Notes under the pieces: model-generated
What the model was told of the DNA's origin: nothing
The model's database searches: none
The model's input: only the letters and a program-made list of their open reading frames with translations
Part shown: piece by piece, positions 1-38,821 of the stretch
Numbering within the stretch: position 1 is the stretch's first letter
How the letters are laid out: each line of letters opens with the position of its first letter
DNA from: Salinivenus sp.
GTDB taxonomy: Bacteria > Bacteroidota > Rhodothermia > Rhodothermales > Salinibacteraceae
NCBI GenBank assembly: GCA_018609755.1
Contig: JAHENZ010000200.1
Location: forward strand, 1 to 38,821
Direction of reading: 5' to 3'
DNA: 38,821 bases
Translations under genes and position numbers: made by a program

Positions 1-1
1 A

Positions 2-133
2 ACGCCTACAGATGAACAGGTAGATCCGAACGAGCGTAGAGGCAGTGTCCATGTCGCCAAGGGCGGCCTGTCAGAGATGTTGGATGCATCTTCTTTCAAG
101 CCGCCTGCGGCGACGTGGTTTTTCAACCCCTGA
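2..133 (+). CDS. possible 3' end of an upstream gene
   Basis: This frame is open from the first bases of the window to a TGA at 131-133, giving 43 codons that run out of phase over the start of the Uma2 remnant. It contains segments such as VDPNERRG and HVAKGGLSEML. I do not recognise a family. It could be the tail of a gene beginning left of the window or a chance open frame in GC-rich DNA. Confidence 0.2.
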   Translation, partial: TPTDEQVDPNERRGSVHVAKGGLSEMLDASSFKPPAATWFFNP

Positions 134-579
134 TTGGCATTGGAAGTGAACATGCCGCCTGCGTCCGGCGCCTCTCTCGTTTCCTGATCAGGAATGCGGA
201 GCCGCAGGCACTGGTCAGTGCACAGAATCCGGTTCGGCTCAATGAGGCATCTGAACCGGAGCCGGACCTTGCGCTTCTGCGTCCTCGAGAGGACGATTAC
301 GCGTCGCGACATCCCCAGCCAGACGATGTATTCCTCGTCGTAGAGGTCGCCGATACGTCGCTTTCCTTCGACCGTGACGTCAAGCTGCCGCTTTACGCCG
401 CGGCCGGCATTCCGGAGGCCTGGATCGTTGATCTGGAGGCCGACGAGGTCCACGTGTATCGTGAGCCGGACGGGGAGCGCTACGCTACGCACGAAACCTG
501 CAGTCCCGGCGACGAGATTCGCATGACGGCCCACTCCGAGCTGGAGTCGATCCCCGTCGATCAGATTCTCGGAACGTAG
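115..579 (+). pseudogene. Uma2-family (DUF820) restriction-endonuclease-like protein, 5'-truncated
   Basis: The 154-residue frame carries the C-terminal three quarters of the Uma2 family: a GSEHAACVRRL segment, QNPVRL, EPEPDLALL, LVVEVADTSL and the AAGIPEAWIVDL block. Family members have a PD-(D/E)XK-like nuclease fold and are usually near 190 residues. The usual start, with a VEEY...ELIDGE region ahead of the GSEHA block, is absent. The frame is open upstream only to a stop at 37-39, and none of the three forward frames encodes the missing part. The only start available is a GTG at 115. I therefore read it as a truncated, probably inactive gene. Its TAG stop at 577-579 coincides with the first bases of a MITE-like element. 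Cellular role of Uma2 proteins is poorly known; they are multicopy in many genomes. Confidence 0.72.
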
Positions 580-749
580 TGGGCTAGCACAACTGAATTG
601 CCAGATATCGTCAACGGGGTAACGGGACCTCCTCCGCCTCCTGCAGCCTGCGATGGGGCCTAATCAGTTAGAAAGGCCCAAAAGGCTCAAGATTCGATTG
701 ACGACGATAAAGGGTCGCATTTGTTAGAGTAGTTGTGCAAGGTCAGTAG
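577..749. mobile_element. MITE-like element, copy 1 (173 bp, TAG ends)
   Basis: The left end reads TAGTGGGCTAGCACAACTGA and the right end AGTTGTGCAAGGTCAGTAG. The right end read backwards (CTACTGACCTTGCACAACT) matches the left end at most positions, so these are imperfect terminal inverted repeats of about 18 bp. The element is flanked or ended by TAG on both sides and has no coding capacity. A second element of the same 173-bp length and with the same asymmetric ends lies at 29200-29372. The TAG at its left end is also the stop codon of the truncated Uma2 gene. A 3-bp TAG duplication would suit mobilisation by an IS5-type transposase, but no such transposase is in the window. Confidence 0.6.
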
Positions 750-892
750 CCCCGTGCCGGACGCCGGAAGGGCGTGGGAAACGCCCCGGGTGACTACAGA
801 TGGGGCCCAGGCATGTCCGGCCTTCCCGCCCGTGTTTTTCGCACGTCAGTTTGTGTTCTCCACGCGATCCGGAGTAGCGGTCGGTCCTCCGG
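750..892. other. short intergenic stretch
   Basis: Between copy 1 of the MITE-like element and the convergent gene ending at 893 there is a short hairpin, GGGCGT/ACGCCC, at 770-786. It has no T-run. Nothing else was recognised. Confidence 0.4.
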
Positions 893-1264
893 TTAGAGGT
901 CCATCTCCCGCTTGTCCACGTACTCCTCCCCGTCGTCCGCCACGCGGAGCATTTTCCACGGCTTCTCGGGATCATTGAGGAAGCAGAGCACCTCCTTCTG
1001 CAGGGCGTCGTGGGCGTCGCGGGCGCAGGCCGATGCATTCTCCCACGGCGTCGTTGCCGCGTTGAACCAGAGGCTCGTGTAGGGGCCGTCCTCGACCCCC
1101 TCGGCAATCTGGACGGGGACCCGCGCGTCCTCGTACGTGCCCTCGACCGTCGTTATGATCGCATCGTTCACCGGCGTGAGGTCGTCGAGCACGTCGCCGA
1201 GCCAGGCGGTCGCCTCGTCCGTCGACAGGTCGCGCACGTAGATTTCGATGGTGTCGTGGGCCAT
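893..1264 (-). CDS. hypothetical protein, 123 aa
   Basis: No family was recognised. The product begins MAHDTIEIYVRDLS and is acidic, with alternating strand- and helix-like stretches, a central TSLWFNAATTPWENA segment and the tail DKREMDL. It has no signal peptide or membrane segment, so a small cytoplasmic protein is likely. The frame is open another 22 codons upstream to 1330, but that part is a Pro/Ser-rich string (PPPST...PFPSPP) typical of non-coding GC-rich sequence, so the ATG at 1264 is preferred. A strongly C-rich coding-strand tract (G-rich on the plus strand, about 1355-1442) separates it from the upstream co-directional membrane-protein gene. Confidence 0.6.
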   Translation of the reverse strand: MAHDTIEIYVRDLSTDEATAWLGDVLDDLTPVNDAIITTVEGTYEDARVPVQIAEGVEDGPYTSLWFNAATTPWENASACARDAHDALQKEVLCFLNDPEKPWKMLRVADDGEEYVDKREMDL

Positions 1265-1465
1265 GGCGGAAACGGTTGGTGGCGAGGGGAATGGAGAGAC
1301 CTCAACGGCTGTGGACGGTGGCGGTGCCATGAAGAGCGCATAGCGGAGCTGAGCGTGGGGGAGAGGGAGGGCGCAAGGGGGAGAGGGAGCGTGTGAGAAA
1401 GGGGTACGGGCAAAGGGAGGAGGGGAGAGGGGACCTGCCGACGAACACGATTGCTGCCGAGCAGG

Positions 1466-2989
1466 TTATCCTTCATTCCCGCGAAAAGCCTGGAAGCCCT
1501 CCAGCATCGCGTAGCGGTTGTACTCGTAGACTCGCGTGAGCCCTCGGAGCCACAAGGGCATGGCAAACAATGATAGAAGACCGAATCCAGCAATTCCTCC
1601 AAACTGGAGGATGAGACGGTCGAATAAGAACAGAGGCAGAAAGGGAATGCCGAAAAGGGGAATCATGATGGCCGTACGCTCGGCCGAAAAATTCGTCTGA
1701 CCGAACGAGAGCTCATCAATTGCGAGGGCCTTTCGGTTGAACGTCGCCCCGGCGATCACGGCGGGGGCGACGACTCCGGCGTTGTACAGAAAGAAAGAGG
1801 TATGGACGATTACGAATGGGCTTTGCCGTATGAGGAGGAACGGAAGCGGAATGAGAAAACAGGCCAGTGTGCCCGCCTCCAGAAAGAGAAGCTTACCCGT
1901 CACGCGAGTACGGGAGGATATGGGACGAGCCATCGTCGCTTCGAAGCAGTGCCCCTCCCATCCGAACAAATTTTGACCGTAGTAGATGGCGGCGCCGCCG
2001 GTTGCGAAGAGGCCCGGAAACAGCGTGAGGTTAAGCAACTGCAATCCCGATATCTCTCGGAGGTCCGCCTGCTTCATCGGAAAGAAGGCGAAGGCGATGA
2101 CCGTGATGAGGAAAATGGAGGTCGTGAAAAGGGCCATGCGTGTCTGAGGATTGCGCCACAAGAGTCGTCCCTCCAGCACCGCCTCCCGCCAGGCAGGTCC
2201 CCGTCGCGCTAGTCGGGAAAGCCACACGCTTGGCCCGCCCGACGCGGCACGGGGTTGAGAGCGATCGACGACCATCATCCGCCGCAGCCACCGGGCGTAC
2301 CCCCCCACGAGGCCCACGAGCCCGATCATAGCAACTGTTGCGGGAAGAATCTGCCCTCGAACCACCCCCCCGAAGAGCCATCCCGATACGTCCAGGAGGG
2401 AGACGAGGCCCGCCCCCACGTCGACGGCTTCGAGGGCCGTCGCCGCTACGAGCAGGCCGACGAGTCCCAACGCGACGAACGGACGACCGGACACGGCTCG
2501 CCGGAGCATCGGCACCGCGTAGGTGACTGCCACCAGTACGCCGAGGCCCGCCAGCCCGAACCGAAAGGCCGCGAGGCCTCCTCCGCTCATGGCCCTCTCT
2601 ACACAGACCGCTCCTACGAACGTTAGCGGCACTGCATTCCACAGGCTGAACAGCGTGAAGACCGAAAGCAGGCTCACCAGGACGGAGCGGTGGACGGGAA
2701 GCACCTGGTACGGCCGCGGGTCTACGCCGAGGCCCGACGCTATCACCAGGCGGATGGCGGCGTAGCCCAGTCCAAACGGCAACAGTCCCTTGGCCGCCAC
2801 GAGGAGCGGATCGGCGGTGGGGGCGACCTCCCGGACAAGGTCGTCGAAGAAGACGCCGGCCAGCACCAGAGATCCACCGAAATACAGCGCTATGAACGCT
2901 ATGATGAGCAGCGAGGCGAGGCGGCGGCCCCGAAACGGCACGCACCAGTAGGCCCGCGGGCGGTGATGCAGAAGCGACCAGACGGACAC
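1466..2989 (-). CDS. DUF5687 family membrane protein (ABC-2-like permease)
   Basis: This is a 507-residue polytopic membrane protein with roughly 11-12 hydrophobic segments and a charged loop near residues 240-275. The N-terminus (LLHHRPRAYWCVPFRGRRLASLLIIAFIALYFGG in character: basic and aromatic, followed by a first long TM) and the ending YNRYAMLEGF match the Bacteroidota DUF5687 family as I know it. Those proteins look like ABC-type permease subunits and are often encoded beside an ATP-binding subunit. No ATPase gene is adjacent here: the neighbours are a 4-TM protein upstream and a small hypothetical downstream. The substrate is unknown. The frame and length are intact. Confidence 0.7.
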   Translation of the reverse strand: MSVWSLLHHRPRAYWCVPFRGRRLASLLIIAFIALYFGGSLVLAGVFFDDLVREVAPTADPLLVAAKGLLPFGLGYAAIRLVIASGLGVDPRPYQVLPVHRSVLVSLLSVFTLFSLWNAVPLTFVGAVCVERAMSGGGLAAFRFGLAGLGVLVAVTYAVPMLRRAVSGRPFVALGLVGLLVAATALEAVDVGAGLVSLLDVSGWLFGGVVRGQILPATVAMIGLVGLVGGYARWLRRMMVVDRSQPRAASGGPSVWLSRLARRGPAWREAVLEGRLLWRNPQTRMALFTTSIFLITVIAFAFFPMKQADLREISGLQLLNLTLFPGLFATGGAAIYYGQNLFGWEGHCFEATMARPISSRTRVTGKLLFLEAGTLACFLIPLPFLLIRQSPFVIVHTSFFLYNAGVVAPAVIAGATFNRKALAIDELSFGQTNFSAERTAIMIPLFGIPFLPLFLFDRLILQFGGIAGFGLLSLFAMPLWLRGLTRVYEYNRYAMLEGFQAFRGNEG

Positions 2990-3060
2990 GGTGGTACAGA
3001 GATGGGAGCAACGAGAATACTAATCGTTCAGACCGGGACCCATAACCGTCCCGTTTTCGC

Positions 3061-3486
3061 CTACGTCGTCGCGGAAGGTTTATCCGCCTTCCGTCCAGAA
3101 GCCCCGACCACCGCGAGAACAAAGCCGAATAGAAGGTACACGGCGAGCCACAGAGGCCAATTCGCGAGAAACGAGCCCAGCTCCCCGATGCTCATGATCA
3201 GTCCCATCCCGAAAAACCCGGCGGCGATGAGAAGTGCTGTCAGCGTCACCCGTAACTGCTCGGGCGAGACGGATTGAAGAAGACGCTGGACACCCGGGGT
3301 GATCCACGAAATCAGCCCGAGCCAGAGTCCGAGCAAAGCGGCTTCGAGGACCTTCTCCCACTCGAATGGGTCTTGGGAAAACATCCCGAACAGGACGTGA
3401 AGACCGGCGAGCCCGACGAAAAGCGTTAGGGCGGTCCACAGCGCATCCCGCCAGTCTGAGGAACGGGCGAAACCTGTTGCCTGCAT
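3061..3486 (-). CDS. small integral membrane protein, 141 aa, four TM segments
   Basis: No named family was recognised. Four hydrophobic segments are visible, at about residues 15-35, 47-67, 80-100 and 105-128. A short amphipathic loop (QRLLQSVSPEQLR) lies between the second and third, and the tail is basic (GRKADKPSATT). The ATG at 3484-3486 lies about 140 bp from the divergent M32 carboxypeptidase start. It is co-directional with the DUF5687 permease, about 70 bp ahead of it, so the two may be co-transcribed. A role with that permease is a guess from position only. Confidence 0.6.
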   Translation of the reverse strand: MQATGFARSSDWRDALWTALTLFVGLAGLHVLFGMFSQDPFEWEKVLEAALLGLWLGLISWITPGVQRLLQSVSPEQLRVTLTALLIAAGFFGMGLIMSIGELGSFLANWPLWLAVYLLFGFVLAVVGASGRKADKPSATT

Positions 3487-3629
3487 GGCGACGCTGAGGT
3501 TATGTGTACGGTGTTGATGGATCCGAAAAGGTAAAATTTAGATAGACTCCAATGTTTCGGTTGGACGGCACTCGATCGTCTTCCTCTCGTTTGCACTCGC
3601 TGATGTCTGTTCACCCAATACCAACTTGC

Positions 3630-5150
3630 ATGTCTGATTCTGTAGACTCTCTCCGCGACCACCTCGCCCCCATCAACGACCTGGAGTCCGCCGCCGCGGT
3701 GCTGGCGTGGGATCAGGAGACGTTCATGCCCGACGGCGGGGCGGAGGCGCGGGCCCGGCAGCTGTCCACCCTCCAGTCGATGGCGCACGAGCAGTTCGTG
3801 GCGGATGAGACCGGCGAGCTCCTCGACCGGGCCGAGGAGGCCACCAAGCAGGCCGACCCGCTCGACGACGGCGCGAGCCTCGTGCGCGTGACCCGCCGCG
3901 ACTACGAGCGCGCTCGCCGCGTGCCCTCGTCCCTCGTGGCGGAGCTGTCGAAGGCCACTTCGGAGGCCAAGCAGGCCTGGAAGAAGGGACGGGAGGAAGA
4001 CGACTTCTCGATTTTTGCTCCGCACCTGGAAACGCTCGTGGATCTCTCCGTGGAGAAGGCGGAGGCCATCGGGTACGACGATGAGCCGTACGACGCCCTC
4101 CTGGAAGAATTCGAGCCGGGCCTGTCGACCGCTGAGGTGACCGACACCTTTGAAACCTTGCGTGAGGACCTGGTGCCGCTGGTCGATGCGATTGCCGACC
4201 GCCCGCAGCTCGACGACGATCTGCTGCACCGCTCCTACCCGCAGGACAAACAGAAGCAGTTCGGCGAGCGAGTGCTTGCGGACCTGGGCTACGACTTCGA
4301 CCGTGGGCGGCAAGACGTGTCGGCCCATCCCTTTACCACGTCCTTTTCCGTCGACGACGTGCGCATCACCACGCGCTACGACGAGGAGTATCTGCCGTCG
4401 GCCTTCTTCTCGATGATCCATGAGGGCGGCCACGCGCTGTACGAGCAGGGCATCGATCCGGCGCTCGACCGTACGCCGCTGGCCGACGGGGCCTCGCTGG
4501 GCGTGCACGAGTCGCAGGCGCGCCTGTGGGAGAACCACGTCGGACGGGGGCGGCCCTTTTGGACGCACTACTTTCCGCAGCTGAAGGACGCATTTCCGGA
4601 CGCCCTCGGCGACGCCGACCTCGACTCGTTCTACCGGGCCATCAATCGCGTCGAGCCATCGCTCATCCGCGTAGAGGCCGACGAGGTGACGTACAATCTA
4701 CACGTCATGCTTCGCTTCGAGCTGGAGCGGGGCCTCATCTCCGGAGAGGTGGACGTAAATGAGCTTCCGGCACGCTGGAACGCGGCAATGGACGACTACC
4801 TCGGCGTCGTGCCCGACACCGATGCGAACGGCGTGTTGCAGGACGTGCACTGGTCGATGGGCTCGTTCGGGTACTTTCCTACCTACACGCTCGGCACCCT
4901 CACCGCGGCGCAGCTCATGGAGGCGGCCGAGCACGACCTGTCCAATCTCCATCGGCGGCTGGCGGAGGGCGAATTCGGGCCGCTCCTCGACTGGCTTCGC
5001 ACCCACGTGCATCAGCACGGCCGCAAGCTGACGGCCCCGCAGCTTCTGGATCGCATCACCGGAAACGAACTCTCTGCCGAGGCCTGGCTCCGATACGCCC
5101 GCGAGAAATTTGGGGCACTGTACGACCTTTCGCAGTCCCCGTCTGAATGA
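3630..5150 (+). CDS. M32 family metallocarboxypeptidase
   Basis: The product is a zinc-dependent carboxypeptidase that removes C-terminal residues from peptides, probably in the cytosol. The 506-residue length is normal for family M32. The zinc site HEGGH is at about residues 264-268 (HEXXH), and the downstream HESQARLWEN, at about 293, supplies the third ligand Glu. Other family blocks are also present: LAWDQETFMPDGG near the start, HPFTTSF, DVRITTRYDE, and IRVEADEVTYNLH. The ATG at 3630 is chosen because the family begins shortly before the LAWDQ block. The in-frame starts at 3552 and 3603 would add a Ser/Arg-rich leader unlike the family. It converges with the ABM-domain gene. Confidence 0.95.
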   Translation: MSDSVDSLRDHLAPINDLESAAAVLAWDQETFMPDGGAEARARQLSTLQSMAHEQFVADETGELLDRAEEATKQADPLDDGASLVRVTRRDYERARRVPSSLVAELSKATSEAKQAWKKGREEDDFSIFAPHLETLVDLSVEKAEAIGYDDEPYDALLEEFEPGLSTAEVTDTFETLREDLVPLVDAIADRPQLDDDLLHRSYPQDKQKQFGERVLADLGYDFDRGRQDVSAHPFTTSFSVDDVRITTRYDEEYLPSAFFSMIHEGGHALYEQGIDPALDRTPLADGASLGVHESQARLWENHVGRGRPFWTHYFPQLKDAFPDALGDADLDSFYRAINRVEPSLIRVEADEVTYNLHVMLRFELERGLISGEVDVNELPARWNAAMDDYLGVVPDTDANGVLQDVHWSMGSFGYFPTYTLGTLTAAQLMEAAEHDLSNLHRRLAEGEFGPLLDWLRTHVHQHGRKLTAPQLLDRITGNELSAEAWLRYAREKFGALYDLSQSPSE

Positions 5151-5193
5151 GCGACGTTTCGCCGGGACGCGGCTCTGACTACGAGGACATTCG

Positions 5194-5526
5194 TCAATTG
5201 GAGGCCTCAGCGGACATCGCCTGCTCAATTGCGTCGGTCGAGCGGGCGAGGGTGTAGCTGTGGGCCTCGGGGCGATCGGCGAAGAGGGGCTTGACGGAGG
5301 CCCACGTGTCGCGAAATAATCCACTGCCTCGGTAGCGCTCTAGGGCGTCGGCACTGTCCCAGTGGCTGTAGGTGGTGCAGACGGTCGGGACATCTGCGTC
5401 CTGCCAGAGCGCCAGATGCCGGCACCCCGGAAACTGCCGGATCTGCGGCGCCACCTTGTCGAACTGGGTGAGGAACGATTCCACCGTGTCCTCGGCGAAG
5501 GTCATGCGCACGATCCGAATCAGCAT
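5194..5526 (-). CDS. antibiotic biosynthesis monooxygenase (ABM)-domain protein
   Basis: A 110-residue protein with the dimeric alpha/beta-barrel (ABM) pattern: an initial strand MLIRIVRMTF, helix VESFLTQFDKVAPQIRQFPGCRHLALWQD, strand VCTTYSHWDSADALERYR, and an ending helix and strand. ABM-fold proteins range from small monooxygenases and haem-degrading enzymes to proteins of unknown function. Nothing here points to a substrate, and the gene is not in a biosynthetic cluster. The ATG at 5526 gives a start right at the first strand; an upstream in-frame start at 5541 would add MLPPS. It ends 44 bp from the convergent M32 gene. Confidence 0.8.
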   Translation of the reverse strand: MLIRIVRMTFAEDTVESFLTQFDKVAPQIRQFPGCRHLALWQDADVPTVCTTYSHWDSADALERYRGSGLFRDTWASVKPLFADRPEAHSYTLARSTDAIEQAMSAEASN

Positions 5527-5668
5527 AGAGGGAGGAAGCAATAAAAAGTGGACGACGGGGACTCACACTCATGCAGCCCCAATCGGTTCGGAGCGACCCC
5601 GGAGCCCCGAATGGGATGGCTGAAAAGTGTCCTTGTGCGTTCAACGTTGCATCAAGAGAAATCGGCGC

Positions 5669-7087
5669 TCACGAGCGAAGGAGATGCTGGCCGATTTGGC
5701 AGTCGAGGCACCCGCCCTCGGTGCAGTACTCTCGGTAGAGCTGGTGGAGTCCTTGGGCTTCGAACGCCGATTCTGCCCGTGTGCCGAGATCCTGAAAGCG
5801 GCGTACCACCTTGTCGCGAGAGGCGGAGAGGGTTTGCAGGACGTCAAGTGCCGCTTCGGCCTGTTCGGCATCGTCGCGGTGCTCAGCGTCGAGCAGGAGG
5901 GTCGGGACGACCGCGTTAATGAGGAGCGTGTCGCGACGGGAGGGGCCGAGGCTTGGGTCGTGGTCGGAGGCCCTTTTCTTGAGGTGGTAGTGGGTGCGCC
6001 AAAAGGAAGGCGGAGTGGCGGCAAGCGCCTCCCGAAGATCGGTCACAGGATCGTCGGCGGTGAGGGCCGTACGGAGGGTTGGCAGCGGGTCGGAGGCGAG
6101 AATGGCGTTCTCGTCGTACCAGGCGGCAGCTTGCGCGAGGCGCAGCGGCGGAAAATTGTTGGGGCGCAAACGGAAGAAGGTCCAACTCGTCGATTCCATT
6201 GCGGGAATGTCGAGGTGCACCTGCAGACGGCGGAAGCGGTCGCGTAGATTCATCGCGTAGTCGGCGGTTTCCCGGTCCGATTCGAGCAGATCTTCGGGTT
6301 CCGGGAGAAGACCTGCCACGCCGAGATGGAGAGCCTCCCGGTTGCGCGGGTCCGGCACAGAGCGTACGGTCTCGGGCGGGAGACGGCGGGCGAGAGTGGT
6401 CATGGGCTCATCGTTTTTCGAGTAGCCAAGGCCCGCGTACAGCCGTTCCTGCAGGCGCTCCTCCAAGTCGGCGTCGGGAGCTGTTGCCAGCCGGTCCCGC
6501 TTATCGGTCAGGCGTTCGCGGGCGAGCGTTGCGATCCAGGTTCGCTTTTTCTGTTCCGGCACCTCGTCCCACCGCGACGCACAGGGCAGCGTGTCCTCGT
6601 CGGGCCGGGTGTGGTAGGCGTGCAGCAGCTCGCGCAGGGGGGCGTCGAGGCGGGGGTAGAGGACGATCTCGGGTACCGTTGACTCGTCGGCCCGAAGGAG
6701 GCCGCCGGTCCACACGTCCGCGTGGAGAGTGACGTGGAGCACGACGCTCTCGTACCGCGGATCGGTGTGGTGATCGTGCTCAAACCAGCCGCCGGACGCG
6801 GTGTGGATTTCCACGTGGCCCCGCCAGTCCATCGAGCCGATGCGGACGTGGGCATTTTGGAAGTCGGGGCCGGCGTCTGTGTTTGGACGGCCGGGGTCGA
6901 GAATGCGCACCGGCTCATCGTCCGTCGTGCTGAGGTCCTCGGTGTCGAAGCGCTGATGCTTCCAGAGGTCGTGGACGAGGGCCTCGGGCACTTGTACGTC
7001 GGGGCGTGGCTCCTGCAGCGAGACGGCCACGGGACGATCGTCAGTCTCGTAGTGGTCGTGGGGGACAGAGGACGAAGAGGAAGACAT
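5669..7087 (-). CDS. DUF2851 family protein
   Basis: The 472-residue protein matches the Bacteroidota DUF2851 family in layout. Near the N-terminus it has EALVHDLWKHQRFD and then GRPNTDAGPDFQNAHVRIG. These are followed by WRGHVEIH and HHTDPRYESVVLHVTLH, with a C-terminal cysteine motif EGGCLDCQIGQHLL. The N-terminal half, with conserved D-x-G-P-D-F and H-V-E-I-H elements, is reminiscent of nuclease-like folds, but the function is unknown. It has no signal peptide. The gene is transcribed divergently from the prim-pol-like ATPase gene across about 290 bp. Confidence 0.8.
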   Translation of the reverse strand: MSSSSSSVPHDHYETDDRPVAVSLQEPRPDVQVPEALVHDLWKHQRFDTEDLSTTDDEPVRILDPGRPNTDAGPDFQNAHVRIGSMDWRGHVEIHTASGGWFEHDHHTDPRYESVVLHVTLHADVWTGGLLRADESTVPEIVLYPRLDAPLRELLHAYHTRPDEDTLPCASRWDEVPEQKKRTWIATLARERLTDKRDRLATAPDADLEERLQERLYAGLGYSKNDEPMTTLARRLPPETVRSVPDPRNREALHLGVAGLLPEPEDLLESDRETADYAMNLRDRFRRLQVHLDIPAMESTSWTFFRLRPNNFPPLRLAQAAAWYDENAILASDPLPTLRTALTADDPVTDLREALAATPPSFWRTHYHLKKRASDHDPSLGPSRRDTLLINAVVPTLLLDAEHRDDAEQAEAALDVLQTLSASRDKVVRRFQDLGTRAESAFEAQGLHQLYREYCTEGGCLDCQIGQHLLRS

Positions 7088-7314
7088 GGCGGAAGCGACG
7101 TCGGTAGACGAGCTGCGGTCTACCGAATAGACACCTTCGCGCCTGCAAATCTAACGGCGGTGACGCCGCTCGTCGCTGATCGGGGACCAGCGGCCTTGCT
7201 GATGGAGAGGGGATTACAAAGATGGGCGTCGAGGTTACCCTTCTATTATGACATGTCCCGCACGTATTGACGAGAATCGACGGAGGGGATATACTTTCTT
7301 TTCCATTTATCACA

Positions 7315-7343
7315 AGGCGGTAACAACGGTCGTCTCACCGCCT
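7315..7343. promoter_or_regulatory. inverted repeat upstream of the ATPase gene
   Basis: AGGCGGT (7315-7321) and ACCGCCT (7337-7343) form a 7-bp inverted repeat with a 15-nt centre, 31 bp before the ATG of the prim-pol-like ATPase gene. It could be an operator or a leader hairpin. No known regulator site was recognised, and the remainder of the 7088-7374 divergent intergenic region shows nothing else I can name. Confidence 0.25.
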
Positions 7344-7374
7344 CGAAGTGTTTGACTTAGCAGCTCTCATTTTT

Positions 7375-8934
7375 ATGTCAACAGTGGAGTCGACGCGCGA
7401 TGGAACGGGCGGGTGGAGGAGAACAGCCTGTCGGTACGCCGAGCGGTTCGGATGGCCGGTCGTGCCGCTTCATCCCGGCGCCGAGCACGCTGAGGTCGAA
7501 GATCCAGCGATTGAACAGTTGGGGCATCGCCCCCTGGTGGACGTTCCCGACGGAGCATCCGCGCAGCCGGAGGTGATTCGTGGCTGGACGGGCATCCCGC
7601 GGCACGCCCCCCTCGGCCTCCTGACTGGAGCAGACTCGCAGATTGCTGCTCTCGAAATTCCCGAAGCCGAGAATACGACGCTGACCTCTACAGATCTCCA
7701 GCGGTTGCGGGAGGCTGTGCCCGACACGCGCCGTATCGATGGACCAAGGCGGACGTATCATCTCTTTTCTCGTCCCTCTGAATTGGACCTTCCCAGGTGT
7801 ACCCCGTTCTCCGACTCGCACGGCGGGCTGGTGCTGCACGGGGACCAGTCCGTCATTCGCGTTCCCAACTCAATTCACTCGCGGGACGCGTACCGCTGGG
7901 ATTGGACGTCGCCCGATGAGTTCGCTTCCTTTCCCGAATCGTTGCTCTCATTTTTCGGCGTCCGCGTTGACGCGGAGGCGTTGAGGGAGTGGCAAGAGAC
8001 ATTGACCGGTGCCTCGGGGTCCTCCCCGGAGTCCTCTTCCCACTCCTCCGGTGAGGGCAGCACACTGACGTTCCGTTCGGGAGCCCAGCTGGAGGCAACT
8101 GCGGAGGACGCGTCTCGTGGGATCGGACTTCCGGGGCTCGCTCCCGGCACTCTGTCGGTGCTCAGTGGGCCGCCCAAGACGGCGGGGAAGTCGACTTTTG
8201 TCCTGAACCTGGCTGCGCACCTAGCGGCGGGACACCCGTTTCTTGGGTTTGATCAGCAGCCGACCCGGGTCGTCATGTGGTCCGATTTACCGGCTTCCCG
8301 CTTCCGCGAGCATCTCCAGCAGATTGGAATCGGGCCAGAGGCGCGGGCTCGCTTGCACGTCCTTCATCCGCGCGATGCCGCCCCGTGTTCGTGGCAGGGG
8401 CTCCTTGCCCGGACGTTTGATCACGCCGTGCGCGAGAATGCCGGGCTCCTCTTGCTCGATTCTCTCGACCAGTTCGTACAGGTGAAGGGAGAAAGAGAAC
8501 CGACCAAATCGGCCGAACTGGCCCACATGCTCACGACGGAAGCGCCCTCCGAGTGCGCTGTACTGGCCGTGAAGGCCCTCCGGATCGCACTTCCCGTTCG
8601 GATGGAGGACGTGGTCGAACGGCTGGGGCTGCTCGGCACCGCCGCGGATCTCGTGCTCCAGATGGATCGGGGGCCGACCCGTGCACGCCCCACCCTCCGC
8701 CGCCTCCAGTGGACCGGGCGGCTCAGTCTTGCAACGTCGCACTTCCTCTGTGAAATGGTGCGCGGCCGCTACCGCCGTCTGCAGTCGGAGAAGCGAAGCG
8801 GATGGCGCGAACGGCAGATTGATGTGGAGGGAGGCGATTTGGATCCGCCGGAGCTTGATCCGGATCGAGACACCCTCATCTCATCACGCTCGCGATTGGA
8901 GACCGCAACGTCTTCCTCTCGTCGTCGACAGTGA
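7375..8934 (+). CDS. degenerate prim-pol-like domain fused to RepA/AAA_25-type RecA-like ATPase
   Basis: The N-terminal ~200 residues resemble the archaeo-eukaryotic prim-pol domain. Visible elements are CRYAERFGWPVVPLHPG, APLGLLTGADSQ, an RTYHLFSRP segment in the position of the usual GGxHxYF motif, and VLHGDQSVIRVPNSIHS followed by YRW. The position of the catalytic D-x-D is occupied by ALEIPE at about residues 92-97, so polymerase activity is probably lost. Residues ~255-470 form a RecA-like ATPase with the P-loop GPPKTAGKST (265-274) and Walker B LLLLDSLD (Asp ~362). The P-loop has one residue more than GxxxxGK. A Ser/Arg-rich tail ends the protein. It is like a plasmid or phage replication protein, but no origin, integrase or partition gene is nearby. 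An in-frame GTG at 7348 is the alternative start. Confidence 0.68.
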   Translation: MSTVESTRDGTGGWRRTACRYAERFGWPVVPLHPGAEHAEVEDPAIEQLGHRPLVDVPDGASAQPEVIRGWTGIPRHAPLGLLTGADSQIAALEIPEAENTTLTSTDLQRLREAVPDTRRIDGPRRTYHLFSRPSELDLPRCTPFSDSHGGLVLHGDQSVIRVPNSIHSRDAYRWDWTSPDEFASFPESLLSFFGVRVDAEALREWQETLTGASGSSPESSSHSSGEGSTLTFRSGAQLEATAEDASRGIGLPGLAPGTLSVLSGPPKTAGKSTFVLNLAAHLAAGHPFLGFDQQPTRVVMWSDLPASRFREHLQQIGIGPEARARLHVLHPRDAAPCSWQGLLARTFDHAVRENAGLLLLDSLDQFVQVKGEREPTKSAELAHMLTTEAPSECAVLAVKALRIALPVRMEDVVERLGLLGTAADLVLQMDRGPTRARPTLRRLQWTGRLSLATSHFLCEMVRGRYRRLQSEKRSGWRERQIDVEGGDLDPPELDPDRDTLISSRSRLETATSSSRRRQ

Positions 8935-9263
8935 GGGCTCCCCGCGTTTTTAGAGTGTCCGTCCCGCCCAAAATCCGGTTCCGCACCGTGGTTTCTCTTT
9001 CAGACTTCTCTCTGCTCTACGAGCGCGTCTGTACAGCACAGGGCGTGTCCGTTTCGGTGTGCGAGCGCCGTTGGGGGCGAGTCCATCCTCACGCCTCAGT
9101 GGGCTAAGGCGAAGCCCGGACTGCGGAGGCGGTGATCTCGAAGGGGACAGTCCTTCTGACGTGCTTCGCGATCCGTCCTGTGTTCGAGGACTGCACCGAG
9201 CGAGTGGTCTTCTCCATTGCCCAGCGATTCGTCGACCGAAACGGATTTGTCCTTCAAGCCACC
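8935..9263. other. gene-free stretch of about 330 bp
   Basis: This lies between the ATPase gene and the small acidic protein gene. A GTG at 9132 would extend the downstream frame by 44 codons, but the added sequence is not obviously coding. I see no RNA gene, clear terminator or repeat here. Confidence 0.35.
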
Positions 9264-9599
9264 ATGACCGACGTCAGTGAGCAATTTCAGGGAACCCTAA
9301 GCGACGATGAGCCCGAGGAAGTGTCGTCCTGGATTCAGTCGCGGCACCAGTCCCGATTTGATTCGTCGCACTCCGAGCGCATTTTCGGGGCGCTCAACAC
9401 GCTGGCGGAGGTAAAGGAGGCCCTGGAGCAGGTGCCGGACGTCCACGAGGAGGTGGATCGCATCGACGAGGCCGGGGCCGTCATTGCCCGTCACGTGGCA
9501 GGACTGTTCCGGCTCGACGAAGAGTCGAAGCAGGAGTTGGCGGGTCGATTTCCAGTGTTTGCCGAGGCCTGGCGGGAGGCATTGGAGGAGGATTCCTGA
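9264..9599 (+). CDS. hypothetical acidic protein, 111 aa
   Basis: No family was recognised. The protein starts MTDVSEQFQGTLSDDEPEEV and is strongly acidic and mostly helical in pattern, with heptad-like stretches such as LNTLAEVKEALEQVPDVHEEVDRI and a C-terminal FAEAWREALEEDS. It has no signal or membrane segment. The ATG at 9264 is preferred over a GTG at 9132 because the acidic, helical composition begins there. The gene follows the prim-pol-like ATPase on the same strand after about 330 bp, and a functional link is not shown. It ends 72 bp from the convergent purQ. Confidence 0.55.
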   Translation: MTDVSEQFQGTLSDDEPEEVSSWIQSRHQSRFDSSHSERIFGALNTLAEVKEALEQVPDVHEEVDRIDEAGAVIARHVAGLFRLDEESKQELAGRFPVFAEAWREALEEDS

Positions 9600-9671
9600 T
9601 CCCCAATCGTTGCGCGTTACATACTGGACTTTGACAGGGATCCACGATCTCTGCGACTGCATCGAGTTGCC

Positions 9672-10385
9672 TCAAGCAACCGCGTGGGCCGCCTCCACGT
9701 GCTCAATGAGTGACTGGAAAATGAACCGTCCGTCCGTGCCGCCGATCATCGCCTCCACGCAGCGCTCGGGGTGGGGCATGAGGCCGCAGACGTTTCGATC
9801 GTCGTTGATGATGCCGCCAACGTTGCGCACCGAGCCGTTCGGGTTGGCGTCGTCGGTCAGCGTGCCGTCGGGGGTGCTGTAGCGGAAGAGGATTTGGTCG
9901 TTCGCTTCCAACTCGTCCAGCACGTCGTCCTCGGCGAAGTAGCGGCCCTCGCCGTGTGCCACCGGAAACGTGACGACCTGTCCGGGTCGCAGCGCCCCGG
10001 TAAATGGCGTATCGGCGTTCTCCACACGGAGCGTCGTCGGCTTGCTCACGAAGCGGAGGGACTCGTTGCGGAGGAGAGTGCCCGGCAGCAGTCCGGCCTC
10101 GCACAGAATCTGAAAGCCGTTGCAGATGCCGAGCACGAGCCCGCCGTCTTCGGCGAACCGCACCACGTCCTGCATGATGGGCGAGAAGCGAGCGATGGCG
10201 CCGGACCGCAGGTAGTCGCCGTACGAGAAGCCGCCCGGCACAATTACGACGTCCACGTCGCCCACGCTTTCCTCCTCGTGCCAGATGAAGCGCGCGTCCT
10301 GCTCACAAACGTGCTTGGCGGCGTGGTAGGCGTCGTGGTCACAGTTCGACCCGGGAAAGACGACAACTCCGAAACGGACGGGCAT
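9672..10385 (-). CDS. purQ: phosphoribosylformylglycinamidine synthase subunit PurQ
   Basis: This is the glutaminase subunit of the split FGAM synthase. It releases ammonia from glutamine for PurL in the fourth step of de novo purine synthesis, with PurS as a third partner. The 237 residues form a class I glutamine amidotransferase. The start [12 protein letters not shown] and the [12 protein letters not shown] block are typical. The nucleophile Cys is at 88 in [11 protein letters not shown], and the catalytic His205 and Glu207 are in MPHPER. Length and motifs are complete. purL and purS are not in the window. A tacgcaa-type hairpin repeat lies 60 bp upstream of the ATG, between it and the acyl-CoA dehydrogenase gene. 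Confidence 0.96.
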
Positions 10386-10444
10386 AGGAGGCTAGGGGGG
10401 TGAAACGGGTATACGAAATTATGCTGCGGCTGCCCTGCTCGTTG

Positions 10445-10523
10445 TGGTGGTGTATTGCGTATTTCGTATTGCGTATAACAGTCGGCAACTACGCAATACG
10501 AAACACGAAATACGCACCACCAG
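10445..10523. repeat. hairpin repeat A (cgtattgcgta / tacgcaatacg type)
   Basis: The left arm at 10445-10475 (TGGTGGTG...CGTATTGCGTA) and the right arm at 10490-10523 (TACGCAATACG...CACCACCA) are near-perfect inverted repeats of about 30 bp around a 14-nt centre. Each arm is itself built of short cgtatt/cgta units. No T-run follows on either strand, so it is not a standard terminator. A related degenerate copy lies at 21647-21724. It is positioned between the acyl-CoA dehydrogenase stop and the purQ start, both on the minus strand. Confidence 0.75.
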
Positions 10524-10583
10524 CGATTATCAAAGGCACAGAGGGAAGAAGATTGGCGGATTGATCGGTAGGAGGCATCCCCG

Positions 10584-12119
10584 CTACGCCTGCACGAAAT
10601 CAATCCAGGCGCTACTGCCTTCCACGTAGTCCTCAATCACCGAGGTCGTGTCGCCATCGCGGTAGGTCGTGAGAAGGCCCTGCACGTTTTTTCGGAAGAC
10701 CTGCAGGCAGTTCGAGATCAGGTCGCTGCGGAAGCCCCGATCCCCCATCTCAATGACCATTTCCATCGTCACGACGCGCCCGAGGATCCGACCCAACTCC
10801 ACCAGCTTCCGCTGCGGCAGCGACTGGTCGACCTCAAAGTTGAGAGACTCGTCGAAGTACTCCACCGCCCGGGACGTAAGGTCGTGATCTTCGAGAAAGG
10901 ATCGGAGGTTTTGCTTTTTTCCCTTCCGCATCGACTTGAGAACAGATTCCGAGATCTGCTGATAGAGCACGTCGTTCGAGCCCTCGAAGATCTGGAACGG
11001 GCGGCTGTCGACGACGGAGCGACCGGCCACGTGATCGAGCCGATAGCCCTTGCCCCCCATCAGCTGAAGGAGCGACTGTGAGGCGTCCTGCATCAGGTCG
11101 GTCACGACTGCCTTGATAGAGTTGGCCGTCAGGGTGGCGCCGGCCAGGTTGTTCTCTGTGCCGGCGTGCTCGCTGGTGTGCAGGCACATCGCAGAGCAGG
11201 CCGTAAACGCGGCCTGAATGTCGGCGATGCGGCGCTTGACCTGGTCGTAGTCGAGAAGCGGCTTCCCGCCCACGAACCGCGTTTTGCAGTGCTCCAGGGC
11301 CTCGTCGAGCATGCGCTGAAGGAAGCCCATGCCCATTCCGGGAAACTCGATGCGGCTGCGGTGCAGCGTGTCGAGCATCATCTTGATGCCGGTGCTCTCG
11401 GGCTGGAGCCGGTGCTCCTCCGGCACGCGAATGTCAACGTTGTTGCGTCCGTACGGAATCATGTAGAGGCCGAGGTTTTCGTAGAACTCCTCCACCTCCA
11501 CCATCTGCTCGGGCTGATTCATGTCCGCCACGAAAAAGTCGATGTCCCGCCCCAGGTCCCCGTTTTTGCCCTGGCGCCGGGCCGTGATGAGCCAAAAGTC
11601 GGCCCAGCCGGTGAGACCGGCCCAGTGCTTCGTCCCTTGCACGTGGTACGTGCCATCCTCCTTCGTGTAGGAGGTTTTCATGTTGAGGGCGTCGGTGCCA
11701 TAGTCGGGCTCAGTAATCATGAGCCCGCCCATGTTTTTGTCCTCGATGAAGCGTTCGAACACCGGGCCCTTGATTTCCTCGTGGCCGTACTTCGTGAGCG
11801 GCTGCAGGAAGAGGGCACCATTGATTCCCAGGGTGAGGGACAAGGCCAGCGACTCGTAGGACGCGGTGGCGAGGATGGCCTGGCACTCGTGGACGTGTCC
11901 GCCGCGCCCTCCGTACTCCTCCGGAATGAAGACCGACAGGGGCGTAAGCGACTGAATCTCACGCATCACGAAGGGCGGAAGGCCGCGCCGTGTGCTCAAT
12001 TCATTGAAGTCGGCCCGCTGCGAAAAGACGGTTTGGAGCTTCTCGCGGAAGGCGTTACGATACGTGTCAAACTCAACGGAGGCGCCAAGCTCTTCGGACA
12101 GATACGAGGCAATACTCAT
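10584..12119 (-). CDS. acyl-CoA dehydrogenase
   Basis: A flavoprotein that oxidises acyl-CoA to 2-enoyl-CoA and passes electrons to ETF; it is probably part of fatty-acid or amino-acid catabolism. The 511 residues show the ACAD order. The N-terminal helical domain has FIPEEYGGRGGH. The middle beta domain has GGLMITEPDYGTDAL and VQGTKHWAGLTGWADFWLI. The C-terminal helical domain has LLQLMGGKGYRLDH and the catalytic-Glu motif RPFQIFEGSNDVLY. About 120 extra C-terminal residues follow that motif, making it longer than short-chain ACADs (about 380). The ATG at 12119 is used; a GTG two codons upstream (12125) is possible. Chain-length specificity cannot be read from sequence here. Confidence 0.92.
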   Translation of the reverse strand: MSIASYLSEELGASVEFDTYRNAFREKLQTVFSQRADFNELSTRRGLPPFVMREIQSLTPLSVFIPEEYGGRGGHVHECQAILATASYESLALSLTLGINGALFLQPLTKYGHEEIKGPVFERFIEDKNMGGLMITEPDYGTDALNMKTSYTKEDGTYHVQGTKHWAGLTGWADFWLITARRQGKNGDLGRDIDFFVADMNQPEQMVEVEEFYENLGLYMIPYGRNNVDIRVPEEHRLQPESTGIKMMLDTLHRSRIEFPGMGMGFLQRMLDEALEHCKTRFVGGKPLLDYDQVKRRIADIQAAFTACSAMCLHTSEHAGTENNLAGATLTANSIKAVVTDLMQDASQSLLQLMGGKGYRLDHVAGRSVVDSRPFQIFEGSNDVLYQQISESVLKSMRKGKKQNLRSFLEDHDLTSRAVEYFDESLNFEVDQSLPQRKLVELGRILGRVVTMEMVIEMGDRGFRSDLISNCLQVFRKNVQGLLTTYRDGDTTSVIEDYVEGSSAWIDFVQA

Positions 12120-12434
12120 GGGCACGGGATAGTCTCGACGAAACAGCCGAACTGCGTCGTCTCTCTGGCGACGGACTGCAGCTTACGATAGTGGTACTGC
12201 CGTAACGAACTAGAGCACCAAAAGATCAAGCGTAGACCGGGGATCTGCAAACGAAGCTGAAACAAATTGGCAAGACAGGCCGGGGGAGAGGAAAATGGGG
12301 GAAGTCCCGACAGAGAAGTGGGGGCGGTCTGTCCGGTCCGGATCAATTTGCAGAATGAAGGTTATATCGGTTCGAATTCGGTTTTACCGATTCGGTGTTC
12401 GGTTTGCTCTTCCCCCACCGATGGTTCCTACGCT
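12120..12434. other. divergent intergenic region, about 315 bp
   Basis: This separates the acyl-CoA dehydrogenase gene (minus) from the exported propeller protein gene (plus), so it should hold promoters for both. Short direct repeats of TTCGGTT-like sequence occur at about 12368-12408 (ggttcgaattcggtt, gattcggtgttcggtt). I could not assign promoter boxes with confidence, and no structured RNA was recognised. Confidence 0.35.
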
Positions 12435-15182
12435 GTGGTTCGCACTCTCCGTCTCCTCCCGATCACTCTCGCGCTGTTTGCTCTTGGGTTCTTCCAGGCT
12501 GTCCAGGCACAGATCCCATCCGAGGCTCAACCTCTCGACCTTTCGTCGGAAGAGGTGCAGCAAAAAAAGCGTCTGGTTCAGGGGCCCGACGGCTTTTCCA
12601 TTGAGCTTTACGCTGCTCCCCCTGAGGTCAACTATCCAGCAGCCATTACGGCCACGCCCGATGGCAATCTGTTTGTAGCGGTGGATGGAAACGCATCGCT
12701 GGGGCAGGACCCGGGCCGCGGCGAAATCTTGAAGGTACTGGATACCGACAACGACGGGCAGGCCGACCACTACTCGGTGTTCGTCGACAGCGTGGACAGC
12801 CCGCGCGGCCTCGTCTACGATGGAGAAACGCTGTACGTCATGCATCCGCCGACCCTGACTGCTTTTACGGATACGGACAGGGACGGGGTGGCCGACGAAC
12901 GCACGAATCTCGTGGAGGGACTGGGCTTCACGCTCGACTTCCGAGGGGCCGACCACACCACCAACGGTATGCAGATGGGCGTTGACGGGTGGCTCTACAT
13001 TTCTGTGGGAGACTACGGCTTTCTGAATGCGACGGGCACAGACGGGCGCCAGGTCAGCCATCGGGGCGGCGGCATCGTACGGGTGCGGCCCGACGGCACT
13101 GGACTGGAGGTCTACGCGACGGGCCTCCGCAACTCCTACGACGTGGCGATGACGCCGAGGCTTGATGGCTTCGTGCGGGACAACACGAACGACGGATACG
13201 GCTGGAATACGCGCCTGGAGCACGTTTTGCCGCAGGCTCACTTCGGGTATCCGAGTCAGTTTCTCCATTTTGCCGACGAGGTGATGCCTCCGCTGGCCGA
13301 TTACGGGGGCGGGTCGGGGACGGGGGCGCTGTACGTCGACGCGCCGGGGCTTCCCGACTCCCTCAGCAATACCCTCTATACGGTCGACTGGGGTCGGAGT
13401 GGCGTCTTTCGACACGACCTTGCTGCGCAGGGGGCGAGCTTTGAGCCCTCGCAGGAGGTCTTTCTCCGGATGCCCCAGCCCACCGACATGACGATCGACG
13501 GGCACTCAAATCTCTATCTGGCCAGTTGGATGGGGGCGAGCTTCACGTACGCTGGGGAAGACGTGGGCTTCATCGTGCGGCTGACCCACGAGAATGCTGA
13601 TTCGGGGACCGTCCCCGATTTTGCTGAAGCGAGCACGGACCGACTGGTAGAACTCCTCGCCGCCGAGCACAGTCTCTTTCGGCACCACGCTCAGCGTGAA
13701 CTACTGCGTCGGGATCTGAGTGAGGACGGAATTCAGAAGATCGCTGCAGTTGCCCGAGAGGACGGCCCGACCGACGGGCGCATCGCGGCTCTCTTCACGC
13801 TCAAGCAACTGCGGGGGGGCGGCAGCCATTCGCTCCTCACCGAGCTCACAGACGATCCGGCGCTCCGCGAGTTTGCCCTGCGCGCTCTTGCGGACCGGAA
13901 GACGCAGGCCGAGAATGTACCGACGGCCCCATTCGTAGAGGCCCTTTCTGCCGAGGATCCGCGGGTGCGTCTCCAGGCCGTGAATGGACTGGTTCGACTG
14001 GGGGCGCAGGACACGGCGGACGACATTGTGCCGCTCCTCACGGATCCCGATCGCTCGGTTTCTCACGTGGCGGTGCAGTCCCTGGTGGCGTTCGGTGCCG
14101 TGGAGCCGGCCCTGGACGCCGTGCGCCACGGCTCGCCCGGTCTCGTGCGGGGGGCAATGAAGGTGCTCGTGCGGCTGCACCGGGAGGAGACAGTGAACGG
14201 GCTGCAGGACATTCTGGAAAGTACGCCGGATCCCTTTACGCAGCGGCAGGTGGTGGCGGGGCTGGCGCGCCTTTTCCACAAAGAGAGGGAGGGGGACTGG
14301 ACTCCGGAGGAAGATTGGTGGGGGACCACGCCGAGTCCCCGCGGACCGTATCACGAGCCGGTAGCGTGGGCCGGAAGCGATCGCATTCATCCGCTGCTCC
14401 GGAGCGCGCTTCTCGACAGTGAAGACTACGAATATCGGCGGCGTGTCCAGCTGGTCGAGCGCAATCGGGCCATTCCGGATGGGGGCGGTGGGGTCCTGAT
14501 TGCTGCAGCATCCGATCGTCTCCGAACGCGGGCGGTCGATGCGCTGCTCGGCGAGGCGTTTGTGAGGGACGGCATGGTGGCGTCTCTCGATTCCCTTGCC
14601 GGACACTCCCTGGCTCTTCAGCGGGCCACCACCGACCTGCTCACCACACAACGCACGCTTCCGGCGGCGAGCGTATCTCTTCTCGGCGATGCGGTCCACG
14701 AGTCTGCTCTTCAGTCCACGGTGCGGGCGGAGGCGCTCCGGGCACTCTCGAACCTTCCGATCGATGAGACGCTGAGCGACGTGACCGACATTTATGCCCG
14801 CCTGCTCGATGACGCGGGGGCCCATGCTGCGCCTCTCACGGAAGCGATCCAGAACTACCTGGGACGGCGTCGCCACAGCGATCACGTCGATCATTTTGTG
14901 CAGATGGGAGCGGAAGATACGTCCGCTGAGCGGAAGCTGGCCTTCGGGGTCCTTCTGCACCTGGCCGAAAATGACGAACTCGACGATGACGTGCGGACGA
15001 CGGTCCAGCAGGCCGTGACGCAGGGATGGGGCGAATCGGCGCAGACATCGGCCCTGCTCTGGGCCATTGGATACACGAAAATGGAGGGGTATAACGAGCA
15101 GGTGCGCCAGCACGTAGAAAATGGAAGCACCGAAGACGTGAAAACCGCCGCACGGTACGCAGCCGACCGGCTCGGGCTGTAG
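12435..15182 (+). CDS. exported PQQ-dehydrogenase-like beta-propeller protein with HEAT repeats
   Basis: A 915-residue exported protein with a signal peptide (MVRTLRLLPITLALFALG...AVQA, cleavage near residue 25). Residues ~40-400 resemble the membrane-bound dehydrogenase / sugar dehydrogenase propeller family: GFSIELYAAPPEV, PAAITATPDGNLFVAVDG, DTDNDGQADHYSVF, TNGMQMGVDGWLYISVGDYG, GTGLEVYATGLRNSYDV, and LPDSLSNTLYTVDWG. After about residue 430 the rest is helical HEAT-like repeats (ALADRKTQAENVP..., LQAVNGLVRLGAQDTADDIVPLL). The related planctomycete-type proteins often end in a cytochrome c domain. I see no CxxCH here, so electron transfer would need another protein, or the role is binding. 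The GTG at 12435 is chosen because it places the signal peptide at the N-terminus. Confidence 0.75.
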   Translation: MVRTLRLLPITLALFALGFFQAVQAQIPSEAQPLDLSSEEVQQKKRLVQGPDGFSIELYAAPPEVNYPAAITATPDGNLFVAVDGNASLGQDPGRGEILKVLDTDNDGQADHYSVFVDSVDSPRGLVYDGETLYVMHPPTLTAFTDTDRDGVADERTNLVEGLGFTLDFRGADHTTNGMQMGVDGWLYISVGDYGFLNATGTDGRQVSHRGGGIVRVRPDGTGLEVYATGLRNSYDVAMTPRLDGFVRDNTNDGYGWNTRLEHVLPQAHFGYPSQFLHFADEVMPPLADYGGGSGTGALYVDAPGLPDSLSNTLYTVDWGRSGVFRHDLAAQGASFEPSQEVFLRMPQPTDMTIDGHSNLYLASWMGASFTYAGEDVGFIVRLTHENADSGTVPDFAEASTDRLVELLAAEHSLFRHHAQRELLRRDLSEDGIQKIAAVAREDGPTDGRIAALFTLKQLRGGGSHSLLTELTDDPALREFALRALADRKTQAENVPTAPFVEALSAEDPRVRLQAVNGLVRLGAQDTADDIVPLLTDPDRSVSHVAVQSLVAFGAVEPALDAVRHGSPGLVRGAMKVLVRLHREETVNGLQDILESTPDPFTQRQVVAGLARLFHKEREGDWTPEEDWWGTTPSPRGPYHEPVAWAGSDRIHPLLRSALLDSEDYEYRRRVQLVERNRAIPDGGGGVLIAAASDRLRTRAVDALLGEAFVRDGMVASLDSLAGHSLALQRATTDLLTTQRTLPAASVSLLGDAVHESALQSTVRAEALRALSNLPIDETLSDVTDIYARLLDDAGAHAAPLTEAIQNYLGRRRHSDHVDHFVQMGAEDTSAERKLAFGVLLHLAENDELDDDVRTTVQQAVTQGWGESAQTSALLWAIGYTKMEGYNEQVRQHVENGSTEDVKTAARYAADRLGL

Positions 15183-15328
15183 TACGGAGTCCGTTGCGAC
15201 GGTGAGAAATTCCCTACTCACGGATCGGTAGATCGCCACGACCGAGTACTCTTGGAGTGTCTGTCGTCCGTTGTCAGCTTGAAAAACAGCACGCAGGTCA
15301 CAACTTAGGTTAGGCATCCGTTTGCAAC

Positions 15329-15383
15329 TCAAACAGAAAACGCCGAAGGGACGACCGGCGATTCGGCACGCTCCTTCGGCGTT
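15329..15383 (-). terminator. rho-independent terminator of ssb
   Basis: On the minus strand a hairpin with arms AACGCCGAAGG (15372-15383 and 15339-15349) is followed by TTTTCTGTTT. It begins 33 bp beyond the ssb stop codon. Confidence 0.8.
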
Positions 15384-15415
15384 GATGCTGCAATCGAAAT
15401 GTCAACTTCGGCGGT

Positions 15416-15964
15416 CTAAAAGGGAAGCTCATCGTCCGGTTCAAACGTCTCCTCGTCGTCTCCGCCGGAGGGACCGCCTCCAGAGCCTCCGGATTGTCCT
15501 CCCTGGCCGGCTTGCTGTCCCGGTCCCGACGGCTGTCGGGATTGCTGCTGAGGGGGACGCTGGTCGAAGTCCTCGTCCTGGTAGCTTTCCTCTTGACTGA
15601 AGCCGTCCCCGCCACCGGGAGCGCCCTGCCGGTTGCTGTCGAGGAACATCATTTCCTGTGCCTTGATCTCCGTGGTATAGCGCGTGTTGTCGTCACGGTC
15701 TTCCCAGGAGCGCGTTTGAAGTGAGCCTTCGAAGTAGACCTGCGATCCCTTGTCCAGGTATTCGTTGCAGACCTCCCCGAGCCGGCCCCATGCCACGACG
15801 TTGTGCCACTCGGTCTTCTGGACCTCTTCGCCATCGCGGTTGGTGTAGGATTCGTTCGTGGCCAGCCGCATGTTGCAGACGGCTGTGCCGCTGCCGGTGT
15901 ATCGCAGTTCGGGCTCCTGGCCGAGATTACCGATGAGGATGACTTTGTTTACACCACGTGCCAT
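15416..15964 (-). CDS. ssb: single-stranded DNA-binding protein
   Basis: SSB coats single-stranded DNA during replication, repair and recombination. The first ~110 residues are the OB fold: [73 protein letters not shown], and [12 protein letters not shown] Gly/Gln/Pro-rich linker follows and ends in the acidic tip DDELPF, which recruits partner proteins such as PriA and RecQ. The total of 182 residues is normal. The ATG at 15964 is chosen since the frame upstream to 16024 ([10 protein letters not shown]...) is not part of the family. A strong terminator follows. It stands apart from rpsF/rpsR, with which ssb is often grouped in other phyla. Confidence 0.96.
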
Positions 15965-16624
15965 GGTACTAAGCGTAGTTTCGAAAAAGCGGATGGTAGT
16001 TGGGCGGACATCCCTGCTTCGCACGCATACGCCTCAGATCGGGAGAGTGTCCCGTCAGAGTGTTAGGAAGAAAAGCAAAGGGGGCGTCCGTGAAGTGTTC
16101 AGAATCTGTTTGGCGGACTGTCTACGGCTTGCGACTTCGTAGTTCTCGTCCCGTGAAGCTTCTGCGCTAGAGATCTGAGATCTCCTTGTCCGGTAGCTCC
16201 GCTAGGACCTAGCATGCCAGACCGCGTTTGAGCACCCCACGGGGACTTTGCCCACTGTGTGTCGCGTTGGTATCCATCCCCCAAGTAGATTCCCATGTCC
16301 ATAGACACTTGGCCTCCGAAAACATAACGTCGACCTTAAAGTATAGGGCTTGAAAGGACAGAGATACAGAAAAGCCGGACAGGAGCGCTCACCCAGAGGA
16401 CGCCCCTGTCCGGCCAAGACGGAGGCCCCCGTAGGTGCTACAGGTCCCCGGGGACTGTGTGGACCGAAAACAGATCCACCACCGCATTTAGGCAAGCGGC
16501 AACAGATGTGCCAGATGTCGAGAGTCCCCGAGTAACGGCCCAAATTCCGGGAGAAGGGGGCACCGCAGCGTGGGCTCTTCCACACACGTGTCGGGGGGAG
16601 TGGACAGAATCCCCAGAATACAGA
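15965..16624. other. 660-bp gene-free region between ssb and alpha/beta hydrolase
   Basis: Open frames here have no coding character. The region should include the ssb promoter near 15965-16050. It holds a strong minus-strand terminator at 16364-16414 and several small inverted repeats at 16444-16499: GTCCCCGGGGAC, GTGGA/TCCAC around CCGAAAACAGA, and CCGC/GCGG. This may be a long 3' UTR of the hydrolase gene or a separate small RNA. No known RNA family was recognised. Confidence 0.4.
16364..16414 (-). terminator. strong rho-independent terminator
   Basis: Reading the minus strand, GCCGGACAGGGGCG (16401-16414) pairs with CGCTCCTGTCCGGC (16374-16387), a 14-bp stem with one mismatch and a 13-nt loop. 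It is followed by TTTTCTGTAT. It lies 210 bp past the alpha/beta hydrolase stop. Confidence 0.8.
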
Positions 16625-17440
16625 TTAAGGACTGGAGGGAGACGTGACCCGGGTCGTTTCAGCCAACTCGCTCAAAAAGTCGAGGGTAAGATTGTTGAAC
16701 TCCTCCGGACGCTCAATCATGGGGGCGTGGCCACATTTGTCGATAAAGTGAAGTCGCGCATTCGGCATCCGGTCGCGAAATTCCTCGGCCACGTCCGGGG
16801 GGGTAATGATGTCATCCTTCCCCCAAATCAACAGGGTAGGCATGTCGAGCCGAGACAGTTGCTCGGTCACCGTTTCCTGGTCGGCCGACCGGGCAATTTT
16901 GAGGAGCCGAAGGGCTCGCGGGCGGTCGTTCACGATGTCAAACATCTCGTCCACGAGCTCCTCGGTTGCGTGGGCCGGGTCGTAAAAGGTCATTTCGGTG
17001 CGCTCTCGGATAAACTCCCGATCCTGCCGTTTGAAGAACGTGGTCCCCATCGTCGTCTCGTAGATGCCGGATGATCCGGAGAGCACGAGGGCGTCTACGA
17101 GATCCGGGTACTCAAGCGCGTACAGCAGTGCGATGTGCCCCCCCAGCGAATTGCCCACGAGGATCGTGCTATCGAGGTCCATGGCCTCCACGAACTCATG
17201 CACGTGCTGGGTCAGCCGGGGGACGCCCGTTTCCGAGATCGGGAAGTCGTACACTGGGATGATCGGCGCCAGTACCCGGTAGCCGTTGTCCGATAGAGTC
17301 TCCACAGTGTCTACCCAGTTACTCAGGTCGCCCAGCATGCCGTGCAGCAGCACGATGGGGGGGATCGGGGAGTCCGTCGGTCCTTCATCATTGTATTGAA
17401 AGTCACCCGTCTCGTGGACGGAAAAGGGAGTGTCATGCAT
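16625..17440 (-). CDS. alpha/beta hydrolase
   Basis: A 271-residue alpha/beta-hydrolase-fold enzyme of unknown substrate. The oxyanion region is IVLLHGMLGDLSNW, the nucleophile elbow is ILVGNSLGGH (catalytic Ser), the acid is in LLIWGKDDIITPP, and the catalytic His is in DKCGHAPMIERPEEF. The cap segment between the elbow and the acid includes YETTMGTTFFKRQDREF. This arrangement resembles C-C bond hydrolases and esterases of the MhpC/YcjY type, but specificity cannot be read. The ATG at 17440 puts the fold at the N-terminus; the frame extends to 17506 with a non-family leader. It has no signal peptide, so it is probably cytoplasmic. Confidence 0.85.
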   Translation of the reverse strand: MHDTPFSVHETGDFQYNDEGPTDSPIPPIVLLHGMLGDLSNWVDTVETLSDNGYRVLAPIIPVYDFPISETGVPRLTQHVHEFVEAMDLDSTILVGNSLGGHIALLYALEYPDLVDALVLSGSSGIYETTMGTTFFKRQDREFIRERTEMTFYDPAHATEELVDEMFDIVNDRPRALRLLKIARSADQETVTEQLSRLDMPTLLIWGKDDIITPPDVAEEFRDRMPNARLHFIDKCGHAPMIERPEEFNNLTLDFLSELAETTRVTSPSSP

Positions 17441-17911
17441 GAATGGACGCGTCGTCAGTGGGAGCCGGTGGTTCAGCACCGATCCGATGGGCCAGTACGG
17501 AGACACGAGGACGGAATGGGCCTCTCTCCCTCAACGCACGAGGATGGGTTGGGGAGGGGCCGGACGACGTTCCCGCCGTCGTGGGGACGTACAAGAAGCC
17601 AGAACAGATCCGTGCACGACTTCGAGGCGCAGAGCCTCAGAAAGCAGTACGGAAAGGACTCGTACATTTCGCGTGAGCATGTTGCAAGAAACGTACGAGG
17701 TCGGTAACATTCAAAACGCTCCCGGCGAAAGCTGCGTCAAGCCGTGTTTTGTGCTCAAGACCGAGGGAGGCTGCTTTTCCTCGTTGCAGACGGGGGCCCG
17801 ACGTCGAGTGGCACCCCTTGCCGGCCGTGTGAGGAGGTTTCCAGTGCACGAGAAACCGGATTCCCCTCGCTCGGTACATTTAGAGGTATGTTTCACGGGC
17901 TTTTTCGTCCA
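17441..17911. other. divergent gene-free region, about 470 bp
   Basis: This lies between the alpha/beta hydrolase start (minus) and the YtxH-like gene (plus). Open frames in it have Arg/Ser/Pro-rich translations without coding character. No repeat, terminator or RNA was recognised. Confidence 0.35.
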
Positions 17912-18268
17912 ATGCCTACGACCTACATGGAGAATACATCACGAAAACGCGCCGTACACGTCGGGATATGGAGTGCCCTGGCTGGAGGTGCCCTTGGGTT
18001 TACACTGGGAATGATGTTCGCGCCACAGCGTGGCCCGGACACGCGCCGCCGCCTCGCCTATCAGCTTGAGCATTGGGCTGCTCGGACGGAAGACATTCTT
18101 CGTCGTCTCTTAGAGTCGGGGCCGCAGGCGGGCGCCGACCGATCCGGTGATGAGCTCGTGGCCGACGCGCAAGCCCGGGCGGATCACATTCGGGACGACA
18201 TCGATGCTTTGCTTGAAGAGCTTCGCAAGCAAAGCGCCGCCTCTGCAAAGAATGGCGACACCGACTGA
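17912..18268 (+). CDS. YtxH-domain protein
   Basis: A 118-residue protein with the YtxH layout: one glycine-rich transmembrane segment (VGIWSALAGGALGFTLGMMFAPQRGPDTRRRL, about residues 15-40), ending in the characteristic APQRG-type turn. A charged helical tail with coiled-coil character follows (ADAQARADHIRDDIDALLEELRKQ). Members are often general-stress or cell-envelope-associated proteins of unknown mechanism. Two ATGs, at 17912 and 17927, are possible; the first is used. It is followed at 76 bp by yaaA on the same strand, so the two may be co-transcribed. Confidence 0.75.
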   Translation: MPTTYMENTSRKRAVHVGIWSALAGGALGFTLGMMFAPQRGPDTRRRLAYQLEHWAARTEDILRRLLESGPQAGADRSGDELVADAQARADHIRDDIDALLEELRKQSAASAKNGDTD

Positions 18269-18344
18269 GCCGTTTGCTCTTGAGGGCCGCTGGCCCTTGT
18301 TTCTACTCCATTGCTCGCACGTCTACTGATCGTCCCCCGCTTAC

Positions 18345-19169
18345 ATGCCGAACCTTACCGTTCTCCTGTCCCCGGCCGACCGCAAGCAGCCCGGGGGGAA
18401 TCCCTTTGCTCCGGACATGTTCGACTACCGAACCTCCGGGACCTTCAACTATTACGATGATTTCAATCCGGAGCGGCGCGAGCTCATCGACACGCTGCAG
18501 GAGGTGATTGAGGAGGAAGACGAGGATACACTCTCAGACCTCTTTGGGCTTGAGGGATACGAGCTCGAAGAAGCCATCCGGGTGAACTCTGAGATTTACG
18601 ACGCCCCCCTCATGTCGGCGCTCGACCGGTACAGTCCCGGGGTGATGTACGCTGCCATGGACTTTGCGAATCTGCCGACTGGGGCCCAGCGCCGCCTTCT
18701 GGAGAACGGCGTCATCCTGTCTGGCCTCTTCGGCCTGCTTCGTCCGGACGATCTCATCCCGAATTATCAGCTCGGGATGGACGTTTCGATTCCGGACCTC
18801 GGCCCCGTGGCCGAGTACTGGCGGCCTGTGGTAAGTCCCGTCCTTAACGACAGCCTGGAAGACCGATGGGTATGGGACCTCCTACCGGAGGTTCATCGTG
18901 AAGCGTGGACCGACGAGCACACCTACGAGGCACGCGTCGAGGTGACGTTCGAACGCGAGGAAGACGGCGAGCGTGTGGAAATCACGGGCGAGGACCTGGA
19001 GGTGCAGCGCGGGCAATTCGTCAACTTCATCGTGCAGGAGACTGCCGAGGAGATGGAGGACCTTCGCGAGTGGGCCGAGGAGGAATCGGAGGAGCTCGCG
19101 TTTGACGAAGACGCCTCCTCCTACGACGAGGAGACGAAGACGTGGTCCATCGTCATGGTGCAGCAGTAG
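18345..19169 (+). CDS. yaaA: peroxide stress protein YaaA (UPF0246)
   Basis: A 274-residue cytoplasmic protein of the YaaA/UPF0246 family, which in E. coli lowers intracellular free iron and protects DNA under hydrogen peroxide stress. Family blocks are the N-terminal LTVLLSPADRKQPGG, the middle YDAPLMSALDRYSPGVMYAAMDF and LLENGVILSGLFGLLRPDDLIPNYQLGM, and a C-terminal strand set with EARVEVTFERE and VNFIVQE. The segment EVIEEEDEDTLSD and the tail EEESEELAFDEDASSYDEE are very acidic, as in salt-in halophiles. Length and order look complete. It lies between a YtxH-like gene and udk on the same strand. Confidence 0.85.
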   Translation: MPNLTVLLSPADRKQPGGNPFAPDMFDYRTSGTFNYYDDFNPERRELIDTLQEVIEEEDEDTLSDLFGLEGYELEEAIRVNSEIYDAPLMSALDRYSPGVMYAAMDFANLPTGAQRRLLENGVILSGLFGLLRPDDLIPNYQLGMDVSIPDLGPVAEYWRPVVSPVLNDSLEDRWVWDLLPEVHREAWTDEHTYEARVEVTFEREEDGERVEITGEDLEVQRGQFVNFIVQETAEEMEDLREWAEEESEELAFDEDASSYDEETKTWSIVMVQQ

Positions 19170-19313
19170 CCTCTCTACGCTGAGCGTTGAACGTTTTGCG
19201 TGTGGCGTTGGAGTCGTCTCCGGATCGCTTTGCTGTTTCCGTACCGACGCTGACGGCTCAACGTCCCGGGCCTGCTTCTCGCCGTTTTTGCTTCACCAGC
19301 GCGTGCCTCCGTC

Positions 19314-19949
19314 ATGGATGTGCCAGTCGTCATTGGGATTGCGGGCGGCTCTGGATCGGGAAAGACGACGGTTCTAGAGCAGATCATAGGGGAATTTGGG
19401 GCCGATCCCATTGCGGTACTGGATCATGACGCCTACTACCGGGACCTCTCCCATCTGCCGCCGGACGAGCGTGGGCAGTTCAACTTCGACCACCCCGACG
19501 CGCTGGAGACGGACCTCATGCGCGAACACCTCGATCGTCTCATCGCGGGAGAGGCCGTCGAAAAACCGGTGTACGACTTTACCACCCACACGCGTCGGGA
19601 CGAGACGGAGACCGTGGAGCCCCGGCCCGTCATTATCATCGAGGGCATCCTCGTCCTGGCAGAGTCGCTGCTGGAGGAGCAAATGGACATCCGCATCTAC
19701 GTGGACGCGGCGGACGACATCCGGCTCATGCGACGCATCCGCCGCGATTTAGAGGAGCGAAACCGCTCGATCGAGGGCATCCTGCAACAGTACGAGCGTA
19801 CGGTGCGGCCCATGCACCTCGAATTCGTGGAGCCGTCGAAGCGAGAAGCCGACGTGATCATCCCGCGCGGCGGGCACAACCGCGTGGCGATTCAGATGGT
19901 GATGTCGCGAATTCAGGATCTGCTCTCCGGAGTGGAGTACCGGGCGTAG
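19314..19949 (+). CDS. udk: uridine kinase
   Basis: Uridine kinase phosphorylates uridine or cytidine with ATP or GTP to UMP or CMP in pyrimidine salvage. The 211-residue protein has the P-loop GGSGSGKTT at residues ~11-19 and VLDHDAYYRDLSHLP (substrate-binding Asp and Tyr). FNFDHPDALE, KPVYDFTTHTR, VIIIEGILVL, RIYVDAADDIRLMRRIRRDLEERNRS and EFVEPSKREADVIIPRGG follow in the family order. All expected motifs are present. It converges on coaX with only 12 bp between the stop codons. Confidence 0.95.
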   Translation: MDVPVVIGIAGGSGSGKTTVLEQIIGEFGADPIAVLDHDAYYRDLSHLPPDERGQFNFDHPDALETDLMREHLDRLIAGEAVEKPVYDFTTHTRRDETETVEPRPVIIIEGILVLAESLLEEQMDIRIYVDAADDIRLMRRIRRDLEERNRSIEGILQQYERTVRPMHLEFVEPSKREADVIIPRGGHNRVAIQMVMSRIQDLLSGVEYRA

Positions 19950-19961
19950 CGTCGAGGAGCG

Positions 19962-20744
19962 TCAGTCGAGTTTCTCCGTCACGAGAATACGAACGCCCTC
20001 CAGGACGAGGTGAGGTGCGTTATGATCGACCCGGTCGAGGTGGTCGGAAAGGAGTGAGCCCCACCCCCCCGTCAAGACGACGTGGGGCGAGTCGGGAAGC
20101 GTTCCGGCGAGGCGATCGATCATTCCGTGCACGCTGTCCACGAGTCCCCACATGATGCCGCTTTGGAGGGCGGATTGGGTCGACCGGCCCACCGGCTCGT
20201 TGGGGAGTGCGAGCGGCACGTCGGGGAGCTGCGCCGTCCCGTTCGTTAGGGCTTGCCGCACCAGCGCCGGCCCAGCGCCGATCACGCCGCCCAGGTAGAT
20301 GCCGTCCCGATGGACGACCTCGCACGTCACGGCGGTTCCGGCATCGACCACCACGACGCTTTGCGGGGAGGAGGCGATGGTTCCGTGCCGGACCCATCCG
20401 GCGGCCGCCGCCGCCAGTCGATCGGTGCCCAAGGTGTCGGGGGTTTCGTACGCCAAGGTAAACGGAAGTGGCATTGTGGGACGAACCTGGACGATCGGCG
20501 CGTCCGAGATCCGTCTGAGGGCGTCTGTGATGGCCTCGGTCGCCGTAGGGACGACAGAGGCGAGACCGATGCGTCGCAGGGACGTGTCGTGGAGGTGAGA
20601 GTGCAGGGTGTCGGCCCAAGCGTCCGGATCCGAGGCATCAATGCCATTCGCGTCCGTCGACACCGTGAAGACGTGTGTGAGGTCAGGGCCGTCGAACAGG
20701 CCGCCCTTCGCGGCACTGTTGCCAATGTCGAGCGCGAGAAGCAT
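19962..20744 (-). CDS. coaX: type III pantothenate kinase
   Basis: CoaX phosphorylates pantothenate, the first step of coenzyme A synthesis. It belongs to the ASKHA fold and is not feedback-inhibited by CoA. The 260 residues show the phosphate-1 motif [20 protein letters not shown] (Asp108, Arg109), the [10 protein letters not shown] block (Asp134), [15 protein letters not shown] and the adenosine motif [11 protein letters not shown]. The gene lies 72 bp downstream of birA in the same direction. That pairing is common in bacteria, so the two probably share a transcript. Confidence 0.95.
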
Positions 20745-20816
20745 TCCCGGGTGTGCATTTGTGTGTATGTGCGGACCCTTGGGGGCGTGAGTCGTACTCC
20801 GTGATGGAAGATCCTC

Positions 20817-21617
20817 TCACGCATTCCCCTGTGTCGTCACGTCGCCGGCGTGCACGACGGTCGTTCCGTCGGCAGTATCGAGACGAAGAGCGCCCGTTTC
20901 GGTGATGCCACGAACCACCCCGGAGATGGTCTCATCTGTGTCCGGAACGTGGAAGGTTACTGTTTCCCCCCGTCCCACGAGACGGTCGTGGAAGGCCGCC
21001 CGTACAGAAGCATCGTTTCCGGCTTGAACGGTGTCGTAGCGAGTCTCCAACTGGGAGAGAAGGTGGGCGAAGAGGGGGGCGCGAGGCACGGCCCGGCCGA
21101 CGGTGAGGCGGAGCGACGTTGCCCGGTCGGCGATCGGGTCCGGAAAGGTCGTCTGATTGACGTTCAGGCCGACGCCAAGAATGACAACCTCCGCTTTTGC
21201 CCGCCCGGAAAGCGACGACTCCAGCAACATGCCGCAGGTCTTCCGTCCCTCCAGAAGCACGTCGTTGGGCCACTTGAGGGCCGCTCGGTGCGGAGACACA
21301 AAGTCATCGATGGTCTCTGCGACCGCTACGCTTGCGGCCACAGTGATGAGACCGAGGCGTTCCGCGCCGAGAGTGGGGCGGAGGACGACCGAAAACATCA
21401 GATTCTGCCCCGTCTTCGCGTCCCACGTACGCCCGTGTCGTCCTCGGCCTTCCGACTGGTACTCCGTAGCGACCACGCTGCCCTCCGGCGCTCCGTCGCC
21501 CGCCCACTCGGCGGCCACTGTGTTGGTCGACCCGACCGTTTCGAACCCCCGCATCGACTGTCCGAAGCGGTCGGTGTCGAGGACGTTCTGCACGTCGTGG
21601 ACGAGCGGAAGCGGCAT
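20817..21617 (-). CDS. birA: biotin--[acetyl-CoA-carboxylase] ligase
   Basis: This enzyme activates biotin as biotinyl-AMP and attaches it to the acetyl-CoA carboxylase carrier protein. The 266 residues contain the catalytic domain with GRGRHGRTW at 57-65, LKWPNDVLL at ~114-122 and ILGVGLNVNQT, plus a C-terminal SH3-like region (VVRGITETGALRLDTADG). There is no N-terminal helix-turn-helix, so this is a group I BirA that should not repress transcription itself. The ATG at 21617 fits the family. A degenerate hairpin repeat of the same kind as upstream of purQ lies 30 bp upstream. Confidence 0.95.
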   Translation of the reverse strand: MPLPLVHDVQNVLDTDRFGQSMRGFETVGSTNTVAAEWAGDGAPEGSVVATEYQSEGRGRHGRTWDAKTGQNLMFSVVLRPTLGAERLGLITVAASVAVAETIDDFVSPHRAALKWPNDVLLEGRKTCGMLLESSLSGRAKAEVVILGVGLNVNQTTFPDPIADRATSLRLTVGRAVPRAPLFAHLLSQLETRYDTVQAGNDASVRAAFHDRLVGRGETVTFHVPDTDETISGVVRGITETGALRLDTADGTTVVHAGDVTTQGNA

Positions 21618-21646
21618 TGGACAGCGTCGTCAGTAGCAAAGCAGTA

Positions 21647-21724
21647 GAGCGTATTCCGCGGTATCTCGGAGCCTACGCAGTCGTTTTCAGCCGAAGGAGA
21701 TACGCAACACGAAATACGTACTCC
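21647..21724. repeat. hairpin repeat B (degenerate copy of repeat A)
   Basis: The left arm GAGCGTATTCCGCGGTATCT (21647-21666) is partly complementary to the right arm at 21691-21724, which contains GATACGCAACACGAAATACG. The right arm matches that of repeat A (TACGCAATACGAAACACG...AATACG) with a six-base deletion. It sits between a lipoprotein stop and the birA start on the minus strand, the same arrangement as repeat A between two minus-strand genes. Confidence 0.6.
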
Positions 21725-21743
21725 CCAGGATTTCCGAAGGCTC

Positions 21744-22574
21744 TCAGCCTTTGGGGGAAGATTCGTACTTATAGTACGCCGACACGGTGCGGAACTGGCG
21801 CGGCGTTCGAAACGGGACGTCCACCAATGTCCGAACTCGGGTTGTATGAGGCACCCATCGACCGTCGGGAGCACGCCGGAGGCGCACGCTCATCCGGCTG
21901 TCTTCCTCAAACAGGAGAACGCGCCCGGACCGTATGACCGTGAGGCCGATCAGCTTGCGGGTGTCCCGTTCGATGTACAGGCGCACGTACCGTACATTTT
22001 GGTCCCGCCCTGTTCCCCGAGAACGGGCGGTCGCCTCCAGCAGATACACCGGCGTATCGTCCAGAATCGTATCGGATCGAAGGGCGTACCGGAACGCTTC
22101 CCGGGTTCGGGGCTCAAGGAAGGCCGGCTCGTCCGACAGTACCTGCGCCACCACGTCTGAGGGGCGATCCCGCGGATGTTGGTTTGGAGCCGCCCATCCC
22201 AGCCATCCGCCGCTTCGGAAGGTGCCCATCGAATCTCGATGCCGAATGGTACCGGGCGCGCGTCCCGGTGGGTAGCGGAGCACGTACGACCGGAGGGCCG
22301 TGATCGTACCGGAGGGGGCCATCTGCTCGGTCCGCAACGAGCGAGTGGCGGCATAATCGTCAAGGGCCACAAAGGCGGAATCGAAGGCCGTCCGCTGCAT
22401 GGAGGAAAGCACGGCAAGGGCTGAGTCGCGAGGAATGGTCGTCGCAATTGTGTCGGACGGGAGAAAGGGGGAGTCCGGCCGCGGCGACGAGCAGCCCGCG
22501 AGGCTACCGACGACTAGGAGCATCGCCCCGAGGACGTGTAAAGAACAGGCGTGTTTGGATCGCGGCGGATGCAT
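21744..22574 (-). CDS. predicted lipoprotein, unknown function
   Basis: A 276-residue protein beginning MHPPRSKHACSLHVLGAMLLVVG with a lipobox LAGC (Cys28), so it is exported and lipid-anchored. Most of the mature part is an outer-membrane-lipoprotein-like beta-rich domain: TPVYLLEATARSRG, VRYVRLYIERDTRKLIGLTVIR, LLFEEDSRMSVRLRRAPDGRWVP. The pattern, in which a reduced derivative is stored, an intermediate is 'fitted' and the residue string ends near the C-terminus, resembles the LolA/LolB-fold outer-membrane lipoprotein-sorting relatives. I could not assign a family. An in-frame extension to 22760 exists but hides the lipobox. It is upstream of birA on the same strand. Confidence 0.65.
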   Translation of the reverse strand: MHPPRSKHACSLHVLGAMLLVVGSLAGCSSPRPDSPFLPSDTIATTIPRDSALAVLSSMQRTAFDSAFVALDDYAATRSLRTEQMAPSGTITALRSYVLRYPPGRAPGTIRHRDSMGTFRSGGWLGWAAPNQHPRDRPSDVVAQVLSDEPAFLEPRTREAFRYALRSDTILDDTPVYLLEATARSRGTGRDQNVRYVRLYIERDTRKLIGLTVIRSGRVLLFEEDSRMSVRLRRAPDGRWVPHTTRVRTLVDVPFRTPRQFRTVSAYYKYESSPKG

Positions 22575-22758
22575 CACTGACCGTCGATTTATATGTTTTC
22601 GTGAGATACGCCCATGTCCGGAGGTTCCCGGCTCGTGAACGCCGACGAGTCTCGGCGCCCCGGGACCTACCGCTAGCCGAAATCGGAGCAGAAGTTTCGG
22701 CTTCTTGAACCGGCTTCGCAAAGTCTTCGCTCCCGTTGCTTTTCGCATTTGTTCTTGC

Positions 22759-23595
22759 ATGGACGCTCCCGCTCACCAATCGCCGTACGACGATCTTCTC
22801 CGTGTTGCTGTGGACGCTGCCCGTCAGGGGGCGTCCGTCATTCGCAACTACGCCGGGCAGCACGAACAGGTGCGCACGAAGACCACGAACGACTTCGTCA
22901 CGGAGGCCGACGAGGCAGCCCAAGACGCCATTCTCGCGGCTCTCGACGAGGCGACGCCGGACATTTCGGTGCTCGCAGAAGAGGGAACGGATCCAGACGC
23001 GTACGCTGAATCCGCAAACGGCCGACGCTGGATCGTGGATCCGATCGACGGCACGACCAACTTCATGCATCAGGTGCCGCCCTACGCTGTAAGCATTGCC
23101 CTGCAGGAACAGGATGCTATAGTGGCGGGCGTGGTGCTCGACGTGCCACACGACGAGCTCTTCACGGCCGTCGCCGATCACGGTCTCCAGTTGAATGGGG
23201 AACCGACGGGAGTGTCGACGACCGATGACTTTTCGGACGCCTTTCTGGCCACCGGCTTTCCGTATCGCCGTTTCGAACACACCGAGCAGTACCTCGACGT
23301 GTTGGGGACGATTCTTCGGGATGCGAGGAGCGTTCGTCGGCACGGGGCAGCGGCGATTGACCTGGCGTGGCTGGCCTGCGGGCGGTTCGACGGGTTCTTC
23401 GAGACGGGGCTCTCCCCGTGGGACGTGGCGGCGGGACTCCTGCTCGTGCGCGAGGGCGGGGGGCGCGTTACGGATTACCGCAACGACGACAGTGGCTTCT
23501 CGCCTCTTTTTGCCCAGCAGGTGTGTGCCACCAACGGGCGGGTGCATCGCCCCCTCCTCGATCACCTGGCCTCGATGAAAGACATTCGGTTGTGA
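22759..23595 (+). CDS. suhB: inositol monophosphatase family protein
   Basis: A 278-residue Mg2+-dependent phosphatase of the inositol monophosphatase family. It probably removes phosphate from inositol 1-phosphate or a related sugar phosphate (CysQ- and FBPase-like members are alternatives). The family motifs are complete: DFVTEADEAAQ (about 45-55), LAEEGT with Glu74-Glu75, WIVDPIDGTTNFMH (Asp94, Asp97) and SPWDVAAGLLLVREGGG (Asp222). The ATG at 22759 removes a non-family 18-residue leader of the longer frame from 22705. It is transcribed divergently from the lipoprotein gene and precedes fabI. A hairpin without a T-run follows at 23626-23647. Confidence 0.9.
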   Translation: MDAPAHQSPYDDLLRVAVDAARQGASVIRNYAGQHEQVRTKTTNDFVTEADEAAQDAILAALDEATPDISVLAEEGTDPDAYAESANGRRWIVDPIDGTTNFMHQVPPYAVSIALQEQDAIVAGVVLDVPHDELFTAVADHGLQLNGEPTGVSTTDDFSDAFLATGFPYRRFEHTEQYLDVLGTILRDARSVRRHGAAAIDLAWLACGRFDGFFETGLSPWDVAAGLLLVREGGGRVTDYRNDDSGFSPLFAQQVCATNGRVHRPLLDHLASMKDIRL

Positions 23596-23841
23596 TGAAC
23601 TCCCTCAGATTTGTTTTCCTCTTCGGAGATGACGGGTCCGTCGTCTCTACAGAATCGGCGGTGAAAGAGGGCCAACATCACCTTCATCCTGGGCGTTCCG
23701 TTCGTTCCCCGACACGTTGACGGACGGAGTCCGTTCGCACCCCTCTCATGACGCGCAATTATGACGGGGACATCCGACCGGTACCGATTTCATTGCACTC
23801 ATTTTTACTCTTCACTCTCTGAATCAATCCCTTTCGCTGCT

Positions 23842-24681
23842 ATGGCTGGACACGATCTGCTCGACGGAAAAACCGGTGTCATCTTCGGTCCGCTGAATGA
23901 GGACAGCATCGCCTGGTCGATCGCCCAGGCCTGTCACCGCGAGGGCGCCGAGTTTACCCTCTCCAATGCACCGGTGGCTCGCCGCTTCGGGGACCTCGAT
24001 GAACTGGCGGAGGAGACGGACAGCCCCATCATCTGGGCCGACGCCACCGACGACGAGGACCTGGAGGAGCTCTTCGCCGAGGTCAAAGACACCTACGGCA
24101 CCATCGACTTCATCGTCCACTCCATCGGCATGGGGGTGAATGTGCGGAAGGACGTGCCGTACGAAGACCTCAACTACAACTGGTACGAGCAGACGCTCGA
24201 CGTGTCGGCCGTGAGTCTGCACCGCATCGTCCATCACGCGCTGGAGTCCGAGGCCATCGACGACGGCGGCTCCATCCTGGCCATGACGTACATCGGGGCG
24301 CAGCGCATCTTTTCGAAGTACTCGGAGATGGGCGACGCGAAGGCGCTGCTGGAAAGCATCGTCCGCTCCTTCGGCTACCGTCTGGGCAAGCGCGACATCC
24401 GCATCAATGCCATCTCCCAGAGCCCGACGGACACTACCGCCGGCTCCGGCATCGAGGGCTTCAATGCCATGTACGAGTTCGCCGAGCGCGTCTCGCCCCT
24501 CGGCAACGCAAGTGCGGACGAGTGTGCCGACTACGCCGTGACGCTCCTCAGCGACCTCACGCGCATGGTGACCATGCAGACGCTCTACCACGACGGCGGC
24601 TTCTCCAGTATGGGCATCTCCGACCAGATCGTGGAGGCACTGGAAGACTCCTTCGCTGAGGAAGAAGAAGAGGAGGGGTAA
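23842..24681 (+). CDS. fabI: enoyl-[acyl-carrier-protein] reductase FabI
   Basis: FabI carries out the last reduction of each elongation cycle in type II fatty-acid synthesis. The 279-residue short-chain-dehydrogenase-like protein has the FabI nucleotide motif GPLNEDSIAWSIAQA (about 16-30) in place of the classic GxxxGxG. It also has DFIVHSIGMG, MTYIGAQRIFSKYSEMGDAKA, in which Tyr150, Tyr160 and Lys167 form the Y-x6-K site, and INAISQSPTDTTAGSGI. The C-terminus is a run of acidic residues (DSFAEEEEEEG), as in salt-adapted proteins. The ATG at 23842 fits the family; an upstream frame start at 23761 adds a non-family leader. A possible target for triclosan-type inhibitors. Confidence 0.95.
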   Translation: MAGHDLLDGKTGVIFGPLNEDSIAWSIAQACHREGAEFTLSNAPVARRFGDLDELAEETDSPIIWADATDDEDLEELFAEVKDTYGTIDFIVHSIGMGVNVRKDVPYEDLNYNWYEQTLDVSAVSLHRIVHHALESEAIDDGGSILAMTYIGAQRIFSKYSEMGDAKALLESIVRSFGYRLGKRDIRINAISQSPTDTTAGSGIEGFNAMYEFAERVSPLGNASADECADYAVTLLSDLTRMVTMQTLYHDGGFSSMGISDQIVEALEDSFAEEEEEEG

Positions 24682-24741
24682 CGTCGTCCCGCACCACAGG
24701 TATGACCTCCGGCCCCCGGGACGACGCCGCGCTCTGATGAT
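24682..24741 (+). terminator. possible terminator after fabI
   Basis: The arms CGTCGTCCCG (24682-24691) and CGGGACGACG (24717-24726) form a 10-bp stem with a 25-nt loop. A run of six Ts starts 14 nt further on rather than directly, so it is at best a weak terminator or a stem-loop in the fabI-HAD intergenic spacer. Confidence 0.35.
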
Positions 24742-24759
24742 TTTTTCATCCCCATCTTC

Positions 24760-25512
24760 ATGATCAAGCTCTTCGTCACCGACATCGACGGCTGTTTGGC
24801 GCAGCCCTACACCGGGTACGACCTGGAGGGGCTGGCCACGCTTCGCGACCACGCTGCCCAGGCGGGGGCACCCGCAGCCGAACATCCCACGCCCGCCGTC
24901 TCCATCTGCTCTGGGCGACCCTACCCGTACGTGGAGGCCATGACGCAGGCCCTCGACCTCACGGTGCCGGTACTGTTCGAGGCCGGCGGCGGTCGTTTCG
25001 ACCCCGTGGAGGCCCAGACGGTCTGGAATCCCGCATTTACCGACGAAATTGCGGCCGAGGTGGAAGAGGTGCAGCACTGGTTTGTGACTGAGTGCATTCC
25101 CGGCACCAAGATGTCGCTCGACCACGCCAAGCGCACCCAGGCCGGCGTCGTCTCTCCCGATGCCGACGAGATTGTGAAGGCGCGTGCGGAGACGGAGCGA
25201 TTTGTGGAGGCCCACGTGCCGGACCTTCGCGTCTTCTCGACGGACGTGTCGGTGGACGTGCTTCCTCCGGGCATCACGAAGCGCAAGGGGCTGGAGTGGC
25301 TCACGGACCACCTGGGGGTTGAGATGGACGAGGTGGCCTATATCGGCGATGCGGACTCCGACCTTGAGGCCCTGGCCGCTGTGGGCACGTCCTTTGCACC
25401 GGCCAATGCCGACGCGGAAGTGCGCCGGGCCGTGGATCACGTCACCGACGGATCGATCCTTGACGGCACCCTGGAGGCCTATCGGGCGTGCCTCGACGTG
25501 AATGAGGCCTAG
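24760..25512 (+). CDS. HAD-superfamily (subfamily IIB) phosphatase
   Basis: A 250-residue HAD hydrolase. Motif I is FVTDIDGCL with Asp8 and Asp10, motif II is SICSGRPY, motif III Lys is in TKRKGLEWL, and motif IV is YIGDADSDLEALAAVG. The size and cap placement between motifs II and III fit the IIB group of Cof-like, sucrose-phosphatase-like or phosphoglycolate-phosphatase-like enzymes. Specificity is not readable: a sugar phosphate or phosphoglycolate is likely. It follows fabI by 78 bp on the same strand and is followed by the L,D-transpeptidase. Confidence 0.85.
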   Translation: MIKLFVTDIDGCLAQPYTGYDLEGLATLRDHAAQAGAPAAEHPTPAVSICSGRPYPYVEAMTQALDLTVPVLFEAGGGRFDPVEAQTVWNPAFTDEIAAEVEEVQHWFVTECIPGTKMSLDHAKRTQAGVVSPDADEIVKARAETERFVEAHVPDLRVFSTDVSVDVLPPGITKRKGLEWLTDHLGVEMDEVAYIGDADSDLEALAAVGTSFAPANADAEVRRAVDHVTDGSILDGTLEAYRACLDVNEA

Positions 25513-25649
25513 TGGTTTTCTGCCTCTGAATCTCCTTTTTCGGAAGGAAGTACATGTCGTCCCCGTACGTTTTGGTCTCAGGATCCACGGGGCGGTGGGT
25601 CCACCATTTCATCACGCACAGTGTTCATCCTCACGGGTCTGCTTTTCCC

Positions 25650-26453
25650 ATGCGAACGACCGGTTATCTTCTACTACTACTGGCTGTGATCGGCGGTGTC
25701 CATCCAGCCGTTGGACAACGGACGCTGCCGCGATTGGGAGGGGGAGTACCGACGGTGCAGGCCTCGGTGACGGAATCAGACGAGGCGGAGGCTTCCACTC
25801 TTTCTCACGTGGTAGGGACGGACGCGACTCTCTATAATCGGTCCGACTCCACGGCGCCTGTGAGGCGGTTGTCCGTCCGCACTCCCCTTCATCGCCTCGG
25901 CTGTGAGGAGAACTGGTGCCGGGTGCGCACCGACGACGGGCAGACCGGATACGTGCCCGCCTCGGCCCTCTCCAGCGTCTGGCTCCGGATCTCAAAGTCG
26001 GAAGAGCGTCTGTACGTGTACCGTGGACCGCAGCTCGTGCAGACGTACGAGATAGATATCGGGTACAACACCTCCGCTGACAAAGTCCAGCGGGGCTCCC
26101 CCGACCAGCGCGACCACTGGCGCACGCCGGAAGGACCGTTCTACGTAGTGGATAAGAAACCGCAAAGCGAATTTTACAAGGCGCTCGTTCTCAACTATCC
26201 TACTACCGCCGATGCCGAGCGGGGGCTGAAGCAGGGCCTCATCTCTCGTAGCGAGTACGAGGCCATCGTTCAGGCCCAGGAGCAGGCGCAGATGCCGCCG
26301 ATGAACACCGAGCTCGGCGGCTGGATCGAAATTCACGGTGAAGGGACCGGGGGGGCAACCAATTGGACCCAAGGGTGCGTCGCCGTGGAGAATCAGGTCA
26401 TGAACGCCCTCTGGACCCGTGTGGGGGTCGGCACTCCTGTACTGATTGAATAA
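25650..26453 (+). CDS. L,D-transpeptidase (YkuD) with SH3 domain
   Basis: A 267-residue exported enzyme, predicted to form or edit 3-3 peptidoglycan crosslinks or attach proteins to peptidoglycan. The signal peptide is MRTTGYLLLLLAVIGGVHPA. An SH3-like domain follows (ATLYNRSDSTAPVRRL...GQTGYVPASALS, about 65-110). The YkuD catalytic domain begins WLRISKSEERLYVYRG, contains WRTPEGPFYVVDK, and ends with IEIHGEGTGGATNWTQGCVAVEN. His229 and Cys243 are the catalytic pair. The usual SHGC is TQGC here, a form I recall from YafK-like members. The ATG at 25650 places the signal peptide first. Confidence 0.85.
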   Translation: MRTTGYLLLLLAVIGGVHPAVGQRTLPRLGGGVPTVQASVTESDEAEASTLSHVVGTDATLYNRSDSTAPVRRLSVRTPLHRLGCEENWCRVRTDDGQTGYVPASALSSVWLRISKSEERLYVYRGPQLVQTYEIDIGYNTSADKVQRGSPDQRDHWRTPEGPFYVVDKKPQSEFYKALVLNYPTTADAERGLKQGLISRSEYEAIVQAQEQAQMPPMNTELGGWIEIHGEGTGGATNWTQGCVAVENQVMNALWTRVGVGTPVLIE

Positions 26454-26547
26454 TCCCTTGCCGCGTCGATCCCCACGGTGCCGTCAACCGTTCTGGGTTC
26501 CCACTCGGCATTGTCATTCAACTTTCTACCACTCATCCTACACGCTC

Positions 26548-27267
26548 ATGGTTGCATCACGCTGGATTGTCCCTACACTCATTGGTCTTCTTCTCACACT
26601 TGCCGGCTGTGGGGGCGGCGGTGGAGATCCTGCCGCGCCGCCCTCGGGCTGGGAGGGTACCGAGGCCCGCATGTGGAAGCAAGGCGTTGACACGTCTGAG
26701 GTCTTCCGAAATATGGAAAGCTTGTCGGCAATGGGCATTCTCTCGGAAGAGTTTGCTCTGAGCGGGGGCTCGATTACCCAGGAACAGTTCCAAAAAGCGA
26801 TTAAGCGGAGTTTGGTGGAGCTCTATCGCACCAATCCTACCATTGTCGATTCCTTGTTTGAGCGCTATGCTGTCCCGGAGCTCGAGAATGTGGACCTGAG
26901 CGGGGCCGTAGAGGAGGGCAAGCTCAAGCAGAAGTTGCTCGACAAGAACCGATCGGCGGCCTTCAAGGCGATTGACGAGCACTACGAACAACCGGCCATT
27001 CAGGAGGGCATCACGGGGCTTCCCTATCCGGATAGTCTTCGCACCGACGAGAATAGCGGGGAGGTGGAGATTCAAATTCACGTGAACGAGAGTGGCCAGG
27101 TCGATGCCATCGAGGTTGTGGAGGGGACCCATCCCATCCTCAACGGAATCGTCATGAAAGCGGCGACCGAGACGACGTGGAATCCGGCCTACGTGACGGA
27201 AGATGGGCAGCAGACGGCGTATCCGGGCTGGGGCCGCCTCTCGACCAACTTCCCTGCTCCACGCTAA
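26548..27267 (+). CDS. lipoprotein with TonB-C-terminal-like domain
   Basis: A 239-residue lipoprotein: N-terminal hydrophobic stretch VPTLIGLLLTLAGC with lipobox Cys21, followed by GGGGGDPAAPP. A helical middle part follows (SITQEQFQKAIKRSLVELYRTNPTIVDSLFERYAVPEL). The C-terminus has the TonB-type pattern EIQIHVNESGQVDAIEVVEGTHPILNGIVMKAATETTWNPA, with a conserved VNESGxV turn and WxPA end. Membership of a TonB-like group is likely, but it has no N-terminal TM anchor or Pro-rich periplasm-spanning region, so a classical TonB role is doubtful. The start at 26548 is chosen for the lipobox. A terminator follows. Confidence 0.7.
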   Translation: MVASRWIVPTLIGLLLTLAGCGGGGGDPAAPPSGWEGTEARMWKQGVDTSEVFRNMESLSAMGILSEEFALSGGSITQEQFQKAIKRSLVELYRTNPTIVDSLFERYAVPELENVDLSGAVEEGKLKQKLLDKNRSAAFKAIDEHYEQPAIQEGITGLPYPDSLRTDENSGEVEIQIHVNESGQVDAIEVVEGTHPILNGIVMKAATETTWNPAYVTEDGQQTAYPGWGRLSTNFPAPR

Positions 27268-27314
27268 ACGATGCTGAGGGGAGATGCGGAGGTTCGATGA
27301 GATTCAGAACGTGA

Positions 27315-27361
27315 AAGCCGAAGTCCGGTGGCACAGGCCGCTGGGCTTCGGCTTTTTTGTT
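27315..27361 (+). terminator. rho-independent terminator
   Basis: AAAGCCGAAG (27315-27324) and CTTCGGCTTT (27346-27355) form a 10-bp stem, followed by a TTTTTTGTTT run, downstream of the lipoprotein gene. Confidence 0.85.
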
Positions 27362-27397
27362 TCAGGGAGGGGTCTCTGTGTCGAAAGAGAGAGAAGG

Positions 27398-27778
27398 CTA
27401 CATCTCCAGCAACCATGTACTGAGTTCGCGTCCTACGGCCACCAGGACGAAGCCGCACACGAGGCTCCCGATGGCATTGGCAAGTCCCAGTAGGCCGTGG
27501 CCGTTGTCCCAGAGGGCCATCGTGTCTAGGCTGAAGGTGGAGAAGGTGGTGAACGAGCCCAGGAAGCCCACGACTAGGAAGAACCGTGCACGCTCGGTCC
27601 CGCTCAGTTCTCCAAAAAGCGGCACCGTCATGCCAATGAGCAGGCATCCGAGCAGGTTGACGGTCCAAGTGCCCCACGGAAACGGGTGTTCAACGAGGGA
27701 CGCCACGAGACGACCGGCCCCATAGCGGGCCAGTGCACCGCAGGCGCCGCCAAGGGCAACGAACACAACGGGTGGCAT
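27398..27778 (-). CDS. crcB: fluoride ion channel (Fluc family)
   Basis: CrcB/Fluc is a small dual-topology membrane protein that dimerises to export fluoride. The 126 residues have four TM segments with the family blocks GGACGALARYGAGR, WGTWTVNLLGCLLIG, VVGFLGSFTTFSTFS and NAIGSLVCGFVLVAVGREL. The ATG at 27778 fits; the longer frame to 27859 has a non-family leader. I looked for a crcB-motif (fluoride) riboswitch upstream and saw none. A single gene, not a tandem pair, is present here. Confidence 0.93.
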   Translation of the reverse strand: MPPVVFVALGGACGALARYGAGRLVASLVEHPFPWGTWTVNLLGCLLIGMTVPLFGELSGTERARFFLVVGFLGSFTTFSTFSLDTMALWDNGHGLLGLANAIGSLVCGFVLVAVGRELSTWLLEM

Positions 27779-27898
27779 TGCAAAGTCGGATTGGTATTGG
27801 AGGAGAACGCGTCGCCCTATACCGGTGTCCTTTAAGGGGAGTGGCGCTGGCCTCACCAAAGGCGAGAGCGGCGGAGGGGGCGACGCAGCGACTCGATC

Positions 27899-29059
27899 TC
27901 ACGAGTTTTTGGGATCGGCCGTGTGTTCCGACCAGTGAGGATTGCACTCACGTTGGGGCGGGAGGGAATGGCCGTTCCGATGCTTTTTTTTCACGCCTCT
28001 GAACTCAAATCGAGCCCCTCCCTCCCGACCGTTCGTTACGGAAACAGTCCATTCGTGGGTTTCCGCAATTGTCTTCACGATGTTCAGCCCGAGTCCCGTT
28101 CCGTTTTCGCTCGACGAATATCCGGGCTCGAATACGTTTTCCTGGTCCTCTTTTGGAATGCCGGAGCCGTCGTCTTCTACGAAGAACCCATCGGGGAGGG
28201 AGCCCACCCAGACCGTCGTGGTTGAGCCTCCGTGCTCCACGGCATTTCGGAACAGGTTTTCGAGAAGTCGTTGGAGGCGCTGGTCATTTGCACAAACCGC
28301 TGGATTGTCTTCGATTTGAAGTCGAGCATTTGCGGCGTCAACGTAGTTCCAGGAGGTTTGGGCGACCTCTCCAAGTCGCTGGAGCTCCAGGTCCTCGGCA
28401 GAAATGTTTTGCCCACTTCGGGTGATCTCCATCACGTCCTCAATAATCTCGTCCATTCGGGTCAGGGCATCCTCGATCGCGTCCAGGTGTACCGGGTCAC
28501 CTTCAGTTTGCGCGAGCTGAAGGCGTCCTCCCGCCACGTGCAGCGGATTCCGAAGGTCGTGAGAAAGGATCTTGGCAAAGTTCTCGAACTGCTGACCGCG
28601 ACGACGGGCGGCTTCTTGGCGAATGCGGCGCCGCTCGGCGAGACGTTCTTTCTCGATGGCGCGCGCCTCGAAGATTCCAATTGTGAGCCCTCCGGCACTT
28701 CCCATGCTTGCCACAGAGAGGCCCCACATGAAATTGTACCAGAGGTCGTGTTCCAGCTGCACCATAATGATCACATTCAACCCAACGAACCCGAGGAGCA
28801 AGCTGAAGAACCACCGACTAATGCGGGATCGTCGCTGTGAGGAAAGAGTGCTCTGCTCGAGCCAGCGGCCCCAGTAGATCGTTGCCGCAATAAAGGGACT
28901 GGTGACGAGAAGGTGGCTGAGTGCGTGTCCGAGCGACAGTTCGGGAAAAATGTAATATAAAGCCAGCGGCGAGGTGAGTAGAAATAACCCAAATGCCTTG
29001 GCGATTCCGGGCACGTGAGATTCCAAAGCAGAGGTGAAATCTTCTAGGACCGACAACAT
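27899..29059 (-). CDS. membrane sensor histidine kinase, haloarchaeal-like
   Basis: The 386-residue protein has four TM segments in the first ~130 residues. A dimerisation domain follows, with the H-box FAKILSHDLRNPLHVAGGRLQLA (phospho-acceptor His ~167), then the HATPase domain with NLFRNAVEHGG (N-box), VEDDGSGIPKE (G1) and NGTGLGLNIVK (G2). The string SHDLRNPL...GRL with a later MDEIIEDVM is characteristic of haloarchaeal kinases. No response regulator is adjacent, so it is an orphan. Candidate ATGs are at 29059 (preceded by GGAG at a 10-nt spacing), 29098 and 29197; the first is used. The last ~30 residues (KKKHRNGHSLPPQREC...) look non-homologous. A MITE-like element lies upstream. Confidence 0.82.
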   Translation of the reverse strand: MLSVLEDFTSALESHVPGIAKAFGLFLLTSPLALYYIFPELSLGHALSHLLVTSPFIAATIYWGRWLEQSTLSSQRRSRISRWFFSLLLGFVGLNVIIMVQLEHDLWYNFMWGLSVASMGSAGGLTIGIFEARAIEKERLAERRRIRQEAARRRGQQFENFAKILSHDLRNPLHVAGGRLQLAQTEGDPVHLDAIEDALTRMDEIIEDVMEITRSGQNISAEDLELQRLGEVAQTSWNYVDAANARLQIEDNPAVCANDQRLQRLLENLFRNAVEHGGSTTTVWVGSLPDGFFVEDDGSGIPKEDQENVFEPGYSSSENGTGLGLNIVKTIAETHEWTVSVTNGREGGARFEFRGVKKKHRNGHSLPPQRECNPHWSEHTADPKNS

Positions 29060-29452
29060 GGTGGTAAGACTCCAATGGGATGGTTTGGTGGGTGTCATCT
29101 CCCGGGGCAGAGGGTCGCAGGTTCTGGAATAGAAGGTGAGAGTGGGGAGGGACCCTTCATTTTGATTTCGTTGACTGCCCACGGGAAGGGGGGGCATGCC
29201 TAGTGACCTTGCACAACTACGCTGGCGGTCTCGAGCGTCGGTCATCTGACGCTACAATTGTCCGCGGTTGCTGGCAGCGGTCGATACCGAGCATATTCCG
29301 CACAGGAGATATAGACGGAAACAGCGTCACGAGATCTGCGATCTCTCGCGTTTCAGTTGTGCAAGCCCACTAGCGCAATAATCTGACCACCAAGTCCGAA
29401 AAAAGTATTTTTTCACATTGAAGAGGGGAGGACAGGGGGCAATCTGCGGACA
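29060..29452. other. 393-bp gene-free region between the kinase and priA
   Basis: This holds the second MITE-like element (29200-29373) and the short AT-rich palindrome GAAAAAAGTATTTTTTC at 29398-29414, downstream of priA. The histidine-kinase promoter probably lies near 29060-29200. Nothing else was recognised. Confidence 0.5.
29200..29373. mobile_element. MITE-like element, copy 2 (173-174 bp, CTAG ends)
   Basis: The left end at 29200-29218, CTAGTGACCTTGCACAACT, and the right end at 29355-29373, AGTTGTGCAAGCCCACTAG, are 19-bp inverted repeats with two mismatches. Read on the minus strand, the ends match copy 1 (577-749) in asymmetry: TAGTGGGCTTGCACAACTGAA first and GTAGTTGTGCAAGGTCA last. 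Counted TAG to TAG both copies are 173 bp, but their interiors are only faintly similar. The element carries no gene. Confidence 0.65.
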
Positions 29453-31927
29453 TCATAATACCCCGAGTGCATCGACGTCAATGGCCACGTGATAGCCGTT
29501 CGGCGGGGTGCCCTCCGCCTCACGAGCGCGACGCAGGGCATCCTGGAGGGGAGTTGCGCTTCCGCCCCGGATCTTGAGCAGGGTGCGGTACCGGTACTGC
29601 TTCTTCACGCGCTGAATGAAGGCAGGCTCCGGTCCCATCACCTCTACCGGGCCGGCATGGGTGCGAAGCGTCGTCGTCCAGTTCACGGCCAGGCGCTCCA
29701 CGCGCTCCTCCTTCGGGCCCCGAAACTCAACAGTTGCCACGTGCCCAAACGGCGGATAGCCGAACTGACGGCGTTCGGCGAGGGCCTCCTCCGCAAATCC
29801 CTCGTAGTCGTGCGAGGTGGCGTAGCGGATGGCTGGATGGTCGGGATTGCGGGTTTGCAGAATCACTTCGCCCTGGAGGTCGGCCCGACCGGCGCGACCC
29901 GCGACCTGCGTGAGGAGCTGAAACGTACGCTCCTCCGCGCGAAAGTCGGGGAAGAGGAGGCCCACGTCCGCGTCCACGACTCCCACCAGCGTCACGCGGC
30001 TAAAGTCAAGTCCCTTCGCGATCATTTGTGTGCCAAGGAGCACGTCGGCTCCGTTCCGGAACTGCTGGAGGATGTGGTGGTGGCCGTGCTTCTGGCTCGT
30101 GGTGTCACGGTCCATGCGGAGGATGGTGGCGTCGGGCACGACCGACTCGAGTTCATCCTCCACCCGCTGCGTGCCAACCCCGATCTGGCTGATGTCGCTG
30201 CCGCCGCATTGGGGACACTGCCGGGGGACCTGATTGGTGCGTCCGCAGTAGTGGCAGCGGAGCCGGCCCCGGCCGCCGTTCCGGTGCAGCGTAAGACTGA
30301 CGGAGCAGTCCCGGCATTCGGGGGCCCATCCACAGTCCTCGCACTCCAGCACCGGGGCGAAGCCGCGGCGGTTTTGCAAAAGGATCGTCTGCTCGCTCCG
30401 CTTCACTCGGGCCTGGATGGCGTCGCGGAGCGGATCGGCGAGGGCACCGTCGAGCTGGTGCTTCTTGCGCTGGAGCGTGAGGTCGAGCACGCGCACCTCC
30501 GGCAATGTGGCGGCCTCGCCGGAGGCATCGGGCACCCGCTCCGGCAATGCCAGTCGCTCGTACTTGCCCCAGCGCGCGTTCATGGTGCTCTCCAGGCTGG
30601 GAGTGGCCGAGCCGAGGATGCAGACGGCGTCGTTCATGTGCGCACGCATTACGGCCACGTCGCGGGCGTGGTAGCGCGGCGCCGGGTCGAACTGCTTGTA
30701 CGAGGTCTCGTGCTCCTCGTCGACCACGATGATCCCGAGGTCTTCCAGCGGCGCCAGCACGGCGGAGCGCGGGCCGATGGCGATGTGGGCCTGCCCGGTG
30801 CGCAGTTGGCGCCACGCGTCGTAGCGCTCGCCCATGTTCATCTGAGAGTGGAGGACGGCGATCTGGTCGCCGAAGTGCGAGCGGAAGCGCTGGACCGTCT
30901 GCGGCGTGAGGGCGATCTCCGGGACGAGGATGATACCGGTGCGGTCCCGTTCCAGCACGGCCTTGAGGGTGCGGATGTAGACCTCGGTTTTGCCGCTGCC
31001 GGTGATGCCGTGGAGCAGGAAGGTGCCGTAGCGGTGATCCTCCACGGCGTCGGTGACGGCGTCCAACGCGCGCTGCTGATCCGCCATCAGATCGTGATCC
31101 GGCGGCGGCTCGGGGGCGGGCAGGTCGTCGAGAGGCGAGCGCAGGACCTCCTTGTCCACCTTTTCGATCATGCCCTTGTCCACGAGGCTGCGGATGGTGG
31201 AGTAGGAGGCGTCGGCCCGCTCTACGACGTCGGCCTGCCGAGGCTCGGGTGTGCCTTCCTCTCGAAAGCCGGCGAGCGCCCGAATCACGGCCTTCTGCTT
31301 GGCGCCCCGCAGCTGCTCGATCAGGTCCGCGGCGGCCTCGCGGTGCTGGAAGGCCGGGGCGAAGCGGAGATGCGTTTCCGTCTTGGCGCTCACCTGCTCG
31401 TCCGAAAGGGTCGTCTCCATCTCGATCGCGCCGTCGGCCGCCATGCGGCGCACGAGGGCCAGGGGCACGGCGGGGCCCAGCCGCTTGCGGACGGCGGAGA
31501 GGGTCGTTTCGGGATGCTCGGCCAGATTCTGCAGTACGAGGCGGCCGACGTCGTGGTCGGCCCAGTCGCCGGGATCGGCGTCGGTGCGACGGAGTTCGTG
31601 CTGGCTTTCGACGGTGGTGCCGGCGGGGAGGGCCGCCTTTAGCGTCTCGCCCCAGCTGCAGACGTAGTAGTCGGCGATCCATTTCGTGAGGTCGAGCAGC
31701 TCCGGCGTGCAGGCCGGCACGTCGTCGAGCACGTCAATAACGTCCTTCACCGCGAAGTCGAGCGTATCTTCCGGCGGGCCCTCCTCCACGATCACCCCAG
31801 TCAGCCGGCGATTGCGGAGGGGCACCAGCACGCGGCAGCCCACCTGCGCCGCGTCGGCCATAGGGTCGGGCAGGCGATACGTATAGGCCCGGTCGACGGG
31901 AATCGGAAGGACGACGTTGACGGTCAC
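29453..31927 (-). CDS. priA: primosomal protein N' (replication restart helicase PriA)
   Basis: PriA recognises stalled forks and D-loops and reloads the replicative helicase. The 824-residue protein shows the N-terminal DNA-binding domain (VVLPIPVDRAYTYRLP, RVLVPLRNRRLTGVIV) and a helicase core. The core has Walker A GITGSGKTEVY, the DEEH box VVDEEHETSYKQ and motif III LGSATPSLES. The zinc-binding insert has paired cysteines (CEDCGWAPECRDC, CHYCG, CPQCGG). RMDRDTT, GTQMIAKGLDF and QVAGRAGR then follow. The start is GTG at 31927; no ATG lies in a better place. SSB, also in the window, is its known partner. It is divergent from the TonB-dependent receptor gene. Confidence 0.97.
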   Translation of the reverse strand: MTVNVVLPIPVDRAYTYRLPDPMADAAQVGCRVLVPLRNRRLTGVIVEEGPPEDTLDFAVKDVIDVLDDVPACTPELLDLTKWIADYYVCSWGETLKAALPAGTTVESQHELRRTDADPGDWADHDVGRLVLQNLAEHPETTLSAVRKRLGPAVPLALVRRMAADGAIEMETTLSDEQVSAKTETHLRFAPAFQHREAAADLIEQLRGAKQKAVIRALAGFREEGTPEPRQADVVERADASYSTIRSLVDKGMIEKVDKEVLRSPLDDLPAPEPPPDHDLMADQQRALDAVTDAVEDHRYGTFLLHGITGSGKTEVYIRTLKAVLERDRTGIILVPEIALTPQTVQRFRSHFGDQIAVLHSQMNMGERYDAWRQLRTGQAHIAIGPRSAVLAPLEDLGIIVVDEEHETSYKQFDPAPRYHARDVAVMRAHMNDAVCILGSATPSLESTMNARWGKYERLALPERVPDASGEAATLPEVRVLDLTLQRKKHQLDGALADPLRDAIQARVKRSEQTILLQNRRGFAPVLECEDCGWAPECRDCSVSLTLHRNGGRGRLRCHYCGRTNQVPRQCPQCGGSDISQIGVGTQRVEDELESVVPDATILRMDRDTTSQKHGHHHILQQFRNGADVLLGTQMIAKGLDFSRVTLVGVVDADVGLLFPDFRAEERTFQLLTQVAGRAGRADLQGEVILQTRNPDHPAIRYATSHDYEGFAEEALAERRQFGYPPFGHVATVEFRGPKEERVERLAVNWTTTLRTHAGPVEVMGPEPAFIQRVKKQYRYRTLLKIRGGSATPLQDALRRAREAEGTPPNGYHVAIDVDALGVL

Positions 31928-32165
31928 GGACAGGAAAGCGTTGGGATAGACGAGTCGAGCGAGGGGCTACCTGAATTCGCACAGGCGTCGGAGGTTTGGC
32001 GAAGGTTTTGCGGGCGCAACGCCCGAATTCCGGTTCACCATGCCAATCGACCGGAGATTCGATTTTTTAAAAGGTATGGTAATCACGTATTTACAGAGAA
32101 CGCCGATCTGGTGGCTAGGGTGATGGTGCGCAGTATTTCCCACCACGTATCGCCCCACACCGAGC

Positions 32166-35100
32166 ATGAGAACGAACGACTGTGTCTTTGCGATATTTCT
32201 CCTTTCGTGTATTCTTTTTCTGGGTCCCGCGACGGCCGCCGCTCAGGGAACGGAAGCCTCCATCGCCGGAACGGTGATCGACGAGGCCAACGGAGAACCC
32301 CTTCCCGGTGCGACGGTCCAAGTGGAAAATACGGCGACCGGCTTTACCTCCGGCACCACCACCAACCAGCGCGGAGAGTTTAGCGTAGGGTCGCTTCCGC
32401 TGGGCCCATACGCGGTCACCGTGAGCTTCGTCGGATACGGCACTGAGCGCCGGACGGGCCTTCGGCTCACGCAGGGCGACGAGATCCAGATTGAGATCGT
32501 CGTGAGTGAGTCCACGCAGGAATTGCAGGAGGTTGTCGTCGAGGGAATGGAGTTTCGTAAACGGACGAAGCGACTCGACGCCAGCACGCACGTGACGGCC
32601 GAGCAGGTCGAGACCCTCCCGGCCCAGAACCGCGACTTTACGGATCTGATCAAGCTTTCCCCACGAACGGGAGGAGGATCCAACATCGCGGGCTACGACA
32701 ACCGATCCAACGCGATCACGATCGACGGGGTGAATTCCAAGGAATCGAACTTCGGCAACATCGGGGACTCGCCGTACGTCCTGTCGATGGAGGCGCTGCA
32801 GGAGTTTGAGGTTGTGACGAACAGCTACGACGTGACCGAGGGACGCGGCACGGCCGGGTCTGTCAAGGCCGTCACCAAGTCCGGGACCAATGAATTTAAG
32901 GGAACGGTTTTCGGCAACTTTTGGGACGCGCGGCTCGCGGCGGACACCGACCTTCAGGGCCGCAACTTCCAGCAGGACACCAAGTCCCAGCGCGGCTTCA
33001 CTGTCGGGGGACCGATTGTAGAGGACGAGCTTCACTTCTTCGCCGCCTACGACGGAGAGCGAAACAACCAGTCGTACAGCATCTGGGCGCAGAGCACCGA
33101 GCCCGGCATCATGCAGAACGGCATTGAGCAGCGGGCCAGTGAGGAGGCCGTCAATCGCATTCTGGAGATTGGACGGGAGAAGTACGGCGTCGATTCCAAT
33201 CAGCAGCAGACGGGCTTCTTCCAGCGCACCGTCCAGCTCGACACCTACCTCGCCCGCCTGGACTGGCAGGTGAACGACACCCACACGTTGACGGGGCGGT
33301 ACATCCACAATGACTTCGAAAAGCCAAACATGGACAACAGCCACATCTCCCGGCACGGGATCCACGCCCAGAGCTACGACCTCGTGTCCGAGGGACGGAA
33401 CGGGCTGTTGTCGCTCCGCTCCCAGTTTTCGTCGAACCTCCGGAACGACCTGAAGCTGGGCTACTACTGGAACCGGCGTGCCAACGTCTCGACGAACGGA
33501 CGCGTGCCCAACGCGTGGGTCGAGTTCACCTCGGAGGTGAACGGACAGCAGGAGCAGGCACGGATTTCGATTCGCGGGTACGAGTGGGTGCCCGAAGACC
33601 AGCGGAGCGAAACCTTCAGCCTCATCAACAACACCTACTACAGTACCGACTGGGCCGACTTCACCTTCGGCACCGAGAACACCTTCGTGGAGGCGTCCGG
33701 GCTCTGGACGCACGGACAGCAGGGCCGGTTCACGTTCAACAGCATTGAGGCACTGGAGAACATGAACCCGACCCGGTTCGAGCGCCGCGTGGCCACGGAG
33801 GGACGCCAGCTGACGGATCCGGTGAAGACGCGGCACCTGGAGCTGTCGGCCTACGCACAGGCTGAGATGGACATCACTCCGCGGTTGGAGGGGTTGTTTG
33901 GGCTTCGATACGACGTTGCCTACTTCATGACGTCGCCGAAGTACAATCCAGTACTCGAACAGGAGCTCGGGCTCCGCAACGACACCAAGCCCACCGACTG
34001 GGACAACATCCAGCCCCGCGTGGACCTCACCTGGGATGTCACTGGCGATGGTCGGAATATTCTGCAGGGCGGTGCCGGGTTTTTTCAGGGACAGACGATG
34101 ACGCGTCCCTATGCGCAGTCGGTCGTCTTCGACGGGCTCCGGTTCTACGAAGTGAAGGCCACTGGGGACGACGTGCCCACGCCCGATTACGAGGCGTATG
34201 AGGAGGACTTCACCAACATTCCGGGGCAGGAGCTGGCCCCGCCGGAGGAAGAGCGTCGGCAGGTCGTCCGCATGGTGGACTCGGACTTTGAGATGCCCTA
34301 CGCTTTCCGGGCCAACCTGAGCTATCACCGGTACCTGACGGACTGGTGGCGCGTGGGAGCGAGTCTATACTACAACCGGATCACGGACCTGCCCTACGTC
34401 ACGAACCCGAACCTGGCCACCGATCGCGGATTCCGGCTTAACGGTGAGGGTGGACGCCGCGTTTACACGCCGGAGAGTGCCCTCCGAGACGATCCGCGGG
34501 ACGGGTTCGAGCCGGACGCCTCCCGCATTTCGGATCGGTTCGCCGAGGTGTCGATGTACACCAGTGGGTACGAGCAGACCGGTCGCCAGCTTGTACTCGA
34601 AACTGACGTGCAGCTGCCCAACGACGGACGGGTGCGGCTCAGTTACACCCGAAATCAGTCCCTGGGGGCGGCGATCTACCACAACGAGGTCGACCACCGC
34701 TACATCGGTCGGGAGTACGACGACTTTGACTTCCTGAACGAGGGGCACTCTCAGGACGACTTCCTGAACAAGCTCCTCTTCGTCTTCACTTCCCCGGAAT
34801 TTGGGGGATTCCAGGCGAGCGGTTTCGTCAACTTGCTGCAGGGAGACCGCTACACGGCCACGATCGACGGGCGAACGAACGTGAGCGGACTGCCCGGCGA
34901 GCACGACTATCCGGCGTACGTGTTCGATCCGAACGACTCGGATACCCCAGACCAGATCGCGGAGGATATGGAGCACGTGCTCGAGAATGCCGACGAGCAC
35001 TATCAGGAGTACCTGCGCCGAAACATGGGCTCGTACGCGAGCCCCAACGGCGGCGTGAGCCCGTGGGAGCCGGAGGTCGACTTGCGGCTCGTGAAGCGGT

Positions 35101-35345
35101 TTGATCTTCCGTTGGGGAGCTACGGCGAGGAATTGGTCTTCAATGCCGACATCTTCAACGTCCTCAACCTCCTCAATTCGAGCTGGGGCGGCGAGCACAA
35201 CGTGATCGACACGCGCCTGCTCCAGGTGACCGGATACAACGCAGAGGAGAACCGGTACGAGTACCAGGTCAACCGGGACGCTGGGCAGCGGCGCTACGAG
35301 GGGCCCGGATTCCGCATGCGGTTCGGGCTCAAGTACCGCTTCTAA
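32166..35345 (+). CDS. TonB-dependent receptor with carboxypeptidase-regulatory-like domain
   Basis: An outer-membrane beta-barrel transporter of 1059 residues, powered by TonB. It has a signal peptide (residues 1-26, ending ATAAA before QGTE). A CarboxypepD_reg-like domain follows at ~30-115 (IAGTVIDEANGEPLPGATVQVENTATGFTSGTTTNQRGEF..., PYAVTVSFVGY). A VVVEG box leads to the plug domain (about 125-245, IDGVNSKESNFGN...), and the barrel ends in RMRFGLKYRF with a terminal aromatic residue. This is the Oar-like/SusC-like style of Bacteroidota; no SusD gene is present. The two downstream genes encode exported phosphodiesterase-type enzymes, which suggests that the ligand is a product of them. 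A hairpin with a modest T-rich tail follows. Confidence 0.9.
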   Translation: MRTNDCVFAIFLLSCILFLGPATAAAQGTEASIAGTVIDEANGEPLPGATVQVENTATGFTSGTTTNQRGEFSVGSLPLGPYAVTVSFVGYGTERRTGLRLTQGDEIQIEIVVSESTQELQEVVVEGMEFRKRTKRLDASTHVTAEQVETLPAQNRDFTDLIKLSPRTGGGSNIAGYDNRSNAITIDGVNSKESNFGNIGDSPYVLSMEALQEFEVVTNSYDVTEGRGTAGSVKAVTKSGTNEFKGTVFGNFWDARLAADTDLQGRNFQQDTKSQRGFTVGGPIVEDELHFFAAYDGERNNQSYSIWAQSTEPGIMQNGIEQRASEEAVNRILEIGREKYGVDSNQQQTGFFQRTVQLDTYLARLDWQVNDTHTLTGRYIHNDFEKPNMDNSHISRHGIHAQSYDLVSEGRNGLLSLRSQFSSNLRNDLKLGYYWNRRANVSTNGRVPNAWVEFTSEVNGQQEQARISIRGYEWVPEDQRSETFSLINNTYYSTDWADFTFGTENTFVEASGLWTHGQQGRFTFNSIEALENMNPTRFERRVATEGRQLTDPVKTRHLELSAYAQAEMDITPRLEGLFGLRYDVAYFMTSPKYNPVLEQELGLRNDTKPTDWDNIQPRVDLTWDVTGDGRNILQGGAGFFQGQTMTRPYAQSVVFDGLRFYEVKATGDDVPTPDYEAYEEDFTNIPGQELAPPEEERRQVVRMVDSDFEMPYAFRANLSYHRYLTDWWRVGASLYYNRITDLPYVTNPNLATDRGFRLNGEGGRRVYTPESALRDDPRDGFEPDASRISDRFAEVSMYTSGYEQTGRQLVLETDVQLPNDGRVRLSYTRNQSLGAAIYHNEVDHRYIGREYDDFDFLNEGHSQDDFLNKLLFVFTSPEFGGFQASGFVNLLQGDRYTATIDGRTNVSGLPGEHDYPAYVFDPNDSDTPDQIAEDMEHVLENADEHYQEYLRRNMGSYASPNGGVSPWEPEVDLRLVKRFDLPLGSYGEELVFNADIFNVLNLLNSSWGGEHNVIDTRLLQVTGYNAEENRYEYQVNRDAGQRRYEGPGFRMRFGLKYRF

Positions 35346-35374
35346 CCCGTGGGAACGAGACGCCGAGAGCGCAG

Positions 35375-35405
35375 GGGGCCGCCGGTTGGCGGTCCCTTGT
35401 CTCTT
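35375..35405 (+). terminator. possible terminator after the receptor gene
   Basis: GGGGCCGCC (35375-35383) pairs with GGCGGTCCC (35388-35396) over a GGTT loop (one G-T pair) and is followed by TTGTCTCTT. The tail is only partly T-rich, so termination may be incomplete and allow read-through into the PI-PLC gene. Confidence 0.45.
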
Positions 35406-35490
35406 CGGAAACGTTTCTTTGCGAAAGAGCCGAACCGAAGAGATATTCTCCTTCCCCACCGCCTTTTTCTTTCGACGCCCCCTTTTGACG

Positions 35491-36681
35491 ATGCGCACCC
35501 TCTTTCCAATTCTCCTGACGTTTCTTTTGCTTCCGGGCCTCACCCCCGCGGTTTCGCATCAGTCCTCGGGGGATGAGACCGAAGAACACGAACAGGCCGG
35601 GATCGTCCCCGACACCGTCGATCTTCGCCTCAACGACATTCAGGTGCTCGGGAGTCACAACAGCTACAAGGTGGCCATCGACTCGTCGCTGATGTCGATT
35701 TTGCGGGAGCGCCGGCCGGAGCTGGCGCGGGCCCTTGAGTACGCCCATCCGCCCCTTCAGGAGCAGCTGAACGCCGGGCTGCGCAACCTGGAACTCGATG
35801 TGTACCACGATCCGGAGGGGGGCCGCTACGCCGATCCGTACGGCCTCGAGCTCGTGGACGAACAGGGCCTGCCGCCCGGCCCGCCGTACGATCCGGAGGA
35901 CCGGATGGACGAGCCCGGATTCAAGGTGTTGCACATCCAGGACCTCGACTTTCGGAGCAACTGCCTCACGTTCCAGCGCTGTCTCCGCAACGTGAAGCAG
36001 TGGTCCGACGCGCATCCCGATCATCTCCCCATCGTGATTACCCTCAACGCCAAAGACGACACTCTCGACCTTCCGCAGGCCACGCCCCCACTCCCCTTCG
36101 ACGCGGCAGCCTTCGACGCGCTCGACGCGGAGATTCGCGCCGTCTTTTCGGCGGACGAGATCATTCGCCCCGACGACGTACGCGGCGAGTATGAGACCTT
36201 AGAGGCGGCCGTCCGGGCCGACGCATGGCCGACGCTGGATGCGGTTCGGGGGTCGGTTCTGTTTGTTCTGGACCAGTCCGGTCGGAAGCTGGAGGCGTAT
36301 CGAAAGGACCATCCGTCGCTACGGAACCGCGTCATGTTTGCCGACGCCCCGAAAGGCACACCGGAGGCTGCCGTTCACATCGTGAACGAGCCGATCGAGA
36401 AGGGCGACCGGATCCGCTCCCTCGTGGACGCCGGGTACATGGTGCGCACCCGTGCAGACGCCGGGACCGTGGAGGCGCGAGAGGACGATCCCCGGCGGAA
36501 AGAGGCGGCCTTTGCGAGTGGGGCGCAGGTGGTGACCACAGACTATTTCCGGCCGGATCCGGCGATGGGCACAGACTATCAGGTGTCGTTGCCGGGGAGC
36601 GAGCCGGGCCGGTGCAACCCCGTGACTGCTCCCGCCGACTGTGAACGGGCCTGGGTTGTGGGCAACCGTTCAGACGATTGA
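35491..36681 (+). CDS. Ca2+-dependent phosphoinositide-specific phospholipase C-like protein
   Basis: A 396-residue exported phosphodiesterase of the Ca2+-dependent bacterial PI-PLC family, in which a TIM barrel cleaves phosphatidylinositol or a related phosphodiester. It has a signal peptide (MRTLFPILLTFLLLPGLTPAVS). First catalytic His56 is in QVLGSHNSYK. The putative Ca2+ ligands Glu101 and Asp103 are in RNLELDVYHDPEGGR. Second catalytic His148 is in FKVLHIQDLDF. NVKQWSDAHPDHLPIVITLNAK and VLFVLDQSGRK follow, as in the family. The ATG at 35491 gives the signal peptide. It lies 145 bp after the receptor gene and 62 bp before the PHP gene, all on the same strand. Confidence 0.85.
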   Translation: MRTLFPILLTFLLLPGLTPAVSHQSSGDETEEHEQAGIVPDTVDLRLNDIQVLGSHNSYKVAIDSSLMSILRERRPELARALEYAHPPLQEQLNAGLRNLELDVYHDPEGGRYADPYGLELVDEQGLPPGPPYDPEDRMDEPGFKVLHIQDLDFRSNCLTFQRCLRNVKQWSDAHPDHLPIVITLNAKDDTLDLPQATPPLPFDAAAFDALDAEIRAVFSADEIIRPDDVRGEYETLEAAVRADAWPTLDAVRGSVLFVLDQSGRKLEAYRKDHPSLRNRVMFADAPKGTPEAAVHIVNEPIEKGDRIRSLVDAGYMVRTRADAGTVEAREDDPRRKEAAFASGAQVVTTDYFRPDPAMGTDYQVSLPGSEPGRCNPVTAPADCERAWVVGNRSDD

Positions 36682-36743
36682 GCGTGCGACGACTTCTTGG
36701 AGTCGACTAAATGCACTCTTTTGAACCTGTTCCCATAGATCTG

Positions 36744-37793
36744 ATGTTGAAACGAGTTGCCATTCTTTTTCTGATCCTACCGGTCGTTTTGCCCCACGCT
36801 GTGGTTGCCCAAGACAAAGTGATCGTGTCCAATCCCTACGCGGACGTTGACTGGGGCGCCGAGCATCGGAAGGCCAACTTCCACACGCACACGACCGAGT
36901 CGGACGGGGCACAGGACCCGAGTACCGTCATCGACGGTTACCACTCTCACGACTACAACGTGCTGGCGCTGACTGATCACAACCACGTGACGTGGCCCTG
37001 GGACGAGTACGGGCAAAATCCCGAACAGCTCGGCATGCTCCCCATTCCGGGCAATGAGCTCTCGCGACACAACCACAACCTCAGCCTCTTCACCGAGTAT
37101 CCGTCGCCGCTTCGGGAGGCGTCCACCGATCGGCTTCACACGTCGATCCCGGAGGTGGCTGAGACTGGGGGGCTGAACGTGCTCGCCCACCCTGGGCGCT
37201 ACTGGGAACCGGGCGACGACCGAGTGCCCGACGATGCGCTTGCGAAGTACATGGGTCTCTTCTACCGGTACGATACGCTGGTGGGGATGGAGGTGCACAA
37301 CCAGACGGACCGCTACCCTCACGACCGGCGCCTGTGGGACGCGCTACTGGAGGAGTTGATGCCGGAGCGCCCGGTGTGGGGCTTCGCCAACGACGACAGC
37401 CACGAGGAGCTCCACATTGGGCTCAATGCCAGCTGGTTCCCGCTGCAAACGTTGTCCCGGTCCACCATCCGCGCCGCCGTCGAAAACGGTCAGTTCTACT
37501 TCAGCACCGTGACGACCCACCCCGAGTCGGAGCAGGATTTGCGGCGTACGCCGAAGATTACGGAGGTGTCGTACGACCGGGAGGCCAACGTGCTCACCCT
37601 CGCCGCCGAGGTGAACGGCACACCCGTGGATGGGGAACAGGTGCAGTGGATTTCCAATCGGGGCGAGGTCGTAGGGGAGGGGCGCCGCATTTCTCTCGAC
37701 GACACGGATGGGTTGAGCACCTACCTCCGGGCCGAGATCCGAAGCGACGGCGCACTGACGTACACCCAGCCGTTCGGGCTCGGGGAGCGGTAA
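36744..37793 (+). CDS. exported PHP-domain phosphoesterase
   Basis: A 349-residue protein with signal peptide MLKRVAILFLILPVVLPHAVVAQ. A PHP metal-dependent phosphoesterase core follows: ANFHTHTTESDG (His47, His49, Asp54), NVLALTDHNHVTW (Asp78, His79), IPGNELSRHNHNLSLF, GLNVLAHPGRYW and VWGFANDDSHEELHIG. These are the usual metal ligands of the family (HxH, D-H, E, H, D-H). A C-terminal beta-rich region (LTLAAEVNGTPVDGEQVQWI) may be an extra domain. PHP proteins include phosphatases and nucleases. An exported one beside a PI-PLC-like enzyme suggests breakdown of inositol phosphates or other phosphomonoesters. The start at 36744 is chosen for the signal peptide; 36711 is an upstream alternative. 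Confidence 0.83.
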   Translation: MLKRVAILFLILPVVLPHAVVAQDKVIVSNPYADVDWGAEHRKANFHTHTTESDGAQDPSTVIDGYHSHDYNVLALTDHNHVTWPWDEYGQNPEQLGMLPIPGNELSRHNHNLSLFTEYPSPLREASTDRLHTSIPEVAETGGLNVLAHPGRYWEPGDDRVPDDALAKYMGLFYRYDTLVGMEVHNQTDRYPHDRRLWDALLEELMPERPVWGFANDDSHEELHIGLNASWFPLQTLSRSTIRAAVENGQFYFSTVTTHPESEQDLRRTPKITEVSYDREANVLTLAAEVNGTPVDGEQVQWISNRGEVVGEGRRISLDDTDGLSTYLRAEIRSDGALTYTQPFGLGER

Positions 37794-37945
37794 TCGAGCA
37801 ATTTGCCTCGTGGGGAAAGCCGGAGAGAAGCGGCGGCGTCTCCGCGGGGGCAACGTCCACCGAATTCGTTGGTGCAACGGGAAGTCTGTATCGCGACCAG
37901 CCCGCACTTCGCGATCGATCGGACGGAAGGTGTATTCTTATCGCT

Positions 37946-38183
37946 CGGCCTAATGGCCGTATGTTACTGCACTGCAGAAGGGCGGGGCGAACGAGCGGCC
38001 TTCAGTGTCCTGCCTCAACTGCAGATGCAGTCGGTGGAGATCCACTTTGTGAGATTGAGCAGTTCCGCTAGGCGGAAGGGGAGATGCGGGCCGTCCGATA
38101 CGGCAGGTCGGCTCGTCGAGTGTCGAGATACGGCCTTCTGGCAGGAGCCCGGCGCCCGGGCCAGGAGCCGGGCCGGTTTTTTT
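37946..38183 (+). ncRNA. candidate structured RNA with terminator
   Basis: Successive hairpins are visible on the plus strand. CGGCC/GGCCG is at 37946-37959. CACTG-CAG-AAGG paired with CCTT-CAGTG is at 37970-38007. ACTGC/GCAGT is at 38018-38031, TTCCGC/GCGGAA at 38063-38077 and GCCGT/ACGGC at 38090-38104. The terminator is at 38147-38183. There is no open frame with coding character. It may be a small RNA of its own or a long structured 3' UTR of the PHP gene. No known RNA family was recognised (SRP, tmRNA and RNase P consensus blocks are absent). Confidence 0.35.
38147..38183 (+). terminator. rho-independent terminator
   Basis: GCCCGGC (38147-38153) pairs with GCCGGGC (38167-38173), and after CCGG-like bases a run of seven Ts follows at 38177-38183. 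It lies 354 bp beyond the PHP gene stop. Confidence 0.75.
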
Positions 38184-38760
38184 CATGAGGTTCGGGTTCT
38201 CGCTTTGACGTTCCAGGTCCGGGAGGGGAGAGTGTGATCGTGACCGAGATACTCGGAAACCAGAAAGTCTGTACCCCACAATCCGATGAAGTGGCCTCGC
38301 AGGTCAGTCGCTCGTTGATGTGCTCCCAAACGTGGCAAACAGTCCTCTTTCAGCCACATCCGTCGCGCCGAGCTTCTTCAAGCGACGATGAGCCTATAAG
38401 CGGCTTTTCATTTTCAGTATCTCAGCCGAGTGAATCTACAGATTGGTCCAGTACCGGGCGCATAGCCCTCTGAACAGCACCAATGTCGTCTCAATCTGCA
38501 CGGGCTATTGATCCGAGGAAGTGAAAATGAAAAAGTGGGCTTTCACCGCAGGAAAGGGGGGCACTTTAATGGTGGTACATTACTACGGTCTCCGTTAGTG
38601 GGGACTCCTTCCACGTTATTTTGGTTTTCATCTCGGTTGTCGGGGTTGAGTCCATAGTTTTGTGCAAAAGTCCGGGCCCGATTGAAAATGAGAAAGGGCC
38701 CCGCGCTGCGTTAGGTTTGGACGCTACTCACCAAAGTAGAACCAAACCAACATCAGCACG

Positions 38761-38821
38761 ATGACCCTTTCTATCGATCTAAGTGAGGAAGAACTCGAAA
38801 ACATCCTGCTCGGTGATCGGG
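38761..38821 (+). CDS. partial gene at window end, unidentified
   Basis: An ATG at 38761 opens a frame that runs to the window edge (MTLSIDLSEEELENILLGDR). The visible 20 residues are acidic and helical, too few to assign a family. The AT-richer upstream sequence with GGGCCC repeats and a TTTTGTGCAAAAG motif at about 38660 suggests the gene may belong to an insertion sequence, but this is only a possibility. Confidence 0.4.
   Translation, partial: MTLSIDLSEEELENILLGDR

Follow-up and report, generated by a model that had tools for sequence, protein, structure and literature searches.

Three consecutive genes of Salinivenus sp., encoding a TonB-dependent receptor, a Ca2+-dependent PI-PLC and a PHP-family phosphoesterase, probably constitute a small locus for the scavenging of inositol phosphodiesters, for which we infer the substrate, the order of the steps, their location, co-transcription and regulation by phosphate. 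According to this proposal, the receptor would import a phosphodiester that contains inositol, be it glycerophosphoinositol, phosphatidylinositol or a similar head group, through the outer membrane in a TonB-energised manner. The Ca2+-dependent PI-PLC would then convert this substrate in the periplasm into inositol phosphate (cyclic or 1-phosphate) and glycerol or diacylglycerol, and the PHP enzyme would open the product or remove its phosphate, yielding inositol and phosphate. The best reading of the locus is that of a variant on an established way of scavenging nutrients, similar to the phosphate utilisation system I (PUSI) of Flavobacterium johnsoniae but built with a different receptor and a different phosphatase.

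Organisation of the locus and features of the encoded proteins

The whole stretch of DNA that was analysed (the window, 38,821 nucleotides) carries on its + strand, in this order, the gene for an Oar-like TonB-dependent receptor of 1059 aa (32166..35345), the gene for a predicted exported, Ca2+-dependent PI-PLC of 396 aa (35491..36681, assigned through PF16670) and the gene for a predicted exported PHP-family (CehA/McbA) phosphoesterase (36744..37793, assigned through NF038032 and PHP motifs). The ORF coordinates confirmed the row of three genes on one strand described in an earlier note on this DNA, with spacers of 145 bp between receptor and PI-PLC genes and 62 bp between PI-PLC and PHP genes, values that hold for starts at ATG 35491 and ATG 36744. 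An alternative PHP start at ATG 36711 reduces the second spacer to 29 bp and results in a protein of 360 instead of 349 aa. The gene identities proposed in that note were borne out by Pfam and NCBIfam profiles. Each of the three proteins starts with a signal-peptide-like hydrophobic stretch devoid of a lipobox Cys, as assessed by eye from the sequence alone.

The three genes most likely form one transcription unit. A hairpin scan revealed no terminator-like sites in the two intergenic spacers of the trio, and its best site was a hairpin with a T7 tail located downstream (38154..38173, + strand, 361 bp past the PHP stop), a candidate end of the transcription unit in a scan that was at chance level overall (6 sites vs 5.2 expected). 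The 145-bp spacer could house a separate promoter. Scans of the upstream region gave no convincing match to a canonical sigma-70 promoter or to a Pho box of the E. coli-type consensus. The upstream neighbour of the receptor gene is a divergently oriented priA gene (29453-31927), with 80-89% identity to the same-genus priA copies recovered whole. The possibility of a contaminant contig was unsupported, since this priA is typical of the genus; the GC content is 62.5% in the trio and 62.1% in the window.

The PI-PLC matched the PF16670 PI-PLC-C1 profile over all of its positions (1-329 of 329) with an E value of 7e-131 and 436.6 bits (gathering threshold 29.9). The putative catalytic set H56, N57, E101, D103 and H148 is fully present in the window protein; in an alignment of 59 rows, H56, N57, D103 and H148 were invariant apart from gaps, and Lys was found at the position of E101 in two rows. 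From general knowledge of PI-PLCs, we take this set to provide the catalytic His pair and the acidic Ca2+ ligands. Position 186, presumably the third acidic position, is occupied by Glu in 40 of the 59 rows and by Asn in 19, and the window enzyme carries N186. The best structural matches of an AF2 model built from twelve sequences (pTM 0.78) were the experimental structures 5FYR, 5FYP, 5FYO and 3H4W of Ca2+-dependent PI-PLCs (E 1e-13 to 1e-12). The window enzyme has fold and family in common with the Ca2+-dependent PI-PLCs of Streptomyces antibioticus (3H4W) and Pseudomonas sp. (5FYO), to which it shows ~15-18% identity in structural alignment, and is set apart by Asn186, a position at which Glu predominates among its homologues. 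The protein is a member of the Ca2+-dependent PI-PLC-C1 family, and cleavage of phosphatidylinositol is predicted for it on this basis.

The PHP protein passed the cut-off of NCBIfam NF038032 (CehA/McbA) marginally (81.9 bits vs 80) and remained under that of Pfam PHP (21.9 bits vs 26.4). Five PHP motifs are intact (HTHTTESDG, LTDHNH, PGNE, LAHPG and NDDSH), and single-sequence structure prediction gave no usable model (mean pLDDT 35.9).

Regarding the receptor, Pfam revealed OMP_b-brl_4 (PF25183, E 1.3e-40) and CarboxypepD_reg (PF13620, E 2e-21) domains, along with a weak Plug match. Its identification as a SusC was ruled out by its score against TIGR04056 (SusC/RagA), which reached 61.2 bits for a cut-off of 368 and covered only the N-terminal portion, and by the lack of an adjacent SusD, no such gene being present between receptor and PI-PLC in the ORF list. 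Full-length relatives (E < 1e-100) were found in 15 of the 395 genomes of the phylum, the window's genome counted. A gene for a PF01663 protein, a GDPD or a metallophosphoesterase was located within two genes at 12 of 17 loci of receptor relatives, none of them the window and one (L055) taken from the family search, vs 0 of 27 for control receptors (paralogues in the window's family). In this comparison, tested loci contributed in part to the search profiles, the controls were partly orthologous and four of the 12 positive loci resemble one locus in related genomes. The window receptor appears in the receptor tree as a long branch (1.45) beside this phosphodiesterase-linked clade, to which it probably belongs as a divergent relative, a tie that is insecure because of the branch length. 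In addition, this receptor type and PI-PLC co-occurred in 6 genomes vs 1.0 expected (p 2e-4), and in 5 vs 0.9 expected (p 1e-3) when the window was left out.

Distribution of the trio and comparison with related systems

None of the 26 other family genomes contained the trio, whose status as a conserved feature of the family was accordingly rejected. Within the 27 family genomes, PI-PLC was detected in the window's genome and in G017, where it stands alone between genes identified by sequence reading as a methyltransferase and a P-type ATPase. Strong PHP matches were likewise confined to the window's genome and to G002, whose PHP gene comes after SusC and SusD; the closest receptor in any other family genome showed 35% identity. 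The trio is thus rare in the family and was perhaps acquired. Conservation of the neighbourhood in relatives, as considered in the earlier note, thus fails within the family, but the arrangement is found again in Proteobacteria and in further families of Bacteroidota.

At the level of the phylum, PI-PLC was present in 27 of 395 genomes and lay within four genes of SusC/SusD in 18 of the 23 evaluated, which are related among themselves, vs 1.43 expected from SusD density (P about 1e-18); with one genome per family, the association was observed in 5 of 7 (P 7e-6). Metallophosphoesterases and alkaline phosphatases are included among the PI-PLC neighbours. Sampled PI-PLC loci of family f20 carried SusC/SusD at 21 of 23 and, within the cluster, a PHP gene at 12 of 23, the latter being a frequency within loci selected for holding PI-PLC rather than a test, and the two cluster PHP proteins checked both belonged to NF038032 (CehA/McbA). 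These f20 operons (SusC-SusD-PI-PLC-(AlkP)-PHP in L095, L121, L125, L128 and others) and a plasmid of Hymenobacter volaticus (L193, SusC-SusD-PI-PLC-CehA/McbA PHP) combine the three functional classes in one direction, as does the window. Their PHP proteins are of the same NCBIfam family as that of the window where checked but of a different subfamily, and the operons differ in their SusC/SusD receptor pair and, often, in an extra alkaline phosphatase. The window PHP showed 26% identity over 186 aa to that of the Hymenobacter trio and no real pairwise match to that of the f20 trio, a distance suggesting that PHP proteins may have entered these trios on more than one occasion.

Outside the phylum, receptor and PI-PLC genes were found together, in plasmid and genome records, in Sphingomonas (1-bp overlap), Granulicella, two Novosphingobium, Catenovulum, Zymomonas, Pseudoalteromonas and Luteimonas, and several of these pairs are accompanied by another phosphatase; in Novosphingobium, a histidine-phosphatase-superfamily gene follows the pair. 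In Luteimonas suaedae (L010 5118-10480), receptor, PI-PLC and PHP genes share the order and direction of the window, with a single receptor without SusD and an ATGA overlap between the PI-PLC and PHP genes, although the receptor has a classical TonB_dep_Rec barrel and the PHP protein an N-terminal extension of ~150 aa. Plasmid pACIX901 of Granulicella tundricola (L195) resembles the window in an Oar-like receptor gene (OMP_b-brl_4 plus CarboxypepD_reg) directly 5' of PI-PLC; this receptor is distantly similar (84 bits), and the annotation, which is incomplete, lists no PHP gene. AlkP, Metallophos and His_Phos_2 proteins take the place of PHP at other loci.

Receptor, PI-PLC-C1 and phosphatase may represent a widespread module for the utilisation of inositol phosphodiesters across Bacteroidota, Acidobacteriota and Proteobacteria, a tentative proposal to which we give slightly less than even chances. 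In such a module, receptor types (SusCD, Oar-like, classical TBDT) and phosphatase types (PHP, AlkP, Metallophos, His_Phos_2) would interchange, and PHP would be the phosphatase dedicated to the second step, with (cyclic) inositol phosphate as its substrate. No description of this cross-phylum breadth was found in the searched, mostly open-access, literature, in which only the PUS work was found to connect PI-PLC with SusD or TonB. The breadth of the pattern is a more interesting result than the single locus.

The earlier note knew of no described locus with exactly this trio, but a close described relative exists in PUSI (Fjoh_4168-4173), in which a SusCD-type receptor is encoded together with a PI-PLC of PF16670 and a metallophosphoesterase (PMC8115612). 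Common to both loci are a TonB-linked receptor, a PI-PLC of this family and another exported phosphoesterase. On the other hand, the PUSI receptor is a SusCD (PusCD1), whereas that of the window is Oar-like with no SusD, and the second enzyme is a PF00149 metallophosphoesterase in PUSI and a PHP-family enzyme in the window; the PUSI-matching loci found in this analysis additionally carry sigma/anti-sigma genes. Phosphate control has been demonstrated for PUSI, whose genes are strongly induced on phosphate depletion (PMC8115612), and is a prediction for the window locus. For PUSI, organic phosphorus was proposed to be taken up and then hydrolysed in the periplasm (PMC8115612). The action at the cell surface initially suggested for the window trio is less likely than receptor-mediated import and subsequent periplasmic cleavage, because a lipobox is missing from both enzymes and a periplasmic location is predicted for those of PUSI (PMC8115612).

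Phosphate, inositol and alternative roles

The harvest of inositol phosphates or phosphate envisaged in the earlier note is supported by independent neighbourhoods in several phyla. It is unlikely, in our view, that the locus serves to obtain inositol (or glycerol or fatty-acid) carbon and not phosphorus, phosphate being a by-product. Such a role is favoured by the operon of a class-level relative (L107), in which SusC-SusD-PI-PLC is followed by a CUT2-type sugar ABC transporter, IolG (351 bits vs a cut-off of 355) and an IolB-like gene (85 bits vs 205 for its product); this continuation into inositol-catabolism genes indicates myo-inositol as product. Also in its favour are the Gfo/Idh/MocA and DUF6807 genes downstream in another f16 locus (L114) and the presence of iolG in G002, the genome with SusC-SusD-PHP. 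However, the recurrent partners are phosphatases, phosphate depletion induces the related PUSI genes (PMC8115612), and no iolG match at E 1e-60 was obtained in the window's genome (G000, 96% complete), in G017 or in four other genomes of the genus. This result makes inositol catabolism by that route unlikely in the window's genome, so that phosphate, rather than inositol, is more likely the prize in this organism; some relatives may also gain inositol carbon.

We consider it distinctly improbable that the locus consists of two or three unrelated exported genes, with their own promoters and roles, brought together by chance. The rest of the family without the trio, the 145-bp spacer, the solitary PI-PLC of G017 and the plentiful receptor genes (up to ~30 scored matches per genome) would fit such an arrangement, but the three classes are found together again in Luteimonas, Hymenobacter and family f20, and receptor and PI-PLC again in Acidobacteriota and in Alpha- and Gammaproteobacteria.

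It has also to be mentioned that the lack of conservation of the trio in the family, the divergent and marginal PHP protein, the long receptor branch, the lack of a Pho-box or promoter match and the 145-bp spacer were counted against the scavenging reading.

Some bacterial PI-PLCs cleave PI and GPI anchors, and this, together with the absence of a visible retention signal in the window PI-PLC, would fit a secreted lipase directed against prey or eukaryotic membranes, with the receptor importing the released lipid or glycan parts. This role is very improbable, given the nutrient-type neighbourhoods in the lineages examined, the absence of secretion-system or toxin genes adjoining the trio and the predicted periplasmic location of the PUSI enzymes (PMC8115612).

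If the scavenging of inositol phosphodiesters holds true, bacterial PI-PLC-C1 enzymes would mainly serve nutrition, in partnership with outer-membrane receptors, and the PHP (CehA/McbA) proteins would gain a testable substrate, inositol phosphate. Furthermore, the phosphate utilisation systems of Flavobacterium would extend to other phyla, and a substrate class would be suggested for an orphan clade of Oar-like receptors.

Receptors related to the Oar-like protein of the window

Genes for GDPD, PF01663 or metallophosphoesterase proteins were found to adjoin members of an Oar-like receptor clade in Bacteroidota (loci L055 and L157-L172, which carry full-length relatives of the window's receptor), and the receptors of this clade are candidate glycerophosphodiester receptors.

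Additional observations

The window also encodes a Prim-Pol + AAA_25 protein (7348-8934), possibly of mobile-element origin, and a DUF7133 + HEAT-repeat protein of 971 aa and unknown function (12267-15182). Table 1 of PMC8115612, on the PUSI of Flavobacterium johnsoniae, apparently interchanges the Pfam accessions given for Fjoh_4172 and Fjoh_4173, judged against the descriptions of these two entries.

PI-PLC homologues and inositol catabolism

Residue 186 of the window PI-PLC (35491-36681) corresponds to a conserved acidic position; of 59 homologues, 19 carry Asn here and all others Glu, and metal sites of two types may exist among these enzymes. The PI-PLC of the same-family genome G017 (73% identical to that of the window; locus L056, 7059-14408) lacks an adjoining receptor; at a distance of about 4 kb there is a gene for a patatin-Omp85 phospholipase. 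The PI-PLC operon of locus L107 (509-7183) extends into genes for a CUT2 sugar ABC transporter, for IolG and for an IolB-like protein; this operon is a direct link between PI-PLC and inositol catabolism.
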